A DNA stretch of 38,575 nt from Alphaproteobacteria bacterium. GTDB lineage: Bacteria; Pseudomonadota; Alphaproteobacteria; Sphingomonadales; Kordiimonadaceae. Position numbers and translations under genes: made by a program. The stretch covers positions 1-38,575 of the forward strand of contig SBGU01000012.1 in assembly GCA_006226495.1 (NCBI GenBank), read 5' to 3'. Positions 1 to 38,575 of this stretch are shown here, one piece after another (the first letter of the stretch is position 1; each line of letters opens with the position of its first letter). Below the pieces are notes generated by a model, which was not told where the DNA came from, ran no database searches, and worked only from the letters and a program-made list of their open reading frames with translations.

Positions 1-92
1 CCCGTTTCGACAAGCTGGCGTCAAACTTCCTCGCCGCCGTCGCCCTCGCTTCCACAAGACTCTGGATCAGAAATTATGAGTCCAGAACCTAG
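1..92 (+). mobile_element. IS5-family transposase, C-terminal fragment (cut by window edge)
   Basis: Frame 3 from base 3 to the TAG at 90-92 encodes 29 residues, running from RFDKLASNFLAAVALAS to a final WIRNYESRT. This closely resembles the usual end of IS5-group (IS427-like) DDE transposases, where a RYDKLAxNFLAxxxLASxRLWLR-type tail carries the last helix and the protein ends in YEST or similar. Only the tail is in the window, so the catalytic DDE residues and the left end cannot be judged. The right end of the insertion sequence should lie within a few bases after the stop, because the neighbouring tetR gene ends at 107. I could not identify the terminal inverted repeat with one end missing. 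Family assignment is from remembered motifs. Confidence 0.75.
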
Positions 93-106
93 TGCCGCGC
101 CCGCGA

Positions 107-712
107 TCAGGCCTTTGCAGCCCGCAGGCCGCGCAGGAAATTGAGGATCAGGAAGTCCGCCATCTCGCGCGCACTATGGTTGCCGACCACTTCGAGGCTG
201 TCTTCCATCGCCATCACGGCAATGCCATGCACCCCGCACCATAAGGTGTGGGCGGCATAGTCGGCCCGGTCGCGCCCGTCCGGCCCAAAGAGCGGCAGCA
301 TGGTTTCGGCCACCACCGAAAACGGCAGCGCCACCTTGGCCAGGTACCAGTCCGGCAGGGGCCGGCCGTCCGCCCCCACCCGTTCGAGGATCGAGCCCCA
401 GGTATTGGGGTTGCCGGACAGGAAATCGAAATAGGCGGCATTCAGGGCCAGGAAATCCTGTTCCACATCCTGCCCCATGGGCACGGCGCGGATATGGGCA
501 TAAAGCGCATCCAGGGTGCGCGCCTTCACATGCAGGCTCAGGTCGTCCAGATTGTCGAACAGGTTATAGATGGTGCCGACCGAATAGCCGATTTCCTTCG
601 ATACCCGGCGCGCTGTCAGGGCGGCGATGCCCTCCTGTTCGACGATTTTTTCCGCCGTATCCAGCACCAGCGCCAGAAGCTCGTCGCGGCTGTGGTCCGA
701 TCGCCTGCCCAT
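107..712 (-). CDS. TetR/AcrR-family repressor with WHG-type C-terminal domain
   Basis: This 201-residue regulator has an N-terminal helix-turn-helix (about residues 10-55, with ALTARRVSKEIGYSVGTIYNLF) and an all-helical ligand domain. The ligand domain contains a W-C-GVHG stretch near residue 165, typical of the TetR_C_33 (WHG) group. The ATG at 712 is chosen because GGAG lies seven bases upstream and because the frame reading further upstream runs through the operator DNA. It is divergent from the DUF805/FAD-methyltransferase operon. Two near-identical palindromes between the genes overlap both promoters, so autoregulation and control of that operon is the simplest reading (inference). The ligand is unknown. 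The gene ends only 14 bases from the IS5 transposase stop, yet its C-terminus looks complete. Confidence 0.9.
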   Translation of the reverse strand: MGRRSDHSRDELLALVLDTAEKIVEQEGIAALTARRVSKEIGYSVGTIYNLFDNLDDLSLHVKARTLDALYAHIRAVPMGQDVEQDFLALNAAYFDFLSGNPNTWGSILERVGADGRPLPDWYLAKVALPFSVVAETMLPLFGPDGRDRADYAAHTLWCGVHGIAVMAMEDSLEVVGNHSAREMADFLILNFLRGLRAAKA

Positions 713-738
713 GGGTTTTCTCCAAAAAATTAAACGCT

Positions 739-798
739 GTTCATTTTTATATTGAACAATGTTCATTTCCGCAATATAGAACAATTGAACAACGTTCA
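739..798. promoter_or_regulatory. Divergent promoter with paired TetR operators
   Basis: Two palindromes, TGAACAATGTTCA (753-765) and TGAACAACGTTCA (786-798), have centres 33 bp apart, about three helical turns. An extra GTTCA half-site lies at 739-743. Rightward, TTGAAC (752-757) and TATAGA (775-780) form a 17-bp-spaced sigma70-like promoter. Leftward, TTGCGG (complement of 769-774) and TATAAA (complement of 746-751) also have 17-bp spacing. The first operator overlaps the rightward -35 box and lies within the leftward promoter spacer. The second overlaps the rightward start region. The assignment to the adjacent TetR protein is inferred from position. Confidence 0.75.
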
Positions 799-824
799 TT
801 TAACCGCTCAGGGGAGCATGAGAG

Positions 825-1190
825 ATGACCAATCCATTCACCAGGCTGGGGCTTGCCCGCAAGGGCCGCATCGGGCGCCGCCGCTTTTGGGCCCTCGGCG
901 CCCTTCTGTGGGGCGGCTTCGCCGTCCTGTATGTGTTTCTGGAAAACACCTTGGGACGCGGCGCGACCCTGGTGCTGTATCCACCTTTTTTTATCGCCAT
1001 GGCGGCGCTGATGGCCCTGCGTTTCCACGACCGCGACAAAAGCGGCTGGTGGAGCCTTCTGGTCGCCCTGCCCGTTCTTGGGCCGCTGTGGCTGTTCTGG
1101 CAACTGGCCCTGCGCGCCGGCACGAACGGCGCCAACCGGTTCGGCCCGGACCCGCGCCAGGCCGGCCGCGATTACCTGACCGTCGCCTGA
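825..1190 (+). CDS. DUF805 family inner-membrane protein
   Basis: The 121-residue protein matches the DUF805 (YhaH-like) pattern: a basic N-terminus with GRIGRRRFW (about residues 15-23), two to three hydrophobic helices, the loop RFHDRDKSGWW (about 66-76), and a C-terminal GANRFGPDPR motif. The family consists of small inner-membrane proteins without an established biochemical role. The start has GGGGAG about nine bases upstream and lies just right of the operator pair. The stop is only seven bases before the FAD-methyltransferase gene, so the two are almost certainly co-transcribed. Whether it serves the same pathway or only shares the promoter cannot be told from the sequence. Confidence 0.88.
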   Translation: MTNPFTRLGLARKGRIGRRRFWALGALLWGGFAVLYVFLENTLGRGATLVLYPPFFIAMAALMALRFHDRDKSGWWSLLVALPVLGPLWLFWQLALRAGTNGANRFGPDPRQAGRDYLTVA

Positions 1191-1197
1191 AGGACCG

Positions 1198-3411
1198 ATG
1201 ACCATGACACAGATCATCAATGACGTAACCGCCCTGAACCCGGTTGAGGTATGGGCTGTCACCCGCCCGGAAACGGCGGACGATGTTGCAGACGCCGTGG
1301 CCCGCGCCACCGGCCCCATTTCCATCGGCGGCGGCCGCTTCAGCATGGGCGGCCAGACCGCCAGCCCCGGCAGCCTGCATATCGACATGCGCGGCATGAA
1401 CAGGGTGCTGGCCTTCGCGCCCACCGACAAGGTGATCCGGGTCCAGGCCGGCATCCGCTGGTGTGATATCCAGCGTTTCATCGATCCCCATGGCCTGTCG
1501 GTCAAGATCATGCAGACCTATGCCAATTTCACGGTCGGCGGGTCGCTGAGCGTGAATGTGCATGGCCGCTATATGGGCCTGGGGCCGCTCATTCTGTCCG
1601 TGCGCGCCATCCGTATCGTGCTGGCAAGCGGTGAACTGGTTGACGCCACGCCGACCGAAAATGCCGACATCTTCTATGGCGCCATCGGCGGTTATGGCGG
1701 GCTGGGCATCCTTGTCGAGGCCGAACTGGACCTGGTGGACAATGTTCGGGTCGAGCGCCGCTCCAGAAAAATGAAAACCAGCGAATACCTGGCCTATTTC
1801 AAGGAGAATGTGCGCAATTCCGGCACGGCGGTGTTCCATAATGCCGACCTGTATCCGCCGCATTATAACCGCCTGCGCGCGGTCACCTGGTCGGAAACCG
1901 ACCGGGCGGCCACCACGGCCACGCCCCTGATGCCCACCCACAAAAGCCACTGGCTGCACAAATATTTCTTCTGGGCCGTGACCGAAACCCTGAAGGGCAA
2001 ATGGCGCCGCGAATATCTGGTCGACCCGGTCCTGTTTGCGGGCCGTCCTGTGCACTGGCGCAATTATGAAGCCGGCTACGATGTGGCCGAACTGGAACCC
2101 GCATCGCGCATGCGCAGCACCTATGTCTTGCAGGAATATTTTGTGCCCATCGACCGGTTCGATGCCTTTGTGCCCAAGATGGCGGAAATCCTGAAACGCC
2201 ACCGGGTCAATATGGTCAATATCTCGGTGCGCCACGCCAAGGCCGACCCCGGCGCGTATATGGCCTGGGCGCGCGAGGAAGTGTTCGCCTTCGTGCTTTA
2301 TTACAAACAGCGCACCCGCGAAAACGCCTGCAAGCGTGTGGGTGTCTGGACCCGCGAACTGGTGGATGCCGCCCTGTCGGAAGGCGGCACCTATTACCTG
2401 CCCTACCAGGCGCACGCCACCGATGCCCAGTTCCATGCCGCCTACCCGCGCGCGAAGGACCTGTTTGCCCTCAAGGCCCGGCTGGACCCGGATTTCCGCC
2501 TCCGCAACGTGATCTGGGACACCTATTACGCCCCGAAACCGGCGCAGGAACCGGCGCCTGCCGCATCTGAATTCAAGTCGGTGTACGCCACCACCGAAGG
2601 GCGCGACCGTTTCTATCTGTTCCTGCAGAATATCTTCAACCTGTACCCGGAAGACCGTTTCCACACGCTGATCGAGGCGACCAGCAAGGCGCAGGATACG
2701 GATGAGGATATCTACCGCGCGCTGCAGGACCAGTTGCCGGGCATCAAACCCGCGCTCGCCGACCTGACCCACGCCCTGCCGGCCCTGAAGGTGCAAAAAC
2801 AGGAAATGGCGCGCCAGACGGCGAAGCTCCTGGCCGACAAGGCGAAGATCGACGGGTATGTCGAAATCGGCACCACCGGGCGGTATGTGAAGGCGCTGAA
2901 AAAGAGCCTGAAGCTGACCGGCCCCATCACCCTGCTGCATGACAAGGCGCCCACAAATTCGCCGGTCGATATTGTCGAACGCGGCCAGATCGGCAAACTG
3001 GGCCGTTTTGTCGATATCCGGGATTATGCCCCGATCAGCGAGGCCGACATCGCCACCGCGTCGTGCGATCTGGTCACCTGTTATATCGGGCTGCACCATG
3101 CGGCGCCGGAAAAGCTGGAACCGTTCCTGAAATCAGTCGCGCGTATCCTGCGGCCGGGCGGCACCTTCATCCTGCGCGACCATGATGTGCCGGACGAAAC
3201 CATGAACCGCTTCGTGTGTCTGGTGCATACGGTCTTCAACCTGGGCACCGGCGAAAGCTGGGACACAAACGCCGCCGAGCCGCGTTATTTCAATGCGCTC
3301 GGCCACTGGGCCGCCGCCCTGGAACGCTGTGGTTTCCGCGACAGTGGCGCGCGGCTCACGCAAGCCAATGACCCGTCCGCCAACACCCTGATGGCCTTCA
3401 GCCGGATTTAA
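1198..3411 (+). CDS. FAD-linked oxidase fused to a class I SAM-dependent methyltransferase
   Basis: The 737-residue protein has two parts. Residues 1 to about 460 are a VAO/aldonolactone-oxidase-like flavoprotein: an FAD_binding_4 core with ISIGGGRFSMGGQ (41-53), then GGSLSVNVHGR and AIGGYGGLGILVEAELDLV, then a substrate-cap region. Residues about 470-737 look like a Rossmann methyltransferase with a degenerate motif I (YVEIGTTGR), a DLVTCYIGLHH strand and the characteristic ILRPGGTFILRDHD. The position where many aldonolactone oxidases carry the His that binds FAD covalently is an Arg here (R47), so non-covalent FAD is likely (inference). A second ATG at 1204 is an alternative start; the ribosome site is weak. 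It lies between the DUF805 gene and a secreted protein, in an operon facing a TetR gene. Substrate unknown. Confidence 0.82.
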   Translation: MTMTQIINDVTALNPVEVWAVTRPETADDVADAVARATGPISIGGGRFSMGGQTASPGSLHIDMRGMNRVLAFAPTDKVIRVQAGIRWCDIQRFIDPHGLSVKIMQTYANFTVGGSLSVNVHGRYMGLGPLILSVRAIRIVLASGELVDATPTENADIFYGAIGGYGGLGILVEAELDLVDNVRVERRSRKMKTSEYLAYFKENVRNSGTAVFHNADLYPPHYNRLRAVTWSETDRAATTATPLMPTHKSHWLHKYFFWAVTETLKGKWRREYLVDPVLFAGRPVHWRNYEAGYDVAELEPASRMRSTYVLQEYFVPIDRFDAFVPKMAEILKRHRVNMVNISVRHAKADPGAYMAWAREEVFAFVLYYKQRTRENACKRVGVWTRELVDAALSEGGTYYLPYQAHATDAQFHAAYPRAKDLFALKARLDPDFRLRNVIWDTYYAPKPAQEPAPAASEFKSVYATTEGRDRFYLFLQNIFNLYPEDRFHTLIEATSKAQDTDEDIYRALQDQLPGIKPALADLTHALPALKVQKQEMARQTAKLLADKAKIDGYVEIGTTGRYVKALKKSLKLTGPITLLHDKAPTNSPVDIVERGQIGKLGRFVDIRDYAPISEADIATASCDLVTCYIGLHHAAPEKLEPFLKSVARILRPGGTFILRDHDVPDETMNRFVCLVHTVFNLGTGESWDTNAAEPRYFNALGHWAAALERCGFRDSGARLTQANDPSANTLMAFSRI

Positions 3412-3422
3412 GGAGCCAGACC

Positions 3423-4460
3423 ATGAAACGTTTTGTGACCATGCTGTCCCTGTGTGCCGCGCTTGCGGGCCTGCCCCTGCCCGCGCACGCCGCCGAAATA
3501 CCCGCGATACCGACAGAACACCGGCGCGGCGCCGAACAGACCTACCTCACCTTCCCGGAATGGTTTCTGGTACACAGCCCGGCCGAATATGCCCATTTCA
3601 TCAAGGACCGCAACGCGAGCGAATTCCCCTACTGGGGCCATATCGGCCAGTTCTGGGACAGTTACGGCATGGTGACGCGCGCCACGAAGGACAAATACCC
3701 CTTGAACATGGGCTATCATGTCATGGTGTCGGTCATCGGCACCAGCACCACGGTCGAATATGCCGCCAAATCGGGCTACGAGACCATGGTGGGCCGGCTG
3801 TCGGAAGCCACGCGCAGCCATGGCATGACCGCCGAAGACAGGCTGGCCGCCGATGTGGCGCAGGACTATGTGGAATTCATCCGCCACACACCCTGGTACA
3901 AATATGACTTTCTGGGCAAGCTGAAGGCGCTGTGGACCGATACCGGCCTTACGGGTCCGGACATGATCCGAAAATGGGAACGCAAATATGCGCTGACCAC
4001 CGAATATACCGTGAAAGCCGCCTATGGCTGGCTGATCGGCAAGGCCACAGCCGCGGGGTATGAAGCGCCGTCGCTGGAAACCTATGTGGTGCTGGACCAT
4101 GCCCCCGATGCACTGCCCACGAGCCTCACCAAACTGCGGATCGTGGAAACCGGCGCCGACGGCACGGTGCTCGCCTCCCTGCCGCGCTATCAGGAATTTA
4201 CCGACTATGCCGCCGCGCTGGCCGGCGCGGGCGTCGGCTTTCGGGACATTGCCGGCAACCGGGACCGTATCGTCGTCAGCCTGATCACACCCGAGGGCTG
4301 GACCGCATCCCAAACCAGCCACCTGATGATGGCGCAACCGATCCTGACCGAACCGGGCACCGTGCGGCAGGTGCTGGACATCGGCATCGACGACCTGTCC
4401 CCCGCCCTGCGGGCATGGCAGGCGGACAGGGTGACGGTGGAACATATCTATGATTTCTGA
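3423..4460 (+). CDS. Secreted protein of unknown function
   Basis: The 345-residue product starts with a clear Sec signal peptide (KR, hydrophobic core, likely cut after AHAA near residue 24). AAGGAG lies seven bases before the ATG. The mature part is rich in aromatic residues, with TFPEWFLVHSPAEYAHFI (about 40-57) and FPYWGHIGQFWDSYG (about 68-82), and contains no cysteine pair or enzyme motif I recognise. The start is 11 bases after the stop of the FAD-methyltransferase gene, making it the last gene of that operon. A strong hairpin follows the stop. The linkage suggests an envelope partner of the fused enzyme, but this is inference from position only. Confidence 0.72.
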   Translation: MKRFVTMLSLCAALAGLPLPAHAAEIPAIPTEHRRGAEQTYLTFPEWFLVHSPAEYAHFIKDRNASEFPYWGHIGQFWDSYGMVTRATKDKYPLNMGYHVMVSVIGTSTTVEYAAKSGYETMVGRLSEATRSHGMTAEDRLAADVAQDYVEFIRHTPWYKYDFLGKLKALWTDTGLTGPDMIRKWERKYALTTEYTVKAAYGWLIGKATAAGYEAPSLETYVVLDHAPDALPTSLTKLRIVETGADGTVLASLPRYQEFTDYAAALAGAGVGFRDIAGNRDRIVVSLITPEGWTASQTSHLMMAQPILTEPGTVRQVLDIGIDDLSPALRAWQADRVTVEHIYDF

Positions 4461-4483
4461 GGCGCCCGGCTTGTGCAGATGAA

Positions 4484-4509
4484 AAAAGGGAGGCCATGGC
4501 CTCCCTTTT
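4484..4509. terminator. Bidirectional intrinsic terminator
   Basis: A 26-bp perfect palindrome has GGGAGGCC/GGCCTCCC arms flanked by A-tract and T-tract. It lies 23 bases after the secreted-protein stop and 6 bases past the end of the convergent protease gene. U-tracts would form on both strands, so it can serve both genes. Confidence 0.85.
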
Positions 4510-4515
4510 CCTTGA

Positions 4516-6969
4516 TCAGTTCACCCCATCGCAGAACCAGCAATCTTCGCCGTCCCGGGCGCCCATACCGGCGCCGATCGGGCTGCCCGGCGGGATGTCG
4601 GGGCCCTTGGGTGCGGTCACCGCAGGCGTGCGACCACGCGCCAGCGCATCATCGATGCGGGCCTTCAGGCCCTCGTTTGCAGCGGCGCGCACATCCAGAA
4701 GGGCGGCGCGGGCACCGGCCCGCACGCCGGGCTGCACATCCGAGCCGAAGGTCAGCTCGATCAGATGTTCGGCATACACATCCGCGACCACGGCGCGCAA
4801 CCGACCGGCGCGCGCGCTTTCCCGCTTCGCTGCCGCCATCACACCACGGGTCATACGTTGCAGCGCCGCTTTGAGGCCCAGGCCATCCAGATTCTGGCCA
4901 TCAAGGCGCGCCAGCCGCTCGGGCGCCAGCAGGGCTTCGAAGGTCAGGTCCGCCGCCACACGCGCCGCACCCATGTGGTCAAACAGCGGTCGGGCCGTAT
5001 CGGCGAAACTTTCGCGGCCGAACTGCGGGTCGCCGTCGTCATAGGCCACCGGATTGAGGCTGTTGAGCACGGCATCCGGCACATCCAGGGTCGCGGGCGA
5101 GATGGTGCCAAGGAGGGCATCGATGGCCGCAATCTGCACATCCGCCGGCACCGGCGCCGGGGCGGCACGGCCATCGCCCTGATGGCGATATTTGAAATTC
5201 AGGCCGCCGACCGATTTGGCCGCCGCCTGAAGCTGATAGCGGTGATAAAGATACAGCGGCACGAACTTGGTCTGCAGCGCAGCGAAACTTTCACCCGGGC
5301 GCAGGTTGCCTTCCCCAAACCGGTCCAGCGCGATGCGGCGCACCGCAAGCGTGTTGGCGAGACTGTCGAGCGGGTCGAAACCCGTGTCCCACAAGGCCCC
5401 GCGCGCGTGGCCGGAGGCAACGGGCCGGCTGTCCTCGTCCCGCACATAAAGGAGACCGGCTTTGTCGGCCTCGGCGATCAGGTCCGCCGGTTTTTCGTCG
5501 CTATAGAGGAAACGCGCGGTCCATTTGTCCCAGTTGCCGATGCCGACACCATAAACCTTGCTGAAATCAAGGCTGCCGTCGGCGCCCGCCGTCACCACCG
5601 GGGCCGGGTAATCCATCACACTGTCGCCGCCTTCGGTCATGCTGGCGGCCATATTGTGCGCGAAACCGAGCGCATGGCCGACCTCGTGCGCGGCAAGCTG
5701 GCGGATGCGTTTGAGCGCAAGCTGCACCGGATCATCCGGTTTGCCGGTGCCGGTATCCTGCGCGCCGGCCAGCGCTTCGAATATCTTGATATCCTGCCGC
5801 ACGCGCAGGGAGCCCAGAAGCACGATACCGCGCAGGGTTTCGCCCGTGCGCGGGTCATGGAGCGCAGCGCCATAGGACCAGCCGCGTGTGGCCCGGTGTA
5901 CCCAGTTCACCACATTATAGCGGGCGTCGAGGGGATGCACACCTTCCGGCAAAATCTCGACCCGGTACCCGTCCGGGAAACCGGCGGCGGCGAAGGCATC
6001 CTGCCACCAGCTCGCGCCTTCCTGAAGCGCGGAGCGGATGGGCTCGGGCGCGGCATTATCGATATAGAAAACGATCGGTTTGATGGTCTTGCCGTCCGGG
6101 CCCTTTTCAAGCCGGAAGCGCCGCGCGAGCTTGACCACCGTATCGCCGTCCAGGGGCGCCGACATGTCTACCTTGCTGGTACCAATCAGCCCCGCGCGCT
6201 CGTCGTCCATGCGCACCTCATAGCCCGGCTCGGGCAGTTTCATGAAGGTGGAATGTGCGATCAGGGTCACGGAATCCGGCACCGGCGTGGTGCCGCGCAC
6301 CTCGCGCCCCGGTTTGGTGCCGGCGAAGGTCACATAACTGTCGAACTCCAGGTTCAGCGGGAACGCCAGCGCATTGGCGGTATCGACAAACGACCGGTCC
6401 TTGTCGACCCGGAAACTGCCCTGCCCGGTTGCCTCGAGCCGCGCGGCCACACCCACGGCGTCGCGCTTCAGGAAATCGCTGAGGTCGATCAGCAGCCGGC
6501 CAGTGCCGTCTTCGGTCTCGACAATCGGGGTCGACCAGATGATCGAGCTTGCGAAGCTGGTGGCCACGGCATGGGCTTCGGCGTCCGAGCCCGATGCGGT
6601 GAAATCGCTGTTTTCGATCTGGGCCACCACACGGTCACCCATCTGGCGGAAGGCGATGATCTGACTGCCGCCGGGCACGGACCGGTCCAGCCCCACGGGG
6701 TTCGAGCCCAGGCCGCCGGTAAGATAAGCCGCATAGATATAGCGCCCGGCAAGGCCGGTCTTGTCGGGTTTTGGCAAGGCGACCAGCACACGCGCCTTGG
6801 CCGTGTCGACATAGGTTTCCAGAAGGCCGTCTTTGGCGTCCATGCCCTTCACGGCCGGGCCGAACTCGGCCAGCGCGGCGGCGGAAAGCATGGTGGAAGC
6901 GGACAGAAGGCTTAAGGACAAGGCCACACGGCGGGCCAGTTTACGGGTCAGATGACCGGACAGATACAT
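4516..6969 (-). CDS. Exported zinc-dependent metalloprotease (DUF5117/DUF4953, metzincin-like)
   Basis: This 817-residue protein has a signal peptide (basic start, LSLSLLSASTMLSAAALA, cleavage near residue 35). Residues 428-438 read HEVGHALGFAH, the extended HExxHxxGxxH zinc motif of metzincins, and DSVMDYP 11-17 residues later supplies a plausible Met-turn (M452). The N-terminal half, with YAAYLTGGLGSNPVGLDR, and the overall size fit the DUF5117/DUF4953 group of exported proteases. The ATG at 6969 is preferred because GGGGGA lies five bases upstream and the signal peptide begins there; an in-frame ATG at 6981 is the alternative. It is a monocistronic gene converging on the TetR-controlled operon, sharing its terminator. 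Likely periplasmic or outer-membrane associated. Substrate unknown. Confidence 0.88.
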   Translation of the reverse strand: MYLSGHLTRKLARRVALSLSLLSASTMLSAAALAEFGPAVKGMDAKDGLLETYVDTAKARVLVALPKPDKTGLAGRYIYAAYLTGGLGSNPVGLDRSVPGGSQIIAFRQMGDRVVAQIENSDFTASGSDAEAHAVATSFASSIIWSTPIVETEDGTGRLLIDLSDFLKRDAVGVAARLEATGQGSFRVDKDRSFVDTANALAFPLNLEFDSYVTFAGTKPGREVRGTTPVPDSVTLIAHSTFMKLPEPGYEVRMDDERAGLIGTSKVDMSAPLDGDTVVKLARRFRLEKGPDGKTIKPIVFYIDNAAPEPIRSALQEGASWWQDAFAAAGFPDGYRVEILPEGVHPLDARYNVVNWVHRATRGWSYGAALHDPRTGETLRGIVLLGSLRVRQDIKIFEALAGAQDTGTGKPDDPVQLALKRIRQLAAHEVGHALGFAHNMAASMTEGGDSVMDYPAPVVTAGADGSLDFSKVYGVGIGNWDKWTARFLYSDEKPADLIAEADKAGLLYVRDEDSRPVASGHARGALWDTGFDPLDSLANTLAVRRIALDRFGEGNLRPGESFAALQTKFVPLYLYHRYQLQAAAKSVGGLNFKYRHQGDGRAAPAPVPADVQIAAIDALLGTISPATLDVPDAVLNSLNPVAYDDGDPQFGRESFADTARPLFDHMGAARVAADLTFEALLAPERLARLDGQNLDGLGLKAALQRMTRGVMAAAKRESARAGRLRAVVADVYAEHLIELTFGSDVQPGVRAGARAALLDVRAAANEGLKARIDDALARGRTPAVTAPKGPDIPPGSPIGAGMGARDGEDCWFCDGVN

Positions 6970-7073
6970 GGTTTCCCCCATCAGAAAATCGGATCTGGCC
7001 AACACCTTAATGCAAGCACGCCCAATGGGAAGGGGGCGCCGCCTCACGAGGGCGTGAGCATACCCCGCCATTT
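6970..7073. other. Intergenic leader of the protease gene
   Basis: About 100 bases separate the protease start from the palindrome-flanked GIY-YIG unit. It contains one short perfect hairpin, CTCACG/CGTGAG with a four-base AGGG loop (7043-7058). The promoter of the protease gene must lie here or inside the neighbouring repeat, but I see no convincing -35/-10 pair. Confidence 0.4.
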
Positions 7074-7110
7074 CTCCCTCGTCATTCGCCGACTTGATCG
7101 GCGAATCCAG
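7074..7110 (+). repeat. REP-like palindromic repeat, left copy
   Basis: The palindrome at 7084-7106 has arms ATTCGCCGA and TCGGCGAAT around CTTGA, preceded by CTCCCTCGTC and followed by CCAG. The bases just outside (CGCCA..TCTCCCTCGTC) also match the copy at 16681, so homology extends beyond the stem. Confidence 0.85.
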
Positions 7111-7135
7111 TGCTGCCGTACCGCCACGCCCTGAG

Positions 7136-7423
7136 CTATCTAGAGACGTCCTCATACAGGTCACGCCAGTCCGGATTGCCTGCCTCGATCAGTTGCAGCT
7201 TCCATTGCCGTTTGTAACGCTTGAGTGCCTTTTCGCGGGTGATGGCCGCCTCCGCGGTGGTGTGGACCTCGAACCAGACAAGGCTGGTTACGTCATACCT
7301 GTCGCTGAAGCCTGGCGTGGCATGTTGCTTGTGTTCCCAGACCCGGCGCACGAGGTCATTGGTTACGCCAATATAGAGGGTGCCGTTCCGGCCGCTTGCC
7401 AGCATATATGTGTAGTAGGCCAT
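7136..7423 (-). CDS. GIY-YIG superfamily nuclease, small single-domain type
   Basis: The 95-residue protein carries the whole GIY-YIG core: YTYMLAS (about 4-10) and TLYIGVT (15-21) form the GIY...YIG pair, NDLVRRVWEH follows with the conserved Arg, and ITREKALKRYKR has the conserved Glu. It ends with NPDWRDLYEDV, the usual tail of the stand-alone UPF0213/YhbQ-like group. These enzymes are predicted to make nicks or breaks in DNA. It has no domain beyond the catalytic fold, so target choice would have to come from the DNA or a partner. The gene lies between inverted palindromes, 29 and 22 bases away, unlike its neighbours. GGGG before the ATG is a modest ribosome site. Confidence 0.92.
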   Translation of the reverse strand: MAYYTYMLASGRNGTLYIGVTNDLVRRVWEHKQHATPGFSDRYDVTSLVWFEVHTTAEAAITREKALKRYKRQWKLQLIEAGNPDWRDLYEDVSR

Positions 7424-7441
7424 GGCCCCATCTTCGGCCTA

Positions 7442-7478
7442 CTGGATTCGCCGGTCAAGCCGGCGAATGACGAGGAGG
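7442..7478 (-). repeat. REP-like palindromic repeat, right copy (inverted)
   Basis: The palindrome at 7446-7468 has arms ATTCGCCGG and CCGGCGAAT around TCAAG, with CTGG before and GACGAGGAGG after. It is the reverse complement of the left copy except for a few stem changes that keep pairing intact, for example GA/TC on the left against GG/CC here. Confidence 0.85.
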
Positions 7479-7588
7479 TGAGGACCCGCATGCCTTTGCG
7501 CCCCCACAATCCCTGTTCCCGCGTGCGGCAATCCGGTTTAGGCTCGGGGAAACCTTGCCGACGCCATCAGACGAGCCGGAACCTGCTT

Positions 7589-8731
7589 ATGCCTTTTATC
7601 TCCCCCTTGCGCCCGCGCGACATGACCGAGGCGCACCGTGCCGCAACACCCCTCGAACTGCTGTACGACCTTGTGTCGGTGATCGCCATCGCTGCGGCGG
7701 CGGCGGGGTTGCACCATGCCATTGCCGAGGCGCATTATCTCGACGGCATCATCAAGTTCCTGGCAGTGTTTTTTGGCATCTGGTGGGCCTGGATGAACTA
7801 TACCTGGTTTGCCTCGGCCTACGATAATGACGATGCCGCCTTCCGGCTGCTGACCATGGCCATCATGGGCGGTGCGCTGGTGATGGCGTCGGGGGTCGCG
7901 CCCTTTTTCACGCATCTGGATTTCCGGCTGATTGTCGCGGGCTTTGTGATCATGCGGCTGGCGATGGTGGTCCTGTGGCTGAGGGCCGCGGCGCAGGACG
8001 GCACACGCCGGCGCACCGCGCTCAGCTACGCCATCGGCATCACAATCGCGCAGGTGTGCTGGACCGGGCTTCTGCTGGCGCAGGGCTGGCTGGGGGCGCT
8101 GTTTTTCCCGCTTTATGGCCTGTGCGCCGTTATCGAACTGATGGTACCGGTCCTGGCCGAGCGGCAGGGCACCACACCCTGGCACCGGCATCATATGATC
8201 GAACGCTATGGCCTGTTGAACATCATCGTGCTGGGTGAAACCCTGCTCGCGGGTTCCATGGCGCTCGGGCGCGCGTCGGGCCCGGCCATGGACTGGCATC
8301 TGGTCGGCATCGCGGCGGCGGCGCTTGTGATCGTGTTTGCCCTATGGTGGCTGTATTTTGCGCGCGAGGACCATCTGGAAGAACACAAATTGTCCCGCGC
8401 GCTGAGCTGGGGTTATGGCCATCTGCTGGTCTATGTCGCGGGGGCTGCGGTGGGTGCAGGGTTTGCAGCACTGGTGGACATCAGCGCGCACCAGGCGCAT
8501 GCACCGCTGATCGCGGGGCTTTATGGTGTGGCGGTGCCGGTGGCGCTGTATTTTGTGGGCCTGTGGTTCGTGCGCGACCGTATTGCGCTTGGGCACACGC
8601 ACCACTGGGTGCTGCCCGCGTTTGCGGCCCTGATCCTTGCCGTGCCGCCGTTCGCCGGCATCTATGGCATCGCGGCCTTGACCATACTCGCGGTCCATAT
8701 CCGCGCCCGCATCGCCTGCCCGGCGCTTTAG
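7589..8731 (+). CDS. LtrA family (low temperature requirement protein A) membrane protein
   Basis: The 380-residue polytopic protein has about ten hydrophobic helices. It opens with the family signature TPLELLYDLVSVIAI (about residues 19-33) and carries HHMIERYGLLNIIVLGETLL (about 199-218), matching the conserved H-x-ERfG-IivLGE segment of LtrA (PF06772). LtrA was named from a Listeria locus needed for growth in the cold; its biochemical activity is not settled. The ATG at 7589 gives the full first helix. An ATG at 7622 is possible, and neither has a strong ribosome site. Its promoter region abuts the right palindrome of the GIY-YIG unit. It converges on the PIN-protein gene with only five bases between the stops and no hairpin there. 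Confidence 0.85.
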   Translation: MPFISPLRPRDMTEAHRAATPLELLYDLVSVIAIAAAAAGLHHAIAEAHYLDGIIKFLAVFFGIWWAWMNYTWFASAYDNDDAAFRLLTMAIMGGALVMASGVAPFFTHLDFRLIVAGFVIMRLAMVVLWLRAAAQDGTRRRTALSYAIGITIAQVCWTGLLLAQGWLGALFFPLYGLCAVIELMVPVLAERQGTTPWHRHHMIERYGLLNIIVLGETLLAGSMALGRASGPAMDWHLVGIAAAALVIVFALWWLYFAREDHLEEHKLSRALSWGYGHLLVYVAGAAVGAGFAALVDISAHQAHAPLIAGLYGVAVPVALYFVGLWFVRDRIALGHTHHWVLPAFAALILAVPPFAGIYGIAALTILAVHIRARIACPAL

Positions 8732-8736
8732 GGGGT

Positions 8737-11331
8737 TCAGTCCTTTTCCGCGACGGCCCTGGCGTAATATTTCAGCATTTCGGCATCCAGCGCGGTGATA
8801 ACCTCGCCCGAGGACAGATGTTCCTTCAGCAGGGCGTCGATTTTCCCGAGCAGGTCGCCGCACGGCGGCACCATGTTGTCGGCATACCGTTTCTGGAACC
8901 AGTGATAGAGCTCGATCTCGAGAAGCACATGCGGCGGCAGTATCTTGTGATGGCCTTGTGCGGGGTCCGACAGTTCGCTGACCGCCATGTCGATGATCGG
9001 CCAGTCCAGGTAACCCCGTTCAAGGCCGAACACATTCAGCATCAGGGTGCCGCTCAGCAAATTGGCGCAACATTGGGTCCTGACCGCCGTGCGCACCATT
9101 TCATACTGCTGGGCATAGCGTGCCGGGGGCGATGCATGCGGCAACAGGCTGAAGGCTTCCTGCAAATTGACCATGGCCTTGTAGAAAAATTCTTCCTCGT
9201 CTTCGGTTTCGCCCGCCCTGTCCTGCAGGAAACTGATTTTCCTGCCGCTGAGCTGGATGATCAGAAACTTGGTCAGCAGCAGGGTCGCCAGTTCGCTCAG
9301 CGACCGGGCCCGGATCAGGGTGTTGGTTTCATGCTCCAGAATTTCTTCATGGGTTTTTTCGGCTTTCTCCAGCACCTCGTGCAACTGTGCGGCCATGCAT
9401 TCGATGGCATGCATGGCGCCGCTGTCGCCGGCGGCCCTGTCGTCAAGCCTGTCCTGATCCATGGCGCCATAAAGCGCATTTGCCTGGAAGCGGCGGCACA
9501 CCGCATTGAAGAACAGCGCCTCGATATAATAGATATAGTCCGGGCCGGGGTTGGCCGCGGCCTCGCCGCCGATACCGCCCTGCGGTTTCGGAATCACATC
9601 AAGCGCGCGCAGGCTGTGTTCGGTCGCCGCATCCCACTGGTTCAGGCGGTAGGCCATATGGGCCGTCAACAGTGCCCGCCAGTGATAGGGCACGCTGTCG
9701 TTGCCGAACAGGGCCGACAGCCTGGCCGCGCCGGCCTTTGTTTCCGATTCCAGGAGCGTATCGACATAATTGACTTCAAGCGCTTCGTCGGGCCGGCAGA
9801 ACAGGAATGTATAGGGCGCCCGGCGCGGCCGGTCGTCCTGCGCGATATCGCCGCCGCTCAGGAACGAGATTGCCAGCCATTCCATGTGATTGCGATCAAG
9901 CTGGCGCAACAGCCCTTCCTGATATCTGACAAAGGCGCTGCCGATGGCGTCCCTGTCGGTTCCAAGCGACGCCAAGGAACTGATCAGGAATTTGATCTGC
10001 GCCAGCCTGGCACCATTATGCTGCAACAACAACTCCACATTCAGGCCCACGGCGTTGCGGGCCATTTCGACCCAAAGGCGGTAAGCCTGCGAGACATCGG
10101 CCCCGACACTGGGCCGGACCAGATGCGCCAGATTTTCGTCGGTCCAGCGGCGCCAGGCAGCCTCAAGGCGCTTGAGCCGGGGGGCGTCGCGTTCCTCGAG
10201 CTTGCGTTTGATCATCTCGAAATCCTCGATATGCTGACGAACGCTCAGCGCATCGCGGTACAGGGTCATGGTATATTTGTCGCCCCGGTTCTGGCTCGGG
10301 AACGCCAGCAGACTGTCCACGGCCCGGATCAGTTCGAAGGTAACCTGGCTGCGGCTGACAAAGTTCGGCATGTCCTGGAAGTTCAGGATCGGCACAAACT
10401 GGCTGAAGCGGCGCACAAAATCCTTTTCAAATGGCAGGTTCTTGCGATCCAGATACAGGGCGACAGCCGCCGGAATCTTGTGGTCGGTGGTTACGAACAG
10501 GTAGCGCGCCGGGATATTGTTGCTGAGACAATATTCATTGAGCGCAAAAATGATGGCCAGGCAGCGGGCATCGGTTTTCAGCGCCTTCGGCGTGCGCCGG
10601 CCGGCGCGGCTGCTGTTGTAGGCCGACAGCACATCGATCCATTCCTCGACATCTTCGTCAGGCGGGTTCAGGAGCTTCTGGTTCATGTAGGTCGACAGGG
10701 ACAGCGGCCTGATCAGCTCTTCCCGCGTCAGCCGGTCCAGTTGCATCGCGGCGGCCAGATTGTCGAGCTCGAACCGGGTGATCAGTTCCGGCACATCGCT
10801 TTCCAGAATCTGCCGCAGGATTTCGGGCTTGTCGCGGTTGTCCTGAATATCCTTCAGGCTGCTGCTGACCGCCGAACTGAGGTCCGCCTCAAGCGACCGC
10901 AGGAATTTGTGCGACTGGTATTTTTCGGCGTCCGCGAACAGGGCATGGCGATAGCCCAGCAGTTCCTGGGCATGGCCCTGCTCGATATAGACGGGATAGC
11001 CCTTCTGCCCCGGCAGGCTGCGCGAGAAGATATATTCCGCCGTAATACCGACCGTGGCGCGCCAGAAATCCTCGCTATAATCGCGCTTGCCGCTGGGGAA
11101 CGGGTTGACGTTCGGCGCTTCGCCCTTCGAGGTCAGGAACATGCGCGCCACATTGGTATCCACCACATAGATCGACTGCAGGGGATTGCTGTGGTCCGCC
11201 AGGTTGTTGGCCATCTCGATCCTGAACTGCAGCAGGTCGTTCATGTAATTGAGCGGCGCACCCTTTGAATCCCATTGTCCGCCGGGGTTGGCCGGCGCCG
11301 GGCGGGGCGAGGATGTCATGTTGTTATGCAT
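8737..11331 (-). CDS. Large PIN-domain protein with helical C-terminal region
   Basis: The 864-residue protein starts with a PIN-like ribonuclease domain: YVVDTN supplies D58, E99 lies in GITAEYIF, D254 in KTDARCLAIIFALN, and D283 in YLFVTTDHK. These match the four acidic positions that bind metal in PIN nucleases. About 150 residues, mostly predicted helix, separate the second and third acids, far more than in compact VapC toxins. Residues about 350-864 look all-helical and TPR-like, with no other motif I recognise. The ATG at 11331 overlaps the stop of the winged-helix gene by eight bases, implying coupling; an ATG at 11319 is the alternative. It is the last gene of a four-gene minus-strand operon. 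RNase activity is inferred from the acids. Confidence 0.75.
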   Translation of the reverse strand: MHNNMTSSPRPAPANPGGQWDSKGAPLNYMNDLLQFRIEMANNLADHSNPLQSIYVVDTNVARMFLTSKGEAPNVNPFPSGKRDYSEDFWRATVGITAEYIFSRSLPGQKGYPVYIEQGHAQELLGYRHALFADAEKYQSHKFLRSLEADLSSAVSSSLKDIQDNRDKPEILRQILESDVPELITRFELDNLAAAMQLDRLTREELIRPLSLSTYMNQKLLNPPDEDVEEWIDVLSAYNSSRAGRRTPKALKTDARCLAIIFALNEYCLSNNIPARYLFVTTDHKIPAAVALYLDRKNLPFEKDFVRRFSQFVPILNFQDMPNFVSRSQVTFELIRAVDSLLAFPSQNRGDKYTMTLYRDALSVRQHIEDFEMIKRKLEERDAPRLKRLEAAWRRWTDENLAHLVRPSVGADVSQAYRLWVEMARNAVGLNVELLLQHNGARLAQIKFLISSLASLGTDRDAIGSAFVRYQEGLLRQLDRNHMEWLAISFLSGGDIAQDDRPRRAPYTFLFCRPDEALEVNYVDTLLESETKAGAARLSALFGNDSVPYHWRALLTAHMAYRLNQWDAATEHSLRALDVIPKPQGGIGGEAAANPGPDYIYYIEALFFNAVCRRFQANALYGAMDQDRLDDRAAGDSGAMHAIECMAAQLHEVLEKAEKTHEEILEHETNTLIRARSLSELATLLLTKFLIIQLSGRKISFLQDRAGETEDEEEFFYKAMVNLQEAFSLLPHASPPARYAQQYEMVRTAVRTQCCANLLSGTLMLNVFGLERGYLDWPIIDMAVSELSDPAQGHHKILPPHVLLEIELYHWFQKRYADNMVPPCGDLLGKIDALLKEHLSSGEVITALDAEMLKYYARAVAEKD

Positions 11332-12553
11332 GGCCGGCGGCCACGGGCGCACCTGCGGCAAAGCCCTGTGCCGGTGCGGCCATCAGTCTGGCGCCCAGAA
11401 GGTCGAACCCGACATCGATGGCCTTCCGGCTGAAAGGTTCGTCGCCAAACAGCGACACACCGCCCCCGACCGGCTGGCGGTCGGAATTGTCGCGGCGATG
11501 GGTGCAGATCAGGCTTTCCACCATTTCGGCGGCATCGTCGGTCAGCATGGGCTGCAACTCCATCAGCTTGTCCAGAACCGTATCGTCCCGCGCAGGGATG
11601 CTGGCAAAGTTCAGGCCGGACAGGTTCCGTTTCAACAGGTCGCCCCAATCGTCGCCGTCCTGCGACAGGGTTGCCAGTTCATCGAGCGCATCGGCGATGC
11701 CCGTAAAAAACCGGCTTGCCAGGCGCCGATCCTCGCTGCGGAGATTGTCATATTCGAGATACAGCTTGTCGACACAGTTGCCATAACGGGTGCCCATGTT
11801 GGCCCGCGCCGCCGCCATGCCCATGAAGACCGGCGCCTGGTTGGCGGCTGCCGCCGTATCGCTGCCGGTGCCGGCCCCGAAATAATAACCGGCCCATGAC
11901 CAAAGCCATTTGCCTTCGCTGGGGTCTTCGTCGATCACCTTCATGGCCCAGCCGATTTCCTGGAGCCGCGCCTTCAGCCCGCTTTCGATCCGGTCTTCGA
12001 CCCTGCCGAAACGGTCGCTGCAGGCTTCCATGGCGTAACTGACCGGCAGATGCCGGAAGGTGTCGCCGACCTGCGCCCTGATGGCTTCGAGCAGGTGCCG
12101 GCTTTCGTCGATCAGATAATCGGCCTTGCCAAGGAACCGCTTGCGCACATAAAGCGGCCGGTCCTCGCGCTCCGCCTCGTCAAGGGTTTCGAGCGCGATA
12201 TCAAGCGACCTGATCCTCGGAATATCCGGCATCTTCACCTCAACGGTCGACACCCGGCCACCGACCTTGCGGTTCAGCTTTTCCAGGATGGCGCCAATGT
12301 GGGTTTCGCCAGCGCCGGACAGGCAGTACCGAACCGACGGCTGGCCCGGGCTGTCCCGGCGTTCGCGCTCCACTTTTTCCAGAAGTGCGGGATAGCGCTT
12401 CAGAAAGCGTTGCACGGTCGAGCGCACTGTCCGGATATTGAGCCCGGTCAGCAGCGCCAGTTCGTTCAATGTGAAGGTCTGCTCTTCAAACATGGCGGCC
12501 AGCAACGTGGCCTGGGTAACGGTGAGCGCCTCCGCCTGAGGCAGCATATCCAA
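11324..12553 (-). CDS. Winged-helix protein of a four-gene operon, function unknown
   Basis: The 409-residue protein has an N-terminal winged helix (about residues 10-90). TLNELALLTGLNIRTVRSTVQRFLKR gives the helix-turn-helix, and RDSPGQPSVRYCLSGAG gives the wing and an ensuing strand. The remaining 300 residues are helical, with a Gly/Ala-rich stretch YYFGAGTGSDTAAAANQAP, and match nothing I can name. The start is TTG at 12553, seven bases after GGGAG; an ATG two codons later (12547) is the alternative. The gene overlaps the PIN gene by eight bases and lies 74 bases after the Cys-rich HExxxH gene, so all three should be expressed together. It may be the regulator or a DNA-targeting component (inference). 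Confidence 0.68.
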   Translation of the reverse strand: MDMLPQAEALTVTQATLLAAMFEEQTFTLNELALLTGLNIRTVRSTVQRFLKRYPALLEKVERERRDSPGQPSVRYCLSGAGETHIGAILEKLNRKVGGRVSTVEVKMPDIPRIRSLDIALETLDEAEREDRPLYVRKRFLGKADYLIDESRHLLEAIRAQVGDTFRHLPVSYAMEACSDRFGRVEDRIESGLKARLQEIGWAMKVIDEDPSEGKWLWSWAGYYFGAGTGSDTAAAANQAPVFMGMAAARANMGTRYGNCVDKLYLEYDNLRSEDRRLASRFFTGIADALDELATLSQDGDDWGDLLKRNLSGLNFASIPARDDTVLDKLMELQPMLTDDAAEMVESLICTHRRDNSDRQPVGGGVSLFGDEPFSRKAIDVGFDLLGARLMAAPAQGFAAGAPVAAGHA

Positions 12554-12627
12554 GTCGTCACTCCCTGCAATCCGGTGCCTGCGACCCGGGCCGCAGCACC
12601 ATTATTAATGCAATTGAATTATTATTA
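12554..12627 (-). promoter_or_regulatory. AT-rich spacer inside the PIN operon
   Basis: This 74-base gap is the only sizeable break in the operon. Its upstream third (12598-12627) is strongly AT-rich (repeated ATT/AAT triplets around CAATTG), unlike the rest of the region. It could hold a secondary promoter for the winged-helix and PIN genes. I see no clean -35/-10 pair. Confidence 0.3.
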
Positions 12628-13893
12628 TCACGCTTTGGCGCGCGGCACAAGTTTCATGTCGGTCACAAATTGCCTGAGCTTGTTGTGGCAGATCCGGCTG
12701 GAAGGGGATTTGGCGATACCGTCGAGGTAGGAGACAAACCGCCCCTCGCAACGCTGGCTTTTGGCGGCATCCAGTCCGACATGGGCAAAAAGCCGCGCCT
12801 CCCAGTCGACAATCAGCACCAGGAGGTCGTTGCGGAACTGTTCGTCGAACGGCTGCAGATTGAGCGCAAAGACCACACGCCGGGCCCAGACCCCTTTCTG
12901 CTTGCAGGACAGGTTGCGCCGGTGCCGGTCCTCCAGCCGCTTCAGCACATCAAGCCCGGCCCGGCCGGCGTCGATCTCGCCCGGCAGCGCGCGGTCTTCG
13001 CCCAGGCGCATGGTGTCCCGGCGCGCCTGCGCCGCCCTGAGGGCGCTGGAATTGTCGCGCGCCCATTTGGAAGCATCCAGTTCCTGATAGACCGCCTCGT
13101 CGACAAGCCCGTCGGCAAAGGCGATGAAGCGTTTCGGCGGTTTTGGTGCGGCGCGGCCAAAAACCTCCTGCACGGCATGGACCGCCATTTCATGAAGCGC
13201 GACATAGACCAGCGAATGGAACACCGACTGGTCCAGGGTGCGGGTCGGCACCGAAATGCCGATTTTCGCCTCCGGTATCTGGTTCACAAAATCATGGCTG
13301 GTGATGCCGTTGACTTGCCTGACGGCGGAATTGGCATTGCCCCGCACCGTCACGCGCGCAAGCACCTGCTCGTTCAGTTTCGGGAAATGCCGGCGATACA
13401 TTTCCTCCGCCAGGGTGGCCGCGATATCGATGCGGCGAAAAACGGAATCCAGGCACGCCGGCGGGTCGGGCTTGTCGTCCTTGCGTGCCGTATGCCAACA
13501 GGATTTATGCTTGCCCGTGCAGGACCGCGACAGGGTGCAGGATTTACAGTGCCGGTATTTTTCGGAAACCGCCATGAAGCCGTCCAGAAGCGGCTGCAGC
13601 ACGTCCGCCGCGCCGGCGTCGTTTTTCCGGTTTTGTTCCTGCCGGGCCGTAACCTTGCTGCAAACCTCGTCGATCAGTTCCGAAAGGTCGCGCCGGTCAT
13701 GGCTGAAACCGTCGTCGAAAACCGCGGCAACCGCCTCGTCCACCAGTTTCCTGGCATAATCGGCGGGGGTGCCGCCCTGCAACAGGATGCCCGTTGCCGG
13801 CTGCTCGAGATATTTGAAGACATGATGATAGGCATACAGGCGCCGCCGCAGCGGTCGTTCATCCGCATCAAAATTCAGGTCGATACGAACCAT
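12628..13893 (-). CDS. Cys-rich protein with HExxxH motif, putative metalloprotease
   Basis: The 421-residue protein has a helical N-terminus, then a cysteine cluster C116-x2-C119-x5-C125-x6-C132 with C147 further on, suited to zinc or an iron-sulfur centre. A helix then contains HEMAVH (234-239). HExxxH is an established zinc motif in dipeptidyl peptidase III (family M49), and a downstream acid, E266 in GLVDEAVYQE, could be the third ligand. The classical HExxH is absent, so protease activity is an inference. The ATG at 13893 is chosen because it shares one base with the TGA of the upstream 113-residue gene, a typical coupled junction. I do not recognise the family. The context with wHTH and PIN genes suggests a multi-component stress or defence system. 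Confidence 0.62.
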   Translation of the reverse strand: MVRIDLNFDADERPLRRRLYAYHHVFKYLEQPATGILLQGGTPADYARKLVDEAVAAVFDDGFSHDRRDLSELIDEVCSKVTARQEQNRKNDAGAADVLQPLLDGFMAVSEKYRHCKSCTLSRSCTGKHKSCWHTARKDDKPDPPACLDSVFRRIDIAATLAEEMYRRHFPKLNEQVLARVTVRGNANSAVRQVNGITSHDFVNQIPEAKIGISVPTRTLDQSVFHSLVYVALHEMAVHAVQEVFGRAAPKPPKRFIAFADGLVDEAVYQELDASKWARDNSSALRAAQARRDTMRLGEDRALPGEIDAGRAGLDVLKRLEDRHRRNLSCKQKGVWARRVVFALNLQPFDEQFRNDLLVLIVDWEARLFAHVGLDAAKSQRCEGRFVSYLDGIAKSPSSRICHNKLRQFVTDMKLVPRAKA

Positions 13894-14234
13894 CAGCCCT
13901 GCCCGCCGTCTCCGCCGGCTTCTTTGAACTGGCCGCCGAATTTGCGGTCGAGCGCGGGGCGGATGAACCTGTCCCACACATATTGTGCCGCCGCCTTGCC
14001 AAGCCCGCCGGCAAAGGCCACAAGGAATGCCTCATAAACACCGCCGATGCGGTGCCCTTCGTCCGTGACCCTGAAATCGCCGGGCTTGACCTGCGCCAGC
14101 ATGGCGCGGTCCTCGGCGCTGATGTCCGGGTCGGCCCGCCAGTCGGCAACAATGTCGTCCATCAGGGCATTCAGCTCTGTCGGACGGTCCATGTCACATG
14201 TGAATTTACCGATTACAATGTCGTCGCCTGACAT
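13893..14234 (-). CDS. Small protein opening the PIN operon, function unknown
   Basis: The 113-residue protein has GGAGG nine bases before its ATG, the best ribosome site in this operon. An acidic first half (residues 1-60, including DDIVADWRADPDISAEDRAM) is followed by a helical, Gly/Ala-rich segment YEAFLVAFAGGLGKAAAQYVWDRF (about 67-90, shown here in part as FAGGLGKAAAQYV) and a Gly-rich tail. The segment is too polar at its ends to be a certain membrane helix. It resembles no domain I can name. Its stop is shared with the start of the HExxxH gene. As first gene with the strongest ribosome site it may be made in excess, as expected of an adaptor, inhibitor or substrate (inference). Confidence 0.62.
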   Translation of the reverse strand: MSGDDIVIGKFTCDMDRPTELNALMDDIVADWRADPDISAEDRAMLAQVKPGDFRVTDEGHRIGGVYEAFLVAFAGGLGKAAAQYVWDRFIRPALDRKFGGQFKEAGGDGGQG

Positions 14235-14616
14235 GCTCTTTCCTCCTGTGAGCGAACTCTTCCCGGAGGCCAGGCGCCTTGTCCTTCGCCAAAATACTTA
14301 ATCTGAAACAATACCTTGAACAAAAATCGGCTTTTGTACCAAGACACGCGACCAACCTTCTGCCGCACCCTTCGGTGCGCACAGCCTGTGCGGCTTCAAA
14401 TACGCGGCAAACAATCAATAAAAGAACAATACAACTAAAATTGCAGCCGAACAATAATCAATCCGCGCATTACGCAACCGCAGGGACTCATTTTTGCCCG
14501 CCCGCGCCAGGAATACTGCCCACACCAGCCCCTGAACCGGAGCGTCCGCCAAAACCGGGCGCCCCATGAAAAAGGGCGCCCGCGGGCGCCCTGATCCTGT
14601 GTTCCGTGTGCCGGCT
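14235..14616. other. 382-base intergenic region upstream of the PIN operon
   Basis: The middle (about 14280-14460) is AT-rich compared with its surroundings. On the minus strand TTGTTC (14318-14323) and TAAGTA (14295-14300) with 17-bp spacing are a plausible promoter for the four-gene operon. Two adjacent hairpins, GCACC/GGTGC (14365-14378) and CGCACA/TGTGCG (14378-14392), lie further upstream. The sequences AACAATCAAT and AACAATAATCAAT recur at 14410-14462. The right end holds the terminator of the DUF885 gene. No coding frame is convincing. Confidence 0.5.
14569..14592 (-). terminator. Intrinsic terminator of the DUF885 gene
   Basis: The 20-bp perfect palindrome at 14573-14592 (arms AGGGCGCCCG) is followed on the minus strand by a TTTTT run. 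It begins 25 bases after the DUF885 stop. Confidence 0.85.
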
Positions 14617-16404
14617 TTATTTGGCGAGCGCGGCGGGTACAAAGCGTTCCATGACCGCTTTTTTCATCAACTCCGGCGGCAACAGGCCTTGCGCCAGGAT
14701 GAAATCGTGGAAATCCCTGGCGACAAACTTGTCGCGCAGCTTCAGTTCCACTTCGGTCCTGAGGGCCATCAGCTTGGCATAACCGAAATAATAGGCCGTG
14801 GCCTGCCCGGGCATGCGGTAGGTATAACGCTCAACCTCGTTCTGCGCCCAGCCTTCGCCCAGCACCACATCGTCCATCAACAGGCTCTTGGCCTCCTCCG
14901 GCGTGATAAGGCCCAGGTTCAGCATGGGATCGAGGAACATGCGCGCGGCACGCAACAGCCGGTTCTGCAAGGAAACCAGTTGGCCATCCAGCGGCATATA
15001 GGGTTTGGAAATGGCTTCGGCATAGAGGGCCCAGCCTTCGACATTGGTGCTGTTGAAGGCATAAAGCTGGCGTGCGAGCGACACACCCTGGTCGACCATG
15101 GCACCAAACTGCAGTTCGTGGCCCGGGCGTGCCTCATGGGCCGACAGGGTCCATGTGGTGGCCTCGAACGCATCGTCGGTATAGTTCCAGGTGCCGTCCT
15201 CGTTTTTGGTGAGCTGCGGGATGCGGAAGGTGGCATATTCCTTTTCCGTGCCGCCGACAAAACGCGGCGGCTGCAGGTTGGCGGCCGGGTTGGCGGCGGT
15301 TTCGGCGGCGGTCATCACCCGCACCTGCGCCTTGCGGTCGGGGATCGTGACCAGGTTATGGTCGCGCGCGATCTCCTCAAGGCTGTCGATGCGGTCGCGG
15401 TAATATTGTTCGATCTTGTCGCCGTCGATGGTCTCCTTTTTCAGAAGCCGGATGATTTCATGGTAATCATCGGTATCGTACCCCTTCTGTTTGGCGACCA
15501 AGGGCGCAAGCGCCTCCATTTCCTTCTTGATGCTGGCGTAGCCGAGCGTCGCCATGGCGATCAGCTCTTCGGGCTTGGCGTCCACACCCCATTGTTTGAG
15601 GGCATCTTCATAAAGGGGGCGCGGCAGGCGGGCATCGGCCCGGGCGCGCGGCACGATTTCGGTTTCCACAAAGCTGCGGTAACCGGAAAGCTGGTCTTTC
15701 AGGGTCGCCGCCGCGTCTTCCCAGCCGGTCAGCCCCGCGTCCCTGAACAGGCCCTCGATACCGTCGATGAAGGTGGGCATGCGCTCAAGGTCCTGGTTCA
15801 CCTCGCCGACAAACGGCCCCACAAGGCCCTTGACCTTGAAGCGTTCGCGCGTGCGGTCCTCGGCCAGCTTCACGATCGGGCTGTAACCTTCCACAAGGCC
15901 GGCATAACGCTTGAGGCGGAGCACCGCCTTCTCGTGCCGGCTCTTGTCGCTGCCCGGCCCCAGAAGCGCGCGGAAACCGGAATAAATGGTCTGCGGCAGG
16001 TTGAAGTACGGGATCACCGTATCCTGGTTCAGCTTCTGGCTTTCGATACCGTCTTCCAGCGCGTCGACCATGATGGCCAGGTCCTGCAAGAGCGCGGGGT
16101 CGGTCTCGGTTTTCATCGCCGCCTTGAGTTTTTTGACGATTTCGTCCGAATCCTTGGCATAGCGTTCCAGCACCCGGGGCTTGAAGTCCTGCACATCGGC
16201 CTCGACCCCCTCGACCCCCACCATGGCGGCCGATTCCGGGCTGTATTTGCCCATCAATTGCAGCAGTTGCTGCGCATAGGCGTCGGATTTTTCGACCCAG
16301 GTGTCGGCAAACGCCGTGCCGGTGGCGCCGAAGGCCATGGCCATCAGGCTCGCACCCGCAACCAGCCGGCGCATGCTGGAAATACCCCTCTTGGAAATTG
16401 ACAT
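14617..16404 (-). CDS. DUF885 family exported protein (putative peptidase)
   Basis: The 595-residue protein has a signal peptide ending near GTAFA (about residue 34). Residues 423-432 read HEARPGHELQ, matching the HEaxPGHhxQ motif diagnostic of DUF885, a family of exported, probably zinc-dependent hydrolases. Further family segments are STNVEGWALYAE and YRMPGQATAYYFGYAKLMALR near the C-terminus. GGAGG sits eight bases before the chosen ATG at 16404, and the frame upstream of it has no signal character. It appears to be a single-gene unit with its own terminator. The second potential metal motif is HEARPGH, so hydrolase activity is likely, but the substrate is not evident. Confidence 0.9.
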   Translation of the reverse strand: MSISKRGISSMRRLVAGASLMAMAFGATGTAFADTWVEKSDAYAQQLLQLMGKYSPESAAMVGVEGVEADVQDFKPRVLERYAKDSDEIVKKLKAAMKTETDPALLQDLAIMVDALEDGIESQKLNQDTVIPYFNLPQTIYSGFRALLGPGSDKSRHEKAVLRLKRYAGLVEGYSPIVKLAEDRTRERFKVKGLVGPFVGEVNQDLERMPTFIDGIEGLFRDAGLTGWEDAAATLKDQLSGYRSFVETEIVPRARADARLPRPLYEDALKQWGVDAKPEELIAMATLGYASIKKEMEALAPLVAKQKGYDTDDYHEIIRLLKKETIDGDKIEQYYRDRIDSLEEIARDHNLVTIPDRKAQVRVMTAAETAANPAANLQPPRFVGGTEKEYATFRIPQLTKNEDGTWNYTDDAFEATTWTLSAHEARPGHELQFGAMVDQGVSLARQLYAFNSTNVEGWALYAEAISKPYMPLDGQLVSLQNRLLRAARMFLDPMLNLGLITPEEAKSLLMDDVVLGEGWAQNEVERYTYRMPGQATAYYFGYAKLMALRTEVELKLRDKFVARDFHDFILAQGLLPPELMKKAVMERFVPAALAK

Positions 16405-16680
16405 TGGAATTCCTCCTTGCTGTCGGTTCTTGTGTTTTATGACCGGCGACAGACGACGCGGCATGCCCGCCACGCACTTCCCTGCCCCCGTTCGCGGCAC
16501 AGCATGGCAAAAGCCCACGGGCCCATAAACCCGATTGCGCCCAACCGTGCCCGCACCGCGACGAAAACATTATCGTAAAACAGAAAGAATGGAAGAGGGA
16601 ATGTTGGGGTGTGGGACTCAGTCCCTTTTGCCGAGCTCCGGCCTGATGATTACAAATCAACTGGTTTCGCCACGCCACCT

Positions 16681-16770
16681 CTCCCTCGTCATTCGACGGC
16701 TTGACCGGCGAACCCAGGAACGCAGGCGTCAGGCAATCTGGACTCGCCGATCAAGTCGGCGAGTGACGAT
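16681..16770. repeat. REPIN-like inverted pair A
   Basis: The first unit has CTCCCTCGTC, palindrome 16691-16713 (ATTCGACGG and CCGGCGAAC around CTTGA), then CCAG. After a 28-base gap comes the inverted unit CTGG-less-conserved edge, palindrome 16742-16764 (ACTCGCCGA and TCGGCGAGT around TCAAG), then GACGAT. Edges and loop match the repeats that flank the GIY-YIG gene, but there is no gene between them. Confidence 0.85.
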
Positions 16771-16791
16771 GATGTGTTGAATACCTAACCT

Positions 16792-16935
16792 TTGTCATTC
16801 CGGGGCTTGACCCCGGAATCCATAACCGGGGTGGAGGGCGGGTGGCGCCGGAGGACGGTGGTGTCCGGTCTGGCACCTGGGTGCGCCCTGTTCGGGCACC
16901 GTATGGATGCCGGGATCAGGTCCCGGCATGACAGG
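16792..16935. repeat. REPIN-like inverted pair B (variant stem)
   Basis: The first unit is TTGTCATTC with palindrome 16797-16819 (ATTCCGGGG and CCCCGGAAT around CTTGA), then CCAT. The inverted partner has palindrome 16907-16929 (ATGCCGGGA and TCCCGGCAT around TCAGG), preceded by ATGG and followed by GACAGG. The 87-base spacer has no frame. The 9-5-9 geometry and the GTCATTC and ATCCA edges are those of pair A, while the stem bases differ. Confidence 0.8.
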
Positions 16936-16999
16936 GGTGCCTGGGGCGAAATCAGGAGAGAGGGCGGCAGGCGCGGTCCGTATCGCAAAAAATAAAAAA

Positions 17000-17374
17000 G
17001 CAGATGGCCTGTAAGCCGGGTTCTGTCCGGCGGGTTGCCCCGCCTGGATGGCCATTCCTCTAGGCGGGCTGTTGCCAGCCGCGCTCAAGCGACCTACCAC
17101 GATGACGGCGCGAAAACCCGCCTGTCCACTGAAGGACAATCATCCATTTGGTCTTGCTCCCGGTGGGGTTTACCATGCCGCCCCTGTTGCCAGGCGCGCG
17201 GTGCGCTCTTACCGCACCCTTTCATCCTTGCCGGGCCGAAGCCCTCGGCGGTTTGCTTTCTGTGGCACTTTCCCTGGGGTCGCCCCCGCCGGCCGTTAAC
17301 CGGCACCGTGTTTCCGTGGAGCCCGGACTTTCCTCCCCCCGCTTGCGCGGGCGGCGACCATCCGGCCATCTGCC
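17000..17374 (-). ncRNA. rnpB: RNase P RNA (M1 RNA), class A, alphaproteobacterial
   Basis: Read on the minus strand, the conserved elements appear in order: GAGGAAAGTCCGGGCTCC near the 5' end (17318-17335), GAAAGTGCCACAGAAA, AAGGGTGCGGTAAGAGCGC, AAACCCCACCGGGAGCAAG, AGAGGAATGGCC, and finally GACAGAACCCGGCTTACAGG (17008-17027). The termini pair as helix P1: GCAGATGGCC at the 5' end (complement of 17364-17373) with GGCCATCTGC at the 3' end (complement of 17000-17009). This RNA is the catalytic subunit that trims tRNA 5' leaders. Length of about 375 nt is normal. A promoter lies just upstream and a T-rich tract follows. End positions are good to a few bases. Confidence 0.97.
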
Positions 17375-17380
17375 GGCGGC

Positions 17381-17409
17381 ACGAAACAGCTTTTTTGAGC
17401 GCCCGTCAA
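17381..17409 (-). promoter_or_regulatory. rnpB promoter
   Basis: On the minus strand TTGACG (complement of 17404-17409) is 17 bases from TTTCGT (complement of 17381-17386), placing the start near 17374, exactly where the P1 helix begins. Confidence 0.65.
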
Positions 17410-17533
17410 GGGCCGTTGCGAAGGGTGGGCACAGCCCCGCACGTCAAAGCGGTTGAAACGGACCGCCGTTTGCGGCACAGTCCGCCCCATTGATGGCCCG
17501 ATAAGGGGCCCGAACGTGCCGAGGTACCAAGTG

Positions 17534-17749
17534 ATGAAAAAGCTTTCCCTGATCCCCGCCCTTCTGATGCTGGCTGCCTGCGGCGGCAAGGGCGATGAAA
17601 TCGTGTTCGACACCACGGTCGGCCCCAATACCGCGGCCCAGGTGCAAAGCCTGCCCAAAACCCTTGAAGGCGACCATGCCAATGCCCGCTATTCTTCGGA
17701 AGCCCAGCCGGGCCAGAATATGGTCTCGAAAGACGGTTCGGAAGACTAG
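17534..17749 (+). CDS. Small lipoprotein of unknown function
   Basis: The 71-residue product has a lipoprotein signal: MKK, hydrophobic core, and lipobox LAAC with C16 as the lipidated residue, followed by GGKGDE. The mature part of about 55 residues is hydrophilic and acidic with no motif I recognise. The ATG at 17534 is chosen because the signal peptide begins there and GAGG lies nine bases upstream. The frame upstream to 17453 would bury the signal. It stands alone between rnpB and the next tetR gene. After its stop a GGGGGC/GCCCCC hairpin (17771-17787) could end the transcript, although no U-tract follows. Confidence 0.75.
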   Translation: MKKLSLIPALLMLAACGGKGDEIVFDTTVGPNTAAQVQSLPKTLEGDHANARYSSEAQPGQNMVSKDGSED

Positions 17750-17770
17750 GCCTTCCAGAACAGCCTGACG

Positions 17771-17853
17771 GGGGCGCCCTGCCCCCGATGCAACAGTTTC
17801 AGGAACAGATGCAACAGCTTTTGGCCGCATTTTGTTGCTGATGCAACAAAATG
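17771..17853. repeat. GATGCAACA direct repeats and a perfect hairpin
   Basis: GATGCAACA occurs three times, at 17788, 17808 and 17840. The last forms the right arm of an 11-bp perfect inverted repeat, CATTTTGTTGC (17828-17838) and GCAACAAAATG (17843-17853), with a TGAT loop. A GGGGGC/GCCCCC stem precedes them at 17771-17787. The stretch lies between the lipoprotein stop and the end of the tetR gene at 17918. It may be a terminator or an RNA structure; neither is proven. Confidence 0.6.
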
Positions 17854-17917
17854 GCTCAACCCAGGGCTGCCGGATTCCGGCCCTCAGCCCGGGCCGAAAT
17901 TCATCTTTTGCGGGAAT

Positions 17918-18694
17918 TTATGCGCGGTATAGGCTCAGGAATGCCTTGACCGCCCTGGCCACCTGACGGTCGATCTGCTCGTCGGTCACCGCATCCAGAA
18001 GCCCGATGGTCAGCTCAAAATGCAGGCCGCCCTTCAGAAGCGAGAACAGGATGCCGCAGGCTTCCTCCATCTCGTCGATCCTGAGCGCGCCGCGGTCGAC
18101 CCAGCCCTGCAGGAAGGATTGCAGCTTGGCTTCCATTTCATTGGGGCCGGCTTCCCAGAACAGGCGGGTCAGTTCGGCATTGCCGCTGGCGCCGGCCAAA
18201 AGCCTGTGCACGGCAATGGCTTCCGGGCTCAGGAGCAGGCGGGCATAGGCTTCGCTGACCGCTTCGAGGTCGGCCTCAAGCGTATGGTTGCTGATCCGGC
18301 CCAGCACCACATCGGGGTAATGGGCTTCGATCTTTTGCCGGATGGCCGCGCCAAACAATTGTTCTTTCGAGGAAAAATGGCTGTAGACGGTCTGTTTGGA
18401 CACGCCGGCGCGCTTGGCCACCTCGTCCATGCTGGTGCCGTCGAAGCCGTTTTCCAGGAACAGGGCACCAGCCGCTTCCAGGATGGCGCTGTTTTTCTCC
18501 GCGTCGCGCGGGCGACCACGGGAGGGGCGGTTATCCTGGGTATCGTCGGTGTCGGATGCAACGGGGGCAAACGCGGTTTCGTTCACAAATCTGGCCTTTT
18601 CTGACAGGGACCTATGGTGATGGCAGTGGCACTCCATAGCGCCATCCGCACGATCATGCAAATTTCCGTCCCCGCTGGCCATACGATTTTGCAT
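17918..18694 (-). CDS. TetR/AcrR-family repressor next to RND efflux genes
   Basis: The helix-turn-helix TSMDEVAKRAGVSKQTVYSHFSSKEQLF is clear, and the helical C-terminal region of about 140 residues fits AcrR/AefR-like regulators. The start is uncertain. The longest frame (258 residues from the ATG at 18694) begins only 14 bases from an operator-like palindrome, so the real start is probably downstream: ATG 18682, ATG 18637 (which would give a His/Cys-rich ECHCHHHR leader) or GTG 18586 with AAGG eight bases upstream (222 residues). It is divergent from the membrane-fusion/RND pair, the classic layout for a local repressor of an efflux pump. Two or three related palindromes in the shared control region support this. 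Confidence 0.88.
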   Translation of the reverse strand: MQNRMASGDGNLHDRADGAMECHCHHHRSLSEKARFVNETAFAPVASDTDDTQDNRPSRGRPRDAEKNSAILEAAGALFLENGFDGTSMDEVAKRAGVSKQTVYSHFSSKEQLFGAAIRQKIEAHYPDVVLGRISNHTLEADLEAVSEAYARLLLSPEAIAVHRLLAGASGNAELTRLFWEAGPNEMEAKLQSFLQGWVDRGALRIDEMEEACGILFSLLKGGLHFELTIGLLDAVTDEQIDRQVARAVKAFLSLYRA

Positions 18695-18707
18695 CGCTTG
18701 TATTTTT

Positions 18708-18723
18708 TAGACTAACTGGTCTA
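18708..18723. promoter_or_regulatory. TetR-type operator, site A
   Basis: TAGACTAACTGGTCTA is an inverted repeat (TAGAC/GTCTA) just upstream of the tetR frame. It shares the pattern TAGACT-N4-RGTCYA with site B, read on the opposite strand there. Confidence 0.6.
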
Positions 18724-18810
18724 CAAATATCAGAACCGATACCCCATATGCAAGCGTACAAGGGGGCGTGACCGCTTTTTCCGCTACGGAAACCGCCACA
18801 AATTAATTAC

Positions 18811-18841
18811 TGGACTATACAGTCTATTTTATATATAGACT
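18811..18841. promoter_or_regulatory. TetR-type operators and promoter of the RND operon, site B
   Basis: TGGACTATACAGTCTA (18811-18826) reads TAGACTGTATAGTCCA on the other strand and matches site A. It overlaps a second perfect inverted repeat with AGTCTAT (18821-18827) and ATAGACT (18835-18841). A possible promoter, TGGACT (18811-18816) and TATAGA (18834-18839) with 17-bp spacing, is entirely covered by these sites, as expected for repression. The pairing with the neighbouring TetR is inferred. Confidence 0.65.
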
Positions 18842-18932
18842 GAGCAAATCTGTGATTATAACAGCGTTGGGCATGCGGAAACGACCGGGAATCCGGCGCG
18901 GCCCGGGGCACGAACAGCAGGAAATCCAGTTC

Positions 18933-20090
18933 ATGAAAGTCAGCCGCCCTCCCCTCGTGAAAGCCGCCGGTGCGCTTGTGGCCGCGGGTCTTGTCAGCAG
19001 CTTTTTTGCCTTGCGTATCAGTGCCGGCGCCGAAGAAAAACCCTTCCAGTCGCGCATCATGCCGGTCCTCGCCACCACGGTCGAAATCGACGACAGCTTC
19101 GAGGCCAAACGCAGCTTCACGGGCCGCGCGGTGCCGGGGCGCATCAGCAATATCGCGTTCGAACTGGGTGGCACGGTCAAATCCGTGCATGTGGACCTGG
19201 GCGATACGGTCGAGGCCGGCGCCGTGCTGGCGGACCTTGATACCAGCCGCCTCATAGCGCGCCGCGCCGAACTGCGGGCCGAGGCCGACGAGGTCGAAGC
19301 CTCGCTCGATCTCGCGGAACGCACGCTCAAGCGCACGCGCGAAACCTTTGCGGGCGGCCATGTTTCGGCCCAGAAACTGGATGAAACCGAAGCCAATGCC
19401 ATCAGCCTCAGGGCGCGCCAGAAACGCCTGGCCGCCAGCATCGAAGCGCTGGAGGTCGATATCAGCAAGGCCCATGTCACCGCCCCCTTCACCGGCGTGA
19501 TCACGCGCCGGTTCCTGGATGAAGGCACGGTGGTCGCGGGGGGCACGCCGGTGGTCGAACTCAGCGAAAACACCCATATGGAAGCCCATATCGGCATGCC
19601 GCCCGAACAGGCGCAAGCCGTTGAAGCTGGGGCGAAAATAGAAATCCGCAACGGCCGGCGCGAACCCATTGAAGGCGCGCGGCTGCGCTCGCTGGTGCCC
19701 GTGATCGAGGGCCAGACCCGCACCATGATGGTCACCTTCGACCTGCCGGACGGTTCGGTCAGCCGGGGCGAACTGGTGACCGCCGTGGTGCGCGACCGGC
19801 AATCGGCACGCGGCACCTGGCTGCCCATGCGGGCCCTGTCGTCCGACGTGCGCGGCCTGTGGCGGGTGTACAAGGTGGTGGGTGAAGGCGACGCCCGGCA
19901 TGTGCAGTTCGAAAATGTGCAGATTCTCTATACCGATGTCGACCGGGTGTATGTGACCGGCACCATCGCCGCCGGCGACCGGGTTGTAGCCGACGGTATC
20001 GAACGGCTGGCCCCCGGGCAGCGGGTGTCGATCCTGGACCGGCCCGCGGACGGCAAGGCCGATACCAGCCTCGCTGACGCGCAGCACTGA
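18933..20090 (+). CDS. RND efflux periplasmic adaptor (HlyD/MFP family)
   Basis: The 385-residue adaptor has an N-terminal membrane anchor (about residues 8-27, no lipobox). Next comes a split lipoyl domain: SNIAFELGGTVKSVHVDLGDTVEAGAVLADLD before a coiled-coil hairpin (about 105-165, RAELRAEADEVEASLDLAE onward), and KAHVTAPFTGVITRRFLDEGTVV after it. Beta-barrel and membrane-proximal domains follow. Such proteins link an inner-membrane RND pump to an outer-membrane channel. The ATG at 18933 is chosen for AGGA ten bases upstream and the anchor starting there. It lies 14 bases before the RND gene, downstream of the TetR operators. No outer-membrane channel gene is present, so a TolC-type protein from elsewhere must be used. 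Confidence 0.92.
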   Translation: MKVSRPPLVKAAGALVAAGLVSSFFALRISAGAEEKPFQSRIMPVLATTVEIDDSFEAKRSFTGRAVPGRISNIAFELGGTVKSVHVDLGDTVEAGAVLADLDTSRLIARRAELRAEADEVEASLDLAERTLKRTRETFAGGHVSAQKLDETEANAISLRARQKRLAASIEALEVDISKAHVTAPFTGVITRRFLDEGTVVAGGTPVVELSENTHMEAHIGMPPEQAQAVEAGAKIEIRNGRREPIEGARLRSLVPVIEGQTRTMMVTFDLPDGSVSRGELVTAVVRDRQSARGTWLPMRALSSDVRGLWRVYKVVGEGDARHVQFENVQILYTDVDRVYVTGTIAAGDRVVADGIERLAPGQRVSILDRPADGKADTSLADAQH

Positions 20091-20104
20091 CAGGAGCCGG
20101 TTCC

Positions 20105-23100
20105 ATGAAAGGCTCGCTCTATAATCACCCGCGTCTGGTGTGGCTGATCCTCCTCCTGATCGTCATCGCCGGTTTCAACAGCTATTACACCATGCCGCGC
20201 CTTGAAGACCCGCACATGCAAAGCCGGGTCGTGCAGGTGACCACCTTCTACCCCGGCGCCGACGCCGAACGGGTGGAAGCAGAAGTTACTGAAAAGATTG
20301 AAAGAAAAATCCGTGAGGTGCCGGAAGTCAAGAAGGTCTGGGGCGCATCGAACCCCGGCATTTCGCTGATCACGGTCGAACTCGAGGACCGGATCGACGA
20401 CGCCAAACCGATCACGGCACGCCTTCGCGACAAGGTTTCGGAGGTCACCGACCTGCCCGAAGGTGCCACCGCGCCCGACTTTTCCGACACCCGCATCTAT
20501 GCCCATTCCGCCATCCTGGCGCTGACCTGGCATTCCGACAGCCCGATCAATTATGCGATCCTCGGGCGCCATGCCGCCGAACTGGAAAGCCGTATCCGCA
20601 ATTTGGCGGGCACCGATTTTGTCGACGTGCTGGGGCTGCCGGCCGAAGAAATCCGCGTCAGTGTCGATGATGCCGACCTGGCGGCGCACGGCTTCACCAT
20701 GGCCGATGTTGCCGCCCGCATAAGGGGTTCGGACGCCCGCGGCGCCGCCGGTGTGGTCTCCAGCGAGCAGAACCGGCTGGTGGTGCAGGTCTCCGGCGCG
20801 CTCGACAGCCTGGACCGTATCCGTCGCATTCCGCTTGGGCTTGACCAGGCCGGCGCCAGCCTGCGCCTCGGCGACGTGGCCACGGTCGAACGCACGTTTG
20901 AAAGCCCGCCCAGCCACCTGGCGCTTCTGGACGGCGATTATGGTGTCGTGGTCGCGGCCCGCATGTTCGAGGATTACCGCATCGACGCCTGGTCCGACCA
21001 ACTGGGTGCCCTGATGGCGGAAACCGAACAAAGCCTGCCGTCCAGCATCAAGCTCCGACGTATTTTCGACCAGCGCGACTATGCCGACGCCCGCCTGCAC
21101 GGCCTGATGGGCAACCTGGCCCAGGGTGCCTTTGTGGTGCTGGTGGTGCTGTTCATCTCGCTTGGCTGGCGCGCGTCGCTGGTTTCGGCCTCGATCCTGC
21201 CCCTGACCCTGTTGGCCGCCATCGCGATTGCCGATTTTGTCGGCCTTCGTATCCAGCAGGTGCTGGTGACCGGGCTGATTGTGGCGCTGGGCATCATGGT
21301 CGACAATGCCATTGTCATCACCGACGAGATCCAGCATCTGCGCCTCAAGGGCGTGCGCCGCTCGGTCGCCGTGGCCATGACCACCCGCAAACTGTGGCTG
21401 CCGCTTCTGGGCAGCACGCTCACCACCATCATCGCCTTCATGCCGCTTGTGTTGATGCCCGGCAATGCTGGCGACTTCCTGCTTGGCGTGCCCGTGGCGG
21501 TGATTGCGTCGTTGGTGGCATCCTATGTCATTGGTTTCACGATCATTTCGGCGGTGGCCGGCCGGGTGCTCGAAGGCCGCAAACCGGGGGCTGAGCCCGC
21601 ACCGCGCACCTGGTGGCGCGACGGTATCGAAGGCAGGTTCCTGTCGGTCCCGTTCCGGCGCAGCCTTGTATGGTCGGTGCGGCATCCGGTGCTGTCGATG
21701 CTGGTGGCGACCGCGATCCCGCTCATGGGCTTTGTGCTTGCGGGTCAACTGACCGAACAGTTTTTCCCGGTCAGCGACCGCAACCAGTTCCGTATCCAGG
21801 TCTATATGCCATCGCAGGCCTCGATCGAGGAAACCAGGGGTGCGGTCGAAAAAATCGACCGCTACCTGACCGGTTTTGACGAGGTGCGCTACCGCCACTG
21901 GTTCATCGGCACCCGCCCTGCCAAATTCTATTACAGCATGATCGCCAAGAACGACGGCATCGTCTCCGCCGCCGAAGCGGCCATAACTACCGGTAATTTC
22001 GAGGAAATTCCGGTTCTGGTGCCGCGCCTGCAGGACGAGCTGGCACTGCTGGTTCCCGAAGCCACGATCCTGGTGCAGGAACTGGGTACCGGCCCGCCGA
22101 TTGCCGCCCCCGTGGAGGTGCGTGTCATGGGTCCGGACCTTGCGGTGCTGGAAGCGCTGGGCGACGAGCTCCGGACCGTGATCAGCGAACTGCCGGATGT
22201 CACCTACACCCGCACATCCCTGAAGGCCGGGCGCCCGATGGTGACGGTGGCGGCACGGGAAGACGATGTTTCGGTCACCGGCCTGACCCTCAGCCAGCTT
22301 GAACAGCAGTTGCAGGGCCTGACAGGCGGTATTGTCGCAACCTACCTGATCGAACAGACACAGCAGGTGCCGGTGCGCCTGATCGCCAACCGCGCCAGCC
22401 GGACCGATATCGACTCCATCGCGAACATGAGCCTGTTTGGTCCCAATGCCCGCATCGAAGGCGACCAGTCCTACCTGGATGTGCCGGTATCCGCCGTGGC
22501 CGACGTGCAGCTCACCACCAAGGTCGGCACCATCGAACATAACGACGGTGAACGCATGAACAAGGTCCAGGCCTACCTGAACTATGGCGTGCTGCCCGAA
22601 GTGGCGATGCAGAATCTCGGGAAGGCGCTGGCGTTGCATCCGGTGACACCGCCGCCCGGCTATCGCATTGAATTTGGTGGTGAAAGTGAAAAGCGGGACG
22701 AGGCCCTGGGCCAGTTGTTTGGCACGGTCGGGCTGTTGATGGTGCTGATGCTGCTCGCAATCGTCTTGACCTTCAACAGCTTCCGGCTGGCGTTCGTCAC
22801 CTTCGCGGCGGCTGTGCAGGCGGCGGGCCTTGGCCTGTTCTCCTTGTGGTTCTTCGATTTCCCGCTCAGCTTCGTGGTCATCTTCGGCCTCATGGGCCTT
22901 GTGGGCCTTGCGATCAACGCCGCCATTGTCATCCTGTCGGAACTGCGCGGCATGCCGGATGCCCGCGCAGGCGATACCGACGCGGTGATCCATGGTGTCA
23001 TGAAAACCGGCCGGCACATCCTGTCGACCACCATCACCACGGTGGGCGGCTTCACGCCGCTCATCCTGGCCGGTGGCGCCTTCTGGCCGCCGTTTGCGGT

Positions 23101-23251
23101 TGCTATCGCCGGCGGCGCCTTCCTGTCGATGGTGGTCAGCTTCTATTTCGCGCCGGCTGCGTTCCTGTGGCTTACCCGCATGCGACCGGTGACGGCCCCG
23201 GGCGGTGAAACCCCGGCACCGGCGGCAGGCACCGAAGCGACAAGCCACTGA
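20105..23251 (+). CDS. RND efflux transporter permease (AcrB-like)
   Basis: The 1048-residue pump has the RND layout: one N-terminal helix, a large periplasmic loop, TM2-6 (about 335-510), a second helix and loop, and TM8-12 (about 870-1030). TM4 carries the proton-relay Asp in GIMVDNAIVITDE (D400). The adjacent position is Asn, not the second Asp of AcrB, which is common in less-studied RND branches. AGGAG lies eight bases before the ATG. With the adaptor it should export lipophilic compounds using the proton gradient. Substrate range cannot be read from the sequence. An ideal hairpin terminator follows. Confidence 0.93.
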   Translation: MKGSLYNHPRLVWLILLLIVIAGFNSYYTMPRLEDPHMQSRVVQVTTFYPGADAERVEAEVTEKIERKIREVPEVKKVWGASNPGISLITVELEDRIDDAKPITARLRDKVSEVTDLPEGATAPDFSDTRIYAHSAILALTWHSDSPINYAILGRHAAELESRIRNLAGTDFVDVLGLPAEEIRVSVDDADLAAHGFTMADVAARIRGSDARGAAGVVSSEQNRLVVQVSGALDSLDRIRRIPLGLDQAGASLRLGDVATVERTFESPPSHLALLDGDYGVVVAARMFEDYRIDAWSDQLGALMAETEQSLPSSIKLRRIFDQRDYADARLHGLMGNLAQGAFVVLVVLFISLGWRASLVSASILPLTLLAAIAIADFVGLRIQQVLVTGLIVALGIMVDNAIVITDEIQHLRLKGVRRSVAVAMTTRKLWLPLLGSTLTTIIAFMPLVLMPGNAGDFLLGVPVAVIASLVASYVIGFTIISAVAGRVLEGRKPGAEPAPRTWWRDGIEGRFLSVPFRRSLVWSVRHPVLSMLVATAIPLMGFVLAGQLTEQFFPVSDRNQFRIQVYMPSQASIEETRGAVEKIDRYLTGFDEVRYRHWFIGTRPAKFYYSMIAKNDGIVSAAEAAITTGNFEEIPVLVPRLQDELALLVPEATILVQELGTGPPIAAPVEVRVMGPDLAVLEALGDELRTVISELPDVTYTRTSLKAGRPMVTVAAREDDVSVTGLTLSQLEQQLQGLTGGIVATYLIEQTQQVPVRLIANRASRTDIDSIANMSLFGPNARIEGDQSYLDVPVSAVADVQLTTKVGTIEHNDGERMNKVQAYLNYGVLPEVAMQNLGKALALHPVTPPPGYRIEFGGESEKRDEALGQLFGTVGLLMVLMLLAIVLTFNSFRLAFVTFAAAVQAAGLGLFSLWFFDFPLSFVVIFGLMGLVGLAINAAIVILSELRGMPDARAGDTDAVIHGVMKTGRHILSTTITTVGGFTPLILAGGAFWPPFAVAIAGGAFLSMVVSFYFAPAAFLWLTRMRPVTAPGGETPAPAAGTEATSH

Positions 23252-23261
23252 TAAAAAAGAG

Positions 23262-23288
23262 AAACGGGCCCAAAAAGGCCCGTTTTTT
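23262..23288. terminator. Bidirectional intrinsic terminator
   Basis: AAACGGGCC and GGCCCGTTT surround a six-base loop, with a T-run on the right and an A-run on the left. It separates the RND gene from the convergent helical-protein gene. Confidence 0.9.
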
Positions 23289-23309
23289 ATCACCGGTTTC
23301 AGCGCCAGC

Positions 23310-24524
23310 CTAGTCCAGCATCGGTGCCATCAGCGCCAGCGCCAGCGCCTGGTTGTCGTCGTCTTCCATGGCTTCAACGATGATGCGCGACAATTGCAGG
23401 TCATTGTTATCGAGCGCGCCTTCCATCAGTTCAAGCCGCACGATATCCCGCTCGTAGGCACCGGGCAGTGCCTGCACCTCAACCAGGGTTTCCCGCACCT
23501 GGGCCGCAAGGATACTGACATCAGACGAAGCCTTCAGGGACGCAAGATACCGGGCCTTCTCGGCAACGGCCTGGAAGGCATCCAGCCGCTTGAGCGCCAT
23601 TTCCAGCCGGCCGGTCGCGGCTTCGACGGGGCCGATCTTTTCGGCGAACGAGGCCAGTTCGTCCTTTGCACGCAGGCGGCTGCCATGCAGCATGGCCAGT
23701 TCATAGCTGGCTTCGACAAATACGCTGTCCATGCCGGCATTCAGCATGTTGCGGGCCCTGAGGGCGGTCACGTCGGCGCGGGTCTGGATACCGATCACCG
23801 ACGGGAACATGTCATCCGCTTCCGCAAGATAATAGTTGCGTTCGCCCGCCTTGCCCATGCGGTCGCCGATGATGGCAAGCTGCACAAAACCGCGGTAGCG
23901 CAGGTCGGGGCGCATGTTTTCGCGGACTTCCGCATCCAGCGTTTCAAGGTCGACCGCCTGCAGGGAATCCCGGGGTGCAAGTGTCAGCAGGGTCATGCGC
24001 TGCCAGAAGGCGCGGGTCTGGTTGTGCATCTGCTTCAAGGCCACCCGCCCGTCGGACAGCGCACCGCGCTTGTAGGCGGCAGCAGCAATCTGCGACAGCA
24101 CCTTGTCCTGGATCGAGGGATTCTGGATTTCTTCGGTCAGCGCCAGGGCGCCGGCCATGTCGCCGGCCTGTGCCATCAGGGGCGCGATATCATGGATCTT
24201 TTCCTGGGTCACCAGCGACAGGCGCACGGCCCTGGCTTCATCAAGCGCCAGCTTCAAGGTATCGAGCGCCTCCTGCTTCTGGCCGGTCTCGATCATGGAC
24301 CGGGCCACGCCCACCAGCACCTTCGCGCGTTCGACCCCGAACTCCTCGGAAATAACCGTCTGGATTGCAGAGGTGAAAGCACAGTCCCGAGTCGGCGCCT
24401 CCAGACAGGCCACGGTCTGGGCGTTCGGCTGGTGATCCGTGCTGACGGCACCGTTCTGGCCATTTTGCGCCAGCACGGGTGTTGCCATCAGCATCAGGCA
24501 GGAAGTGGCAAGGAATCTGTTCAT
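23310..24524 (-). CDS. Periplasmic helical-repeat protein of unknown function
   Basis: The 404-residue protein has a signal peptide (MNRFLATSC, hydrophobic core, cut after VLA at residue 19). Two cysteines follow within TVACLEAPTRDCAF (about 38-51), probably a disulfide. The rest is a run of amphipathic helices rich in Ala, Leu, Glu and Arg, in the style of TPR/SEL1 solenoids, though no repeat is regular enough to name. GGGGA lies before the ATG, and that ATG overlaps the ampD stop by four bases (ATGA). It ends a four-gene operon with djlA, an EamA exporter and ampD, so a role in the envelope or murein turnover is possible. That is inference from context. Confidence 0.72.
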   Translation of the reverse strand: MNRFLATSCLMLMATPVLAQNGQNGAVSTDHQPNAQTVACLEAPTRDCAFTSAIQTVISEEFGVERAKVLVGVARSMIETGQKQEALDTLKLALDEARAVRLSLVTQEKIHDIAPLMAQAGDMAGALALTEEIQNPSIQDKVLSQIAAAAYKRGALSDGRVALKQMHNQTRAFWQRMTLLTLAPRDSLQAVDLETLDAEVRENMRPDLRYRGFVQLAIIGDRMGKAGERNYYLAEADDMFPSVIGIQTRADVTALRARNMLNAGMDSVFVEASYELAMLHGSRLRAKDELASFAEKIGPVEAATGRLEMALKRLDAFQAVAEKARYLASLKASSDVSILAAQVRETLVEVQALPGAYERDIVRLELMEGALDNNDLQLSRIIVEAMEDDDNQALALALMAPMLD

Positions 24525-25276
24525 ATGGTGTCCCCATTTTGTACGCTTTGGGTAGCGATGTCCCTCAGAATTGCGGCGGTACCATGGTCATAGAGCCCGC
24601 TCACGGTTTCCGGTCGCCAGTGTGCCTGGAAGGCACGGAGAAGTGGTTCGGTTCCGGCGCCGTAACTATCGTTGTCCCCAATATGGTATCCAACGATAGC
24701 TAATTGTTTATTAAGCCTGTTGGTCATTTCGGCCATCGGTTCCGCCCCCGCGACAAGGCGTGTATCAGAGCCGTCAAGGCGGGACCAGAGGCCAAATCCG
24801 TGCGCGGCCAAACGTGCCCAGGGGAACAGTTCGCCAGGGTCGGTCTTGCGCGCGGGGGCTATGTCGCTGTGTCCCAGGTAACGGCCTGCGGGTATAGTAT
24901 GCCTGCTGCGGACTTCTGCCAACAGCAGGAGCAAACTTTCAACCTGTTTTTCGGGAAACGGCCGATAGCCGAATTCATGGCCGGGGTTCACGAGTTCGAT
25001 GCCGATCGAGCTGTGGTTCAGGTTCTCGCGCCCCTGCCACACGGACACGCCGGCGTGCCAGGCGCGTTTTTCTTCCGGCACGAGACGAAAGATGCGGCCA
25101 TCTTCCTCGATCAGGTAATGGGCCGAAACCTCTGCGGCAGGATCGCACAGGCGCGCGAGTGCCGCGGCACCGGTTTGCATGCCGGTATAATGCAGGACCA
25201 CCGTATCGATGGCAGTGCCCGCCGGACGTTCATTGAAATTCGGCGACGGATGTTCGGTGATCTGAAGCCCGGCCAT
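24521..25276 (-). CDS. ampD: N-acetylmuramoyl-L-alanine amidase, AmpD type
   Basis: The 251-residue Amidase_2 enzyme cleaves the bond between MurNAc (or anhydro-MurNAc) and L-Ala of murein peptides. Zinc ligands are visible as H29 (TVVLHYTG), H136 (YLGHSDIAP) and D146 (RKTDPGELFPW), with E94 in SIGIELVNPG as catalytic acid. A C-terminal helical module (about 190-245, with LLRAFQAHWRPE) looks like a peptidoglycan-binding domain. There is no signal peptide at the chosen ATG (25276), in keeping with cytosolic AmpD and murein recycling. The ATG lies four bases after the stop of the EamA gene, and the stop overlaps the next gene by four bases. The gene symbol rests on the domain pair and the djlA neighbourhood. 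Confidence 0.88.
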   Translation of the reverse strand: MAGLQITEHPSPNFNERPAGTAIDTVVLHYTGMQTGAAALARLCDPAAEVSAHYLIEEDGRIFRLVPEEKRAWHAGVSVWQGRENLNHSSIGIELVNPGHEFGYRPFPEKQVESLLLLLAEVRSRHTIPAGRYLGHSDIAPARKTDPGELFPWARLAAHGFGLWSRLDGSDTRLVAGAEPMAEMTNRLNKQLAIVGYHIGDNDSYGAGTEPLLRAFQAHWRPETVSGLYDHGTAAILRDIATQSVQNGDTI

Positions 25277-25280
25277 ATAT

Positions 25281-26171
25281 CTAGTCCGACACAGTGGCGA
25301 TTTCCGCCACATCATGCGCCTTCTTGTTGTTGCGCAGGGTCACGATCAGCACACCGGTGATGGTGAGCAGGCTGCCGAGCGCGATACGCCAGGTCAGCAC
25401 TTCACCAAGCACGATCATGCCCGCAGCCACCGCGAACAAAGGCGTCGCCAGCATGTAGGGCGACACAACAGACACCTCATGCTTGCGCAGGAGGTGGTTG
25501 ATGGTGCCGTGCCCGATGACAGAAGACCCGATTCCTGAATAAAGCACCGAAAGCCAAACAAGCATGTCGGCATTCGCGATGGCGGAGACCTGCCCCCGCT
25601 CGAACACCAGCGACAGGCAGACGGAACCGATAGCCCCCGCAACCCCGACCCAGGCCTGGGTCGTGAAGGCACTGACATCCTTCAACTGGCGCATCAGGAT
25701 CGCGGCCACCGAATAGGCGAAGGCCCCGAACGTCATCACCAGCAGTGCGTCCCAATAGGCAAAAACCTCGGGGTCAAGCCCAAGGACCAGAACCCCGAGG
25801 AAACTGAGCACAATGCCGGCGATGCGTTTCCAGCCAACACTTTCCTTGAGCACAATGATGGCGAGGATCGTGGAAAACGGCACACAAAGCTGGGCCGCAA
25901 TGGCCACGGACCCGACACCGCCTGCCAGTTTCATGGAGGTAAACACCGAGCCGAAATGCAGCACCCCCAGGGTGAAGGCAGCCATCAGAAGCACTGTCAT
26001 GCGCCCGCGCACCACCTTCAGGAACGGCAACAGCACGATCACCACCACCAGAAAACGGCAGGCATTGGCGATAAAGGGCGGCAGGTCGGTTACCGCCCAT
26101 TTGGCGGCAATGAAATTCACCCCCCAGATCAGAGTCACCATCAGCACAAGACAGACATCGCGAAACGGCAT
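25281..26171 (-). CDS. EamA/DMT-family transporter
   Basis: The 296-residue membrane protein has about ten hydrophobic helices arranged as two EamA halves. The first starts with MVTLIWGVNFIAAKWA and the second with MTFGAFAYSVAAILMRQL. The ends include PLFAVAAGMIVLGEVLTWRIALGSLLTITGV, the usual last-pair signature with a conserved GE (residues beyond 20 omitted: key part is GMIVLGEVLTW). The family exports metabolites, amino acids or nucleotide-related compounds; the substrate is not predictable. Its ATG directly follows the TGA of djlA without any gap, and ampD starts four bases after its stop, so it is translated as part of this operon. Confidence 0.9.
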   Translation of the reverse strand: MPFRDVCLVLMVTLIWGVNFIAAKWAVTDLPPFIANACRFLVVVIVLLPFLKVVRGRMTVLLMAAFTLGVLHFGSVFTSMKLAGGVGSVAIAAQLCVPFSTILAIIVLKESVGWKRIAGIVLSFLGVLVLGLDPEVFAYWDALLVMTFGAFAYSVAAILMRQLKDVSAFTTQAWVGVAGAIGSVCLSLVFERGQVSAIANADMLVWLSVLYSGIGSSVIGHGTINHLLRKHEVSVVSPYMLATPLFAVAAGMIVLGEVLTWRIALGSLLTITGVLIVTLRNNKKAHDVAEIATVSD

Positions 26172-26909
26172 TCAGCCCTCCTGCATCCTGGCCCGTTTGG
26201 TCTGGATCAGATCATACGCGGCGTTGATCTCGGCGGCCCTGCGGGTCGCCACCGCGATCATGTTGCTGGGCACACCTGCCGCGATCAGGCGGTCAGGGTG
26301 GGTTTCGCGCACCAGTTTGCGGTAGTGGCGTTTCAGGTCGTCATCGCTGATCGACGGATCGACCCCCAGCACACCATAGGGGCAATCAGGATCGGCGCCG
26401 ATGTGGCGATAGACCAGTTGATCGATTTCCTGGGCACCGAACCCAAAAATGCGGGCGACGGTGCGGATATATTCCAGCTCGTTCGGGTGTACATGGCCAT
26501 CGGCCTTGGCGATGAAAAACAGCGCCTCCAACAGGTCCCGCAGCGCGGGCCGGTTGTCGCGCATCAGGTCGGCAATCTGCTTGGCATAGGCCTCGAAGCC
26601 CGCCGTGTGCTGCCGGGCCATATCGAACACACGGCCAACGTTGCGCATTTCTTCGGGTGGCACGCGGAACACAGCCTTGAAGGCGTCCACCTCTTCACGG
26701 GTCACGCGGCCGTCGGCCTTGGCCATTTTGGCCGCAAGTGCAATCGCCCCGATCGTGAAGGTAATGCGGCGTGTTGCCTCGGGGTCGCGCTCCACGGCGC
26801 GCACGCCGGCATCGACCGCCGCACCGACCGTCAGCCCGATAAGGGCGCCAAGCGGTCCGCCAAGGGCCAGACCCGCCGTACCGCCAATGATTTTTCCCCA
26901 GATCGACAT
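26172..26909 (-). CDS. djlA: DjlA-like co-chaperone: TerB domain plus C-terminal J domain
   Basis: The 245-residue protein has a Gly-rich N-terminal hydrophobic stretch (KIIGGTAGLALGGPLGALIG) as probable membrane anchor, then a TerB-like helical domain (about 45-165, with MAKADGRVTREEVDAFK and IAKADGHVHPNELEYI as paired acidic motifs), and a C-terminal J domain carrying HPD (204-206 in ETHPDRL). J domains stimulate the ATPase of DnaK. It is the first gene of a packed four-gene operon ending in ampD. The ribosome site is weak. It is divergent from the KAS III gene. Confidence 0.9.
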   Translation of the reverse strand: MSIWGKIIGGTAGLALGGPLGALIGLTVGAAVDAGVRAVERDPEATRRITFTIGAIALAAKMAKADGRVTREEVDAFKAVFRVPPEEMRNVGRVFDMARQHTAGFEAYAKQIADLMRDNRPALRDLLEALFFIAKADGHVHPNELEYIRTVARIFGFGAQEIDQLVYRHIGADPDCPYGVLGVDPSISDDDLKRHYRKLVRETHPDRLIAAGVPSNMIAVATRRAAEINAAYDLIQTKRARMQEG

Positions 26910-27092
26910 GCTGTTTTGGTAGCATAGCCCCCTCAGCTATCCTACAGAAAACTAAGCCATATTTTGCATAGCTGCCATAAGCTGAATGTTTGGTTGGCGA
27001 TTGCGGGAAAAGGCAGTATATCTGGGCGCCATTGTAACCGGCCTGTCATGTTTCATGCGGCTCGGGAAGGTAGGACTGAAGGAAAATTGGGT

Positions 27093-28223
27093 ATGGTCGA
27101 CGTAGTAATTTCTGGCACGGGCCTTTATGTGCCGCCCCACAGGATCACGAACGAAGAACTGGTGGAAACCTTCAATGAATATGTCGACCAGTATAATGCC
27201 CATCACAAGGCAGACATCGATGCCGGCCTGACCCCGCCGCTGCAGCATTCGAGCGCGGAATTCATCCAGAAAGCATCGGGCATCAAGGCCCGGCACCTGG
27301 TGGACGTGGATGGTGTGATGGACCTTGATCGCATGATGTCCAAGATGCCCGAAGGCGGCCATGGTGATACGGAGCGCCCCTGTTTCCAGGCCCACATGGC
27401 CATCGAGGCCGCCAAGATGGCACTCGACCAGGCCGGCCTGAAGCCCGAGGACATCGACCAGATCATCTGTTCGGCTGCCGTGCTGCAGCGCTATTTCCCG
27501 GCTATCGGCATCGAGGTTCAGCACCATCTGGGCACCAAGGGTTCGGCGCTGGATATGGTCATGGGCTGTTCGAGCGCGACCTACGGCCTGATCAGCGCCG
27601 TGAATGCCATCAAATGCGGTACCGCCAAGCGCATCCTGATGGTGAACCCGGAAATCTTCTCGACCATGGTGAACTTCCGCGACCGGGACAGCCACTTCAT
27701 TTTTGGGGACATCGCAACTGCCGTAGTGCTGGAGCGCGCCGACATCGCCAAGGGCGATGACCTCTGGAAAGTGAATGGCACCAAGGCCGAGACCCAGTAT
27801 TCGAACAACATCCGCTCGAATTATGGCCCGATGACCCGCCTCGACGACGATTCCATGTTCCGCAAGGACATGTTCTTCGTGCAGGAAGGCCGCAAGGTGT
27901 TCAAGGAATTGCTGCCGCTGGTAACCGACTTCATCTCGACCCAGCTTGAAAGCGCGGGCCTTGGCGTCAGCGACCTCAGCCGCATGTGGCTTCACCAGGC
28001 CAACATCAACATGAACATGTATGCCGCCCGCAAGCTGCTTGGCCGTGACCCGGCGCCGGGCGAAGCCCCCACCGTGCTGGATGAATATGGCAACACTGCC
28101 GGCGCCGGTTCGGTAGTGGCCTTCCACAAGCACAGAGGCGACCTGAAATCGGGCGACAAGGGCATTATCTGCTCGTTCGGCGCCGGTTATTCGATCGGCA
28201 GCCTTCTGGTCGAGAAGCTCTAG
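27093..28223 (+). CDS. Beta-ketoacyl-ACP synthase III family protein (long FabH-like type)
   Basis: The 376-residue thiolase-fold enzyme has the KAS III triad: C159 in MGCSSATYG, H301 in MWLHQANINMN and N334 in EYGNTAGAGS. The segments LYVPPHRITNEELVETFN and NFRDRDSHFIFGDIATAVV match the longer FabH homologues typified by Pseudomonas PA3286, which can start chains from medium acyl-CoA instead of acetyl-CoA. That substrate is inferred by resemblance. The ATG at 27093 is chosen because AAGGAA lies upstream and the fold begins there. The gene is not in a fab cluster; it is a single transcription unit, divergent from djlA and ending at a strong terminator. Confidence 0.9.
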   Translation: MVDVVISGTGLYVPPHRITNEELVETFNEYVDQYNAHHKADIDAGLTPPLQHSSAEFIQKASGIKARHLVDVDGVMDLDRMMSKMPEGGHGDTERPCFQAHMAIEAAKMALDQAGLKPEDIDQIICSAAVLQRYFPAIGIEVQHHLGTKGSALDMVMGCSSATYGLISAVNAIKCGTAKRILMVNPEIFSTMVNFRDRDSHFIFGDIATAVVLERADIAKGDDLWKVNGTKAETQYSNNIRSNYGPMTRLDDDSMFRKDMFFVQEGRKVFKELLPLVTDFISTQLESAGLGVSDLSRMWLHQANINMNMYAARKLLGRDPAPGEAPTVLDEYGNTAGAGSVVAFHKHRGDLKSGDKGIICSFGAGYSIGSLLVEKL

Positions 28224-28240
28224 GTTTCCTGCAAAGTCAC

Positions 28241-28269
28241 AAAAAATGGCGGCCCTGAGCCGCCTTTTT
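28241..28269. terminator. Bidirectional intrinsic terminator
   Basis: GGCGGC (28248-28253) and GCCGCC (28259-28264) surround a CCTGA loop, with TTTTT on the right and AAAAAA on the left. It serves the KAS III gene and the convergent GGDEF gene. Confidence 0.9.
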
Positions 28270-28296
28270 CATTTTGCCCGGCCCGCCGCTGACGCG

Positions 28297-29616
28297 CTAT
28301 GCAGTCACCAGTTGGGTGTCGGCAATACGGATGGTATTCTGGCCGGCCTTCTGGGCTTCGCGCAGCATTTTGTAGGCCGTGTCCAGCATGCCGTCGGCAT
28401 CAAGGTCGTCACCCCGTGCGGTCATCACACCGATGGACAAGGTCAGATCGATGACCTTGTCGCCATGCGACAGGGTACCCATGGCAACCGTGTCGCGCAC
28501 CCGATTGGCAACAATGCGGGCGCCGTCCTCGTCCGTGCCCGGCAGCAGGAGCACAAATTCCTCGCCGCCAAAACGACAGAACACGTCCTGCGCGCGGCGG
28601 CCCTGTGTCACAAGTTCGGCAAAGCTGGTCAGGATCGCGTCCCCCACCAGGTGGCCATGCGCGGTGTTGATGCGCTTGAATTTGTCGATATCGATCATGA
28701 TCAGGGACACCGGCTCGCTGGAACGGCGCGCACGGGCCAGCACGGTCTTGACCACGGTCATGAAGGCACGGCGATTGAGCGCGCTTGTGAGCGGGTCCAT
28801 CATCGCCTGGATCTTCAGTTCATTCTGCAGGCGTTCGGCGGTCATGATGATCACCGTCAGGGCCAGCAGAATCACGAACATCATGGCTTCAACCTGGGTC
28901 CAGGCTGCCAGCGGCATGTTGCCGAAATATTCGGCCCCGGTCTCGATCAGACGCCATTCGACGGCGCGGTACAGGTTGAAAAGCGCATGTGCCATGAACA
29001 GCGCCGCGGTGATGGCGGCGCCAAGTGCGGTCCGTTTGATCACACCCTTGTAAAGCGCCACCCTGCCCCCAAGGGCATGCACCAGGGTGACCGACGTGCC
29101 AATGGACATAGCCATGGCAAAAATGGACAGGAGCGTGCCCCGAAGCGCCGTGTCGCTGCCTTTGACCACATGGAAGGTCATGGAAATGATCGCGGTCATC
29201 ATGATGGCCCCGGCCAGATAGGTCAGTTGCCGGCTGCGTGCCCCCCAAAAATCGGCGATACCAAGCCAGACCCAGAAGTGCCCCATCAGGACAAGAAGGT
29301 CGCCCAACAGCACAGTCATGGGCTGCGGTCCGCCATCAATGGGCAGCAGCAGGTAAATGCCGAATGTCGAGGTAACCACCCCGCCGGCAATTTCCTTCAA
29401 CCCTTCGACACCCAGGTTCGCGAGCCAATGCGCGATCAGCGCCAGCGACGACAGGACCAGGATGAGCGTGGTGGCCACGATCAGTGTTGGTACATCAAGA
29501 AGCAATGGACCCCCCTTCGGCCTGCGACTTCCGGGCGTCACCTTATTGCAATGGCGGGAAATTGCAATTGCATAGTCGCGGGCCCGGCGGGACACCTTGC
29601 GCTTCATGGTGCTCAT
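28297..29616 (-). CDS. Membrane-bound diguanylate cyclase (GGDEF)
   Basis: The 439-residue protein has an N-terminal region of about seven hydrophobic helices (40-255, MASE-like), a short linker, and a GGDEF domain. The catalytic loop is intact as GGEEF (350-354). The product-inhibition site RxxD is present as RAQD in GRRAQDVFCRF just before it. It should therefore make cyclic di-GMP from two GTP and be feedback-inhibited. MDPLTSALNRRAF starts the domain. The ATG at 29616 is chosen over a TTG at 29628 and an ATG at 29607; no ribosome site decides. There is no EAL domain. The gene is divergent from the BlaI-type gene and could be affected by its operators. Confidence 0.9.
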   Translation of the reverse strand: MSTMKRKVSRRARDYAIAISRHCNKVTPGSRRPKGGPLLLDVPTLIVATTLILVLSSLALIAHWLANLGVEGLKEIAGGVVTSTFGIYLLLPIDGGPQPMTVLLGDLLVLMGHFWVWLGIADFWGARSRQLTYLAGAIMMTAIISMTFHVVKGSDTALRGTLLSIFAMAMSIGTSVTLVHALGGRVALYKGVIKRTALGAAITAALFMAHALFNLYRAVEWRLIETGAEYFGNMPLAAWTQVEAMMFVILLALTVIIMTAERLQNELKIQAMMDPLTSALNRRAFMTVVKTVLARARRSSEPVSLIMIDIDKFKRINTAHGHLVGDAILTSFAELVTQGRRAQDVFCRFGGEEFVLLLPGTDEDGARIVANRVRDTVAMGTLSHGDKVIDLTLSIGVMTARGDDLDADGMLDTAYKMLREAQKAGQNTIRIADTQLVTA

Positions 29617-29677
29617 GAACCAATACAATCCTGTCCCTGCATGTTTTTTTGACTGTCCACAAAAGACGGTTGACCAC

Positions 29678-29718
29678 TTACTACAGGTGTAGTAATCAAT
29701 CTTCTACACATGTAGTAG
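29678..29718. promoter_or_regulatory. Tandem BlaI/MecI-type operators
   Basis: TTACTACAGGTGTAGTAA (29678-29695) is a perfect 18-bp palindrome. A second dyad at 29701-29718 (CTTCTACACATGTAGTAG) matches it with one mispaired position. Centres are 23 bp apart. Both fit the TACTACA-N2-TGTAGTA type known for BlaI and MecI. TTGACC (29670-29675) could be the -35 box of the blaI-M56 promoter, which the sites would then cover. Confidence 0.85.
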
Positions 29719-29730
29719 AAAGCGACGATC

Positions 29731-30099
29731 ATGGCAGGCGATATCAAACTCAGTGACCAGCAGTATCAGATTGTCCAGGCGCTTTGGGCGCTGGGCGAAG
29801 GTTCGGCCAAGGACGTGCAGGCACGGCTTCGCGAAGCCCTTGCGCACACCACCGTCGGCACAATCCTGTCGCGGCTTGAAACCCGCGGTGTGCTGGCCTC
29901 CGAACTGCGCGGCCGTGAACGCATCTACCGTGCCCTGATCAGCGAGGGGGATGTACGCCGCTCGATGGTTTCGTCCCTGGTGTCGACCCTGTTCAAGGGC
30001 GACAGCAAGGCGCTCCTTGCGCACCTCGTCAACGAAGGCGACATCGACGCCGACGAACTGAAAGACATCCGGGCCCTTCTCGGGGAGGAACAGCCATGA
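29731..30099 (+). CDS. BlaI/MecI-family transcriptional repressor
   Basis: The 122-residue winged-helix protein matches the penicillinase-repressor family: LSDQQYQIVQALWALGEGSAKDVQ, then HTTVGTILSRLETRGVLASELRGRERIYRAL, and a C-terminal dimer helix pair (MVSSLVSTLFKGDSKALLAHL), each shortened here to its key parts. Such repressors bind TACA/TGTA dyads and are cut or released when the partner M56 protease is activated. The expected operators sit 13-50 bases upstream. Its stop overlaps the start of the M56 gene (ATGA), so the pair is one unit. No beta-lactamase gene is nearby, so the regulated function is not necessarily drug resistance. Confidence 0.92.
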   Translation: MAGDIKLSDQQYQIVQALWALGEGSAKDVQARLREALAHTTVGTILSRLETRGVLASELRGRERIYRALISEGDVRRSMVSSLVSTLFKGDSKALLAHLVNEGDIDADELKDIRALLGEEQP

Positions 30100-33002
30100 T
30101 GACCGAACTTTTCACAGACCTGCCGATTGTCGGCCTGTTCCTGAAATTCATGGTGGCCAGCACCGTGCTTCTGGGTTCCGTCTGGCTGCTTGAACGCCTG
30201 AATATCCTGAAGCTGCCCGATCTCAGCGAACTGGCCTGGAAACTGGCTGTGGGCGCCGCCTTTGTAGCCGTACTGCCGATCGGCGACTGGCTTTCGGGCC
30301 CGATCACCATCCATCATTCCGAAGCAAGGGCTTTGGTAGAACAGTTTGAAGCCGGTCGTCCGATCCGGGGGGATGCCAAAGAAAAGACCATGCCGGAACA
30401 TACCGTCGGGCAGTGGTTCCCGATGGAAAACACGGCACCCGCCATGATCCTGACCCAGGAAGATCATGCCCAGCTCAAAGCCGTGCTTGAAGACCGCAGC
30501 GCCATTATCGAAAAAGCGCAGGAACAACTGGCCCAGATGAAATCCGGCGGCCTTGTGCTGCGGGTCAGCCCCGAACAGACGCTTGTCCTGGATGAAAAGT
30601 CGACGCAGCAGCTTGAGCGCGACGCCGCCTCCGTCTCGGACCGCATCAACAACAATATCCAGAACAAAGCACCGGGTTTCACGGTGCGCTCCGCCACCCC
30701 TGCTCCTCAAACCAACGGCATCATCCAACCCGAGGCCGACAGCGAGGAAACCATAACAAGCACTCTGGAGCAGTGGGTGGCGGCCTTGAGCTACCGCGAC
30801 CTGGCAACCCTTGGCTGGGGCCTGATCGCCCTGATGGCCGTCTTCGCCCTGTGCATGGGCTACCGGTCGGCAATCCGGGATCTTGGCACCCGCAGCCGTG
30901 TCGATGCCGAACATCCGGCCAACCAGGCCCTGCGCGCCCTGTGCACCAAGGTGGACATCAAGCATGTGCCGTACCTGAGCCGGTCGTCCGACATCCACAG
31001 CCCGGTATGCCTGCCGCGTCGCGAAATCTGCCTGCCGGACTGGGTGTTTGATGCCCTGCCCGAGGCGGAATTGAAAAGTCTCCTTGCCCACGAACTGGGC
31101 CATATGGTCCGGCGCGACCCGCTGATGCTGATGATCATGCAACTGCTGTCGCGCCTTTTCTTCTTCCAGCCGCTGTTCAGCGTGGCACGCCGGCGGCTGA
31201 GCGACCTTGCGGAACTGTCTGCGGACGAATGGGCTGCGCGCCAGCTCGAGAATCCGCGTGCCGTTGCCGCAGCGCTTTTTACCTGTGCCACCAAAATACA
31301 TGACAGCAGAAACATACAGTGGGGATTAGCCATGGCTGGAAACAAATCCATGCTTAAAAAACGCGTCGAGCGCCTTGTCGGGGCCCGTGGCGCACACTTC
31401 AACAATGCCAGCACCGCCGCCAAAGGCCTGGTGATGGCGGGCGTCCTTGGCCTGGCACTGGGCCTGCCCAGCGTGCAGTTCGCAGACGCCCTGTCGATCA
31501 CTGCAGCCACCGATGAGCCCATGGTCGGCGGTGATGACGACGAGGCACGGGCGAAAGCGGAAGCCAAGGCCGCCAAAGCCGAAGCCAAGGCCAAAGCCAT
31601 GGCCGAGCGTGACCGCAAGCGGATGGAAGCCGAAATCGAACGCGCCACCCGTGTGAACGAACGTGAAATCGAGCGTGCCGCGCGCCAGGCCGAGCGTGAA
31701 GCCCGCCGGGCCGAACTGGCCGTGCGCGACATGGAACGTGACCATGAACACAGGGACGATGGCCGCCGCACCAGCATTCACATGAATGACGACAGCGGCA
31801 ACATCGTGTTCGTTGATGACGACTATGTGCTGAAGGCCAAATGGGACGGCGCTTTCACCCTGAACAAGGAAATGAACGCCATTGCCGACATGCGCCCTGA
31901 CAGTTGGCTTGATATCCGCACCATCGAGGACGGCGACAAACGCCGGGTGCATATCGAAAAAGATGGTGACAAGCTGGTGGAGACCTACTGGGTCGACGGC
32001 GACAAGAAGGCCATGGATGACGGGGGCCGCAAATGGCTCGCCAAAACGCTCGATACCATGACCCGCGAAACCGGCTGGATGGCGGCAGAACGCATCGACG
32101 CCCTCCTGAAAAAGGGTGGCACCAAGGCTGTGCTGGCCGAAATCAAGTCCGCCCGCACCGATTATATCAAGCGGCTCTATACCCAGCATCTGATCGAACT
32201 GGCAAACCTGAAGGACAAGGAAATCGAAGACCTGGTCGAGATCCTGGCCACCATGGACAGCGACTATGAACTTCGGAACGCCCTGACCATGCTGCTGACC
32301 GAAGAAAAGATCAGCGACAAGATCATGCCGAAGGTCCTGGCCGCCGCCAAATCGATCGACAGCGACTATGAATTGCGCCAGCTCTTGACCCCGTACCTGC
32401 AGCGTTTCCCGCTGGACGACCGCAGCACCGGCATCCTGATCGAACTGGCCGAACATATGGACAGCGACTATGAAATCCGCAACCTGCTGACCGTCGCCCT
32501 GCATGACAGGAACCTGTCGAAAAAGAATGTCGAGCGGCTGGTGAAAATCGCGACCGAGAATATCGACAGCGATTATGAAATGCGCCAGATGCTCGGGGCC
32601 TTCGCGACCCAGCTCAACAAGTCGACCGACGCCACCCGCACCCTGTTCGGTGCCGCCGCCGGCATGGACAGCGACTATGAAAAGCGCATGACCATCGATC
32701 TGTTGATCAGCGAAGGTGCGATGGACATCGCCAACTGGGGTGCGGCGATCGAAACCGCCAGCGGCATCGACAGCGATTATGAAAAGTCTGAATCCCTGAC
32801 CCACATCCGCGCCATGATGCCCGACAATGCCGACCTGAAGAAACGCATGGAAACCGCGATCCGCGGCATCGATTCCGACTATCACCGCAAGCGCATGACC
32901 GGCGAGGACGACCGCCATGCCACCGTACCGCCGGTGGCACCGGTTCCCGCCGTGACACCGACGCCGTCCGCCGGTGAAAACGCGCAGGTCAAGGCTGGCT
33001 GA
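30096..33002 (+). CDS. M56 (BlaR1-like) membrane metallopeptidase with coiled coil and DSDY repeat array
   Basis: The 968-residue protein starts with two helices (11-33, 46-67), a periplasmic loop, a third helix (about 236-257) and the M56 zincin with HELGH at 332-336. A fourth helix lies at about 444-466. Beyond it come a charged Ala/Glu/Arg coiled coil (about 485-549), a beta-rich segment, and seven repeats starting at residues 720, 754, 788, 823, 857, 891 and 925. Each opens with (M/I)DSDY, mostly followed by E, at a pitch of 34 (once 35). A Pro-rich tail ends the protein. BlaR1 proteins sense beta-lactams through a C-terminal penicillin-binding domain; none is visible here. The protease should cut the co-encoded BlaI-type repressor (inference). 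GGGAGGAA gives a strong ribosome site. Confidence 0.88.
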   Translation: MMTELFTDLPIVGLFLKFMVASTVLLGSVWLLERLNILKLPDLSELAWKLAVGAAFVAVLPIGDWLSGPITIHHSEARALVEQFEAGRPIRGDAKEKTMPEHTVGQWFPMENTAPAMILTQEDHAQLKAVLEDRSAIIEKAQEQLAQMKSGGLVLRVSPEQTLVLDEKSTQQLERDAASVSDRINNNIQNKAPGFTVRSATPAPQTNGIIQPEADSEETITSTLEQWVAALSYRDLATLGWGLIALMAVFALCMGYRSAIRDLGTRSRVDAEHPANQALRALCTKVDIKHVPYLSRSSDIHSPVCLPRREICLPDWVFDALPEAELKSLLAHELGHMVRRDPLMLMIMQLLSRLFFFQPLFSVARRRLSDLAELSADEWAARQLENPRAVAAALFTCATKIHDSRNIQWGLAMAGNKSMLKKRVERLVGARGAHFNNASTAAKGLVMAGVLGLALGLPSVQFADALSITAATDEPMVGGDDDEARAKAEAKAAKAEAKAKAMAERDRKRMEAEIERATRVNEREIERAARQAEREARRAELAVRDMERDHEHRDDGRRTSIHMNDDSGNIVFVDDDYVLKAKWDGAFTLNKEMNAIADMRPDSWLDIRTIEDGDKRRVHIEKDGDKLVETYWVDGDKKAMDDGGRKWLAKTLDTMTRETGWMAAERIDALLKKGGTKAVLAEIKSARTDYIKRLYTQHLIELANLKDKEIEDLVEILATMDSDYELRNALTMLLTEEKISDKIMPKVLAAAKSIDSDYELRQLLTPYLQRFPLDDRSTGILIELAEHMDSDYEIRNLLTVALHDRNLSKKNVERLVKIATENIDSDYEMRQMLGAFATQLNKSTDATRTLFGAAAGMDSDYEKRMTIDLLISEGAMDIANWGAAIETASGIDSDYEKSESLTHIRAMMPDNADLKKRMETAIRGIDSDYHRKRMTGEDDRHATVPPVAPVPAVTPTPSAGENAQVKAG
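32253..32900 (+). repeat. Coding tandem array, seven units of about 102 bases (DSDY repeats)
   Basis: Unit starts at 32253, 32355, 32457, 32562, 32664, 32766 and 32868 mark the codons of the (M/I)DSDY motif, with spacing 102 bases except one of 105. The motif codons GACAGCGACTATGAA are nearly constant, while the 29 residues between motifs differ widely, so selection on protein shape rather than recent DNA duplication explains the pattern. Confidence 0.9.
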
Positions 33003-33054
33003 AGCCTGAAGCGAAACCACTGAAAAACCAGACACTTCTGCCCGGCGGGCGCGA

Positions 33055-33077
33055 CCAGCGTTCCGCTGGGCAAGCTT
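33055..33077 (+). terminator. Weak hairpin after the M56 gene
   Basis: CCAGCG and CGCTGG surround a TTC loop (33055-33069); CTTTT follows a few bases later. It may end the blaI-M56 transcript, but the U-tract is poor. Confidence 0.35.
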
Positions 33078-33201
33078 TTGTAAATACAGCCTTTTCGGTA
33101 AAAGAATCTAAAATTTTAGCCGTCTCTGTACAAGCATCCGCCTCTCTGGCAATGAGGGAAAAAATCAGACGAATCACTGTACCGGAACAGGGAGCAAAAT
33201 T

Positions 33202-33381
33202 ATGGTTGGAGGCATTTCTTCCAGCGCGGTTATTCCGATCAAGTCGGGCTCGCACGGTCTGCGCATCGGCCATGGCAGCGGCGCGGCACTTGATCTTAGC
33301 GCCATTCCCAAAAGCAAGGTGAAGGTAGAAGCCCTTCACACCGAAAAAGGCCGCGGCCTGAAGATCGATATCAAGGTCTAA
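33202..33381 (+). CDS. Small protein of 59 residues, function unknown
   Basis: An ATG with GGGAG eight bases upstream opens a 59-codon frame ending in TAA. The product starts MVGGISSSAVIPIK, contains SGSHGLRIGHGSGAALDL and ends in KGRGLKIDIKV. It is basic and Gly/Ser-rich in its first half, with strand-like alternation in the second, and has no signal peptide or membrane helix. A good hairpin terminator follows 29 bases after the stop, and 200 bases of non-coding DNA precede it, so it looks like a separate transcription unit. I recognise no family. Good signals on both sides are the main argument that it is real. Confidence 0.6.
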   Translation: MVGGISSSAVIPIKSGSHGLRIGHGSGAALDLSAIPKSKVKVEALHTEKGRGLKIDIKV

Positions 33382-33409
33382 GCACGTCCGGTTTGGGGTC
33401 GACGAGCGG

Positions 33410-33445
33410 CGGGATCATGCAGAGGCATGGTCCCGTTTCTCTTTT
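33410..33445. terminator. Intrinsic terminator, probably bidirectional
   Basis: CGGGATCATGC (33410-33420) and GCATGGTCCCG (33425-33435) pair with one G-T mismatch around AGAG, followed by TTTCTCTTTT. It lies between the 59-residue gene and the convergent YaiI gene, six bases from the stop of the latter. Confidence 0.75.
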
Positions 33446-33450
33446 GGGCA

Positions 33451-33906
33451 TCAGCCCGCAGCGCGGCGGGCCTTCTGGACCTCTGTTTCCAGGGCCGACA
33501 GGAACTGCGACCGGTCGCGTTTGGTGAAGCTGGCATTGAAGCCCCGGTCTTCGCCCATATCCCTGAGCTGGGATTTAAGCTCGCGCATCGCCAGCGCCAT
33601 ACCGATATTGGCGGTCGTGAAGGGCCGACCGGTGGCGCCAAGCACCGCAGCACCCTTTTCAAGGCAGCGCGCCGCAAGCGGAATGTCGCCCGTGATGCAA
33701 ATGTCGCCCACGCCGGCATGTTCGGCGATCCAGTCGTCGGCGGCATCAAACCCGCCATCCACAACAACCTTGTTGACCTTGTCGCCCACGGGCATGCGCA
33801 GCCACTGGTTACTGACCAGATGCACCACCAGATCGTGCCGGTAGGCCACCTTCAGCACTTCTTCCTTCACCGGGCAGGCGTCTGCGTCCACATAGATTTC
33901 CAGCAC
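33451..33906 (-). CDS. YaiI/YqxD (UPF0178, DUF188) family protein
   Basis: The 151-residue protein opens with IYVDADACPVKEEV and continues with HLVSNQWLRMP, VVDGGFDAADDWIAEHA, DICITGDIPLAARCLEKGA and GRPFTTANIG, the full set of conserved UPF0178 blocks. The fold is PIN-like with several conserved aspartates; a biochemical role is not established. The start is GTG at 33906 with AAGGA six bases upstream. It stands alone between convergent and divergent neighbours. Confidence 0.94.
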   Translation of the reverse strand: MLEIYVDADACPVKEEVLKVAYRHDLVVHLVSNQWLRMPVGDKVNKVVVDGGFDAADDWIAEHAGVGDICITGDIPLAARCLEKGAAVLGATGRPFTTANIGMALAMRELKSQLRDMGEDRGFNASFTKRDRSQFLSALETEVQKARRAAG

Positions 33907-34028
33907 CGATTTTCCTTACCTGCCCAACAAGGCCTTGTGTTTGCCCCAGCGACCGCCAGCAATTAGCATGTTTTCCGCATGGCAAACAATGCTATGAAGG
34001 CTTCAAGGTCCTGTTACGAGAGGTTTGT

Positions 34029-34670
34029 ATGGTTCTGTCCCGATTTGCATTTGCCGCGTTCGCCATGGTTCCGGCACTGGCCCTTTCCCTTGCCCTGCCG
34101 GCACAGGCGCAGGAGATCCTGCCCCGGCCAAAACCGCCCGTTCCCGGCAAACCTTCTGAGACACAAAAAACCGCGCCTTCGAACAATCGCGGCGAAGCCC
34201 TTGCCGCCATGCGCCTGATGCTGGGGCGGGCACAGGCCGTGCGGGCTCTGGCCGCCGAGCATCTTGTCTATATGGACAGCAAGCGCGACACACCCGAAGT
34301 GCATCTGATGGAAGAAGCCGCGCAGGTGATGGCCTACAGTCTGATCTGCGAGGACAAGGCCATGGACCCCAAGACCCTCAACGACATCGCCAACGAAACC
34401 ACGCTCAAGATTGCGCTGTTGCTGCAGCAATCCCCCGCCGGCCAGAAACTGCTGGAAGCCAATGCCGGCCGCCCGGATGAAGAACGCCTGGCCATGATCG
34501 GCGATATCGCCTCGGCGGCACTGATGTTCAAGATCGGTCGTCGGCGCGGGCTTTTTGACGCGCTGATGACCGACTTTGGCCAGGCCCGTTTCTGTTCCGG
34601 CCTCGGCGGCGACATGCGCACCCGCTATAACGGCCTTGCCGCCGACATTGCTGCCAGCCGCAGGAACTGA
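34029..34670 (+). CDS. Periplasmic protein of unknown function
   Basis: The 213-residue product has a signal peptide (FAFAAFAMVPALALSLA, cut after AQA near residue 27) and then a short Pro/Lys linker (LPRPKPPVPGKP). The rest is helical. Two cysteines, in SLICEDKAM (about residue 106) and ARFCSGLG (about 188), could form a disulfide. GAGAGG lies six bases before the ATG. No domain is recognised. It is followed at 150 bases by the 5-oxoprolinase gene on the same strand, without an obvious terminator between, so co-transcription is possible but not shown. Confidence 0.72.
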   Translation: MVLSRFAFAAFAMVPALALSLALPAQAQEILPRPKPPVPGKPSETQKTAPSNNRGEALAAMRLMLGRAQAVRALAAEHLVYMDSKRDTPEVHLMEEAAQVMAYSLICEDKAMDPKTLNDIANETTLKIALLLQQSPAGQKLLEANAGRPDEERLAMIGDIASAALMFKIGRRRGLFDALMTDFGQARFCSGLGGDMRTRYNGLAADIAASRRN

Positions 34671-34823
34671 GGACCTGCCTGTCTTCAGGAAGCCCGCGCA
34701 GTGACCGGAGACCCGGGCGCCGGTCGCGGTTGCACCTGGCAGGCATATCTGACATCAATGAGGCCAGCGTATCCGGCGGTCCGCCGGTAAATCCAATGTT
34801 TGCACACAACCGACAGGCGGATT

Positions 34824-37800
34824 ATGGCAGACCCCAGCACTGATACCGGCAAATGGCAATTCTGGATCGACCGGGGCGGCACCTTCACCGATGTGGTTGC
34901 CCGCGCGCCGGACGGCACGCTCGGCGCCCATAAATATCTGTCAGAAAATCCGGGGCGGTACCGGGACGCGGCTGTGTTCGCCATGCGCGATATCCTGGGT
35001 GTCGCGCCTGATGCGCCGTTCCCGGCCGACCGTGTTGCCGCCATCAAGATGGGCACCACAGTCGCGACCAACGCGCTTCTGGAACGCAAGGGTGAACCCA
35101 CCCTGCTTCTGATCACCAAAGGCTTCAGGAACGCGCTTCATATCGGGCAACAGCACCGGGCCGACCTGTTCGCAATGCAGCCGTCGCGCCCCGAACCGCT
35201 GTATGCCGATGTTGGCGAGGTGCCGGAACGCATGGGCGCGCACGGCGAGGCGCTTGAACCCTTCGACACCGAAACCTGCCGCCACCTGCTAGAGGCGGCA
35301 CGGAGCGCCGGCATCACCAGCGTCGCCATCGCCTTTGTGCATGGCTACCGTTACCCGGACCATGAAAAACAGGCCGCCGCCCTGGCGGCAGAGGCCGGTT
35401 TCGACCAGATTTCGGTCAGCCATCAGGTCAGCCCGCTGATGAAACTGGTGCCGCGCGGCGATACCACGGTTGCGGATGCCTACCTGTCGCCGATCCTCAG
35501 GCGTTATGTACGGCAGGTGCGCGACGCTGTGGGCGATACGCCGCTTTATTTCATGCAGTCGAACGGCGGGCTGGCGGCAGCCCATGCTTTCGAAGGCAAG
35601 GATGCTGTCCTGTCGGGCCCGGCAGGGGGCATAGTCGGCATCGCCAGAACCGGCGAGCGCGCGGGCGAGACACGCCTGATCGGCTTCGATATGGGGGGCA
35701 CATCCACCGATGTCAGCCATTATGCCGGGGCCTATGAACGGGTGTCCGACACCGTGGTCGCCGGCGTGCGCATGACCGTGCCGATGATGGACATCCATAC
35801 GGTGGCAGCCGGCGGCGGCTCCATCTGCCGCTTCGAAGACGGCCGCTTCCGCGTCGGGCCACAATCGGCTGGCGCCTTCCCCGGCCCCGCCGCCTATGGC
35901 CGTGGTGGACCGATAACGGTGACCGACTGCAATGTCATGCTGGGCAAGCTGCAGCCGGACCTGTTCCCTGCGGTGTTTGGCGAAGACGGCAAGGCCCCAT
36001 TGGACCGCGCGACCACCGAAGCCGGCTTCCGCGCCATTGCTGAGCAGATCAGGAACGAAACCGGGCAGGACCTCGGGCTTGAGACGATTGCCGAAGGTTT
36101 CCTGGCCGTTGCGGTTGAACATATGGCGCGGGCAATCAAGCGGGTGTCGGTCGAACGCGGCCACGATATCAAGAAATACAGCTTGCTGACATTTGGCGGC
36201 GCCGGTGGCCAGCACGCCTGCCTGGTCGCCGACGCACTGGGTATCGAACGGGTGACCGTGCCGCCCTTCTCCGGCGTCTTGTCCGCATTGGGCATGGGGC
36301 TGGCCGACCAGCGGGCCCTGGCCGAACAGGCCGTGGAATGCCCGCTTGGCGAAAGGGCTATATTGGCCCGTTCCATTGCGGCCGTGCGCGACCAGGCGCA
36401 GGCGTCGCTTGAAAGCCAGGGTGTGCCAAGGACCGATCAAACCATCACACTGGCCGTTCGCGCCAAATACAAGGGCACCGACACGACCCTCGGCATCCCC
36501 TTTGGCGATATCGAGAACATGACAGCCGCGTTCGAAGCCGCACACCAGCAGCAGTTCGGCTTCACCGAGCCGGGCCATGCCATCATCGCCGAAGCGGTCG
36601 ACGCCGAAGCGGCAGGCGGCAGCAGCCCCGGCGCGCTTGCCCTGATGGCCAGTGGCACAGCGGTAGCCCCGGCAAGCCACGCCACGGCCTATATGGGCGG
36701 CACACAGCAAACCGTGCCCGTGCATGTGCGCGAAACCCTGAAACCCGGCCATGTGGTGCAGGGGCCCGCCCTGATCCTGGAAAATGGCGGTACAACGGTG
36801 CTGGAACCCGGCTGGAGCGCCTGCCTGGCCGAAAACGATACCCTGGTCCTTAAGCGCACCGAAGCGCGCCAGCGCGCCGATGTGGACACGGGCCGCCCCG
36901 ACCCGATCATGCTGGAGATTTTCAACAATCTTTTCATGTCGGTCGCCGAAGAAATGGGGGCGGTGCTGGCCAAGACCGCCCATTCGGTGAATGTGAAGGA
37001 GCGGCTGGACTTTTCCTGCGCCGTGTTCGACCGGGACGGCAACCTGATCGCCAACGCGCCGCATATGCCGGTGCATCTGGGCAGCATGGGCGAAAGTGTG
37101 TCGGCCATTGTATCGGCCCGTCAGGGCGCCATGCAGCCGGGCGACGTGTTCATGCTGAACGACCCCTATGCCGGCGGCACGCACCTGCCGGATATCACGG
37201 TCATCACACCGGTGTTCCTGGGTGGCGGTAACCAGCCGGATTTCTATGTCGCCTCGCGCGGGCACCATGCCGACATTGGCGGCATCAGCCCCGGTTCCAT
37301 GCCGCCCATGTCGCGCACCATCGAAGAAGAAGGCATTCGCTTCAGCAATTTCCATCTGGTCAAAACCGGTCGGTTCCAGGAAGCAGCCGTGCGTGCGGCA
37401 CTGGCCGACAGCCCCTACCCGGCCCGCAACCCGGATCAGAATATCGCCGACCTGAAAGCACAGGTTGCCGCCAACGAACGTGGTGTGCAGCAAGTGAAAC
37501 GTCTGGTGGCCGACTTTGGCCAAGATGTCGTGGCCGCCTATATGGGCCATGTGCAGGACAATGCGGAAGAAGCCGTGCGCCGGGTCGTGGACCGGCTGAA
37601 GGACGGTGAATGCCGATACGCCATGGATTGCGGTGCAGAGGTGGTGGTGCGCCTGTCCGTCGACAGGCAGGCCCGCGAGGTGACAGTCGATTTCACCGGC
37701 ACAAGCGCGATCCAGCCCAACAATTTCAATGCCCCGCTGGCCGTGACCAAAGCCGCCATCCTGTATGTGTTCCGCACCCTGACCGGCGACGACATCCCCC

Positions 37801-38429
37801 TGAACGCGGGTTGCCTGAAACCCGTGCGCATGATCGTGCCCGACGGCTGCATGCTGAACCCGGTCCCGCCCGCCGCCGTGGTTGCCGGCAACGTCGAAAC
37901 CAGCCAGGTGGTCACCAACGCCCTGTTCCTGGCTGCGGGTGCAATGGCGGGTGCCCAGGGCACCATGAACAACCTGACCTTCGGCAACAGTAAATACCAA
38001 TATTACGAAACCATCTGCGGCGGCACCGGCGCCGGCCCCGGCTTTGATGGTGTGTCGGCCATCCAGTCGCACATGACCAACAGCCGCCTGACCGATGTCG
38101 AGGTGCTGGAATGGCGTTATCCGGTGACGGTCGAACGATTCGACATCCGCGAAGGCAGCGGCGGCAAGGGCAAATGGCAGGGCGGCAATGGCGCCGTGCG
38201 CGCCATCCGCTTCAATGAAGCCATGGATGTCGCCATCCTGTCAGGCCACCGCAAGGCTGGCCCGCCGGGCCTGAATGGCGGCGACGCAGGTGCACCCGGC
38301 AGGACCCGCATCCGGCACCATAACGGGTCCGAAACGATAATGGCTGCATCTGACCAGGCATCGGCAGAAGCGGGCGATTGCATCATCATCGAAACGCCGG
38401 GTGGTGGTGGTTGCGGCGAAGCCGTTTGA
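34824..38429 (+). CDS. 5-oxoprolinase (ATP-hydrolysing), fused HyuA-HyuB type
   Basis: The 1201-residue protein joins both hydantoinase-type subunits. Residues about 8-185 are Hydant_A_N (WIDRGGTFTDVVARAPDG), about 205-490 Hydantoinase_A with the actin-like nucleotide signature FDMGGTSTDVS, and about 690-1195 Hydantoinase_B (LEIFNNLFMSVAEEMGAVL, LNDPYAGGTHLPDI, ending in ETPGGGGCGE). Such fused proteins of about 1200 residues are usually 5-oxoprolinases, which open L-pyroglutamate to glutamate using ATP in glutathione recycling. Related fused or split enzymes act on hydantoins or acetophenone-type substrates, so the substrate is a family inference. The ATG at 34824 follows AGGCGG; a TTG at 34800 in frame is less likely. 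Confidence 0.88.
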   Translation: MADPSTDTGKWQFWIDRGGTFTDVVARAPDGTLGAHKYLSENPGRYRDAAVFAMRDILGVAPDAPFPADRVAAIKMGTTVATNALLERKGEPTLLLITKGFRNALHIGQQHRADLFAMQPSRPEPLYADVGEVPERMGAHGEALEPFDTETCRHLLEAARSAGITSVAIAFVHGYRYPDHEKQAAALAAEAGFDQISVSHQVSPLMKLVPRGDTTVADAYLSPILRRYVRQVRDAVGDTPLYFMQSNGGLAAAHAFEGKDAVLSGPAGGIVGIARTGERAGETRLIGFDMGGTSTDVSHYAGAYERVSDTVVAGVRMTVPMMDIHTVAAGGGSICRFEDGRFRVGPQSAGAFPGPAAYGRGGPITVTDCNVMLGKLQPDLFPAVFGEDGKAPLDRATTEAGFRAIAEQIRNETGQDLGLETIAEGFLAVAVEHMARAIKRVSVERGHDIKKYSLLTFGGAGGQHACLVADALGIERVTVPPFSGVLSALGMGLADQRALAEQAVECPLGERAILARSIAAVRDQAQASLESQGVPRTDQTITLAVRAKYKGTDTTLGIPFGDIENMTAAFEAAHQQQFGFTEPGHAIIAEAVDAEAAGGSSPGALALMASGTAVAPASHATAYMGGTQQTVPVHVRETLKPGHVVQGPALILENGGTTVLEPGWSACLAENDTLVLKRTEARQRADVDTGRPDPIMLEIFNNLFMSVAEEMGAVLAKTAHSVNVKERLDFSCAVFDRDGNLIANAPHMPVHLGSMGESVSAIVSARQGAMQPGDVFMLNDPYAGGTHLPDITVITPVFLGGGNQPDFYVASRGHHADIGGISPGSMPPMSRTIEEEGIRFSNFHLVKTGRFQEAAVRAALADSPYPARNPDQNIADLKAQVAANERGVQQVKRLVADFGQDVVAAYMGHVQDNAEEAVRRVVDRLKDGECRYAMDCGAEVVVRLSVDRQAREVTVDFTGTSAIQPNNFNAPLAVTKAAILYVFRTLTGDDIPLNAGCLKPVRMIVPDGCMLNPVPPAAVVAGNVETSQVVTNALFLAAGAMAGAQGTMNNLTFGNSKYQYYETICGGTGAGPGFDGVSAIQSHMTNSRLTDVEVLEWRYPVTVERFDIREGSGGKGKWQGGNGAVRAIRFNEAMDVAILSGHRKAGPPGLNGGDAGAPGRTRIRHHNGSETIMAASDQASAEAGDCIIIETPGGGGCGEAV

Positions 38430-38447
38430 CAGGCTGCCAGCGCGCAT

Positions 38448-38475
38448 TATAGTTATTTCTAGACTATAGAGTTCC
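38448..38475. promoter_or_regulatory. Operator-like dyad before the last gene
   Basis: TATAGT (38448-38453) and ACTATA (38463-38468) form an inverted repeat. The overlapping CTAGACTATAGAG matches CTGGACTATACAG in the RND operon control region at 11 of 13 bases, so the second TetR protein may also act here. The right half-site is imperfect. Confidence 0.4.
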
Positions 38476-38504
38476 GTTTTACTGTTCAGTCCGGGGAGGG
38501 ATCA

Positions 38505-38575
38505 ATGACAGCGACTGCGGACCAGACGGCACCAGCACGCCTGAAGGATATTCCGGGCGAAAACGGCATGCCGTT
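38505..38575 (+). CDS. Truncated gene at window end, possibly cytochrome P450
   Basis: An ATG preceded by GGGGAGGG opens a frame that runs off the window after 23 codons (MTATADQTAPARLKDIPGEN, then GMP). The short piece LKDIPGENGMP resembles the Pro-rich hinge (lPGp-glPliGn) at the start of many bacterial P450s, but 23 residues are too few to be sure. It lies 75 bases after the 5-oxoprolinase with its own operator-like dyad, so it is probably a separate unit. Confidence 0.4.
   Translation, partial: MTATADQTAPARLKDIPGENGMP

Follow-up and report, generated by a model that had tools for sequence, protein, structure and literature searches.

A four-gene operon at a variable site of an alphaproteobacterial genome encodes a putative large PIN-type RNase and may be a conflict module

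The window, a 38,575-nucleotide stretch of contig SBGU01000012.1 from a member of the Kordiimonadaceae, contains a run of four minus-strand genes that occupies a variable site. With roughly even confidence, this operon is read as an accessory, horizontally exchanged conflict module (probably anti-phage, of the abortive-infection type), the effector of which would be a PIN-type metal-dependent RNase encoded by gene 4. A conflict or defence role of the operon is somewhat probable, and the 864-aa product of gene 4 is very probably an RNase of PIN type.

Layout of the operon

The features of the operon and its immediate borders are as follows.

14573..14592, minus strand: terminator-like hairpin of 8 pairs (7 G-C) between the DUF885 gene and gene 1
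13893..14234, minus strand: gene 1 (P0004), 113 aa, identified by ORF and codon score
12628..13893, minus strand: gene 2 (P0003), 422 aa, ATG start, putative zinc protein or metallopeptidase
12554..12627, minus strand: gap of 74 bases between gene 2 and gene 3, AT-rich at its 5′ end
11324..12553, minus strand: gene 3 (P0002), 409 aa, TTG start, probable N-terminal winged helix (within residues 7-67)
8737..11331, minus strand: gene 4 (P0001), 864 aa, N-terminal PIN-like domain
7094..8731, plus strand: LtrA-family gene in the same inserted stretch, convergent with gene 4

The coordinates agree with the compact arrangement first noticed in the sequence: four minus-strand genes, an overlap of one base between genes 1 and 2, an overlap of eight bases between genes 3 and 4, and the 74-base gap, in which no promoter was found by consensus scan. 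The sequence GGGAG, resembling a Shine-Dalgarno site, precedes the TTG start of gene 3. When codon scores were computed with eleven Pfam-matched genes of the window as the training set, genes 4, 3, 2 and 1 scored 0.53, 0.49, 0.40 and 0.43 bits per codon, compared with 0.16-0.58 for ten of the training genes (LtrA, the eleventh, was itself unscored), while the scores of four antisense ORFs lay between -0.01 and 0.09; these codon statistics support the coding status of all four genes. The hairpin at 14573..14592 suggests that the operon is a separate transcription unit, although terminator-like sites are about as frequent in the region (8) as in shuffled sequences (mean 6.6). At the opposite border, the LtrA gene ends five bases from the end of the PIN gene.

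None of the four products had an NCBIfam or PADLOC match at E≤1, and those of genes 1, 2 and 4 had no Pfam or PHROGs match at E≤1; PADLOC also matched neither the three PIN relatives described below nor the neighbouring LtrA and GIY-YIG proteins. The scans of Pfam, NCBIfam and PADLOC are thus in line with the initial impression that the gene set belongs to no named system. A published description of the four-gene set was not found in the open-access literature, a scope that leaves out most subscription papers and makes the negative result a weak sign of novelty.

The PIN-type protein and its distant relatives

The gene 4 product comprises a PIN-like region at residues ~50-325 followed by a C-terminal region of ~540 residues. 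Homologues of it were found in three other genomes (G652, G1041 and G1131), and all four proteins keep the acidic residues D58, E123, D254 and D283 unchanged, in the contexts DTN, H-x-x-E, DA-x-x-LA and T-x-D. Other invariant residues include D58-T-N-V, L106-P-G-Q, H120, D254-A, L258-A and T281. The order and contexts of the acids are those of PIN/VapC proteins. The acid set originally proposed is borne out for D58, D254 and D283; its fourth member, E99, is variable (E, D, R and E in the four homologues), and E123 is invariant instead. A long stretch separates the second acid from the third and is kept in all of the PIN relatives. No PIN family HMM or PIN structure matched P0001, its relatives or the family profile, and the AlphaFold model of P0001 residues 30-335 alone had a mean pLDDT of 35.1, too low to yield a fold. 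The PIN call is thus sustained by the invariance of four acids across distant homologues, and the assignment is supported by motif and conservation evidence, not fold evidence.

The relatives are few and scattered. When 59 genomes taken as relatives were searched for P0001 itself, its own genome gave the sole match and the other 58 gave none. A joined query of all four proteins against 398 genomes of the phylum recovered the genome of origin, G652 (E 3.7e-7) and two matches judged to be chance; a two-row profile against 396 genomes of the order recovered the genome of origin, G652 and G1041 (E 3.3e-12). A three-row profile found only the genome of origin among 327 genomes of the class, only G1041 among 12 genomes of its genus, and G652 with G1131 (E 5.9e-93) among 17 genomes of the genus of G652. 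These genome sets overlap and are samples, and four members of the PIN family are known in all. P0001 had no match in a scan of genome contigs, viral scans with P0001 and A2 were empty, and searches of plasmids or phages with P0001, P0002, P0004, P0005, P0006 and P0008 were likewise empty. Those two candidates were set aside as probable chance matches: in G591 (L005) the match contains a stop and extends past where an ankyrin-like ORF ends, and in G702 (L015) a tblastn match to P0001 residues 263-320 (E 9.6e-6) lies in a 340-aa frame that has T-x-D and lacks both DTN and DA-x-x-LA.

Within residues 50-325 the proteins of G652, G1041 and G1131 are 28%, 20% and 28% identical to P0001; over the whole alignment the relatives are 18-23% identical to it, and pairwise identity in the C-terminal region of ~540 residues is 18-30%. 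BLASTP against P0001 gave E values of 5e-12 (G652), 1e-4 (G1041) and 2e-6 (G1131). Plain tblastn of P0001 on the 19.5 kb region of G1041 found no match at E≤0.5, and it is therefore the profile, together with similarity to the other two relatives (E 2e-42 and 2e-81), that places the G1041 protein in the family.

Changing partners and the upstream genes

In all four loci the PIN gene is the last of its strand run and is overlapped by its upstream neighbour, by 8 bases in the window and by 4 bases, at the ATG, in the other three (L012, L019 and L038). The operons of the relatives are composed as follows.

G652: a 533-aa protein, a 272-aa protein and the PIN protein (P0005)
G1041: a 374-aa protein, a protein of ~417 aa and the PIN protein (P0008)
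G1131: a 329-aa protein, a protein of ~290 aa and the PIN protein (P0011)

The proteins adjoining PIN in G1041 and G1131 are related to each other (BLASTP E 1.8e-7). The relatives' operon proteins have no significant BLASTP similarity to the products of window genes 1-3, and tblastn of genes 1-3 in the three regions of the relatives (18-19.5 kb each) found nothing at E≤0.5. The four genes, originally taken together as one module, are not found together in the three relatives' loci; what recurs is the translationally coupled pair of partner and PIN protein. The 533-aa protein of G652 matches LmuA of PADLOC (E 5.3e-46, residues 10-258) and also has an NAD-binding Rossmann match. Genes of mobile elements were observed near the relatives' operons, as a matter of proximity only: an ORF with an integrase Arm-DNA-binding domain in G652, a full tyrosine integrase in G1041, and IS66 and IS110 transposases in G1131.

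Among the other proteins of these loci, P0006 (the partner in G652) contains a GDAGG stretch, which seems to us reminiscent of an inactivated trypsin-like protease, and has no Pfam, PADLOC or PDB match. P0010 (G1041) looks STAND-like by eye, its best Pfam match (E 0.038) being to another family, and P0009 and P0012 look helical by eye.

The winged-helix partner in the window, the product of gene 3, is the sole operon protein with any family matches there, all of them weak: four in Pfam (E 0.038-0.11) and four in PHROGs (E 0.015-0.36). Three of the four in either collection lie within residues 7-67. A winged helix at the N-terminus is probable on this clustering, although the matches are all sub-threshold and the domain is less clear than it had first seemed. 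PIN toxins are commonly paired with DNA-binding antitoxins, and the 8-base overlap of genes 3 and 4, together with the 74-base gap (AT-rich at its start) that sets them apart from gene 2, could be read as a toxin-antitoxin-like pair, in which the winged-helix protein would be antitoxin and autoregulator of a PIN toxin and genes 1 and 2 would be passengers. This reading is unlikely: VapC is ~130 aa long, far smaller than the 864-aa protein; at none of the other three loci is the upstream protein a homologue of the winged-helix protein; and neither Pfam nor NCBIfam gave a VapB or VapC match. The operon thus differs from VapBC, in which a small PIN toxin is paired with a VapB-type antitoxin.

The gene 2 product contains the motif H234-E235-xxx-H239, with E266, 27 residues on, as a possible third ligand, and nine cysteines, five of them at positions 116, 119, 125, 132 and 147. 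Both the HExxxH motif and the cysteine cluster reported from the sequence are present, and they differ in weight. HExxxH appeared in 2.1% of shuffles of P0003, and the CxxC-C-C cluster in 0.18%; because of this frequency and because P0003 has no homologues, HExxxH is weak evidence. A zinc-binding region in P0003 is likely, judging from the sequence, and peptidase activity is only possible. Neither Pfam (Peptidase_M49 included) nor NCBIfam gave a family match for P0003 at E≤1, and its AlphaFold model, computed for the protein alone, had a pLDDT of 35.1.

Homologues of P0003 were found, weak matches judged to be chance aside, in its own genome only among 385 genomes of the class, 398 of the phylum and 376 of the order, and none were found in pattern scans of genome and viral contigs or by tblastn of plasmids and phages. 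The order search returned seven other genomes at E 0.001-0.008, which are regarded as chance; tblastn (E≤0.5) of the seven loci gave a match in two. One of these matches (L030, E 2e-6 to P0003 residues 96-164) passes through a stop and the other (L032, E 0.018) covers only 21 residues. In the joined queries, run on the phylum (398 genomes) and order (376 genomes) sets, no more than two candidates were scored in any one genome, and gene 1 was missed even in its own genome; they are therefore uninformative on gene 1 and say little about whichever gene ranked third. Genes 1 and 3 were both included in the joined queries, and the only other search for gene 1 was that of plasmids.

The sequence-only reading had suggested that proteolysis could switch the nuclease on. 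Upon infection, the HExxxH protein would cut the PIN or winged-helix protein and free the RNase, much as in the published trypsin- or caspase-gated nucleases, though with a different protease and a different class of nuclease. Genes 1-4 do form one operon-like run, and the HExxxH motif of P0003 with E266 resembles the arrangement in gluzincins. Protease-activated pro-nucleases with active-site-blocking insertions are described in one study (PMC12799240), and P0001 has its long stretch between the second and third acids; the nucleases of that study, however, are MBL-type, not PIN. P0003 has no Pfam peptidase match, its motif recurs in shuffles (see above), and no homologue that would show the motif conserved was found. 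The nine operon proteins at the relatives' loci all lack HExxH and HExxxH, yet the PIN proteins there keep the long stretch; in those regions such motifs turn up in long frames only twice, as HEFGH in a 1233-aa frame (L019) and as HEHGGH in a 216-aa frame (L038), both outside the operons. The proposal was not upheld, no relative of the HExxxH protein having been found at E≤0.5 in the regions of the three PIN relatives and M49 being unmatched. Since the PIN relatives manage without an HExxxH gene and searches gave no homologue in which the motif is conserved, a protease switch is given only a small chance. It is very unlikely that the operon exemplifies an undescribed family of long PIN RNase effectors with at least three upstream sets, gated in the window by a zinc metalloprotease, which would amount to metalloprotease-activated RNase immunity.

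Insertion site and proposed role

Genes 1-4 and the LtrA gene fill a slot between a Met-zincin gene (DUF5117/DUF4953) and the DUF885 gene, with the rnpB gene (RF00010, 17373-16996) near the inserted stretch. DUF885 was found at E≤1e-30 in three of 26 genomes, the window's own included, and hence two congeners (G004 and G011) were compared. Both have the Met-zincin homologue, DUF885 and DNA like the rnpB region together, and the operon is absent from both. About 160 bases separate the Met-zincin gene from DUF885 in G004; in G011 the interval is occupied by a GIY-YIG-like ORF and an RNase_T exonuclease; in the window the same slot holds a GIY-YIG ORF, LtrA and the four genes. The congeners' DNA matches are 66-76% identical to the window, the rnpB stretch of G004 being 80% and a 39-base match in G011 being 95% identical. 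LtrA had no match in loci L013 or L014. The GC content of the inserted stretch (58-64%) is not outstanding. This comparison shows that the site is variable, and the same surroundings without the operon in G004 and G011 indicate that proximity to rnpB belongs to the insertion site. It is accordingly highly improbable that the position near rnpB reflects a stress-response or RNA-processing operon without a defence role, acquired for stable-RNA metabolism near the RNase P RNA gene, especially as the relatives sit elsewhere, near integrase or IS genes.

The changing upstream sets, the mobile neighbours, the variable site and the patchy distribution fit an exchangeable effector of conflict systems. 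The defence role first proposed for the operon is in this way supported indirectly, by these features and by the LmuA-like gene of one relative. PIN nucleases are validated defence effectors of systems DS-3 and DS-5 (PMC13092281), and protease-gated nucleases are an established case of effectors exchanged between immune systems (PMC12799240).

A tentative mechanism, held with a little less than even confidence, is that of an inactive PIN effector kept by its partner. The long stretch within the PIN region and the C-terminal region would keep the RNase silent while it is complexed with the upstream partner to which it is translationally coupled, which in the window would be the winged-helix protein, sensing or binding nucleic acid. 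A trigger would free the PIN domain to cut RNA and so arrest the infected cell. The 113-aa protein and the HExxxH/Cys-rich protein may constitute a locus-specific sensor side, the latter as a zinc protein that may cut one of the others. If this proposal of an exchanged, partner-held effector is true, a PIN RNase family joins the effector pool swapped by bacterial immune systems, one effector pairs with several unrelated upstream proteins, perhaps including a metalloprotease, and the control of large PIN enzymes without a VapB-like antitoxin becomes testable in a compact four-gene cassette.

Several known systems resemble the operon in part. In DS-3 and DS-5 (PMC13092281), a PIN RNase is an essential effector, as is proposed here, and DS-5, which also requires a second protein as partner, is probably not a toxin-antitoxin system; going by its published description, that partner differs in having DUF5830 and an AcrIF4-like domain. 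The Hachiman, AVAST, Lamassu and canu pairs also combine a nuclease and a protease (here putative) in one operon, with the effector swapped among unrelated systems, but these (PMC12799240) are MBL-type nucleases with trypsin- or caspase-like proteases, instead of a PIN-like protein with a putative HExxxH metalloprotein. No family match to an MBL-type nuclease or a trypsin- or caspase-like protease was found in genes 1-4. The link to Lamassu is the LmuA-like gene of G652; PADLOC matched neither LmuA nor LmuB in the four window proteins.

The gene 2 product shares the HExxxH spacing and a downstream Glu with M49 dipeptidyl peptidase III and the tubulin carboxypeptidases TMCP (PMC10499314), but it differs from them in matching no family and in having a third ligand that is only guessed. 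The two-gene system EACC1 (PMC7159879) likewise begins with a small gene whose product has a Gly/Ala-rich stretch, followed by a peptidase gene (here putative); the stretch in the gene 1 product (residues 63-81) has a hydropathy of 1.19, low for a membrane helix. Gene 1 was rejected as an EACC1 gene, as PF19953 gave six weak matches in the genome (E≤10), none of them at 13893-14234, and hydropathy was low; a Streptomyces plasmid searched for an EACC1 member for comparison yielded none.

No TPR or GreA/B-C Pfam match was found in P0001, P0005, P0008 or P0011. The joining of variable parts to a constant PIN-bearing core is nevertheless shared with the TPR-GreA/B-C-PIN conflict system, in which a single polypeptide carries TPR and GreA/B-C followed by a C-terminal PIN (PMC8195603), whereas here PIN is N-terminal and the variable parts are separate genes.

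Genes upstream of PIN in distant relatives

Three genomes (G652, G1041 and G1131) encode distant relatives of the 864-aa putative PIN-type RNase, at loci L012, L019 and L038, respectively.

L012 6680-9092: genes for a LmuA-like (Lamassu) protein of 533 aa and a protein of 272 aa, upstream of the PIN gene
L019 7784-9034 and L038 3484-4353: members of one protein family, directly upstream of PIN

The LmuA-like, 272-aa and PIN genes of G652 possibly constitute a separate Lamassu-derived system; a Pfam scan of a few neighbouring genes recognised no SMC-like LmuB. The 272-aa protein contains the sequence GDAGG. The family common to G1041 and G1131 gave no above-threshold Pfam match.

The interval beside the RNase P RNA

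16996-17373 (-): bacterial RNase P class A RNA (RF00010, 297 bits)
7136-7423 (-): 95-aa orf with a GIY-YIG endonuclease domain (E 3e-14)

Beside the RNase P RNA, the interval between the Met-zincin and DUF885 genes differs in content among the three genomes compared, and therefore may be an insertion hot spot. The GIY-YIG orf lies opposite the beginning of the LtrA reading frame, on the other strand, and a similar-looking orf occupies the corresponding slot of the congener G011.

An M56 peptidase gene

30096-33002 (+): BlaR1-type M56 peptidase protein, 968 aa

This protein has a long C-terminal extension.
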